A DNA stretch of 64,000 nt from Tomocerus qinae (lineage: Eukaryota > Arthropoda > Collembola > Entomobryomorpha > Tomoceridae). Below are positions 1 through 64,000 of the stretch, in pieces. Made by a program: the position numbers and the translations under genes. Below the pieces are notes generated by a model. It saw only the letters and a program-made list of their open reading frames with translations. It had not been told where the DNA came from and searched no databases. The stretch is from the NCBI GenBank assembly GCA_020055645.1, contig CM034549.1:32573930-32637929 (forward strand), written 5' to 3'. The stretch's first letter is position 1. Every line of letters starts with the position of its first letter.

Positions 1-3000
1 TTTACGTTTTACAAGGGTACAGTACAATGATGCTGCTCTACTTCCTTATAAAACTGCGATGACGTGTTTTTCTATTAACTAATACATGAACTGCACGATA
101 ATTTCAGTTTTGGATAACGTAGTTAGTGTTAATGTTAAACACATGATGACGCATTAATAAAGCTGCTGATTGTGCTGGTATTGATGTTAAGACCAACACA
201 TTCAGGAAACCAAATTCAGGAAATCCGTTAGCAAATAAACGTTGGCAAAATCTAAACTAGATAAATTAAAAATGTGAATTTGCAAGATAAAAAACTTTGT
301 AGCATAATTTTCGGGGTGCATTATGAAACTATTGATGAAAAGATAAGAAAAACTTACTTTATCTTTACTGAAGATGATAAGAATATCCAATAAGAATAAG
401 GATATCATCCACTAATAAGGGCTTCAGAATCGTCCGGGGGGTCAAGATCAATGTAGCTCATTATTACAATAAATGTGGAGAAAATCGGAAATCAAATTAC
501 AGGAAAACTGACAATAAAAGAACATTTTGAAACTAATTATTATCACAAGTGTAAGTAGGTATTGAGGCTGTCGATAATTTTTAAAGTTAATTTCTCAAAA
601 TCAAGTCACGGGACATTAATGTTTACTAAATTGCGTGTTGGTTGTATATACAAAATTATGTCAGTCATCAGTGATGTATCTGCTAGAGAATTTGATTCTA
701 AAGTCAGGAAAGTTAAAGTAAGTCTGTGGACTGATTTGCCTTTGTACTCTAAACAGATTCGATCATTCGAATCGAAATGTAATAAATAAATCCTCAATAA
801 ATGTCTTATGGACTTAGTATGACTCTCGCTTTTCTTATTCACATGTAGCAATGTAGCATACACAGACACATTTAATAATATTATTATGTAGAAAATTATG
901 TCGGCAAACAGGCCGAGGGTAGAAAACTGGCTATGTCTAATGAATCGAAATTGTACAAATGGTTATGTTGCCGAAGCGTGCAAGTTCAAGAAACATTCCT
1001 CTCTTCAAACCTTTTACAAAGGTTCATAATATTATTTTCTCTTCAGCATGTGTTGTTAAACTCACAAAGGTTCTTATTAACTCAATTAACACAAATGCAT
1101 TGATCATCAACTCAACTCAAAACAATTTCAAACAACTCTTTCTTACAATTTTACAATACATTACACACACAAAGTCAGGGAAAGCATCGATTTGTTTATG
1201 TATTACATTTGTAATGTATATAAAAAAGGATTTATGGTAAAGTTATAAGGTATTGATATAATATGTAATTAAAACTTTTCACATTTTCATTCCTTATGCA
1301 AGCAGACTGACGGTAAACAAAATACCTTGTCCCAAAGACAGAGGTTTTAAATGAAGGTGTAAGTAAGAACGACCTGCGAAACCCTTTTCACAAGTTGAAA
1401 ATGCAAATTAATATTGCCCTTTAATTTTTTGACTATTTACTTACTAAATACTATGCGCACTTGTGTGCATTTATTGTGTATAAGATGTTATTACAACTTA
1501 CGGTACTTTTCAAAGGATGTTTTCATTTGTAAGCAAATGCTAGGAGAGAAAATCAGTCTTGTTTTTTAATTTAGTTAAACATTTAACTTCAATTACCGTT
1601 CACAGTTCACTTGAGTAAAGTGCCATCCAGAGAAGACTAGATAGAAGAACAATGAACGTAGGAGAGACACAAACAGCTAGATCAGAACAGGTAAGTTGAA
1701 TGTTGAATGCGTGAGAGCGTGAGTAGATAAAGTATAATTAACACATATGTTTACTACAGCATCGTACGTAGGTATCTTCTTTAGAGAGACACTACTATTT
1801 TCTTTTTTGTATGTGGCTAGTCTGTAGTAATTGGAATTACTTGTATGTATTTCCGTTTTACTATACTTATGGTATGTTTTCTCAGACTTGTTTCGTGGGT
1901 ATAATTGGTACGTTTGCTTATAAATATTAATCACTTAACTTGTAAGTAGTAACATTATTTCTTCAGTTTATGTTTCTACTTATGTGTCCATTTAGTACCA
2001 GTAGCAATTAGTGGGTTCTAATTAGTGCTAATCCCTTAGTAATCTGGTCTGGCTCTTCTCTCCCTGGTTGTTCTAGATTAGATCGCATAACTTCCCTAAA
2101 AACTATTTTCTAACCACTATACACGCATAACGTAGGTGTGTGAGTTGTATTTATAAATCTATAACTTATATTGAAGTAATTAACCAATGCCGTGTCGTTG
2201 TGGAATGGAAATGGAAGAGCGACAATATACTTTAGAATAAAGGTTTAAAAAAACTTTCTGTTTGAGGTAGTACGTATTGGTGAACAGTCTGTAGTAGAAG
2301 GTGTATAGTACATCTAGTATAAATACCACCACTAGATTTACTGTCAATGCAGATGTAACTAATATAGGTGACTAATATCAGATCAGGGGCAGGGGAAAAT
2401 TGTCGCTAAGCTTTTTGCTCTTTTTTGCACGATCGTAGAGAGTTAAGTTGGCCTGCCTAGTTGAGCTACATTTGCACAAATAAGTTGGCTATACACTTAT
2501 AGACAACCAACGTATTATTTACTTTATACATACAGACTAAACAAGTAAATGTTTTTTCCTGCCTTATACGTAGTAAATATTGGTTGGTGTATGTAGTGTT
2601 GGAAGAAAAACTACGAAAACAATTCACCTATATTAAATATACAACTATAGTACACACTATATGCACTAGTAAATACCAAGTCAGTCAAGTCAATAGCTTA
2701 GTACTCATCATCAGTGAGGTATACGTAGGTAGAACGTGTACTAAGTCCATTTACCTACGTACGAGCTATGTACCTTGTTTGTGCACGTATAGTAAGTAGT
2801 CACATAGCCATTATGGATGCTTGTAGATAGATATAAGAGATGTAGTCTAGCATGTCTAGTATGTCTATCCAACGTCCTTACCTTTTACGACCATTTATAC
2901 TCTATACTCTTTTTATATTTACACTTTACATACGTAACACATATATTCACTTAACGTGAAACAGAAAAGTTATACGTGTAAGTGTATATAATCGGTAGTT

Positions 3001-5221
3001 GGCCACTGTAATCGTAACTTTTCAAGTACAGAAACACCATAAAGCTTTGAGCCACTCTGTGTAAATGTACTCCCATCCTCCTTTAAAGTTTCAGCGTCAA
3101 TGCTAAGCTAACTACTAAACTCACCAGAGTCAGTCAGTTTAATTTGAGAATTCGCAATTGCCAACTACTGCAATGCAACCCAGCAGAAGAAACTTTTACT
3201 ACACAACACTTACATGACTATATAGGACTTGATATGCATTTAGACTTAAGGTTGGTGTCGTACTCGTGTAGTACTTGTTTGTGTTGTGCTGTACAGGCTT
3301 TAAAGATACACAAGAGTGAGTTGTCTTCCATAAAGTCAGAACTTAAATGGGAGTAGGCAGTCTGTGCATCATATAATATCACGATGGCAAATGCATTTAT
3401 TTACTATATACACCTTCATGATGACCTTACTATATAATATTCATACCCCTCAGGGAAAATAAATATTATTTGCCCCTACATGATTTATTTTTACTACTGA
3501 AAATTTATAGCACTTAGTCCCATCAAAACAGATTGCAGTTTTAACGCTTGAAGATCAAGTTGGCCAATACATTGACTATGCAGACCCCAATTATAGCATG
3601 GATTTTAATCTTCGTCGGGTCACAATATTCTGCATGACCCCAGAAGAGGAGCAAAATATTACAACTATTCTATACTTATTTAGTAAGCAATTGTAATATT
3701 TGGCGAGTACAATGCGATACAGTTTTCCATTGTACTTTTAAGGCTGAACAAACCAGTCAGCATAAAGTCTTCTTTCGAGGAAAAAAAATGTTGATCAAAA
3801 TAGTTAGTAACAGTATCGTTAATACCTACGTTTTAATGCTATTAACAAATAGCATTTGTACTTGTAGCCAAAGGTAGATGCTAGACAGTTAATCAAATAA
3901 GCTGATTTTCTTGCGAAAAGATGAGACGACTCATGTAACTCTGCTATACTACCTTATATAATCTAATTAATAGTGTGCAAATGTAGTTTTGTGGAGTTGT
4001 TACTTAATACAACGAAATGGTAATAATTACATTGTATTTTGCAAGAGAGCTAACTAAACTAATGAAATTACTTTGTATAAACAACCCTTTGATATGATTT
4101 ATGCATTAATGCTATTTTGAAACAATGCAGAGTCTGATTTGATTTACTATGTCACAACAACGGCAGACTTAAGAGCTTTCTAAACGGGACTCCTCAAAAA
4201 CAAATGTTATTCATGATGGATTATTGGCCATTTATACATTTGTATGTTGTTTATCACTTATGCACAACCCCTATTTTGATTCGACCTGTAACTTCAGACG
4301 ATTCCAATGAGTCGTCAAAAAGTTTATATAAAAAGATCCTGCATCTCGTACAAATATAGCTCGAAAGGAAAAACAAGAGTATCTGATTAAATACAAATGC
4401 CACACATCAAAGTAAAAGCTTCATTAAAGTTAACAAAGGATAAGAGTATTGACAAATTTTGGTTTTTATACTATAGATGCATATACATGTAGGGAAAATA
4501 ATCTAGAATAACAAAGGTTGTGTTGCGGGCAGTACGACTCAACTGATAGCGTGTTCTTGCTTTTACGAAGAGTAGGAACTGGCTACAACATTTACAGTAT
4601 ATGCTTATCTCTAATTTATATAACTATAAATGCGAAATTCCGAGTTCTATGCTTACAGAGAGAGCAGTGCCAAAAACTTTGCCTACTCAAATTGTGGAAA
4701 TGTAGATTATTAGAGAAAAGGAAATTGAAACGATGGCCATGGTACAGTTTGCTGTCTTAATTCGTACCTACCCGTGTAGATCGAAGTTGACAAACTGTGT
4801 AATAGCGTGGGCAGTAGTAGTTTCGTCTAGGAACAGTTTCCTTTTGTTTACTGGTTCAAGAATTATGATTTCCACTTGCAGAATAACTAGGCAGGCAAAA
4901 TAGCTTTTAAATTGCAATTAGCCAAACTCATGGAGATGAAAGGTTTTGGCCAAAAATAGTAGATACAAAATTCGTGGTATTATTTGCAATGATAATGGTA
5001 ACCAGAAGTCCAACAAATAGCCTTGTTCTTGAAACCTAAGGACATTATGCGGACAGTATGCATGTTGTTATTATTTGCATAATATAATAGACATAATAGT
5101 AATAATAATATCTTTTATGATTTACTCGTCAATATACAACTACATACATGACGTACATACATGTACCGTATATACCTCTGTACAGTCTGTTATCTGCATA
5201 TAATATTATAACTGCATGTAA
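1..5221. other. Intergenic, no supported gene
   Basis: AT-rich sequence with only short, low-complexity open frames. None has a recognisable domain, convincing splice structure or start context. No RNA gene or ordered repeat was recognised by eye. Confidence 0.6.
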
Positions 5222-5229
5222 GATACAGC

Positions 5230-5484
5230 CAGTGTTCGGTGACCAGCTGGTTGGTTAAAATGGCTGGCTAAAATGGCCAGCCGACTGGTTGAAATTCTGT
5301 TAGCCAGCGGCCAAAATGGTCAAAATGGCTGGAATGGCCAAAAATAGTCAAATGGGGCTAAGTGAACAAGAAAATCATTCTTGATTTGGCGGTAAATTTA
5401 AAAAGACATGATTTTTGGCCATTTTAGCCACTTTAGCCGGCTGGCTGGTCAAAATTATTTTTAATCGGCTAAAATGAAACACTG
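5230..5484. mobile_element. hAT-type MITE (255 bp)
   Basis: The element begins CAGTGTTCGG and, read from the other end, begins CAGTGTTTCA, so it has the CAGTG-type ends of the hAT superfamily. It is flanked on both sides by the same 8 bp, GATACAGC (5222-5229 and 5485-5492), the duplication length hAT transposases make. The inside is a foldback rich in the words GGCTGGCTAAAATGGCC and GGCCATTTTAGCC. There is no ORF, so it is non-autonomous and would need a hAT transposase from elsewhere. The superfamily call rests on ends plus duplication length; no relative was searched. Confidence 0.85.
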
Positions 5485-5492
5485 GATACAGC

Positions 5493-6964
5493 TATTTGTT
5501 TCATTTATTTAATTGTGGTAAATACTATCTATCTTCTCTTCTGCCTCTGCCATGCAATAAAAAATTGGGAAAATTGTGCAGTACAGTATAACTAAATCTC
5601 AAATATTTACATGTAAATAAAACTGATTAGATATATACCAGTTTTCCTTTACATGTAGATCGAACACAAGTCCATCTATAGTTATTGTACCTGTTAGCAT
5701 CAATAAAGCCAGTGTGTGCTGTACCTGCAGGCCTGTTTTTCTCATTAGCTTCCACAGTATAATTATGCAGTTCATGTTTTGTGCATGAACAAAGAGATGA
5801 GCTGACCTGACCTGTTTGAATAGGCTCTATGCAATTGTCTATAGAATTATCGTATGACTCGCTCGGCTGTGCAGAAATATACTGTGTGAATGTGAAACTG
5901 AAATAAATGATCTTGAAAAGATAGTGAACCTGAACCAAATGCGAAATGTATCATGTGATGGACTCCACTGTTGACCATGACCATGTCAAGCAATAGTAAT
6001 GCGCTGTCAACAAGGCAAATTCTCACTCTTGACCATAATATTGAATTCCACGCTTTGAATTGTATTATGTACTTGAGAAATTATTTCGTTCTTGTCCAGT
6101 TCTGCTCTGTTGCCTTCAGCAAATCCAATTCATTTAGTACTAATGAATCATAAGCTTTTGTACTACAGTTCTGATGAATTTCCCTAGCAAAAGAATTTTT
6201 TCCATGCTATTTCACTTTTATCTACTCACTACTCTGCTTCAGCTTAGCTTTGCAAAGGAAAAAGCGTTGGCATTGGCTTTAGATGAGAATGAATATCAAA
6301 ACTTATGTAAGTTACAATTGAAATTGAATCGTATTCTTTTGTTAGTCAATCTAAAATTATTTTACAGTTTCTTTTGAGTTATGTGCAAGATAGAGTTACC
6401 TGAACAATTCTATCATAACATAACAGACGCTAATTAAATATACCTTAAAGCGAAAAAATATATTAATTAATTTCGTTCATCTTTTTCGGCTTAGCTTTAA
6501 GGCTGGCTCTATGGGTTTTCACCTTTTACTAAATACTGCCCACTCTCGCGCCGTAGAGCAACATAAAACATGAACTCCCCATAATTTCTTGTTATAGTAG
6601 GTATTGTATAGTACCTACTCTGTTTTGTTCCGTGTCACAAAATGAATCAATTTTTTATACCACAGAATATTGAAATATTAAAACTACCCTGTTACAAAAA
6701 CATTAAACTCATTATTTTATTACGTATACATTATGCTAAGCATATTATTGTAACATTAACATAGGGTATTATAACTGGCAAGCGCAATCACAAATCAGCC
6801 GCAAAACCTTTTCATTTCAGGTTTTCCTATTTACTGTTGGTAATAGAGTGACATCCTACTCCATGATATCAATCCTCTCATGTAATAACTGAAAATCGTG
6901 ATTTGACCTTTTGGGGTCACTTTTGGGGATTTTGTAAAGATACCATAAAGAAAGAGAAGAAAAA
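5493..6964. other. Intergenic, no supported gene
   Basis: AT-rich. One 67-codon frame at 6174-6377 (+) starts with an ATG and has a hydrophobic stretch like a signal peptide, followed by a GTAAGT at about 6306. Nothing downstream joins to it, so it is not called as a gene. Confidence 0.5.
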
Positions 6965-6966
6965 TA

Positions 6967-7156
6967 TCTAGTGAACCTAGAGCTTACTTTTCTCAATTAC
7001 ACCATTAGTAACGACTACCGATGTAATGTATCTGTCTCACAGGCTCTTTTGCATGTATTAACTTTTGCAGAAAATGACTCAACTTTTTATTTTCAAAAAT
7101 CAAAAAATACTATTTTACTTCCGTTTAAAAAAATTCTAAGGACTAGGTTCACTAGA
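6967..7156. mobile_element. Possible mariner-type MITE (190 bp)
   Basis: Perfect 14-bp terminal inverted repeats, TCTAGTGAACCTAG at 6967-6980 and its complement at 7143-7156, are each flanked by TA. This is the arrangement left by Tc1/mariner transposases. The interior has no coding capacity. The TA dinucleotide alone is weak evidence for a duplication in AT-rich DNA, so the superfamily is tentative. Confidence 0.55.
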
Positions 7157-8057
7157 TAATAAGTCAAAGAATCTTCAATTTCAAATTTGGGTTCGTACGC
7201 CTTGTGGTAATGGAGGTAGGAGGATTTTGCGAAACGTAATGAAGACCCGTAGAACCAGCCTTAAGGATAAAAGAAGGAATTTTGTATACTTGAAAAGTCT
7301 GTGTCAGATAATGCCATAACTTTCCAAGAAAAATTACATATTCTTCTGTAGTTGGAATACAATGAACAACATAAGCTAAAATTAAGTTTCCGAATGGGAC
7401 AAATCGAACATATTCACTATAAGAAAGAGGTGGTCGAGAAGTCATATTAATATTGACAAATGTTAACCTTGGTTGTATGAGAATTACATTTCTGGAAAGT
7501 CTTTCTCACATCCATAGTCATGTAAATGGTACATATAGGTCGAGGGTCAAAGTCAAAAGTTGCACTTTTCTTTAGAAGTCTGCTTACTTTGCATACCTAT
7601 CAATGTAGAACAGCCTATATCTATGCATACGCATACCCAAAAAGATTCACACGCATCTTCGTTGCATTTTCAATTGTACTTTGTTCATTGATTGTACTAT
7701 AAATAAACTTTTAATTCTCTGGGACCAAAAGGTCATCTTCCAGACTATTTCAATCACGAAGCTAGGCAGGATGGTATGACACACATTATGCAATGTGGTC
7801 TTTAATAGGATCATTTTTGGCAGGATTTTTCCCCATTAACTCCTTTAATAGTGTGATGATGCAATTTACAGTTTACTAAAATTATTTTAAATCCAACGCA
7901 CAAGAGGATGTACATGTAGTCAGAGTTTGATGACACAGTTTCAGATAATATTGTAGACCAATGTCCGGATGGCGAGTAGAAACAGTGTTGAAACTCGTCC
8001 AAGGAAACGAGCTTATAGAATTGTTCAGTCCTCTCACCAATTGCAATGTATATTTTA

Positions 8058-8177
8058 CAGGAATTTTGTAAATACAGACCGTACGAAGGTTAGGTTTGCT
8101 GAAAATCAAAATTTTGGTTTTTCACTTTACATATATCCTAGGCATTTTGCATATGTCCGGTCTATACAAAATTCCTG
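8058..8177. mobile_element. Possible short TA-flanked MITE (120 bp)
   Basis: Inverted repeats CAGGAATTTTGTA (8058-8070) and its complement (8165-8177) continue inward with a further imperfect match (CAGACCG against TAGACCGG). TA lies at both outer edges. There is no ORF. It could be a Tc1/mariner-derived miniature or simply a hairpin. Confidence 0.45.
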
Positions 8178-8179
8178 TA

Positions 8180-11100
8180 ACTTTTCAACGCCAATAATTG
8201 TCCTTCTTTTGCCTAGTCCTTGAATATTTCGAATCATACTAAAACAAGTTTGTCATTTGATGCTTAAAAGAAGGGTTTTTTGCCAAAAAGTCATAAATAC
8301 TTATGAAGTACTAGCGGAAACCTAGCACGTACAATGTGCTAGAACAATATTGAAATATGTAAAAGCTGTTTTGAAATATAAGTAGATGCATGAGAGGGAT
8401 CCGGAATTTCAGTAGCGGCTTATATATAGAGAATTTGCTGCCCCCGACCTTTCTGGTTACGTGCCTGCTCATGGGCACATACAAACATAAGTAATTATTC
8501 ACTGCGCATGTCCCAATTTACGATTATACTATAGTTAATAGGTGCTATTACAGAAAAAAGAAGGAAGCCTTTGTATTCATTTTTTCCTTGTAAGGTTGAT
8601 TTTATATAGTAGTAGTCTTTTATGAGCAATTCCCACTTAGGAGTCGCTATCATACAGTGTTATTTATGAATATGAATGCCAAAACATTGTATATTAGCCC
8701 TAAAATATGCAACCGATTCCGGTCACGGAATTTCACAATTTGCATGGCGGAAGTTCAACAAAATCCTAAGTAGTTATAACTTTTTGGGATTCTTATTTTA
8801 TTGAAATGCATCCCTTTGCATTATATTATTACTAGGCTCGCAGTAAAATTTTGGAAAATTTAGAAAGGGAGGCGTCCAGCAACCTATTGCAGAATTTATA
8901 AACAATTGCAAAAATTCCACCACTTTGTCACTTAACAGAACACTTTTCACGCAGATGAGATTGTTGACAAAGTCAATTAGAAGTAACTCATTTCGATGGA
9001 ATAAGTGGGCATGCGCATTTTGTTATTTTGTCTTTAAGGAACATGCACATATTATTACGTGTGCAGTTGATGGGAGGAGGAGGTACTTTAAAGTGTTACA
9101 GTCAGCATTTACGTTACAGATGGGGAAGGGGTTTTGCGTTACACAATAAATGCAGGTCACCCAGGCTCTCCTACCAGACATAGATATATAGTTAGGTTGG
9201 TAAATATATTGGTTTATCTCAGTCTGTGGTTATAATATAGAGATTTGATGCTATTTCGCTGACCGTAGGGTTATTTAAAATCAATCAGCTGTAAAAAGGT
9301 ATTATGAATTCCCAAGTCACAAGGACTTTCTAAGGTTTCGTAATTGTATAATTGCTTAGGCCGTTTCTTCCACTACCGATGTAAGCACATTCGGATGTCT
9401 AACCTACCTGTACGGCTGTAATAGAAAACCCAGGACTTGAATTTGTGCAATCAGTCTCACCTTTTCTCCTACGGTTAAGATGACTGAAACTGCAAATGTA
9501 CAGCAAAAATGGTGAGCAACGCTTGAGATGAGACTGGTAACAATTCATCATTTATCTAAAATAGTTAAATCACATTTTATTTCATCTTTGTTTATTAAAT
9601 CAATTAAAATTTCAATTCAGCTACTGGTTCTTGTCTATGCTTGCAGTCTACTAGCGAATTTAGTGGATGGAACTATGGTGCAAAACATTCAGTTTTACTC
9701 ACTCAATTTTACAAGCAAACATAAAATGTAAAAGTGGTAAATGTACTTGACAATAGATATCAATTCAACGATGAATTTTGATGAAATTGGTTTTGTATAA
9801 ATAAATTACCTACGTGTTCTTAAAGGTAAGTCATGCAGTTATACAAACAAGGTTTAAGTTATATCAATAACGACAAGACAGACCGACGTTATTAAGGAGG
9901 CGGTAATGGTTATGTATGGAAAGTATCTGTAAAATTGACAAATTGGAGTGGATCACATTGTAACGACCGATAGGGATATGAATGAACATTGTTTTACATG
10001 CAGTTGCCGCTTACTGCTTTTCTACAAATGTTTATCTCCATTATCTTTTGATATGGAATGTTATAGGTAGGCCATTTGCATTGGTGGTTGATTAAATAAT
10101 TTATAGTACTGCCAACTATGACTTTTATTAAAAATTGGTTGTAATACACTTAAAACAACTCATGAATTCAGGTTACAGCCAACTGAGTGTAAAAATTAGA
10201 TATTACTAATGCGCATAACAGAAGAAGAATTGTATAAAAGCCAATGGTTAACGATATCCTTTATACGCCTGATAAAAATGAAGTAAGCATTCGAAGATGC
10301 GAAGAGAAGGTTAAGGCTCAGACGAGACAAATACATTTAATTAGTATTGAAGCGAAAGGAATGCCAGTGTAAAATAGTGCAAATTTTATCCGAATTTTCT
10401 GGTGTGGTAGTGGATTTACATTTTCTTGCCCGTGCATTATTAGGTCACACGATACGAGAGTCGGTGCGAATGACGTAAGTAGGTGTGTTAAAAGGTAAAA
10501 TATATGCAAAGCAGAATCCGTTATGATAAATATTACATGCTTAGGATTCCACTAACAATAAGTATATCATTTAGATTGTGAAACATTCCCAAAACGTAAC
10601 ATAATACTATGTATGTGAAAGCAGTAAGTAGAACAATGAGGAAAGTGTGGAGAAAAGAAAGTCGTGTACCTACCTATACTATTAACAAGTAAGTCATATA
10701 TTTTCTATAGTATAAAGCAGAAGGAGTTCATTAAAAAATGAAAGAATAGTAGAGACGAGAGAGAACAGGATGTAGTATGGAACACAGTTTTGTAGGAAGG
10801 AAAGAAGAAGAAAGTTGTGGTGAAAGTCTTTGTGGTTTCTGTAGACGTAACCTGGCTCGATTCGACACCCGACCAACCAACCGACTCACTTTTGGCGAGG
10901 CTCGATCTACTATTCGACGAAATACGTAGATTTGAGAAGTGAAAGAAAGCTTCGTTGGTGAATGAATGTGGGTCTCCTTCGTTTCGTCTGGATTGGTTTG
11001 GTTTGGCGTGTGTGGTGAAAGTCTCAGTCTCGTCTGGCCTTCTCTCTTCTATTAATGAATACCTATACATACATACATAGATACCTACGTACATTTAAAT

Positions 11101-12010
11101 AGTAAATGCTAGTAGTCCTCATCTACTTATACTAACTCAACAAAAGCTGGAGGGAACTATTACGAACCGCAACGTAACATCTACTTCGTCTATTAGGATA
11201 TTTATTAATGTTGATTTATTTTCACAAAAATATCTCTAAACGAATCATACAAGAAGATTATTTTACCATAATTGATACATTTAAAACAGTAATTAAAGTA
11301 CAATTAAGAGGATTGTTCCTCAAAGCTCAAAATTTTTTAGTATGGCGTTTTTATGATTCTCAGTTAACAGGTCACTCGTAAGGGGTCCCCTCCTAGCACC
11401 AATGAGAATTATTACGCCTCTGAGAACAACAATACTATTACTTGGAATGGAAGGGAGAAAGGCGTCAAGTTTAGAGTACACTTTACAGGTACATACTACT
11501 GCTGTGTCTTCTGTATGTTTGTAGCATTTAGAAGAGTATTAGTACCTACATAATAGGGAGGCAAGATAGTAGTAGTTGTTAGAAAGTACGGAAAGCAATT
11601 TAAAAGAACTTTCTCTGAGTGAGGGAAGAAGTAAGGACAGGCGGACTAGTAGTGAGCATTAGATAGAGCGAGCGAGCGGTGCTGGCTGAAGAGCATTATT
11701 ATTATTATATACCTAGAAAAACTAACTATATGTACACACACGTACGGGAGGAGGAGGACGGGCTTGATGAGTAGTCACACATACATACACACACACGGAG
11801 AGAGAGGAGAGAGAGAAGTAGTAGTAGTCAGTAGTAGTAGTAGTAATAGTAGTAGGAGGGAATAGAGACGGGTAATGTAAAAGTGCCTGGTTAGATAGGA
11901 GAAATTCACCGGAGAAATTTTGGTTGTATGTGTTTGGGTTAGGTGGTGCTCGGACAGAGGGTGGGAGAGGGAGTCAAGGATTGTCGAAAAGCGTCAGAGT
12001 TCGGGGACAG
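8180..12010. other. Intergenic, upstream of the DGK gene
   Basis: No gene is supported. The strip 10690-11060 is purine-rich on the + strand. The stretch 11700-11880 contains short AC, GA and GTA microsatellites and precedes the promoter candidate of the diacylglycerol kinase gene. Confidence 0.5.
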
Positions 12011-12018
12011 TATAAAAA
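12011..12018 (+). promoter_or_regulatory. Candidate TATA box of the DGK gene
   Basis: TATAAAAA lies about 240 bp before the predicted start codon. A TCAATC word suited to an initiator follows about 32-35 bp downstream, near 12043-12048. No transcript data are available, so this is a sequence-only call. Confidence 0.45.
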
Positions 12019-12058
12019 GCGTGAGGGATGAAGGAGAGGTGTGTCAATCGCAGTCGCA

Positions 12059-12205
12059 ATGATGAAAGTGAAAGGGAAGGAGCCATGGCGTTCACAAAGT
12101 TCACATTCACAATCACAAATCCGAACGGTGATGACAGTGACTAGTGACAATGAAGTTTTCTCAATCTACCCGTTGTTACTGGACACATTTTCGTGGCCTA
12201 ATTAA
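12059..12205 (+). other. Upstream ORF in the predicted DGK 5' leader
   Basis: If transcription starts near 12045, the first two AUGs (12059 and 12062) open a 48-codon frame that stops at 12205, 49 bp before the DGK start codon. It is out of frame with the kinase, so it could lower kinase translation. The peptide is not recognised. Confidence 0.35.
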
Positions 12206-12254
12206 GTGCACAATGAAGTGGTGATTAGGTCGAATGTGGTGCTAAGGGTGGGTG

Positions 12255-15200
12255 ATGGCTCACCATGGGCATCTCTTTGCCAAAAAGACTTTCCACAAGC
12301 CCACTTACTGCCATCACTGCACCGATATGTTATGGGGTCTTATTCAACAAGGATACATTTGTGAAGGTAGTTTTCAGTTTTACATAAAAACAACCGATTG
12401 ACCACAACATTCACTTTTTTTATTTTAATCTCGCCTGGATGTGTTACACCTGTTTTCTTCAGCCAGCCAGTTACTCTTCAATTGCATTCACTACTTTTCC
12501 TTGTTGTAAAATCTCGGAGAAAGTCCTTAATTGAATCACACCCAAAGAATTTCGAAGAAATTACACGTTTTAACTTGATTTAAAGATTACTTATCAATTG
12601 TATCAATGTACTAAATAACAGTAACGACTGTCTGCTAGTTGGAAACATCAAGCACTAATAATTATTATCCATCTAACAATTTTACTTAAAATTTTTCCTC
12701 GTCAAGAGAAAGCATGAATTTCTTTTATTTTACAGTAGCCTACTTAGCGTAGTCAAATTTCTTTGGCTTAATTCACTTTTAACCTTCGTATCTCGTCATG
12801 ATGTACAAATATCAGTATCGTATTATAATGTAAATCAAACTGATGGAAAACAGGTTAGTAATTGTGAAAGCATGTTGGTAGAGACTTTCTCTTCAGTGAA
12901 ACCGTTAATTAAACATAAACTTCTGCAATATAATGAGTAATTATCCATAATTCTACATCTTAGTGATAATCAGTATTTTAATATGCTAAAAACTTTCTAC
13001 CGCCAAAATTGTTTTATGTTGCAAATATTATAATAAAAATGTCTCTTTGTATATACCTAATGCAGACAGTTGAGTATAGTATTGGCTCACATTTACGATA
13101 TTTATTTAGGTATTGGGTGGAATTCATTAAAAGTAGTTCAAATCGGACTTGTAGGCACATTCATTATTCTTGAAATAGGTTTCCCAAATGTGCCTTTCGA
13201 AGAAAATAAAATGTAGCTTTTTGATGCAATTCAAGAGGGAAAAGAATCAGCGTCATCCATCATTCATGTGCGCGTACATTCTTACATATGAAGTGTTTTA
13301 ACTGATCATTCGATTTGTTTATTTACAGTATGCAACTTTGTGGTGCACGATCGCTGCCTGAAAAATGTTCTGTCACCTTGTTCAACCGTGGCAATATCTT
13401 ACGTAAAGGTAATACTTACTGAAAATTATGAAAATCCTTTTGTTTATAATATTTTGCTGTTATTCGTCTTACTTTTGACTTTGATATTTTTAGACTCCTG
13501 TGGCTCACTGTTGGTCGGAACCAGGTCACTTTAAACGAAAATTTTGCCAAGTGTGTCGGAAGCGTTTGGACGATAGCCCTGCACAACGATGTGAAAGTAG
13601 GTTGATATTGGCCGTTTTCACACTTTTCATAACAAGAGTAAGTAAAAGTCTAAATTTGAATTTGTTTTACAGTTTGTGAATACTTTGTTCACGTGGAGTG
13701 TGTGGAGCTGTCGGTGCCGAACTGTAAAGAATGTGCCACATATTTCCCCGGTCGAGAGTTGTCGTCAGTAAGGCACATTCACCATTGGCGAGAAGGAAAT
13801 CTCGCCTCAAATTCCAAATGTGCTGTTTGTAAGAAGACTTGCTGGTCTTCAGAATGTCTGTCCGGTTACAGGTACGCAAACTAACAAACTTAACACAAAA
13901 TACTAAACAAAAGATTATTATTTCATACAAAGTTATTTCCCTGTAATTCAACTCTTTTTTAAGTACGTCCAAATCCAAATTCCTCCTTGTTGGTTTTGTT
14001 CTTTAAAATTTTCCTTGTTCAAAAATATGACTAATGTACTGTACTAATCAAAAGTTCCTTCTTTTCTTGATTTGGAAATTTTTTGGGGGGGTTTGTCAAA
14101 TTAATAAATTACATAGAACGCCCAGTAGACAGAACAAGTAGCCGCGTTGTTTTGTTGATTCAACTAATTATCATTAAAGTTTTGCACTGATGATTTGCAA
14201 TACATTACATTAGTAAAATCGCTTTGGTTTCTTTTCGTATTATTTATCATTATGATAATATTGTTAGACTGTGGAATATTTGACATACTGTAGGCATGTA
14301 TATTTTAAATTGTCTGGTCCTAAAATATAGACGTTTCCTGAAACGTGGTACCCTAATGAAGGTGGCCTACAGGTGAGGTTGTGGTTGTACTGAAGTAGTG
14401 TCTGTAGTTTTTAGTAGTTAGCTGTGTTTGGCACAGTAGGCTAAATTATCATTCTTTGTTTAACTCATTAACTCTCACTTTACATTTGCTACCTATAATA
14501 GTTGCTGTTTAATTTGTCCTAACCAGAAGTATTTTTTGTTACTCTACTGTTCTAATTTTGTTTTCAATAGCTATGCGTGCAAATCTACTTCATATTTCTA
14601 AAAGCACAATTTTATTAAGCTGTAATAAATATAATTGTTTGTAATTTAACACAACACAATGTTTAAAAAAAATGATATTGCCTTCAGAAATTCTGTTTTG
14701 GAGACTTTAGTAGCTTAGATTGACATGGGTGTTTAACTAACCTTTTTTGGGCTGAACTGAATTTACGTTTTTGTAAACCAAATCTAATAGTTTTAATTTA
14801 CCATGAGAATTTTGTTTAAAAACCTTTCCTAAATGCATTTTTCCATGTGTGCACTGCAACTCATGACATTCAAAATGGTTCAATTTTTATATTTTTTAGA
14901 TGCGAATGGTGCGGAGCCACTGCCCATCCAGCTTGTCACAAATCATTACCCGCAGAATGCAATTTCGGCATCCTGGAGCCGATATACCTTCCTCCACATT
15001 CTGTCTCCATTCCCAGAACAGAAGTTCCAATGGAAACTATTATAGGAGTTTCGTCAAAAAATGTCAAGTCCAAAGAATCCATTACAAGGGAGTTTTCTTG
15101 TCGTAAGTTTTCCAGATATTAATTTATTCACATTTTCATCTTATAAGTAAAAGTATTATTAGTATATATTCCATTAATTAATTTTTTATGCTGTGTATTT

Positions 15201-18200
15201 GTAAATGTTTCATTAAGTGATCACGTTGCTTAATGTTGCCTTCTTAAACAACATTACATGAAAGGCATGTCCTTTATATATTTAGATTTTTTATGTAGAT
15301 GTTTTTGTTTCATTTGCCATCAGTCTAGTCTTCTAATCTAAACTAAATATTATATCAGTATGTACATTTAATTTTATACACACAATTACTACTATCGTAA
15401 GCAGATATTAAAATTGTTGCTTTTGTGAGTTGTGACTGACGAAACAACTGACAAAATGCAGTCTTGACCTCGTGACTGCAGTTTTACTGTTAATGCTGGC
15501 GATATAATAGCATTTCGTGTTACATAAAATGCGATGACCTAGTTAATTTAGTTTAACAAATAGTTTTTGGTTAGTAAATGTATGATTTAATTTTTGTTGA
15601 TTTTTGCTTTTCTGTCGACAACAATGTTTGCTTTCGCTTAGAATGTGCCAAGTATCCAAAACTTTGTTTCCCAAGGAAGAAATGGCAAAGGTACTGCAGA
15701 CACTTATCAACTCAAGGTGAGTGTGAAAAATATAACCAAAATGTAATTGGAAATTGGAATGTGTTCTATGGCTGTTTTGCTATTTATGTGGTATAGTAAG
15801 TGCTAAAGCTTGCCAAACGTTTTGTCTTACTTATTGTTAGCCTTTTATTGTGTTTGTATTCCATAATTTTCATTACTTTAGTAATGCCTGGAAGTATCCG
15901 TTGTAATTTATATTCTATAACACATTAACTGTGGGAATACTTTTTTCTCCAGTATAATAATAATACGTCCCAATAATTGCTGCTTATAACAATTTCACTA
16001 AAATATAGCCTCCTTGAATGTCTAATTGAAATTGTTTCTTTACATATTTAAGAAAAGCACTTACTATTAAAGTTTTAATGACTAAAATGGGAAATCACAT
16101 GTGAAATAAAATTATAGATTTTGATTGATTGCATTGTATTATGATTACAATTTTCACAGCTCGAAGTATATCAGAAGAATTCAGTAGCGGTGATAGAGAC
16201 ACGAAACCACTTCCAAGTCGAGATGGAAGAGGGGACTCTGAGTCAGAGTCAGTTCCGTCTTCTGCAGGTTCCAGAAGTCATGACAAAGAGCGTGAGCGAG
16301 ATGAAGAGTCGATAAAAGTCTACGACGGAAATCAAGGACTTCGAAGGAAACAATTTCGACCAGTTCAAATTGCTAAAACTGCCACAGTGGATCAAATTCT
16401 TTCAGCAGCCCTTAAAAGTTTCCATATTACGAAACCAACGGACAGTTACTATCTCACGGATGCAAGCGACGACGAACAAGTAGAAATAAATGATCCAAAT
16501 CCATTACAAAGTCTAAAGAGGAGGGAGGGAAAGAGGCCGGCAGTATTCATCCGTTTTAGGTTAGTCAATTCCAATCTCTCTTTTTGATTATAAAATAAAA
16601 TGTTGGACCATAAGGTGTGCATTGGAGTCTCTTGGTAGAGATTTAGGTGCATGTTCATTATCCAAAAAATACATAAATGTGTTGGTACTGACATCCGACA
16701 TGGACGTACTACAAGCTTAGCGTCCGGGTGAGTTCGCTAAGCCTGTTAGTGTTCAACCTCCTAATGTAAATAGCATAATTTCCTCCGGAATTACAAGTTA
16801 CGATAGAAATTAAAATGCAATTGCAGGGAGGAGGAAAGGACAACTGGAGAAGTACAAGTTTATTCGGGTAGATTGAAAACAGCCCAAAGTTTAGCGACCA
16901 TTCCAGTCACAGACGACACAACTGTGACTGAAGTTATTTCCGCAGCACTTGATCAGTTTGGACTGGATCCAGACACCCAACTGTCCTACAGAATGATTAA
17001 AGTAGTAATTGACAAAGGTACAGTCGACATTTTTGTAATCAATATATCAAGATTTTAGCTTCATGTTAATAATAGACTCATCAGTAACATTGAAAGATTC
17101 TTTTCAAATACGTAATTAATGTATTTCAGGGGGTGTAACTGAAAGTGTACTCGAGCGGGAAGAGAAACCGTGGCTCCTACTAAAAATCCACGCCAGGGAT
17201 TCTGTACGACAAATGGAGCAGGTGCGATTTCATCTCCAATTAGCAGAAGACCCCCACGGTTCCACGGTCGCCCTATACGTTGGGAATTTGACACCTAATT
17301 TGAATCAGAGGCAATACGAAAATATTCTTATCGAATACCTTGGTCGGGAAAACAAATTTTCTGCAGTCGGCCCAATCTATTATGAGTACGGAAGTTTAGT
17401 TATCACCTACGATGAGTTTCAGACTGCAGTCCGGGCTTTTTATGCTCTGCGGGAGTCAATCCATGAAGACAAGAATCTTTTAGTGATGATGCTGCCGGCC
17501 TTGGCGTCTCACATGATTCCTGCGGGGGTGACGCCCTTACTCGTGTTCGTCAATGTAAAATCAGGTGGCTGTCAAGGGCTGGAGTTGATAACGTCATTCC
17601 GAAAATTGTTAAATCCGTACCAAGTTTTTGACTTGGACAACGGTGGTCCTCTACCAGGATTGTACGTCTTCCGGCATATCGAGAACTATCGTATTCTTGT
17701 ATGTGGAGGAGATGGAACTATTGGCTGGGTTCTGCAATGCTTGGACAATGTAGGACAAGACTCCGAATGTTCCTCTCCGCCGTGTGCCATTGTTCCGTTG
17801 GGAACTGGCAATGATTTGGCAAGAGTTCTAAGATGGGGTCCTGGATACACTGGTGGTGAGGATGCCATGACTCTTCTCAAAGATTTAATTGAGGCAGAAG
17901 AAATTCGGCTGGATCGATGGACTGTCGTTTTTCATCCGGATGAAAAAGCCGATGATAAAGTCGCAAAAAATCAAGCTCGTAAGTTAATGTGTGAGGATTC
18001 AATTCAAAAAATATTATTTTCTAAGAAGAATAATTGGATTTGCTTGAGATATAAGAATCTACATTTTTTGTTTGGGTTTTCTTTTATAAATAGTGCAAGT
18101 CGGAGCGAGTTCTCAAAGTGAGGATAACACTGCAATTTATGTGATGAATAATTACTTCGGGATCGGAATAGATGCAGACCTTTGTTTGGACTTCCATAAC

Positions 18201-19084
18201 GCAAGAGAGGAGAATCCCAATAAGTTTAATTCCCGTTTGCACAATAAAGGTGTATATGTCAAAATGGGTCTCCGAAAAATGGTTTCAAGAAAAATGTGCA
18301 AAGATCTGCACAAAGAAATACGTTTGGAAGTGGACGGAAAGCACATCGAACTACCTCCTGTAGAAGGCATTATAATTCTAAATATTCTCAGGTGAGAAAT
18401 CATTCAAACGCTAAATAGACTTGTTTTCGTGAATATGATAGCATTATTCGTACCAAAATTCTAAGAATAGACATTGTGAGTGGATATGCGTACCTTGGGA
18501 TAATATTTACATAATTGCTGGTAGTATAAAGAAAGAGAAGTGGTAGAGCATAAACATTTAATGATTTTCATATGTTTTGGTACATAGCTGGGGATCTGGA
18601 GCTAATCCTTGGGGACCTGAAAGAGAAGACCAATTTTCCAAGCCAAACCACTGGGATGGTATGCTGGAAGTAGTTGGTGTAACCGGTGTGGTCCATCTTG
18701 GCCAAATTCAGTCAGGGCTTAGATCTGCTATGCGCATCGCACAGGGTGGACATATCAAAATCCGCATTAATACAGATATGCCTGTACAAGTTGATGGAGA
18801 ACCTTGGATTCAAACTCCAGGAGATGTTGTTGTTCTTAAATCTGCTCTTAAAGTAAGATACACATCAATTCGCATTACAAATTAAATAGAAAACTTTTGA
18901 ACCTAGAGTATGTTATTTTTATATAAATATGTTATTTTCCATGCAGGCAACAATGTTGAAGAAGACCAAAATCAAGAGGAGAAATACCGAAGCTGTAATG
19001 TCTCCTTTAGCTTCCTGTCCTTCTCCCACTCCCCCTGCTCCTCCCCCTCCTTCATCTCATCATCAGCAGTCAACAGACGAATAA
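12255..19084 (+). CDS. Diacylglycerol kinase, theta type
   Basis: The product phosphorylates diacylglycerol to phosphatidic acid and so ends DAG signalling at membranes. Coding exons: 12255-12366, 13329-13408, 13494-13596, 13673-13871, 14900-15102, optional 15642-15716, 16160-16559, 16827-17017, 17130-17978, 18094-18391, 18588-18852, 18947-19084. All junctions keep phase at GT-AG borders. The protein is 970 residues with the optional exon or 945 without, close to the family's usual length. Three cysteine-rich C1 domains lie at about 6-50, 69-108 and 135-184; only the theta class has three. A Ras-association region covers about 310-490. The catalytic domain begins near 588 with the glycine-rich GGDGT at 647-651 and GTGNDLAR downstream. 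The accessory domain follows, with a basic and then Pro-rich tail. The start ATG lies just before the first C1 histidine. No gene symbol is assigned because the species is unknown. Confidence 0.93.
15642..15716 (+). other. Candidate 75-nt cassette exon in the DGK gene
   Basis: A stretch with a CTTTCGCTTAG acceptor and an AAG|GTGAGT donor is exactly 75 nt. It is open in the phase set by both neighbours (phase 1 to phase 1), so it can be included or skipped without shifting the frame. It would add 25 basic, cysteine-containing residues between the third C1 domain and the RA region. It may be alternative or spurious. Confidence 0.4.
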
Positions 19085-19118
19085 CACAAACCTCCTGAAT
19101 TAAACGCGAATATATTAA

Positions 19119-19124
19119 AATAAA
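19119..19124 (+). promoter_or_regulatory. Poly(A) signal after DGK
   Basis: AATAAA lies 35 bp after the DGK stop codon and would give a very short 3' UTR. Later signals could be used instead. Confidence 0.5.
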
Positions 19125-22100
19125 CTAACTTACATAAGAAGTCAACCAGACAAAACATCATCAGTTGATCTGAAAATCGAAGTCACATCCAGTTTTTCCA
19201 ATTTAAACTTCAAGTAAGTGGGCAGAGTCGCGTGGAAACGCGAACAGCACAAGTAATTATACTTATAACTATACATATACACAGGACATGATCTACTTCT
19301 TCAATTTTATTTGAAAGTCACATCAAGTCTCTATAAGTTAACTATAGAATGTTATAAAACCTCCTCCTACTGACTTTAAACGGGAAATACTACTTTACAG
19401 AAGGATGCCGTAAGGAAAACTTCCAAATGTTTTTTTCTCCATAAACATCATTACTACATCAAAACAAAGTTAAGTAAGATAAGAAAAGTATTTCAACGAA
19501 TACTTGACTATGAACTAACTTTAATACATGATCGTTAGTTCCACAAGTAAACCCAAAGTATTATTATGATTCAAGAATCTTTAATTAAATTAATTAATTA
19601 GTTAATTAATGAATGTATAACATAAAGTTACAATGAATACTACAGTATATGTAGATACTGGTATCTAGCATTGCTAGAATGTGTTGTTACCGCGTGTAAT
19701 CTATCAAAACCATTATTAGTACTAGCGAAGCGAATGTAGTGCATAATTGCACACAGGTAGATAAAAATAGTGGATTCCAGTTACATAATCTAATACCCTA
19801 CATACCTATACACAAAACAAACATAACTACATCTGTTTTTACAGTTATTCATATTTACGCTAAACTAATCAGAAGTAGTTATAGTACCTTCGAGACACTG
19901 AAAGGAAATCAAAGGCTTTTTTTGCTAAAATACTCCGGCAATTTAAAGCTGTTTCGGACCTTTAGCCATCTATTCTCACAAAGTAAGATTTCTTGAGTCT
20001 TGGTTTGTACAAAGTTGATTGCGTGTACTTACTACCAACGTATAGCAATGATGATACTACAAAGTCTGCGGAGACTGGACTGGACACAGTCCTTCATTCC
20101 TAGAAACATACATTATTAATTAATGCATTTACTAATAATAACGAAAAATCTACATCAGGATTTATATATACTTGTTGAGGTTTAAAAATTAGCCCTGTAT
20201 GGAATCGAAGACTACATAGTTTAAAGTTAAAAATCTGCTTCCTTTTATATTAGAAGTTCATAATGTTTATATTTTCTCCTGGTTAAATTACTATATTTTG
20301 ACTGATGACCAATTTTATTGAATTGACTATTTCGCTTAATTGCTAGTGAGAACTTTTCGTCTTCAGTTGTGTAATTATTGTTTTACCCCCAAAACTGACA
20401 AATATGTGATTTACTAGTTGCATATTAAAGTGACTACTAAGACTATTAGCCTTGCTATTAATGTACAAGTATTCAACAGCTATAAAGTTTTATTTCTTCT
20501 GTTACGCAATGTGCTTTCAGACTGCAATAACTAGTTCTTAAAATTTCCCGTAAATGCAAATTAAAATAAAATAATGTTGGCTTGATCAACGATGTATTCC
20601 GTATGCCAAATAGACAAAAGCCAAGTGATTGGGAAAACAACGATAATACTATTTGCATACCAAATTTAGGAAGCCAAGGTTAATTACTGATATTGCTGTC
20701 TCTTAAAAATTTGACTCTCTGTAAGGTCAGTCAGGAATTACGATAGTCCTATCTAGTCATTCTAATCACGCGTTTTTTACCTGTTGAAATCTCAAGTTTG
20801 ACTTCTGTGTGGTAGATAATTTATTGACTCATTTATTTGTGTGAACTCGGAAGCGAATGTTTGTGAGATAGTTTAGTTTCCTCATCATCATGACCTTACC
20901 GTTGCATTTCGATGTTATAACGTAGTTCATGCAAAAATAAGCCTATACGAATTTTGCTTACGCATGAACTTTTACGTTAATTACAATCTTGATTGGAATT
21001 TGGAATCATAACAAGTTCACATGAGGGATGTATTACTTGTTACTGTTAGCATAACGTAAAATAATGATGTTTACTAAAATAAGACAACGCCATTTCTTAG
21101 CCATTCCGTGTAGGTTTAGAGTTACGATTATTATATGACTGTGGCTGTGGCATTTTATCACTGTAATGGTACCATAACTTAATTTTATTATCTTACATAT
21201 ATGCATACTTAACATGTATGCCATGATGTGGATAACCGAAACCTATATTATACTAGTCTTATCCTTTAAACAACGTTGGTAGGTAAGGTTAGGTATGTAT
21301 AGGTACTTTCTTCATATTTATTTATTATTATGTAGTAAGTATCTTATTATTTATTTATTTATTATTATTATGTAGTTAAGTGTATCATATTATTCTAGTT
21401 CATTAAAATCAATGCAATTGTGTTTAAATTATATAATTAATATGTAAAATCGGATTTTATGAACAAGGTGAATGTGACATGAGAATCTCATCGTGTCCAT
21501 TCCGATGTTCAATTCCTTATCAATATTATTATTAAATTATTGCTATGTGCATTACACTGTACTTATTTCTTTACAGTTAATACCCCGGTAATTTATTGAG
21601 CGGATTAAGTGTGTAGTGATTTGAAACGCATTGTAAATACTGAATACTGCGTGTAACATGTGGTGGTAGCAGAACGTGTAGGGGATATAGTATAATTTAA
21701 CGGTAAGTGAGGTAATAATATTATAGTATCTGTAGTAGTACCTTTGTTCACGTTCATAAAGTCAGCTTTGCTAAAGGAAAATGTTTTGGCGTATCGATTT
21801 TCTGAATAAGGTAAAATGTAGTAAGTAGAGAGAGTACTACTTGTATAGGCAAAGGCAGGAGAGAGTCGTAGGGAGTGTACGAAAAAGGGATGTAATGTAA
21901 ATTAAAACGAAGCCAACTAAAGTAACATGGGTGGGTGTATTGGATTGGATAGATAATTAGTGTGTAGGGATGAGTTGGAGAGCCTTTACGTTAAAGTACT
22001 TATGTAAAAAGAGAGACGGAATACAGAAATCCTAATAATTGCAGAAATGTATATTTAGATGTGTAGATACTCTATATATAAATGCAATCTTAGTATTTCG

Positions 22101-25100
22101 ATTGTATATATAATATGATATATGAATACTAAAATACACCTACTAACTACTGCAAGGTAGATACATACAGGCATAACATAGTACATACATACATTATAGT
22201 ACTATCTACATACATAACTTAGTATGAAAATGAAACGATACCATTCTGTGGCCAAATTATCTTCTCTATATACAATCGTATCCAATAACATTACATGTAA
22301 AATACTATTTACCATACCGCAATAACAGTTCAATTCTACTACATTCAATATACATTGAAGACGCTGAACCAAATGCTAAAATAAAACACTCATACAATAC
22401 AGGTAGCAGAGTAGATTCTCCCGACCAGGTATCTATTGATGTCGAATCCAAGGAATTCATACCAAATAGTTTGTAAAAGCAATCATGATTTGAATTAAAA
22501 AGAATGTAAGCGTCTCCTTGTCGATTCTAATCTACTCTATACTCTTCTAGACTTTGCAGAAGAAGGAATACAAAGGATTATTCATAAACTCATTATAAAT
22601 ATCAGTATTATTATAAACTTATTAACTGACTTGAATTGACTATATACATATAATAATAGTATACAGTACATTATTGCATTATATTTATTCTGTCTTATTC
22701 TAGGGAGTAGGGAGTGGACATTTATATGGACACTCTGCTACTACTCCTCTAAAATTAATTATAATAGTAACTCTCACATTAACCTAACCAACCCAGGTTG
22801 CGTACAAAATATATGGGGGAAACTGAATCAGACACTATGTAGAGGAGAACTAGTACTCTAATAACCATCTATTGTATGAATCTTACCTTCTTAATAATTA
22901 ATTCAGTATCTGTATTGTATTATATATTATGAGGAAGAAGTTACTATAAACTCTGTAAGTCAACGACATTTAGTACTATCTTATGGCAAGTATATACCTC
23001 CCATCATCGCATTCTACTATACCTAACTGAACTACTAAAACACTAAGTATGTATAGTAACAAATTACATAGCTACAAACCCTTCATTGTTACATTTTCAT
23101 TGACAAGTCAATAATATAAATGCATAGATAGTGCAAATAATTTGTTAAAAGTTTGTATGAATTATGAATGCGTTGGTTGTTGTTGATTCGAATTGTCTTC
23201 TCTTTATGACAGACATCCAATTGAGCAATATTATGTATCTTGCATTGATTTAAGTGATAAGCACAAAGTATTTCGCTTGAATACCCAAGTATGTACAACT
23301 CGCTACTCGTATTAACTTTAAGAATACCCGAACACTATATATATTATAGTACATACAAATTGACTCATAAAGCCAAGCCAGCCTATAATTACTTATATAT
23401 ATGCAAAATAAAGCACAAACCATCAGCAATGAATTAAAATGAAACGAACAAGGAAACATACGCATAATAATAAATCAAAGGAATAAGTACGGGCTACATA
23501 CATTACAGACAAATGTAAGTAGTGAAGTACATTCAGTAACTTAACGCATAATTAAAACGTACAGTTAGAGTTAAGATATAGAGAGTACACTTCATAGTAA
23601 TAATAATAAAATACTATAAATTAATAATCAATAAACACATCCTGTAACTTAAATGTTGATTAATACTAACTACCTTTTGGAAGGCTAAATGATTTGTCCT
23701 TAATTTTTGCACTGCGTATAATATGTACATGTGTGCGTAACGAGTTACGCATTCTATGCACATAAGTATACACTTATCATATACATACTTATGTGTAGGA
23801 TATTATCAACACAAATTGCATTAGTAGCGGTAGTCAAGTTGTACTGTATTGTCTTTAGACGTCTGATGTATGCACGTGTGACATTAACTTAACATACCTG
23901 TTAATGTTGCTTATTAACATTATTTATTATTATGAATTCACATACTAAGCTACATAATGATACAACCCAAGATCGAATTCACTTGAATCCCTCTCACATA
24001 CAATGTTATTTTATTGTATTACACTGTTATTGTGGTGTGTTCCTTGTAATTATTTGTACCTTACTATGATTTACATTTTAATTCTCGGTTTTATCCGGAG
24101 GAAATTGTAAAATTCATGGTGGATTTTCTTTAGTGCAGCAGTTCAATTGCTGGAAACCTAACACATACAAATAACGTAATTTAACTTATGAGAAACTGTA
24201 AGGTAACAGACATAAATACATTTATTACGTAATCGTATTGTATTTATAACATACTCATGTGCAATGAAAAAGTATTGGTGTGTACGTACTATATATTTAT
24301 ATGAGTTTACTTGTTTAATTGACTATCTTAAGTATTATCATTATTGTACTAGCTAACTATCAATTCAGGTCAGCCGTGTCATTGTCCATGTCATGTAAGC
24401 ATATTTCTGTGTTCCTTGTCAACATTAATAATGCTTTTCCAGGCATCGTGGTGTTGTCCATTATGTCATTGTATTCATATTTCTAAACAATTTCCTTCTA
24501 CTATTCTCTTGGAAATATTTCAATGTTCAACTTCAAGTTCAACGATTTTCCATGTAACCAAAGAAAGTAACAAAACGTTCGCTTTTTCATTTCTAGTCAG
24601 AAAATTGTCAACAGATTCAGAAAGAGTTAATATTGAACAAGACACTAATTGACTTCATCTGTCAATTCTACAGGTTTGAATATTTAAGGACAAGGAATTG
24701 GGAAACAGACAAGTTATGTTTATAGTTTTCTGAAAGAATAGCTAACAATGTTAGGTATATAAATAAATACGGTATGAAAATTCAAATTGCTGAAACTTTA
24801 ACAATTTATAATTCATTACAACTTCTCAGTTACAAGCAAAATTCACACTTTCTACAGAATTCTAATTTCTATTTCCATTTACGTATATACAATGAGAACT
24901 TTTAACTTCTAAGTCTAAATTCTAAATTGTACATGAATTTTTTGTTATTATAATACTAGTGTATTACTTGAGTTTGTTAACCAATTGTTGTATCTTTGTT
25001 GTAGTTTTTTGTGTAACCTGCATTAACATATAATTCAGTCAGTTTGTCTTCATTACCTTTACAAGATTAGAATGGAAAAAAGTGAAATGTTAATGAACTG

Positions 25101-25924
25101 TGAAGCGTTAGAGTAGATTATTAGTAAATGAATGTGTATACCCTTACCTACATAATTCCCAACTCCAAACCCCACTCATGTGTGTATATGATATCCAAAT
25201 ATCAGAAGAACGCAAAAAGAAACCAAAAATTAAAAAAATATAAAGTACTTGTCACTTGCATTTACCTAGTACAAAGAAAAGACGCCATTCTACCCTAAGC
25301 TGAAAGACCTGATGACATTTTGGTATAAAAGAAACTGATTTTCAGGTCTTTATACCACAGTGTTAGAATTTCAACTTGGGGTGCAGTTTTTTCATTGTAT
25401 TACTCATCCGTGGAAGATATGGGGCTCGGTTACTTTCAGCCAAGGGCAAATGCCGACAAAGAGTTTACGATGAGAAGAGAAAGTCAGTTTTCTTCAGAGA
25501 AGTTTGATGAAAATCGGAAAGGTGACTTTCTCCGCACAAAATTGTAAATAGGCATCTCTGAATTCCGTGGGGGATGAAAGTAATTTTTATTTTTCATAGG
25601 GATGGGATGTGCGGCTGACAAGAGAGCTTTCAAGTCTCTTCGAAACATTACAACTAATCTAAATTAAATTATTATGTACGAACGATATGAGGATGGTATG
25701 ATATGATAGTAATAATGAATGGGTATAATGCGACAGAGACGCTAAGTCATATTGAGAAGATTGGAAGAAAAGTTAGCAATGTTGATTGATGCTAGTATTA
25801 TTAAGTAAATTACAGTCTTATTATACTACTATAAAATATTATACAATATAAATATAATAACGATGTAAAACAAACATAATAAAATAATATAACAAAATAA
25901 ACCATAATGTACTTACACTTATTT
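19125..25924. other. Intergenic, no supported gene
   Basis: About 6.8 kb of AT-rich DNA with TTAT and TTAA runs (for example 19580-19612 and 21320-21370). Only short open frames are present, with no domain or splice pattern. Part could be an extended DGK 3' UTR. Confidence 0.55.
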
Positions 25925-25929
25925 GCCAG

Positions 25930-26582
25930 TGGAGAGGGCTAATAAGGCTGTGCTATGAGTCATTTTTGGTTTTCCTTACTTTTCCATGCTCCTAGGAATG
26001 ATGTGATAAACGTGCAAGCCGCAACTTGGTGTGTTAGACACTTTTTATTTATGTACTATAAATAATTACACACACACATATTCTAGGTAACAATTACTAA
26101 CTAACAAACAGGTAAGTAAGGGTTCAGGTGAGTACACAGGTAACTTAATTAGGGGCACTAATTAAGTTTGGAGAACAGCACCGAAAATTGCGTGCTTCTC
26201 CGTCAGGATTCGGAAGTGTACTACTTGCTAGCATTCAAGTTTGGGTGCTAGGCAAGTGCAGTTGTGTCACATGACACATTCATATATACATAGGTAGGTA
26301 TGGGCAATACAACTACATACTATGCTATATTAGAATACAAGTAGGTAGGTAGGTAGGCTACACACTATTGTACATTACATTTCATACATTGCATATTTCA
26401 TAATACTAGGAAACCCCGCACTAAGGGGATTGACACAATTAGCCTAGTACATTCATACTACCATCCATGCATAAGGTCTACACTCGAGAGGAGGTTTCGA
26501 GCTAACGCCAAAGCGACCGTCCGTTCCGTCGCTTGCATGGTGCTCATGGAAGGAGGTGGCAGGAGGCCTTTGGGAGTAACTC

Positions 26583-26654
<72 letters not shown>

Positions 26655-26705
26655 ACTGTCCCTCTCTAGTCCTTATACTAGAGGAGAGTCTATGAGGCGT
26701 CTCCA
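25930..26705 (-). repeat. 3' LTR of the 4.7-kb element
   Basis: A 776-bp LTR with TG...CA ends. It contains a 92-bp 28S rRNA-like stretch at 26572-26663, a GC-rich hairpin near 26505-26535, a (GTAG)n microsatellite at about 26340-26355, and on the - strand an AATAAA at 26044-26049 that can serve as the polyadenylation signal. Confidence 0.95.
26572..26663 (+). other. 28S rRNA fragment embedded in the 3' LTR
   Basis: From GGGAGTAACT to CACTGTCCCT the sequence follows the near-universal eukaryotic 28S rRNA core, including CTCTTAAGGTAGCCAAATGC and TAATTAGTGACGCGCATGAA. I see one difference from the sequence I know (CTCTGACT for CTATGACT). This is the segment where R2 (at TTAAGG/TAGCC) and R1 (about 70 bp on) insert. 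Homology stops sharply on both sides, so it is a captured fragment, not an rDNA unit. It is antisense to the element. Confidence 0.88.
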
Positions 26706-26715
26706 TTCTCCCCAC
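26706..26715 (-). other. Polypurine tract of the 4.7-kb element
   Basis: Read on the - strand, GTGGGGAGAA lies directly against the 3' LTR, as expected for the plus-strand DNA primer. Confidence 0.75.
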
Positions 26716-26809
26716 GTTGAAATGTACTATTTCAAACTAGATAGATACAACACATACAAATACATTCAATTTATGATATCTAGTCTAGGGGGATACATAT
26801 TACATAATA

Positions 26810-29521
26810 TTACATCATAATTATTATGCACACATACAGACATATGGAGAAACAATGCATAAACAAATTATGCATGGCACTGTGGTACTTGTAGCGTGTT
26901 TTCCACATGCGTAAAATCTTCGTCGTAAAGAGTTGCAGGTTGCGTTGAGGAGCAGGATGCGTTGATACGTCTGTCCAGTCCTTCATCATTAGTGGTGCGG
27001 CTGAGGCACCAAAACACAATTCCTTTTCATTGCACTGTATACTAAACTTACGTGCAACTGGTGTAGCGGCGAGAGTCCCGTAGTTCCGCAGTGGAGACTG
27101 TGAGAGCATCTGCTGTCCATGTAGTTCCAATGCAGTTGACGTAGAAGTGAAGTGCAGGAGTAATGATGCGACGATCGGCGAATGCGATGTCCATCCATTC
27201 CGTTCGTCCCGCGAACAGATGCGGGTGAGAGCTGAAGAGCGTTGAGTGTCTGTGCAGCTAGGCTGTGTGTGCACAGACGTAGTAGGCCGGTCCGGCCGTA
27301 GTAACGAGGAGCAGCTCACTTGCGACGTGCAGTCCGTAGTGATGCTCTCGTTCGACAATTCCTTAGTTGAAGCTGCTGCATGTATATCATGTTGTTGCAG
27401 TTGGATGGGGATGGCGAGCGGAGAAAGTGGCGGAGGCAGCCAGACAGTTCCTGTAGAGTCCATCCATCCGTAGCTTCTTCGTAGACGGTTCCTGTAGGCT
27501 GCATGCATGCAGCGCAGTTGTGCTTGACAGGTTGTAGCACATAAGTTCAGTTCATTCATTATGCTATGCACGTACGGTGCATAGCATTTCACTTGCACGC
27601 GCACTGTGACTGTAGAGTCACTCAGCATAGTGGCGTGCGTGGATATCATCGTATAAATGGACTTGTGTAGCTTGTGTAAAACTACATACCGTGCAGGTGT
27701 AAGCTCCATCGATGTTACTTCGTAGAGAAGTCCGTGTGCACTGTCTTCGTGGCTGAGTAGCAGAAGTTTGTGCGTTGGTTCCATTTCATGCATGTAGGAT
27801 GTGTACATCATAGCACTGTACACAATTTGCCGTTCTGGCGTAAGTCGTCGAATGTCTTGCTTGCAGACCATTGCAAGCAGACTTCGTGCACTTAAATTCG
27901 GTAGTGCGAGTGACTTGTACCTAAGTCGAGTAGCACTTTCTATATCTTCCACGTCGCTGCATATCTGTCGCGTAGCGAGTGAAAGGAGATGCGTAGATTG
28001 CATCGTACAAGGATTTGCTTGCAGAGGCCCGACGAGATACTTCCTCGCGGCTGAAGGACTTCTGTCGGGTGGCTTCTTTTCCTTGTCCAGGACTTGTTGC
28101 TGGACGGGTGCAGAGTTGGGTGCTGTGCGAGCACCAAGAGTTGAGATGAAACTCGAGTAGGGGTATGGAGGACGCACTAACGAGGTTTCACTAACACTTC
28201 GTTCAATTTCATTGCAGTGGTACTCTTGTACCTTGTGTGCGTTAATGCCTACATGGGCACATGTAGGACGCAGTAATGAGGTTCGCTGTTCGTGTAGTGT
28301 AATGCTCATACAGAGGGTCATATACACTTTGTACGAGGCGATGCTGGCTGCAGTAGCCGAGTAGTCGAACGCACATTCACTTAGTTGCACTGTAGAGTGC
28401 ACAGAGTTGTCTTGTGGCAGAAGACAAATACAAACAATTTCACGATGGTGCACGGCAGGGTGCACAGAACAGTCTTGTATATGAAGACTTGCACAATCAC
28501 TTTTACTACTTGGCGAGATCCTAGACGTAGAATCTGCCGATGCGTCTGACACTGTGCGTGGCTGCACGGAGGGTGTAGACGGCTTAAGTGCTGCGGGCTG
28601 CAGCGAGTCGGACAAAGTAACATTTGTCGATGCGTGCGTCGGCACGGACATACAATTGTGAGAAATGGGTGTAAGGCATTTACTCACCATAAGTTCATGT
28701 TCACGTTGAAGCGTAGGTTCCAGCTTCTGCTTACTTGTGTGTGGAGAGTTGTCTTGCGGCTGAAGACGAACAATTACACTTTCACTTGGCATGACTCTGA
28801 ACACAGAGTATGCCGGTGCGTCTGAAGTTACGCGTCGTACACTGACGGTAGTAGACGACTTTACATCAAATGGATGTGGAGGCTCGTGCAGAGTTCCACT
28901 TAACAGTTCGTGCTTCGGCACGGGTGCATGTGCAATGCTAGAGGCTGTGAGAGTTTTACTCACCAAAGTGGATGTTCCATCGGATGTTTCTGCGGCTCGT
29001 CTTGACTCCTTCGAATGTTCCGACTGGATGTTCCTAGGCTTTTCTTCCTTGTTCAGTCTTGAGGACGCACTGTGGGATGTTTCTGTGGACGTTCCGTCTT
29101 TGGACTCCGGCGAATGTTCCGCTTGGCTGCTCCTAAGTGATGAGTGAGTGGATGCTCCGATGGATGACCTGAGTGGATGTTCCTTGGGATGTTCGCGCAC
29201 GATGTTCCCGTAGATGTTCCGTGTGGATTCTTCTTCCATGGACGTTCCTTTTCTTTGTTCAATGTGGATAGCTAGCTTGTCTAGTCTATCATGTAGGACG
29301 GTGTAATGAGGTTCTTCTGACTCATATTCATCGTCAGTTATAGCGAGGTGGCTACACTGCTGCAGTAGGCTACTGCATGCATCCCGGAGGATGTCTACTT
29401 CTTCTACTAGGTGGCGCTGGTCGGTTGACAGGCCATGCGTAGCGCCGTACGCAATAAAGAGATTTTCTAACCTAGTGATGCTTGTGTAAAGCTTCATCCT
29501 ATCCTGTCTAACGGCATCCAT
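26810..29521 (-). CDS. 903-residue ORF of the pol-less LTR element
   Basis: A single uninterrupted frame from ATG (29519-29521) to a stop 105 bp before the 3' LTR fills most of the element interior. Residues about 8-60 (with ITRLENLF at 15-22) look helical and resemble the start of BEL/Pao Gag proteins, which is an inference from pattern only. Residues about 90-190 are Ser/Thr/Glu/His-rich and encoded by repeats of the word GAACAT in all three frames. Residues about 250-390 hold three loose repeats around LQPQDNSPH, LHIQDCSVHP and LLPQDNSVH. The last 18 residues, LFMHCFSICLYVCIIIMM, form a hydrophobic tail that could anchor the protein in a membrane. No CCHC knuckle or enzyme motif is seen. 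GC content appears higher than in neighbouring DNA. Function unknown; it may be a Gag-like capsid or RNA-binding protein. Confidence 0.75.
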   Translation of the reverse strand: MDAVRQDRMKLYTSITRLENLFIAYGATHGLSTDQRHLVEEVDILRDACSSLLQQCSHLAITDDEYESEEPHYTVLHDRLDKLAIHIEQRKGTSMEEESTRNIYGNIVREHPKEHPLRSSIGASTHSSLRSSQAEHSPESKDGTSTETSHSASSRLNKEEKPRNIQSEHSKESRRAAETSDGTSTLVSKTLTASSIAHAPVPKHELLSGTLHEPPHPFDVKSSTTVSVRRVTSDAPAYSVFRVMPSESVIVRLQPQDNSPHTSKQKLEPTLQREHELMVSKCLTPISHNCMSVPTHASTNVTLSDSLQPAALKPSTPSVQPRTVSDASADSTSRISPSSKSDCASLHIQDCSVHPAVHHREIVCICLLPQDNSVHSTVQLSECAFDYSATAASIASYKVYMTLCMSITLHEQRTSLLRPTCAHVGINAHKVQEYHCNEIERSVSETSLVRPPYPYSSFISTLGARTAPNSAPVQQQVLDKEKKPPDRSPSAARKYLVGPLQANPCTMQSTHLLSLATRQICSDVEDIESATRLRYKSLALPNLSARSLLAMVCKQDIRRLTPERQIVYSAMMYTSYMHEMEPTHKLLLLSHEDSAHGLLYEVTSMELTPARYVVLHKLHKSIYTMISTHATMLSDSTVTVRVQVKCYAPYVHSIMNELNLCATTCQAQLRCMHAAYRNRLRRSYGWMDSTGTVWLPPPLSPLAIPIQLQQHDIHAAASTKELSNESITTDCTSQVSCSSLLRPDRPTTSVHTQPSCTDTQRSSALTRICSRDERNGWTSHSPIVASLLLHFTSTSTALELHGQQMLSQSPLRNYGTLAATPVARKFSIQCNEKELCFGASAAPLMMKDWTDVSTHPAPQRNLQLFTTKILRMWKTRYKYHSAMHNLFMHCFSICLYVCIIIMM

Positions 29522-29844
29522 TGCTTGCTACTGAGTGATGGAGGGAGACAAGGATATATTTTACTTACAGGGGTGATGTGCGATGAGACGTGCTGTCTAT
29601 GCAGGGATCCAATCTTCGTGTCTTGCAAGTCGACTCCAGGAGTGACTTGAGACGGGGAGTGATGAGACTGAAGCTTCGGCTTCAGTTCGTAGCACAAGAA
29701 ATATATACAAAATGGACGTGCAGTCCAACACTTACTTCCATCGATGGGCGATCGATGGTGACGTCACAGGCACAGTATCAGTTTCCCGTAACTGATGACG
29801 GTAATTAGTTGATGCACTAACTTTAATTAATGTTAATTACCGTA
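29522..29844 (-). other. Leader of the 4.7-kb element
   Basis: Untranslated sequence between the primer-binding site and the 903-codon ORF. It may hold packaging signals; none can be identified by eye. Confidence 0.5.
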
Positions 29845-29862
29845 ATCCGGCTCGAAGGACCA
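29845..29862 (-). other. Primer-binding site, tRNA-Tyr type
   Basis: On the + strand ATCCGGCTCGAAGGACCA equals the 3' end of eukaryotic tRNA-Tyr including CCA, as I know it. The element RNA (- strand) therefore carries the complement, TGGTCCTTCG..., two bases after the LTR. This fixes the direction of reverse transcription. Confidence 0.85.
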
Positions 29863-29864
29863 AA

Positions 29865-30517
29865 TGGAGAGGGCTAATAAGGCTGTGCTATGAGTCATTT
29901 TTGGTTTTCCTTACTTTTCCATGCTCCTAGGAATGATGTGATAAACGTGCAAGCCGCAACTTGGTGTGTTAGACACTTTTTATTTATGTACTATAAATAA
30001 TTACACACACACATATTCTAGGTAACAATTACTAACTAACAAACAGGTAAGTAAGGGTTCAGGTGAGTACACAGGTAACTTAATTAGGGGCACTAATTAA
30101 GTTTGGAGAACAGCACCGAAAATTGCGTGCTTCTCCGTCAGGATTCGGAAGTGTACTACTTGCTAGCATTCAAGTTTGGGTGCTAGGCAAGTGCAGTTGT
30201 GTCACATGACACATTCATATATACATAGGTAGGTATGGGCAATACAACTACATACTATGCTATATTAGAATACAAGTAGGTAGGTAGGTAGGCTACACAC
30301 TATTGTACATTACATTTCATACATTGCATATTTCATAATACTAGGAAACCCCGCACTAAGGGGATTGACACAATTAGCCTAGTACATTCATACTACCATC
30401 CATGCATAAGGTCTACACTCGAGAGGAGGTTTCGAGCTAACGCCAAAGCGACCGTCCGTTCCGTCGCTTGCATGGTGCTCATGGAAGGAGGTGGCAGGAG
30501 GCCTTTGGGAGTAACTC

Positions 30518-30589
<72 letters not shown>

Positions 30590-30640
30590 ACTGTCCCTCT
30601 CTAGTCCTTATACTAGAGGAGAGTCTATGAGGCGTCTCCA
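29865..30640 (-). repeat. 5' LTR of the 4.7-kb element
   Basis: The partner copy of the 776-bp LTR, lying 3935 bp to the right, with no difference seen by eye. It carries the same 28S-like stretch at 30507-30598. Because the element reads leftward, this is the promoter-bearing LTR. Confidence 0.95.
30507..30598 (+). other. 28S rRNA fragment embedded in the 5' LTR
   Basis: The same 92-bp 28S-derived stretch as at 26572-26663, present because both LTRs are copied from one template. It lies in the U3 part of the promoter-bearing LTR, read in antisense. Confidence 0.88.
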
Positions 30641-30690
30641 GCCAGCATAATCAAATCATAATTCCTAGTACAGGCAGATAGATCACAGAC

Positions 30691-30939
30691 CAAGGCTGTA
30701 TTGAGGGGGTGGGCTTTGGGGGCTAAAGCCCCCCCCGAAATCCAAGAAAAAAGGAAAATTTTTTTCAAAATACCAAAAAATTTCGCGCTTCGCGCGATTT
30801 TATGTGATTTTTAGGCTATTTTTGACTCATTTTAGACAAAATAAGCCAAAAATTTTCGCGCTTCGCGCGATTATGCCTAATAGATATTGTCCTATGATAT
30901 CATAGCCCCCACCGAAATCGATTTCTAAATACAGTACTG
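30691..30939. mobile_element. hAT-type MITE with duplicated palindromic CGCG core (249 bp)
   Basis: The ends read CAAGGCTGTATTGAG and, from the right, CAGTACTGTATTTAG, aligning without gaps. The flanks carry the 8-bp duplication TCACAGAC (30683-30690 and 30940-30947). Inside, the 16-mer TTCGCGCTTCGCGCGA occurs twice (30782-30797 and 30855-30870), and the two ends carry complementary GGGGGCT/AGCCCCC stretches. No ORF. It lies 45 bp right of the 4.7-kb LTR element. Confidence 0.8.
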
Positions 30940-31415
30940 TCACAGACCTGTTAACAGGTCCTATCCCATTCGTTATGATTCCCGGTGCCGAAGCCCAGGT
31001 TGCCACCCCTGGTCCTGGAACTACTGACTACTACCCTAGATAGGGGTATGAGTGATATTAACGAAAACAAACTAGCCCACACGCACAATTTTTCATTTTC
31101 ACTCACTCCATTTTTCATTTACTTTACACTTAACACTGCTGGTATGGTTTTGCTGAAGGTATAGACTAAATACTGTATACGGTTATACGAATATAAAGTG
31201 GGATACTACTAGAAGCAAAATAACGCGACACGACACGTTATCAATAGCGGAAGCCTTGCAAAAATCGTATAACAATTTTCAAGTCACATTTATTGTCAGT
31301 TTTGGCCGACACGACACACCGACTCCCAAACAATAACAAAGTTCAGCAGTTCACTTCACTGTTCACTCACACACACTACGCACTTTTTCCTTTTTGTACG
31401 TTTGTGAGCAACAAG

Positions 31416-31593
31416 GTAAGTTAAGTCTATATTCAATATTATACTTAGTTTAATTATAATCAAACCTGTCTAATCAGTCAGTTCTGAGTGCACTTTATGG
31501 TCAACGAATTTAATCGGCTGAATCTGAATGTACAACTATGTTGATTTAAGACTTAATTTATTTTTTATTGGTTGTTGTTATTGTATTTTACAG
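31416..31593 (+). other. Probable 5' UTR intron of PRPF6
   Basis: A consensus donor AAG|GTAAGT (31413-31420) and an acceptor with a T-rich tract ending ATTTTACAG (31593) define a 178-bp intron just before the PRPF6 start codon. A short non-coding first exon would end at 31415. Transcript data are needed to place its start. Confidence 0.55.
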
Positions 31594-31652
31594 GATTCTA
31601 TGGACTATATCTTAAACTGACTGAGTACTACTTTTAATTAGTTTACATCAAA

Positions 31653-34600
31653 ATGTCAGTTCCGGCGATTCCAGTTGCCCCTGTGTCGAAGCCCAAAAAG
31701 CATTTTATCGGAGCCGCAGCTCCTTCTGGTTATGTTGCTGGAGTTGGTCGAGGGTAAGTGTTTACGAAAAGGTTAAATATTAGACCAGTTTACAGTTTAT
31801 ATTTCTCTTAGAATAACACGACGTAAATTCAATTTTTCATTCCAGAGCCACTGGTTTTACCACCCGTTCGGATATTGGTCCTGCGAGAGATGCCAACGAT
31901 GTTTCTGATGATCGTCATGCTCCTCCAAATAAGCGTAAGAAGGGAAACAAAGAACCAGAGGAAGAAGAAGATGAAGAGGATCTTAATGATTCTAATTACG
32001 ATGAGGTAAGGCTGGCACATAGCGCAACTGTTGCACGTTGCACCTTCATCTTTAATAATCTGTATATTCAATATTCAAAAATATAAGTGTTTAAACAAAC
32101 ATCATTTTGCTTATAGTTTTCTGGTTACGGAGGCTCCCTGTTCAGCAAAGACCCATATGATAAAGACGACGAAGAAGCAGATCAGATTTACGAGTCAATT
32201 GATCAAAGAATGGACGAGAAAAGAAAAGATTACAGAGAGAAGAAATTAAAGGGTAAGTTTTAATATCTCATTTAAGTAAATATAAGTGCCATAATTACAA
32301 GATTCAAGTGTATTGTATGCAAAATGCAAATACTTTTCCATGTGATTTAAGTATTCTAACGGAGAAAAAATAATAAGTTTGTATTATCTTTTATATAGCC
32401 GTTTTGGAAAGGTATCGTCAAGAAAGGCCGAAAATCCAGCAACAATTCAGCGATTTGCGACGTGCATTGTCTTCAGTCTCAGAAGACGAATGGAATAATA
32501 TTCCAGAGGTTGGAGATTCCAGGAATAAAAAGCAACGAAATCCAAGAGCCGAAAAGTAAAAACGATTACTTTTTTAATCCAAACATAGTGATTGTGGATT
32601 GAATCTAATATGCATCAATTCATCTGTATAGGTTTACACCTTTGCCTGACACAGTTTTGTCCCGGAATTTGGGAGGAGAAAGCATGACAGCTATAGATCC
32701 AAAATCAGGAATGGCATCAGCATTTCCAAATAGTGGAATGATGACTCCAGGTATTCTCATTTTTATTTTCTATAAATGCTAAATGGAAATGATAAACCAA
32801 ACTGTTTATACTAATAGAGGTTACTTTGATTCTTTCATCATAAGGATTGTCAACACCTTCTGGCGATTTGGATTTGAGAAAAATCGGACAAGCTCGTAAC
32901 ACCTTAATGAATGTCAAACTTAACCAAGTTTCTGATTCAGTATCTGGACAGACCGTTGTCGACCCTAAGGGATATCTCACTGACTTACAATCCATGATTC
33001 CCACTTATGGGGGTGATATTAAGTGAGTCTCTACTATTCCATCGTCGTTTACTTATATTATAGTCAGTCTAACTGATTTGATTATGCATTTCTGACAAAA
33101 ATATATTATAACCGACATTTACACAATCGATAAATAGAACAACAACACGCAAACCTTTTTAACATGGTATTATACTATATCTATTATATACTAAAAGTAT
33201 AATCGATTGTTTTATTCTACTAGTGACATTAAGAAAGCTCGTCTGCTTCTAAAATCTGTACGTGAAACTAATCCCAATCATCCTCCAGCATGGATCGCTT
33301 CAGCTCGATTGGAAGAAGTGACAGGAAAAGTTCAGACTGCACGGAACCTTATTATGAAAGGATGCGAAGTTAATGCAAACTCCGAAGATTTATGGCTAGA
33401 GGCAGCACGACTACAGCCACCTGATTTAGGAAAAGCTATTATTGCTCAAGCAGTGAGACATATTCCAACCTCGGTTCGTATTTGGGCCAAAGCAGCAGAT
33501 CTTGAAATTGAAGTGAAAGCAAAGAAGAAGGTGTATCGGAAAGCTTTGGAACACATTCCCAACAGTGTTCGGCTTTGGAAAGCTGCTGTCGAATTAGAGG
33601 AACCAGACGATGCTCGGATTCTGTTGGGTAGGGCTGTTGAATGTTGTCCTACTTCAGTTGATCTCTGGCTAGCTCTTGCCAGGTACTATTTTTATATCAC
33701 GCTTTTAATTAGTTTACCACGAAAACGAATCCCTAAGCTTTTAATATGAATTTCCATACTTGTAATCGACTTAGGTGAGAAAACATCTATTCGTGTCGTT
33801 AAAACCATAAAATGGGGTTGATAATTTCTTCAAAATGTTTGCTTTAGATTGGAAAGTTACGAAAACGCAAGAAAAGTTTTAAACAAAGCTCGTCAAAGTA
33901 TTCCTACTGACCGTTTAATTTGGATCACTGCTGCAAAGTTGGAAGAGGCACATGGAAATAGCCACATGGTGGACAGGATTGTTGAACGAGCCATAAGCTC
34001 ATTGACGGCCAATGGTGTAGAGTTGACTCGTGATCAGTGGCTGGAAGATGCCATGGAATGCGACAAAGCAAAATCTTATTTGACATGTCGAGCTATCGTC
34101 AAAAGCATCATTGGACATGGATTAGAAGACGAAGAACGGAAAGAAACTTGGGTCGAAGATGCTGAAAATTGTGCCCAGAAGGTAACCGGTATCATTTGAT
34201 TACATGGAAGGACTCCTACGAGGGAATCACTCCTAAAAGACTTAACACCTAAAGGACTCCTAAAGCCAGCTAATTATATGTCCAGTGCAGCTTCATCATG
34301 CAATAACAGCTTAAGATTGTCTTAACAGTTAATTAACATTAAAGATACTGGAAATTAAACTGATTTGTAAACCAATCGAATAGTCACGATTAGATGTGGT
34401 ATAAAGGGCAACTCTAAAATAATTACAAACAATCAGTTAATATATTGCATTGGAGGAAGAAGTACTTTTTAGGAATCCTTTAGGAGTAAAGTCTTTTAGG
34501 AGTGATTCCCTCGTAGGAATCGGTCCCTGACAGCGTATCATTTCAATAATTTAATTGTTCTCTTCGTTTTATTTTTCATTAAAAATCATGTTTAATGTTA

Positions 34601-36259
34601 CAGGGGGCTATTGAATGTGCCCGAGCAATCTACAGTCATGCTTTGAGTATTTTTCCCACGAAGAAGAGCATATGGAAACAGGCAGCATATTTCGAAAAAA
34701 CTCACGGAGATCGTGAAAGCTTGGAAAATCTTCTACAGAAGGCTGTCGCACACTGCCCTCAAGCAGAAGTTCTTTGGCTTATGGGTGCCAAGTCTAAGTG
34801 GTTGGCTGTAAGAAATTAATGCTACTAAAATGAGACTGTCAATTGTATTATGACGATGACTTCTTTTTTGAAAATGTCGGTGTTCGTTGTCATGAATTAT
34901 CATTAAATTGCTCGTTGTTTATGTAGGGTGATGTGCCTGCAGCAAGAAGCATTCTTTCGTTGGCATTCAGAGCGAATCCCAACTCCGAGGAGATCTGGTT
35001 AGCTGCTGTGAAATTAGAGTCTGAAAATAACGAATACGATCGATCGCGAAAGTTGTTGAGCAAAGCAAGAGCTTCAGCACCTACGCCTAGAGTGATGGTG
35101 AAGAGTGTTAAATTAGAATGGGCTTTGGGTGAACTTCAGCAAGCTTTAGGTCTAATAGAAGACGGATTGGGCTCTTTCCCAGATTGCGCCAAGTTGTGGA
35201 TGATGGTAAGACAATCTCTTATTTTGTCATCTCATCTCACAAGAAAATGCCGAAGTTTCCTCTTTATTATCACACTCCTTCCTTATAAGAAAAATATGTC
35301 ACCTTTTTTTGAATTTTCTGTAGGCCCCAATCAAAGTACTTAATAGGTACTCATTTTGTTTGCTATTGTAATGTATTTTTTGTTGTAGAAAGGGCAAATT
35401 TTGGATCAGCAAAATAAACTGGAAGACGCCCGTGATGTTTATGCAGCTGGTACAAAGAAATGCCCTGATTCAATACCCCTGTGGACACTCCTTGCCAATG
35501 TAGAAGAAAGAAGAGGGGAGTTGATTAAAGCAAGAGCTGTAATGGATAAAGCTAGACTTAGAAATTCTCAAAACGACCGACTTTGGTTGGAGTCAGTTCG
35601 CATTGAAGCCAGAGCTGGTCTTAAAGAAATAGCTGAACCTTTAATGGCCAAAGGTATAGTATTTACTATTTAACTGTCAACAACGTTGTCTTTACTAATG
35701 TCAATGTAGAGATATTTTTAAGTATGGTTTATTGTTTTTCTAGCTTTGCAAGAATGTCCAACGTCTGGGTTGTTGTGGGCGGAGGCAATATTTATGGAAG
35801 GAAGGGCGCAAAGAAAAACTAAGAGCGTTGATGCCTTGAAGAAGTGTGAACACGACCCCCATGTCCTATTAGCTGTGTCTAAGTTGTTTTGGTGTGAAAG
35901 AAGATTGAATAAATGTAGGGAATGGTTTAACCGAACTTTAAAAATTGAACCGGATCTTGGTGACGCCTGGGCTTATTTTTATAAATTCGAACTGCTTCAT
36001 GGGACAGAGGTTAATGTTAATTTCTATTATTAACTGTACATAATATAATATAATGAAAATAAATGACGAATTGCATGTTTGCTCATTGTAATTTTCCAAT
36101 TTGCAGGAAGCTCAGCAGGACCTCATTAAGCGATGTATGCAGGCAGAACCTCATCACGGGGAGGCATGGTGTAAAGTGAGTAAAAATATAAAGAATTGGA
36201 AAAAGAAAACGGAAGAAATACAAGTTATGGTCGCAAAGGATCTGCCGATTCCTACTTGA
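31653..36259 (+). CDS. PRPF6: Pre-mRNA-processing factor 6 (PRPF6/Prp6)
   Basis: A nuclear splicing factor that bridges U5 snRNP and U4/U6 in the tri-snRNP. Exons: 31653-31753, 31846-32005, 32117-32252, 32399-32555, 32632-32750, 32845-33022, 33224-33682, 33848-34181, 34604-34807, 34927-35205, 35389-35653, 35744-36009, 36107-36259. All junctions are GT-AG and phase-consistent. The product is 936 residues, against 941 in human. The N-terminus carries the PRP1_N block ([20 protein letters not shown]) and an acidic stretch. [14 protein letters not shown] and [19 protein letters not shown] follow at about 145-185. From about residue 285 to the end, tandem HAT/TPR-like helical repeats ([13 protein letters not shown] words) fill the protein. 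Intron 8 holds a Mutator-like MITE. The gene is convergent with DLAT, 499 bp away. Confidence 0.96.
34198..34534. mobile_element. Mutator-like MITE in PRPF6 intron 8 (337 bp)
   Basis: Long imperfect inverted repeats of about 65 bp, sharing CCTACGAGGGAATCACTCCT and further words like CCTAAAGGA, face each other. The 9-bp duplication GTATCATTT flanks it (34189-34197 and 34535-34543). A 9-bp duplication with long inverted repeats is typical of Mutator-like elements. The arms are themselves built from short TCCTAAA-type repeats. No ORF. The left duplication starts 7 bases into the intron, leaving GTAACCG as the donor. Confidence 0.8.
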
Positions 36260-36610
36260 AGTTGCCGAAATGTTAAGGATGCTGTAGCATAGTGTCAATT
36301 ATTTGTAAAGTGTGATAAATTGTGTATAGTAATCAGTTTATTCATCATTATTATATTCTTTCGTCTTTGGTTATGTCGACTGTAAGATATAGGATTATGT
36401 CAATTTGATAACGTTTACTGCTAACTGGTTTTTTGTGGGCTCAATAGTCATGTGTTGAAACTACATCAAGTCAGACTCTGCATTTAAACTAACTTATATT
36501 TCATTAGCTTAAACTAGGTACTTTTAGATTCTGATTCTTCTATGACAAATCAATGAAAGTACAATTGAAGACCTGTTGTTCTTAATGAGATTTTGGATTC
36601 TCTTACTCAT

Positions 36611-36616
36611 AATAAA
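36611..36616 (+). promoter_or_regulatory. Candidate poly(A) signal of PRPF6
   Basis: AATAAA lies about 350 bp after the PRPF6 stop and still before the DLAT stop codon on the opposite strand. Confidence 0.4.
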
Positions 36617-36758
36617 GCTATTTGTTATGTTATTCATAAGAAGAACAACTTTTACTTCTGACTAAATGACTCTTTCCTTGCTTCATCAATCTCTTATTTT
36701 ATAGGTGTAGCAAGATTCATCTTCACCATTTCATGTTTACTCAGTTCTACATTATAAG

Positions 36759-38926
36759 TTACATAATCATAGCCGCTGGATTAGACAAAAATGACTTGAA
36801 ATGTTGCAGCCATTGGGCTCCAACTGCTCCATCGACAACACGGTGGTCACAACTCATAGTTACGTACATCACGGTCACACCTTTAAATCTACAAATAAAA
36901 ACATCAGATTATCAAATTGTACTGCTATTTAATAGTTTCATATAATGTTATCAAAGTATCTTGAACACGAGTACCCTTTTTCATTGTTGGCAGGAATAAC
37001 CTTCTGACTTGTGCCCCCAATAGCCAAAATACATGCTTGAGGAGGATTAATGATGGCTGAGAAGTGGTGAATCCCATACATACCCAAGTTAGACACTGAA
37101 AATGTGCCTCCCTAAAACACAATTATGAAAAAAACATATACATCACATTTTCTTGCACTTCAAAATTACGACATGAAAAGATGTTATGTTTGAACCTGAA
37201 ACTCATGAGGTTGGAGTTTATTCGCCCTTGCTTTAGAAGCCAATTCTTTCACAGTTTGACTAATTTCGACTAATCCCTTTTTGTCGGCAGTAAAAACAAT
37301 TGGAGTTATTAATCCTTTGTCCGTACTGACAGCCACACTTACATCTACTGAGTTGTACCTTTATAATAAAGAAAGTTACACGTTATTAACCTTTGACCCC
37401 TTTTCCTAATGCTATACAAATAGGTAAAATGATTAATTGAAAGTTTTGCTTACTGTCTAATTACTGAGTCCATCCAAGATGAATTGGCTTCTGGAACTTT
37501 AAGACAAGCCATTGCTGCTGCTTTAATAATGAAGTCATTAACAGATAACTTGATTTTGTCCTTTTCTAGTTGTTTATTGAAGTCCCCTCTAAGTTTTAAG
37601 ACTGTATCCATTTCGATTTCAGAAGTAAGATAATAATGGGGAATAGTCTATAAACAAAAATTTAAAAAATAATGCATAAAAATACGGCACGGAAATTAAT
37701 TCAACCATAAATTGAAAACGAGAAAACATTAAAAGTAAACCCGGACGGAATAAAAATAATTGCGGACTACTTTTAATTATTATTAACATTTATTGTACCT
37801 GTTTAGACTGCAATAGCCTTTTGGCAATCACTCCTCTAATATTTGTAACAGGAATATCGGTATAACTAGCTCCAGTAGTAGTTTGTGTTCTGGAAGGAGA
37901 CGACGCTGACACACCAGCGCTAGACCCAGCTGCTTCTAAATCCTTGGCGGTTATTGAGCCAGCAATACCGCTTCCTTGACCAAATGACTATACGCAAATA
38001 AAACGATTATCATATTGAAAAAATAACCTGAATATAATTCACAAATTATAAATGGAAAAATTATTACAGTGAGATCAATTCCCTTCTCGGCTGCTAATGA
38101 CCTAGCAAAAGGCGAAGCAAATGGTCGTCCTCCGGCCCCTTGAGAAGTTGGCATTGCTTGAGGTGCAGCAGGCTTTGATGCCGCAGGTGGTGGAGGTGCT
38201 GATGAAGGTGGAGGAGCAGCTGCAGCGGGTTTTGTTGGTGGAGGGGCTGCAGCCCCGGACTCTTTATAATCCTTAAATGCCGCTATATCTCCTTCATTAG
38301 CTACTATAATGCAAACTAACTGAAAAATTACAGTAATAATATTTAATTAATTATTCCATCATAGTTGTAACAAATAATAGCAGATAATTTTTAACTCGGT
38401 TTTAATGCCTTGACAAAAAACACCAACCTTTCCTATTGGGACATCTTTGGACCCCGCTGGTATTAATATTCTAGCTAAATAACCTTCCTCTGGTGTTTCA
38501 AAGCCCATTGTTGCTTTATCTGTTTCTATTTCAGCTAGTAGATCGCCCTCATTTAATTTATCACCTGTAAAAATTTAAACACATTGCATGTTTTTTGGTA
38601 AAGATTTTGGCAGTGGTAATAATGTTTAATATTAATTCTACTTTCACATTCAACAAGTTGAAAAATAAATTCAAATGTATTTATGTATAGTAAAAGATTA
38701 TAGAATGAGATGGATATGTACCCTCTTTCTTTTCCCAGCTTATGATGGTTCCCATTTCCATTGTCGGGGACAATGCTGGCAGTGCTACTGCTGTATGGTC
38801 GGGGTACGAAGCATAGCATCTTCGTGTCTGTCCAGTAGTATTATTAAATGCTGATGGTATAGGTGGCTTGCAGACATGTCTGTTTAAACTGTGAAGCGAT
38901 CTTTGTAAAAAGTAAACGGTAAACAT
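36759..38926 (-). CDS. DLAT: Pyruvate dehydrogenase E2, dihydrolipoyl acetyltransferase
   Basis: The mitochondrial E2 core transfers the acetyl group from lipoate to CoA in the pyruvate dehydrogenase complex. Exons in order of reading: 38926-38722, 38564-38428, 38319-38068, 37987-37799, 37647-37454, 37358-37196, 37111-36975, 36888-36759. All borders are GT-AG and in phase, giving 468 residues. A basic, Arg/Ser-rich N-terminus serves as targeting peptide. One lipoyl domain follows ([13 protein letters not shown]; lipoylated Lys85 in ETDKATM). A Pro/Ala-rich linker leads to the E1/E3-binding domain ([17 protein letters not shown]). The acyltransferase domain ends with [14 protein letters not shown], catalytic His441 and Asp445. 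A single lipoyl domain is common in invertebrates, whereas mammals have two. A TAG acceptor-like site just before the ATG suggests a further 5' UTR intron. Confidence 0.95.
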
Positions 38927-39199
38927 TAAAGATCCTATTTTACAAAAACAATTAGGTTAAGTAGATAGTAAGTATTTCCTACATTTTATATTATTTTATG
39001 TACCTATTAAGAACAACAGAGCAACTGTACGAAGATCTTTGAAAAGTGTGAACTGATCTTGATCGCGGATTTCTCCCACTTCCCAAATTGTGAAGATAGC
39101 ATCGCAAAACACTGCACGGTCTGTTCATTTTTGAGAGATTATTTACCCGAATGAGTTGTCGATTTGCCTAGACTATTTGTTCACCGAATTTTTGATTCT

Positions 39200-42100
39200 G
39201 CTTTCAAAAACAAATAAATAATACAATTAGATTACATACAATGATTCTAAATGAAATTCAAATTACATAAATTGGATAATAAATCTCGATGATCAAATGT
39301 ATGAGTGTATGGGAGTGGACATTCTATCCAACACTTCTTAAAAATGTCAAATCTTATTTAAACATTCAACATTGGGATTGGGACTATGACACTTAGATGT
39401 GAGCTGTGAAGTAAACACACGCCGGACGGTTTTAGTGATCCTACTACTGACTACACTACCAATTCCAAGCCAAGGTAGCCGATTTTAACTTACCACACAT
39501 GTGTAACTCAAATCTTGGATTCTAAATAGTTACGTGCGTTGTAATTTGTAAAAATTCTTCTTGCACTGTCTCTACAAGACAAAAAATGAAATTAATCCAC
39601 AAAATTAATTAAAGTCCCCCAAAATTTGATTGAATGAAAGTGCGATTTAGTAATCCGACAATATGTTATCTGCTAATTCTAGGATCGTATTCGTATTCGT
39701 GTACCACCAACTTTATTATGAACCTGGTGATCTCTCCTTCGGTAAATACTTTGAAAATAAGAGTTGCTGTAGGCTCAAGGCTGGTATCGTACTTCTTTAA
39801 GCTACTACCTTACCTAAAGACAAACCTACTCTTACATACAGGAGCTACACATGTATACAGAAGTCAAGCAAGATAATGCAGAAAGGAAAAGTTAGTGTAG
39901 TACCTTACCTAGTACATGCAGTTCAACACTAATACATAGAAGTCCTGGAAATCCTCTTCTTGTGTTCGTGTGCGAATATGCGAATTCTCCAGTTTGTAAT
40001 TTTGCAAAAAAATTATTCCAATTGAACATTTGATTTTTCGTGGTTTTCACATTCCACCCACTGCATAGAATCCTCCTTCTGATTAACAGATGGCGCTTCC
40101 ATGTTGGCAATCCTCTCTGTTGTAGCTTCTCACTTTTTGATCACTCTCATTTATTTAGGTGAATTCAGTTTTCAACTCAAGCTTTGGTAAACGATATCCG
40201 ATCCATTGTTGACAATTGGCACTTGGAAAATTAGCAAAATAATGAGCTTGATTCAGCAATCAGTATGCACCAACCAACACAAATCAACAGAATCAGTTAC
40301 AGGATCAAGAAGAATCACAAAGCAAAATTCTAAAAAGCCATTGAAAGCGTTACAGTAATTTGCAATTACGGCTGATGAATTAGACCTTACCTATTTGTTC
40401 TTTGTTGTACAATGATGGTGGGGGATAATCTTCCCAAATGTTACTGTGCTATATAATAGAATAGTACTAAGGAATCCTACAGTACTGTATTAAGCTAGCC
40501 AAGTGTTTGGATAGGCAATTATAATCAGCAATCCAAAATTTGATGAGCAAATCTCAATTTATTTCATATTTATTTACATTATGATAAACTTCTAACATTG
40601 CTTCCTGCAGACAATTTCTACCATTTTATCTTCAGTGGTGACATATTATAGATATTCAAGTAAGTAGTGTTTGGTATATTATATCACTTACTAAATATAG
40701 ACAAAATAGTTTTTTGGATTTTTGCATGATTTGTGTATTATGGCATTTCTATGTAATGCAAGCCATGCAGTTCATTCAGATTACAAAACGTGCTTAGCAC
40801 ATACAGGTAATAATACAGTAAACGTGAATTTGCTTCTCATGTCCCTACTACCCTTTTACACCTTTTCCTACGAAGAGGATAAATGTACCGTTGCTTCCCA
40901 TCAAGTACATTACACGGATAGAGATACTATTCACCTAGGCTAAGGAGAAACAAGTCTTCACATAATTCTGCCATCGCTGTTTCACTGACAATCGGTTACG
41001 TCAGTTGAAGTACTTATTCCTTTGATTACCATGAAAAACTCTCAAGCAGGTACCTAGATTAGAAGCAGGTAGTAGGTACTCATCTTTTTATTCGTGCCAT
41101 CATAAAATAGTAGTCTCTAGTGTCTGTACTTTGTTAGTTAACTTATGGTAGTGCAGTTCTGGTGTAGTTTAGGTGAATACATAATGTATACGTGAAACAT
41201 ATATACATGATACTTTATGCATCCAAAACTATATTATAATACGAATGTATAGTATTTAGTGTTCCGTTGCAAAGCACGACATGACACGGAATGAAGCCAA
41301 ACGTATTCTGCCATTCTCTGTCATGCCATGTCATGTTAAATTGTATATAGGAATAGGACTGCAAATTTTGCTGATGCGAATGTATTTTTTACATGTTTAA
41401 CTCTCGTAGTACATGCAGTATAGACATAATACAATTGCATTGCACCTTTACTCTTTAGTTCGACTATTTTATGCACAGATACCAGTTGGCATTGGCAGTT
41501 GAATGACATGAAGTGGAATGTCTGTTTTTTCTCCAATAAGCAGCAATTCTCCTGCTAACTCTTCTGCAGTATTTTACTTTTAAACGACCGATTCCTTCAT
41601 TATATTTTTGTCAAAATGATACAAGCTATAAAATAAACTGTGGTAACACAAGTTGTTATAAAGCGTAGAGCAAACTATACAAACTGTGTGCTAGAAAATA
41701 TGCTGGGATCTAACCGGGATCGCCAACCTTCAGATTCGGATATGTAAATATCAACAATGTTTGACCACCATTAACTCTAACCCGCTTATTAGCTGAGGGA
41801 AAGCCTTCTAAGATCTCGACTAAAAAAAATCAAAAGTCAAGGCCTCAGACAGAAAACATTTTCAGAGGTGGCGGCACTAAAAAAATCCTTACAATTTTTT
41901 GCAATTTTTGGCACTTTGAGACTTTGCAATTTCTTTGTTCGAGATTTTGACTATTTTTGGACCTTAACCTGACTTTTGATGTCTACTTTGTAGGTTCCTC
42001 CTGTCCTGAGCAACGCTTCAATTAGAGTAATAAACAGACAGACTTTTAGCCCAAAATGCATAAAAATGTGCTCCGCTCCAGGCAGAGTAGATTGATATCG

Positions 42101-42352
42101 ATTTTTATATACACAGGTGTGTGAACGTCTGTAGAAGTTGTATTCAGATTTACTTGGTTAATCTTTAATATTGCAACTACAGATGTAGTCAATAAAGTAA
42201 AGTGTCTCAAAATAATCCCTGCATTGTTTCCTCAAAATCACAACATGATAACTAATATTCGTATAAAATCCCTCAAACGGAATGTCGCAATGAAATAATT
42301 TTTGCTACCAGACTAGACTAGACTGAGTGGGAATGGGTTTATCGTCAGGACA
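39200..42352. other. Intergenic, no supported gene
   Basis: AT-rich DNA between the 5' end of DLAT and the BEL/Pao element. Open frames are short and featureless. A weak inverted match (ATCAAAAGTCAAGG near 41830, ATCAAAAGTCAGG complement near 41985) is not clear enough to call a transposon. Confidence 0.5.
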
Positions 42353-42357
42353 GTAAT

Positions 42358-42741
42358 TGTCGTCGGAATTTAGAAGAACCGCCACCGCTCAGCACGAAAG
42401 AGAAAAGAGAAGCAGAAGCAAAACGTTGCAAGCAGAAGCAGACGCATTCGAGCGGAGCACGAGGTAGCAGCCAGAAAAAGTGACTCCCGATAATAATAAT
42501 ATATTTTATTATTGAAATAGATTAAAAAGTTGTAAAATTGATTTGAATTAGTGCCCTTAATAAAAGCACTAATTTATGTCAAGTTTGCCTTGTCAAGTGA
42601 CAGTTTATTGGCATCTTGGACATAGTCATTTAGCTAGAAATCGTCCGTCTTAGGTAGACAGTGTGTGGCATCTTGCATTTGACCAACGACATTACATCGC
42701 CTAGTGTAGGCACGGAAAATAGATCCGAAGCGGGTCGAACA
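42358..42741 (+). repeat. 5' LTR of the BEL/Pao element
   Basis: 384 bp with TG...CA ends. Contains AATAAA (42559-42564) in the loop of a 9-bp stem (42546-42574). The first about 126 bp are the same sequence that in the 3' copy encodes the end of the polyprotein. Confidence 0.97.
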
Positions 42742-42742
42742 T

Positions 42743-42752
42743 TGGTCCTTCG
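42743..42752 (+). other. Primer-binding site, tRNA-Tyr-like
   Basis: TGGTCCTTCG matches the first 10 bases of the complement of the tRNA-Tyr 3' end. It then diverges (TAGCGC rather than AGCCGG), unlike the full match in the 4.7-kb element. Confidence 0.65.
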
Positions 42753-42801
42753 TAGCGCAGATAGAACAGTCCTTTGGAAAGTGACAGTGTGACATTTGAA
42801 A

Positions 42802-45800
42802 ATGAAGAAATCAAGAGCAAGAGTTTTGCAAGAACCTGAACGCCAAAGCCGAAGATTGGCAGGGGATGTACCCGAATTTGGACGTTGGGAGAAAGAACCG
42901 CGGCGGGGGAAAAGCGACTTGGAGGTGCCAGCCGGTGAACCGGAAGTGACAGCCCCAGACCCTCCCGCACAACGTAAAAGTGAAAAAAGTGTACCTAATG
43001 GTTCCAATTCTGTCAAGACGACAGCTAGCAGAATTCTACTTAGGAAATTAGAAGCTGAACTGGAAACCGAGGAACAAATTTTGAAGATGGAGGAAGAAGC
43101 AGCGGCTACCCTACTCCAACGGCGCAGACTACTGGCCATGAAGAAATTGCAACTGCAAAAGGCCAGAATCGAGGAGGAAGGTGAGGACGAACAAGCAATT
43201 AGTTCTAGTGACGAGTTCCAGTCTGTTCCTGAGACAAGAGGTGAAAACAGTCGTGTAGAAGATTGGGTAGAGGATAGCCTGGGACATGGTGGACGACCAC
43301 CGACTCCATCACCGCCTCCAAGTGAGTCACAAAATAATGAAATTTCAAATCCCAGTGCCATGGAGTTAATGGCACAAGCAATTACTGCGTTAGCACAGTC
43401 ACAAACGAAGGTTTCCACTGGGGGTGGTGATCTGAAGACGTTTGTGGCCAGACAGTCCTTCGCCAAAGACTTACCACAATTTTGGGGGGACCCTGAAGAA
43501 TGGCCTACGTTCTACAGTATGTATAAACGTACGACCGAGAGCTGCACATTCAGTGCAGACGAAAATCTGTTGAGACTCCAAAAGTGTCTACGGGGAAGAG
43601 CCAAGGAGTCAGTTCAAGCTTTACTGACGGTTCCAGAAAATGTTGACCGTGTTATGTCAACCCTCGAGATGTTGTTTGGAAAGCCTGCAGACATAGTGAA
43701 GATTTGTATCGATAAAGCGAAGCAAGTTTCAGCGCCAAAAGAAGATCGACCAGAAACTATTATAGACTTCTCGTGTGCAATTGTCAACCTGGTGACAACG
43801 ATGGAAAATCTACGTGAAAAAGGGCACATGACTAATCCTCAGCTGATTGAAGAATTAGTCGAGAAGTTACCTGGTGGTCTCAGATTGCAGTGGGGAACAT
43901 TTTGTTTGACAAAAGAGACCTCACCGGACTTAAAGGACTTGTCAGACTGGATGACAAATATTGCCAAAGCTGCCAGTCGACTGAAATCATCCCAGAAGCC
44001 AACTAAGTCAGAGAAGGATGATAAGAAAAATAAAAATCGTAATCGTGGTAAGGAAGTTATTTTGACCACTACCAACAATGAAGAAGAAACCTGTGCCCTT
44101 TGTGACAAATCTGGACATATTTTGGAGTTGTGTCGTATTTTTATTCGTATGAATATAAACAAAAGGAAGGATTTTGTCATAAGAAAGAGGCTTTGTTTTT
44201 GTTGCTTTGGGAAGGATCATCAAAGTTCGTCATGTGACAAAGTGTGTGGAAAGGACAGTTGTGAAGGTAAACACCATCACTTTCTCCACAGATCGATTAC
44301 TTCCAAGCCTAGTGAAACTTCAAGTGACAATGTGGAAGTTGTAAAATATTCTTGCGGCAGCGAGAAAATAGTGCTACTCAAGATATTACCTGTAACCTTG
44401 ATTGGGCCAGCTGGCTCTTTCAACACTTACGCAGAATTGGACGATGGATCTACTACTACTATGCTAGATGCTGAAGTAGCGAAGAAACTTGGACTGGATG
44501 GCCCAAAGGATCCCTTTCGTATGCGTTGGGTGAAGAATACCGAACATGCAGAGTTGGACTCAATGAGAGTGACATTGACAATAGTTGGAGCTGACAAAAG
44601 TAAAAGTTTTTGTCTGAAGGATGTGCGCACTATACCCGACCTCGATTTAGCGGCTCAGTGTATTGACACGAAGAGACTTATGAAAAAGTGGCCGTATTTA
44701 TCGAATGTGCCAATTGCTTCCTTGCAGAATGCGAAACCAACTATTCTCATTGGACAGGATAACGCAAGTTTGATTGCAGCGCGACAGTTACTGGAAGGCC
44801 CTGCAAATGCTCCTGTAGCCACCAGAACCAAGCTTGGATGGGTACTACATGGAAACTCTACGAAATTCAGAGGACGAGTGGATGGAATCTGCACACACCT
44901 AAGAGTCGTGGACGCAGATAAGTTGGAGTCTTTACAACTCACAAAAGAATTGTACGAGACAGAAAGTTGTGGTGCTACTGCAACTTCCCACTTAATAGAT
45001 GACCACCGAGATGACGAATTGCACCAACTGATGAAAGAGCAATTCAAGACGGAGAATTTTGGAGTAATGTTGCTGCCGAATCTGCCGAAGTCGAAAGAAG
45101 ATATTCGTGCAGAAGATATTATCAATAAAACTACCCGCCGTGTTGGCACACGTTGGGAGACGGGACTTCTTTGGAAAACTGATGACATTTGCCTTCCTGA
45201 AAGCAAAGAGAATGCCCGGAGAAGACTCAACTCTATAGAGAGGAAGATGGACAGGGACCCGAAGTTCGCAACCAAGTATTGTGTGAACATTGATGAATAT
45301 TTGCGTAAAGGTTACGCTCGGAAGCTCACCCCTGAAGAAGCAAATGATGTAAGTGACAAAACCTGGTACCTGCCACACTTTGCTGTCAGCAAACCTAGTA
45401 AGCCCGACAAAATTCGGTTGGTTTTTGATGCTGCAGCCAAAAGTAATGGAGTTTGCCTCAACGACGAATTATTGAAGGGACCCGACTTGCTGTGCTCATT
45501 AGTTGGAGTTCTCTACACCTTCCGACAGAGAAATATCGGATTCACCGCCGACATTCGTGAGATGTTTCTTCAGGTGCTGATTCGGAAGGAAGATTTGCCT
45601 GCCCAACGTTTCATTTGGAGAGGTATGAATCGTAAGAAAGAACCTGATGTCTACGAAATGTCTGCTATGACATTTGGAGCTACCTGCTCACCAAGCCTAG
45701 CACAGATCTGCAAGAATCGAAATGCAGAAGAATTCCGTGTGGAATTTCCGGAAGCTGCTGAGGCCATAATCAAACGACACTACGTGGATGATCTGCTGGA

Positions 45801-48561
45801 TAGCTGTAGTAACAAGGAAACTGCAGTGAAATTAATTAAAGAAATTATCGAAGTTCAGCGACGTGGAGGATTTGAATTAAGAAATTGGAGCTGTAGTTCG
45901 AAAGATGTCCTACAGTCAATTCCCCCCGAATTACGTTCAACTGAGAACAAGGATCTCAATCTAGAATCGGAGCTGCCCACAGAACGAGTATTGGGACTTC
46001 AATGGAATCCGAATTCAGATACGTTTACATTTGCGTGCCAGTTTCATCGAGTCAAGAAGGAAATCTTAGAAGGTATAAGAATTCCGACCAAGAGGGAAGT
46101 GTTGCAGCTCGTGATGTCCGTTTATGACCCACTGGGATTCCTCACGCACTTTATCGTCAAAGCAAAAATCCTTATGCAGGATATCTGGCGAAGTGGAATC
46201 GGTTGGGATGACTCCATGCCCCACAGTTTGAATGAGAAGTGGAGGAATTGGCTGGATGAATTGAAAGGAGTTACTGCAGTACGCATACCAAGATGCTATT
46301 CCCCGGATATTGACAGTGCTGAGTCAATACAGCTACATGTATTCACCGATGCCAGTGAGAAAGCTTTCTCAGCTGTTGCCTATCTGCGTGTGAAATATGG
46401 AAATGGAATCCGGACTGCCTTTGTGACAGCAAAATCAAGAGTCTCACCTCTGCGGCCGATGTCAATTCCTCGGTTGGAATTGCAAGGAGCCCTGATTGGA
46501 AGCCGTCTTGCTGAGACTATCAAGAAAGAACACGAGATAAAAATTGATGTGACTTATTACTGGACGGATTCTCGCACTGTACTTTGCTGGCTGAAATCAG
46601 ATGCCAGAAAGTACAAACCTTTTGTGGCGCACCGTGTTGGTGAAATTCTGGAGACGACTGATGTGGACAAGTGGAACTGGGTGCCCACTGCCGAAAATGT
46701 TGCAGACGAGTCGACAAGGGATTCGGATGATTCTGACTTTTCGCCTACAAGTCGTTGGTTCTGTGGTCCTGCATTTCTCCAACTTACTGAATCGGAATGG
46801 CCCAAGGAGAAGAAACCCTCTCGAGAAATTGACCCTGATGAACTGGAGTTGAAGCCAGAATTCGCGAATGCAGTCACAGCAGTGTCATCTGAGGAAATAG
46901 AAATCTCTGAAGCCTTGCCCGAAGCTAATGTTGATTCGACTTGGTGGAGGCTGACTCGATCCATTGCCTGGATAAGAAGATTTGTCTACAATTTAAAATG
47001 TAAATTGAAGAAACAAGAAACCAACTCTACTTCCTGGTTAACTCTGAGGGAAATTCAAGAAGCTGAATTTATAGCGCTGAAGCGAGCCCAGAGAGAAAGT
47101 TTTGGAAAGGACCTGGAGTTGCTGGAGAAAGGAAAGACACTACCTAAGTCAAGTAAATTAGCCTTGCTTTCTCCATGTATAGATGACGAAGGAGTTCTTC
47201 GAATGAATGGAAGAACTGTGAAAGCTCCTGCAGTCAGCACTGACTTTGGGAGACCAATTATCCTAGATGGGAAGAACGCTCATACTATGTTACTCGTGAT
47301 GCATTATCATGTTAGAGCTGGCCACCATGGATTTGAACTAATTATGAACGAAATTCGCCAACGCTTCTGGATAGTTGGATTACGAAGTGCAGTGAAAGGC
47401 GCAAGAAGAAAATGTCAAGAATGTCGTCTTACTGATGCCAAACCAAGGGTGCCGGAGATGGGACAACTTCCAGAATTTCGTTTAACAAGATACGCAAGAC
47501 CGTTTACGATTACTGGCGTGGACTATTTTGGTCCGATGGAAGTGTCCATCGGAAGAAGACGAGAAAAAAGATACGGAGTACTCTTCACGTGTATGAGCAC
47601 CCGCGCCGTCCATTTGGAGATAGCAGCCTCGCTATCCACTGATTCGGCCATAATGGTAATTCGGAGATTTGTTGGACGCCGTGGATGCCCGAAGGAATTA
47701 CATTCCGACAATGGAACGAATTTCCATGGTGCGGATAATGAGCTACGGAAAGCTCTCGAAGATTTTGACCAGATTAAGATCGTGGAAGAACTGACAAAAA
47801 GAGGAATCATTTGGCGATTCTTACCACCCTCTTCCCCATTTATGGGTGGGGCGTGGGAAAGACTGGTGCGATCGGTGAAAATCGCATTGAAAACGACCCT
47901 TAAGGAACGGGCTCCAAGAGAAGAAGTTCTCCAAACTCTATTCGTAGAAGCGGAGAACATTGTGAACAGTCGACCACTTACACCTGTTTCACCTGACTGG
48001 AAGGATGAAGAAAGCTTGACCCCAAATCACTTTCTTATTGGATCATCAAATGGGACTCCAGCGCCTGGAGTTTTCTTGGAAACGGATTTATGTCTCCGTA
48101 AGCAATGGAGAATTGCACAATGCCTAGCAGACCATTTTTGGAAGCGCTGGATGCGCGAATATCTGCCAACATTAACCCGACGGAAGAAATGGCTGAAATC
48201 GACACCCTCTTTAAAAATTGGTGATCTCGTTTTCATAGCTGACGGGAATGCAGAAAGAAATAATTGGCCCCGCGGAAGAATCATTGAAGTTTTTCCTGGG
48301 AAGGACGGAAAAATACGCGTTGTTGACGTGAAGACTCAGAATGGAGTTCTCCGCAGACCAGTGGCGAAACTCTTCGTCATTGACGTTGAGCAAGGAGTTG
48401 TGGATGACCCCAGAGGTCCATCACTGGGGGTGGTATGTCGTCGGAATTTAGAAGAACCGCCACCGCTCAGCACGAAAGAGAAAAGAGAAGCAGAAGCAAA
48501 ACGTTGCAAGCAGAAGCAGACGCATTCGAGCGGAGCACGAGGTAGCAGCCAGAAAAAGTGA
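42802..48561 (+). CDS. BEL/Pao Gag-Pol polyprotein
   Basis: One frame of 1919 residues from ATG 42802. A charged N-terminal coiled-coil region precedes a DUF1759-type Gag domain (about 222-370, beginning near LPQFWGDPEEWPTF). Two CCHC zinc knuckles sit at 431-444 and 465-478. The aspartic protease carries LDDGST near 546-551. Reverse transcriptase has YVDD at 994-997. The Pao-type RNase H begins with TDAS at 1182-1185. The integrase has an HHCC zinc finger from His1501, then catalytic Asp1574, Asp1636 and Glu1686. A DUF5641-type C-terminal domain with NHFLIG follows. The last about 41 residues, Lys/Glu/Gln-rich, are encoded inside the 3' LTR. No stop or frameshift is present. Gag and Pol share a frame, as usual in this family, so processing depends on the protease. 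Confidence 0.96.
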   Translation: MKKSRARVLQEPERQSRRLAGDVPEFGRWEKEPRRGKSDLEVPAGEPEVTAPDPPAQRKSEKSVPNGSNSVKTTASRILLRKLEAELETEEQILKMEEEAAATLLQRRRLLAMKKLQLQKARIEEEGEDEQAISSSDEFQSVPETRGENSRVEDWVEDSLGHGGRPPTPSPPPSESQNNEISNPSAMELMAQAITALAQSQTKVSTGGGDLKTFVARQSFAKDLPQFWGDPEEWPTFYSMYKRTTESCTFSADENLLRLQKCLRGRAKESVQALLTVPENVDRVMSTLEMLFGKPADIVKICIDKAKQVSAPKEDRPETIIDFSCAIVNLVTTMENLREKGHMTNPQLIEELVEKLPGGLRLQWGTFCLTKETSPDLKDLSDWMTNIAKAASRLKSSQKPTKSEKDDKKNKNRNRGKEVILTTTNNEEETCALCDKSGHILELCRIFIRMNINKRKDFVIRKRLCFCCFGKDHQSSSCDKVCGKDSCEGKHHHFLHRSITSKPSETSSDNVEVVKYSCGSEKIVLLKILPVTLIGPAGSFNTYAELDDGSTTTMLDAEVAKKLGLDGPKDPFRMRWVKNTEHAELDSMRVTLTIVGADKSKSFCLKDVRTIPDLDLAAQCIDTKRLMKKWPYLSNVPIASLQNAKPTILIGQDNASLIAARQLLEGPANAPVATRTKLGWVLHGNSTKFRGRVDGICTHLRVVDADKLESLQLTKELYETESCGATATSHLIDDHRDDELHQLMKEQFKTENFGVMLLPNLPKSKEDIRAEDIINKTTRRVGTRWETGLLWKTDDICLPESKENARRRLNSIERKMDRDPKFATKYCVNIDEYLRKGYARKLTPEEANDVSDKTWYLPHFAVSKPSKPDKIRLVFDAAAKSNGVCLNDELLKGPDLLCSLVGVLYTFRQRNIGFTADIREMFLQVLIRKEDLPAQRFIWRGMNRKKEPDVYEMSAMTFGATCSPSLAQICKNRNAEEFRVEFPEAAEAIIKRHYVDDLLDSCSNKETAVKLIKEIIEVQRRGGFELRNWSCSSKDVLQSIPPELRSTENKDLNLESELPTERVLGLQWNPNSDTFTFACQFHRVKKEILEGIRIPTKREVLQLVMSVYDPLGFLTHFIVKAKILMQDIWRSGIGWDDSMPHSLNEKWRNWLDELKGVTAVRIPRCYSPDIDSAESIQLHVFTDASEKAFSAVAYLRVKYGNGIRTAFVTAKSRVSPLRPMSIPRLELQGALIGSRLAETIKKEHEIKIDVTYYWTDSRTVLCWLKSDARKYKPFVAHRVGEILETTDVDKWNWVPTAENVADESTRDSDDSDFSPTSRWFCGPAFLQLTESEWPKEKKPSREIDPDELELKPEFANAVTAVSSEEIEISEALPEANVDSTWWRLTRSIAWIRRFVYNLKCKLKKQETNSTSWLTLREIQEAEFIALKRAQRESFGKDLELLEKGKTLPKSSKLALLSPCIDDEGVLRMNGRTVKAPAVSTDFGRPIILDGKNAHTMLLVMHYHVRAGHHGFELIMNEIRQRFWIVGLRSAVKGARRKCQECRLTDAKPRVPEMGQLPEFRLTRYARPFTITGVDYFGPMEVSIGRRREKRYGVLFTCMSTRAVHLEIAASLSTDSAIMVIRRFVGRRGCPKELHSDNGTNFHGADNELRKALEDFDQIKIVEELTKRGIIWRFLPPSSPFMGGAWERLVRSVKIALKTTLKERAPREEVLQTLFVEAENIVNSRPLTPVSPDWKDEESLTPNHFLIGSSNGTPAPGVFLETDLCLRKQWRIAQCLADHFWKRWMREYLPTLTRRKKWLKSTPSLKIGDLVFIADGNAERNNWPRGRIIEVFPGKDGKIRVVDVKTQNGVLRRPVAKLFVIDVEQGVVDDPRGPSLGVVCRRNLEEPPPLSTKEKREAEAKRCKQKQTHSSGARGSSQKK
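48425..48433 (+). other. Polypurine tract of the BEL/Pao element
   Basis: TGGGGGTGG two bases before the 3' LTR, within the coding frame of the polyprotein, is the expected plus-strand primer. Confidence 0.7.
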
Positions 48562-48819
48562 CTCCCGATAATAATAATATATTTTATTATTGAAATAGAT
48601 TAAAAAGTTGTAAAATTGATTTGAATTAGTGCCCTTAATAAAAGCACTAATTTATGTCAAGTTTGCCTTGTCAAGTGACAGTTTATTGGCATCTTGGACA
48701 TAGTCATTTAGCTAGAAATCGTCCGTCTTAGGTAGACAGTGTGTGGCATCTTGCATTTGACCAACGACATTACATCGCCTAGTGTAGGCACGGAAAATAG
48801 ATCCGAAGCGGGTCGAACA
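48436..48819 (+). repeat. 3' LTR of the BEL/Pao element
   Basis: The 384-bp partner LTR. The polyprotein stop lies at 48559-48561, 126 bp inside it. AATAAA is at 48637-48642. Confidence 0.97.
48624..48652 (+). promoter_or_regulatory. Poly(A) signal in a hairpin loop, BEL/Pao LTR
   Basis: AATTAGTGC and GCACTAATT form a perfect 9-bp stem. Its 11-base loop contains the AATAAA signal. The same hairpin is in the 5' LTR. Confidence 0.6.
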
Positions 48820-48824
48820 GTAAT

Positions 48825-50590
48825 AATCAATTGTACTATTGCACTCCTATAATATCACAGTAAAGGTAAATACTAGTTGAGCAGAAGAAAGAGAGAAGAT
48901 TATTTTAGCAGGGATAAGATAGCCATTGTGTTGGAATGAATATTTAAAGGAGTTTCTCAGGTGGGATTTGTCTGATAGGTGTGCATATGAATGAATGGCG
49001 AAGTGAGGGCGAATTCTTTTTCTCCTGTCTGTTTATTTTTTCAGTAGTCAAAGGATGAAGATAGGACGGATAGCCTTTACCCTTTAGAAGTTTTCACACA
49101 ACACATTTTGGCATATAGCATGTAGAGTGGAAAATACAATAGAAGTAGGTATGATGCTGAAGTAACTGAACTGTTATGCCTTGGAATAATAGAAGAGGCT
49201 ATCTTTACTGTTGAGTAGTGCAACGTGCATTAAATAGACACATTTCGTCCGTAATTCGTAACACTCCAATATTATTATCCATAGTGGGGAGAAAGAGTCT
49301 ATGTCATATAGACTGTCTACTAAAACTACGTATACACATAGAAATGTTAATGGTGCACTATCTTTATGATACGATACATGTGTAATAATATAATGTTCTT
49401 CTACAATCTAGGCTATGTTTATGGTCTTCCCTTAGTTCGTAGAGATAGGAAACTCTTGACTCTTTTGATGTTCACTTCAGCTGGTTGAGAGATTTCCAGG
49501 AGTAGACGATGAAAACAATGCGCAGCCCGAAGTTTTATCTATCAAAAAAGAACAATACAGTTTCAAGCAATTTACAAGCGTACATGCATTCCCATATGTG
49601 AGTGAGTAAGAACGGATCAGCACAATGTTTGATCTTATAGTCACTAAAGTAGTTGCCTTTCAAAGAATTAGAGATTTTTATTCAGATGTCCCAACAAGCT
49701 GAAAGCACTTTTAGCAGTCAACCCATAAAAATCTATACAACACTTGCACACACATAAATACAACTCAGTCGACAGCATGATTAGATTTAGAACCCGTAAG
49801 AAAGGCTACATTTCTTAATATTAGCCTTCTAGTGCCAGTCCCACTCGCATAATCAACACCACCGTCCACTTCGCTTATTAAAGTACGTACTTGTCTTATT
49901 CCACTTCGCGGAAACAATGCTCGCTAAAATCATGCACCAGCAGCAATGAAAATAATGACAATAACCTGACTCTGCCAGAATAAAAAAAAGGATCATATCT
50001 GTGGCTATGTGTACTTTCTTTGTATACTATCATCTAACTTTGTTATTGTTTCTTTTAGTTAACAATAATAAACTGTCTACTACTATAAAACAAAGTTAGA
50101 GTGTATAAGTAGAATAGCCTACAAATAAGCAAGAGCAGAGCATAAATACAAAAGAATACTATAATATGCATCCAACAATACATCTGTGCAGATTTCATCT
50201 GCGAGTGCATAGCGAAGCATGCCGGATGAACAATTTAAACAAGTAATTCAATGCACTGTGCGATCAGAGTATGCTTACTTAAATCCGTGTATGTAATAGG
50301 TTATGCTGACTACATTCATCACACCACCACCAAAATAAATGCATCCCAAGCCCAGTTCAAGCACACAAAATAAGTATCAACCCATAGTATATATCAAATC
50401 ATACACCAAATGCCAGCCAGTCCTATTTTCCTCACAACCCATTGCATTTTACATTGACAGGAAAGACAAAATCTGCTTTTACTGGATACGATACGAATGC
50501 TACATACATAGACATTATGTAGTAGACTCATAGAATCCTTATATAGCAACACAAGTTTGTGTTCAAATGGATGTATGATTGGTATTTGTG
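48825..50590. other. Intergenic, no supported gene
   Basis: AT-rich sequence right of the BEL/Pao element. No domain, splice pattern or ordered repeat is seen. Confidence 0.5.
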
Positions 50591-51121
50591 TATATGTCGT
50601 AGACTGGGAAGGATAGAAGACTGGGAGGGATATAATGGCTCTCTCAGACTAGACCGATAGGGATATCTTTGATCTACTACTACTAGTAATAATTGGAGAG
50701 ATGATACTATCACCATCGATTAAAACTAGTCTAATTATCCTAGATTTGAAATGTTATTAAGATCGGACGTCCTATTCAAAAGATATAACATGAATTCATT
50801 TTTACAATTTTCGCTTTTATTGTAATAACTTTTGATTGGGATTTCCGATCTTAACAATATTTCAAATCTAGGATAATTAGACTAGTTTTAATCGATGTCA
50901 TGTAATAATGATCAAAGGTATCCCTCTCAGTCTAGTCTAAGAGCCATTATGTCTCTCTCAGTCTAGTCTAAGAGAGCCATTATGTTCTCTCAGTCTAGTC
51001 TAAGAGAGCCATTATGTCTCTCTCAGTCTAGTCTAAGAGAGCCACTATGTTCTCTCAGTCTAGTCTAAGAGAGCCATTATGTCTCTCTTAGTCTCCTCTC
51101 CCTCCCAGTCTACGACATATA
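50591..51121. mobile_element. Foldback element with expanded tandem array (531 bp)
   Basis: The ends are inverted copies of TATATGTCGTAGACTGGGA/GGG. Further in, a second long arm (about 50720-50775 against 50848-50897) pairs nearly perfectly over about 50 bp around CTAATTATCCTAGATTTGAA. The right side carries five tandem units of 32-33 bp (about 50924-51085), each with TCTCAGTCTAGTCTAAGAG and CCATTATG, whereas the left arm has one. No ORF and no clear target duplication. It is a non-autonomous foldback DNA transposon or a large hairpin repeat. Confidence 0.7.
50924..51085 (+). repeat. Tandem array, five 32-33-bp units
   Basis: Units read (T)CTCTCAGTCTAGTCTAAG then AGAGCCATTATG. The first is degenerate; the next four alternate 33, 32, 33, 32 bp, suggesting a 65-bp dimer was duplicated. 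One unit has CACTATG in place of CATTATG. Confidence 0.85.
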
Positions 51122-61642
<10,521 letters not shown>

Positions 61643-64000
61643 GTAAGTTCCTTCTCTGTCATGCCATTACCGACTCCAATTTACATCATTCTCTCGTTCG
61701 TCTCCAAATACAAATCACTGTCTCCCTTTTCATCCACATCACCCGACCCTCAGACATCAACAACAACATCAGTAATTGTAGAGCCGCTCTTTTCTGTCTG
61801 CTACGTCCGCATACTTACTCCTCTCGTAGAATCGCTGACTCTGTTCTGTGCTATTTACGGTGAAGGTATAATATTTAGGTGTAGCCATTATGTAGTTTGT
61901 ATGTCTATGTGCTGCTGTTGTCTTGTATCTTAGATAAATATTACCAGGCACCAAATAGTAGAAATACTTCCTTTCGTTATGTCTCTTTAGGGTACGCTAT
62001 GTTTATGTTATGTGCATTTAGCCCCGTAAAGGGTTACAGTCTATCGTTATGTATTTAACGTCTCTCGACATCCTCAGCCCTCCTCACTTAGTCGCTAATG
62101 TCTTTTTGCAGCTTTTTCATATTATGTAGACCTCCTGTATACAAGTCGTGCTACCTCCAGTCTCTCACAACGCGTATATCTAGTATACTAGTGACTATAT
62201 TATAGTTAAATTTAATTTACCTAATAATAGGTGAATATGGGCTGCTATTTTAGTGTAAATGCCACAGATAGTGAAAACCTGGACAAAATGCTTTTATTAT
62301 CCTCGTTTTATTCGGAATCCATACTAATGGATTCAATATTGTGTACTAGAGTCTGATGTTATTTAATTATGTACCATGTACTATTGTAATCACATTTATT
62401 GCTTCACTGGATTTCTGGAACCTGTCCAAAATTCCATACAAGAACTACAATTACTCTACGCCACAATAGTTATACTTGTTACTGAATCACACTCCACCAT
62501 TTGTGTATACTACTTTATTTTACTCGTGAACAGTAATTTATTATTGAATATCACAAAAATGTCATTTTGCAGACGAGAGACTCATTTTCATGATTATAGG
62601 CATTTATTGCTGAATAATTGAGTTAGTAAACGAGAATAATAAAAGCGTTAGATTCCTAGCGTGATTTGTCTGATGAGTGGGCGTTTTGAAACATAATTTA
62701 GTTAGATATAAATGTTTAATGAATGCAAATGAAATTATTAGTATCATTTTCATTGCAGTCAAAATGTATATAACTTATAGACTTATAGTAGTGATATAAT
62801 CAGTTGCGTTTAGTGTACGTAGTTATTTAAACGAAGATTAAGTACAGATAGAGAAAGGATAGCGTAGATAATTAATATTTTAGATGTTTATTGGACAGTT
62901 GTAGTGTTTATTTAGGAAATGATTCATTACTGTTAATGCAGAGAATATTCGTAGATCAAAGACTATCATTATCCTTCTTATGATGTCAGTCATGTTATCA
63001 GTAGTCATTTATATTAAGGAAGAAAGAAAATTGCGACGAAAGATGTAAGAGAAGAGGAGTAAAAGTAATAAATAAGCAATTCTCATTTCTAGGTAGGAGA
63101 GATTACTTATATAGTTCATATTACATACACACGTATATACAGATTACAGAGAGAGATAGAAGATTGGGAACAGAATGGGGATACTTAATAACTTTAGTGT
63201 TTGTGTAAGTAGTGTGTTTTTGCGACTGTACGAATCTTCTTTGATGATTCTCTGCAGAGCCATTTGGGCGGAAGTAATGTTATTTTAGCGTAGTCCAATC
63301 CGCTGGCTTCATAATGAAATATTTACTTTCCACTGTAAACTACATAAAGGGATTAGCAGGGTAAAGCGAGATAGCAAATTGCTTACAAGTACGAGGAAGG
63401 CTTACGTAACGACGGCTTTTCTATTCTATTATATAATAATTACACTTTTGAATCCAAACTGCCATTATTCCTAACTAGCCCCAAATGGAAACAGCACGGA
63501 TTTTATAAACGTGTCTACAGACCAAACTAGCTTCTATGGGAGATAAAACTAGTAAAAGCGTAAAAGAACGTATAATCCTGCTAAATTACTGGATTAATGC
63601 AGACGATAGATGTTGTCAGCAGTAAATAACCGGTAAAATGGTTATATACTACAGCAGGGTATTTTCAAATTTTCTACCCGTACATGCTGATTATTATTTA
63701 ACTTACATCCGTGCGTACTTTGTTACTGTCATTTAGACAAGAACTAGACAAGGGAGGTAGTTAGGATAAAATAATTATCCAAAGGCTTACTTTTCAATTA
63801 GTTAGATCGATCCGGGATGTGCTGTCCAATTACTACTGGAAAAAATGCACTCGAAAAGTTTGAAAATTGACTTAATTTCTGAGAACATTTTTGTGGATGT
63901 AATGATAAATACATTTTCTAACTTATCGTAGCTCTAATGAATATCAGTAAATACATTTTAATAACGGAACAAATTATCTTATGGTGGCAGCGTTTAAAAT
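61643..64000 (+). other. Start of a long intron, no exon recognised
   Basis: Opens with the donor C|GTAAGTTCC, phase 1. No open, splice-bounded stretch resembling the LAP-specific or PDZ domains is present up to the window edge, so the rest of the gene lies beyond it. Confidence 0.5.

Follow-up and report, generated by a model that had tools for sequence, protein, structure and literature searches.

An antisense 28S rRNA fragment in the LTRs of related BEL/Pao families of a springtail

In the springtail Tomocerus qinae, an LTR retrotransposon was found to bear, in both of its LTRs, a piece of the 28S rRNA gene that includes the R2 insertion site. The locus raises the question of whether such a piece is the accident of a single copy or a part that the element has kept and, in the latter case, what it might do. 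The analysis covered the window, that is, the whole stretch of 64,000 nucleotides in which the element lies, and the host genome (334 Mb, 115 contigs), from which single genome all copy counts and conservation values were taken. In the LTRs of a BEL/Pao lineage of this springtail, the U3 region contains some 100 bp of 28S sequence in antisense, with limits at -25 or -30 on one side of the R2 cut and at +74 on the other.

The 28S fragment and the element that carries it

The element in the window, assigned here to family A, is encoded on the minus strand and has the following features.

25925..25929, no strand: left target site duplication (TSD), gccag, 5 bp
25930..26705, minus strand: 3' LTR (left copy), 776 bp, one of an identical LTR pair
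26044..26049, minus strand: AATAAA in the 3' LTR, LTR position 657 (motif only)
26572..26663, plus strand: 28S fragment, -25 to +67 from the R2 cut, LTR positions 43-134, in U3 (Rfam and alignment to host 28S)
26664..26670, plus strand: degenerate remainder of 28S up to +74, CTCTAGT for ATCTACT (5/7 bases match host 28S)
26706..26716, minus strand: polypurine tract (PPT), CGTGGGGAGAA (from the sequence)
26810..29527, minus strand: single ORF, 905 aa between stops, with the first Met as residue 3 (ORF list, translation)
29845..29862, minus strand: primer binding site (PBS), TGGTCCTTCGAGCCGGAT, complement of a tRNA 3' end, first 12 bases in common with family B
29865..30640, minus strand: 5' LTR (right copy), 776 bp, same sequence as the 3' LTR, ends TG..CA
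30218..30223, minus strand: TATA-like motif TATATA in the 5' LTR, LTR position 418 (motif only)
30507..30598, plus strand: 28S fragment repeated in the 5' LTR (LTRs identical)
30641..30645, no strand: right TSD, gccag, 5 bp

With its LTR pair, TSD, PBS and PPT, this 4.7-kb element is an LTR retrotransposon, and the tRNA to which the PBS TGGTCCTTCGAGCCGGAT corresponds is presumably tRNA-Tyr. The 905-aa ORF gave no Pfam match up to E 10, with no recognisable reverse transcriptase (RT) or integrase domain, and, of the 7992 candidates that a large protein search scored, none matched at E 0.001. Since no RT or integrase of its own could be recognised, the element was classed as non-autonomous. The ORF contains internal repeats. 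In another copy (L046) it is likewise open, over 896 codons, and the two gave a dN/dS of ~0.80 (0.0998/0.1247); on this single comparison the family A protein looks weakly constrained. From the positions of the TATA-like and AATAAA motifs, the 28S piece was placed in U3, and it would therefore lie near the 3' end of the element RNA.

For comparison with the host's own 28S, the reference was a locus (L048) with SSU, 5.8S and LSU matches. The fragment at 26572-26663 is identical to it at 91 of 92 bases, the sole mismatch being a C for A at 26582. The plus strand of this interval is sense 28S rRNA, so that the piece is antisense to the minus-strand element. The Rfam model LSU_rRNA_eukarya matched a local stretch of 241 bases with 97.4 bits (E 2.6e-24) and the 4.8-kb element with 66.9 bits (E 1.3e-14), while the whole-window Rfam scan at the default gathering cut-off missed the piece. 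A 22-mer across the R2 site matched the window twice at up to three mismatches, against 0.01 matches expected. The sequence-only reading had described a 28S fragment of about 92 bp with sharp edges, antisense, in both 776-bp LTRs and spanning the R2 site; its coordinates and length were right, and the alignment to the same species' 28S that it proposed bore out the origin of the piece.

That reading also had the piece stopping at the R1 site, which holds for part of the material. The R2 cut falls after position 26596, and the available text of PMC3414825 places the R1 3' junction 60 bp downstream of the R2 cut which, with a 14-bp duplication, puts the R1 5' junction at +74. In family B and in a further context designated C (both described below), the 28S match ends exactly at +74 and hence at the R1 5' junction, whereas the exact match in the window ends at +67. 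Family B copies keep the unaltered ATCTACT version of the edge. In an RNA fold of the region, the degenerate bases 26664-26670 form a hairpin arm that pairs with the LTR end; the fold of the 28S-piece region was otherwise ordinary on both strands, with z values of -0.4 and -1.2. Scans of viral contigs and prokaryote genomes with the 28S core gave 0 matches.

Two further loci in the window were noted. An intact BEL/Pao element occupies 42358-48735, with its frame at 42793-48561 and terminal repeats that agree fully for at least 300 bp, and the R2-site 22-mer found no match within it. Elsewhere, PRP6 exons translated from the window were 87% identical to those of Allacma fusca, also a springtail, and the PRP6 gene region contains an inverted repeat (34203-34529) with 62-nt arms that are 89% complementary and 203 nt apart.

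Distribution of the fragment and the relationship of families A and B

A 31-mer from the 28S core, with up to three mismatches allowed, was found at 133 places in the host genome, and its reversed control at 0. Among the 100 of these 133 places that were listed, 94 matched exactly. Six of the 100 run on into 28S past the R1 site, one of which (L086) departs from 28S on the left. The other 94 listed places do not extend into rDNA, and those that were read fall into four contexts, designated A, B, C and D.

Whether the piece belongs to the families as such was judged from copies found by sequence outside it. With a 31-base LTR anchor outside the 28S piece, 42 family A places were obtained, and all 42 LTRs carry the piece (30 by position, 12 read). 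Using the first 31 bases of the LTR as the anchor for family B gave 24 places, and again all 24 LTRs carry it (21 by position at 168-253 bp, 3 read). A capture private to one copy, which the earlier reading had named as the finding that would overturn it, is thereby ruled out, and the piece is carried by every LTR that the anchors found in either family.

Family B is represented by a 7.2-kb element (L036) with identical 837-bp LTRs, the TSD GCTTA and a 1712-aa frame, and its 28S piece is likewise antisense, at LTR 188-284. In the frame, the domains Peptidase_A17, DUF1759, DUF5641, H2C2 and rve were found together with an aspartyl protease match. RVT_1 was not reported for family B, which nevertheless aligns with the BEL element of the window where RVT_1 is reported there. 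The Pao peptidase, RT and integrase of BEL/Pao elements are thus represented, and by its predicted protein domains family B is an autonomous BEL/Pao element.

The proteins of the two families are related. Three stretches of the family A protein match that of family B: the N-terminus, with 32 of 93 positions identical (E 4e-11), one further on with 26 of 70 (E 5e-07), and one with E 0.007. By way of the family B polyprotein, family A thus has protein homology to BEL/Pao. Since the stretches follow the same order as in B, the family A ORF has the appearance of a BEL polyprotein that has degenerated. In a protein search of the host genome with family B, in which 28 of 1414 candidates were scored, these included six copies at 96-100% identity, all of which adjoin 28S places by position, and the next relatives among the 28 stood at 50-59% protein identity. 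Four of these BEL relatives, at 56-58%, were read for 1.3 kb past the end of the frame, the expected location of the 3' LTR. This 1.3 kb contained no 28S sequence, and its alignment with family B gave only short, chance-like matches.

The remaining contexts were less uniform. Context C (L037:4083-4181, L038:4599-4697 and L052) has a 28S piece from -30 to +74, which is perfect in L037 and L038. It lies in a repeated stretch that takes up most of the 9 kb read and is mostly 92-95% identical between these two loci, and on its left it is flanked by sequence (AGGCTTTTACGGC in L038) similar to the flanks in A and B. Context D (L025, L026, L028, L040, L041, L049 and L050) consists of ~270-300 bp of B-like U3 with the 28S piece, among other repeats and a tandem array; a context D pair 10.4 kb apart (L031 and L032) adjoins a frame that resembles a reverse transcriptase by eye. 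Another dispersed family (L080-L083), with 15 places, has a divergent 28S-derived stretch around and beyond the R1 site (e.g., TGTCCCTGTCTACTATCTACCGAAACC).

Conservation of the block and its possible explanations

The LTRs of A and B align in the piece with 97% identity across 97 bp, and elsewhere only short or low-complexity alignments were obtained. Two A-type copies share a B-like U3 stretch, at 81-89% (L045) and 76-83% (L039) identity, and these copies show, as far as their alignments reach, that U3 ahead of the block formerly resembled that of B. They had been considered as simple A/B chimeras that switch inside the block (L012, the same locus as L045, and L039), which was rejected, as they are rather A-type LTRs with B-like U3 between the LTR start and the 28S piece.

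Divergence within the families was compared between the block and its surroundings, and a set of copies, most of which had been chosen by their 28S identity, was left out as evidence of constraint. For the B and D loci, the 69 bases of the block that had not been used for finding them diverged by 0.040, versus 0.136 in the left and 0.224 in the right flank, and the block was lower than the flanks in 103 of 120 pairs; this comparison comprised 16 aligned rows, since some of the 19 sequences with a common name were merged. Across six full family B LTRs, the piece stood at 0.025 against a median of 0.158 for windows along the LTR, of which 67 of 517 equalled or exceeded the piece in conservation, those with the least divergence beginning at LTR 51-55. 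The stretch at LTR B 51-120 (L036:1854-1923) is non-28S U3 with repeated GTTCGAAACAGTCTTGTC-like motifs and was at least as conserved as the 28S block.

For family A, three copies found by the same 30 bases gave 0.019 versus 0.076. In the 12 copies missing from the exact-28S list, the block stood at 0.042 and its neighbours at 0.068, 0.095 and 0.064, a modest contrast of 1.5-2.3-fold in a sample biased against conservation, and in the other 15 copies, many of them picked for perfect 28S, at 0.004 versus 0.053-0.195. The 12-copy and 15-copy values come from 29 of the 42 anchored LTRs (27 distinct sequences); the pooled 28S figure of 0.022 mixes both samples, and only the 12-copy figure was used. 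The true divergence of the A block is between 0.004 and 0.042. On these alignments, the piece changes more slowly within families than most of the LTR, and not uniquely so.

The reading preferred here, to which we give about an even chance, is that the piece is an old captured module kept as a cis-acting part of the element in the related families A and B. A single capture of the 28S piece would have taken place in their common ancestor, either by template switching onto rRNA during plus-strand synthesis or by insertion of a 28S cDNA, and the piece would then have been retained for its action in cis. The 3' part of the element RNA, its U3, would be a near-perfect antisense copy of the 28S core and could pair with rRNA or pre-rRNA. 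Such pairing might bring about nucleolar or ribosomal association, protection or co-packaging, a function that we put forward tentatively and consider possible more than probable. Pairing is favoured as the function since some 100 bases, and not a short motif, stay nearly identical to 28S, and its presence in both A and B would be expected if a helper and its dependent relied on one signal. In a fuller form of the proposal, which is speculative and on balance unlikely, A and B would keep an antisense 28S mimic either to reach the nucleolus or ribosome by pairing or to take rRNA hostage, such that small RNAs directed against the element would also strike 28S.

The strongest rival, itself unlikely but not far-fetched, is that the piece is functionless and is kept 28S-like by re-copying, with the RT switching repeatedly, within the block, onto abundant rRNA or between co-packaged element RNAs. 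In its favour, no other homology shared by A and B is of comparable length in the main. Moreover, the 28S-equal allele at 26582, present in 4 of 16 LTRs, is scattered over at least three places on a tree of the LTR sequence outside the block, some nodes of which are weak; from this scatter it appears that the block recombines or is re-copied and has its own history. Resetting from rRNA should, however, erase changes peculiar to a family, and such changes are still there: nearly all A copies that were read have CTCTAGT in place of ATCTACT at the edge, a subgroup of A has GGTACCC where the R2 site lies, and two B elements have a GACACG change. This persistence argues against frequent resetting, as does the presence of conserved B windows outside the 28S piece against re-copying in general. 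Selection and re-copying may both be acting on the block.

It is doubtful that the 28S-derived DNA serves instead as a promoter or enhancer, i.e., as a transcription-factor site in U3. Its location upstream of the TATA-like motif in A would suit such a role, and the rest of the B U3 also has conserved windows; on the other hand, near identity over ~100 bp exceeds what a binding site needs, and the distance of the piece from the LTR start varies, being 38 in A and 188 in B.

Improbable as well is a neutral passenger, captured by chance and riding in young, successful families. LTR pairs are 99.2-100% identical, so that many copies are young, and decayed copies of the piece do exist, one matching at 84 of 89 bases (L065) and two at 89 of 97 with one deletion (L087 and L088). 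A passenger should nonetheless diverge equally with its surroundings, which is contradicted by the B and D copies, whose flanks differ 3-6 times more than the piece does, and A and B are far more diverged outside the piece than within it.

Highly improbable is a decoy or target, in which the R2 and R1 sites within the piece would draw R2/R1 proteins to bind or cut the LTR, or would let copies exchange with rDNA: the piece does span the R2 cut and reach the R1 5' junction in B and C, and three insertions ending exactly at the R2 cut (L077-L079) occur in the host, but a search with the pattern of these junctions found all three in rDNA and none in an LTR copy, the GGTACCC subgroup of A is altered at the R2 site itself, and the 83 of 94 listed non-rDNA places that share a contig with one of nine rDNA stretches come no nearer to it than 1.79 Mb. 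The suggestion made from sequence alone that the piece offers homology for integration into rDNA fared no better, the copies not being enriched near rDNA. By the insertion position of the three rDNA junctions, the host genome probably carries R2. An R1-interrupted 28S gene as the source of the piece would fit the +74 edge; among the nine exact matches in rDNA (six with 28S unbroken at the R2 site and three with an insertion), no R1 3' junction was found, and several of these rDNA stretches run into N.

Comparison with known systems

Scattered 28S matches in assemblies can be LTRs, and caution is warranted by the 133 core places found here: 100 of these were listed, and in no more than 6 of the 100 does 28S sequence extend past the R1 site. 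In searches of an open-access library, no description of 28S inside an LTR was found among the titles and opening lines of abstracts obtained.

SINE28-type SINEs are mobile elements derived from 28S. They resemble the present families as mobile elements with 28S sequence and differ in that the piece here is internal to an LTR and antisense. The likeness to R2 and R1 lies in the target region that the fragment covers and in the R2-cut insertions in the host rDNA. Those elements insert in the 28S gene and have no LTRs, whereas the elements described here have LTRs and an integrase-type TSD and occupy dispersed sites. With BEL/Pao elements, the present families share LTRs, a 5-bp TSD, a PBS and a PPT, together with the BEL/Pao protein domains of family B; the BEL/Pao elements compared within the host differ in having no 28S sequence in the regions covered, namely the 1.3 kb after the frame of the four relatives and, for the R2-site 22-mer, the BEL element of the window.

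The closest parallels are Cassandra, Ajax and Helenus (TRIMp3), described in PMC10886601, as far as its accessible text goes, as LTR elements that are non-autonomous and whose LTRs contain sequence of 5S rRNA or a tRNA acting as a Pol III promoter; the term 28S is absent from the main text of that article. In common with these, family A is a non-autonomous element that carries RNA-gene sequence in both LTRs, kept across copies, and its 5-bp TSDs are like those given there for Ajax. It is not a TRIMp3 miniature without an ORF, being 4.7 kb long with a 905-aa ORF, and no Pol III small-RNA gene was found in its LTR, the only Rfam match to the element up to E 1 being LSU rRNA, nor any tRNA in the window. 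Set against the same description, the sequence here is a 28S fragment, a Pol I product, in antisense, it is also present in an autonomous BEL/Pao family, and its role is probably a different one. The idea of RNA genes in LTRs, so far one of Pol III small RNAs, is thus extended to part of the large Pol I rRNA, in an animal, with the piece in antisense and in an autonomous family together with its dependent. If the pairing proposed here is true, these families would offer a testable case of a mobile element that exploits its complementarity to rRNA to be localised or packaged or to escape silencing. LTR elements would then have a strategy based on rRNA complementarity, one distinct from the Pol III promoters that Cassandra and Ajax carry.
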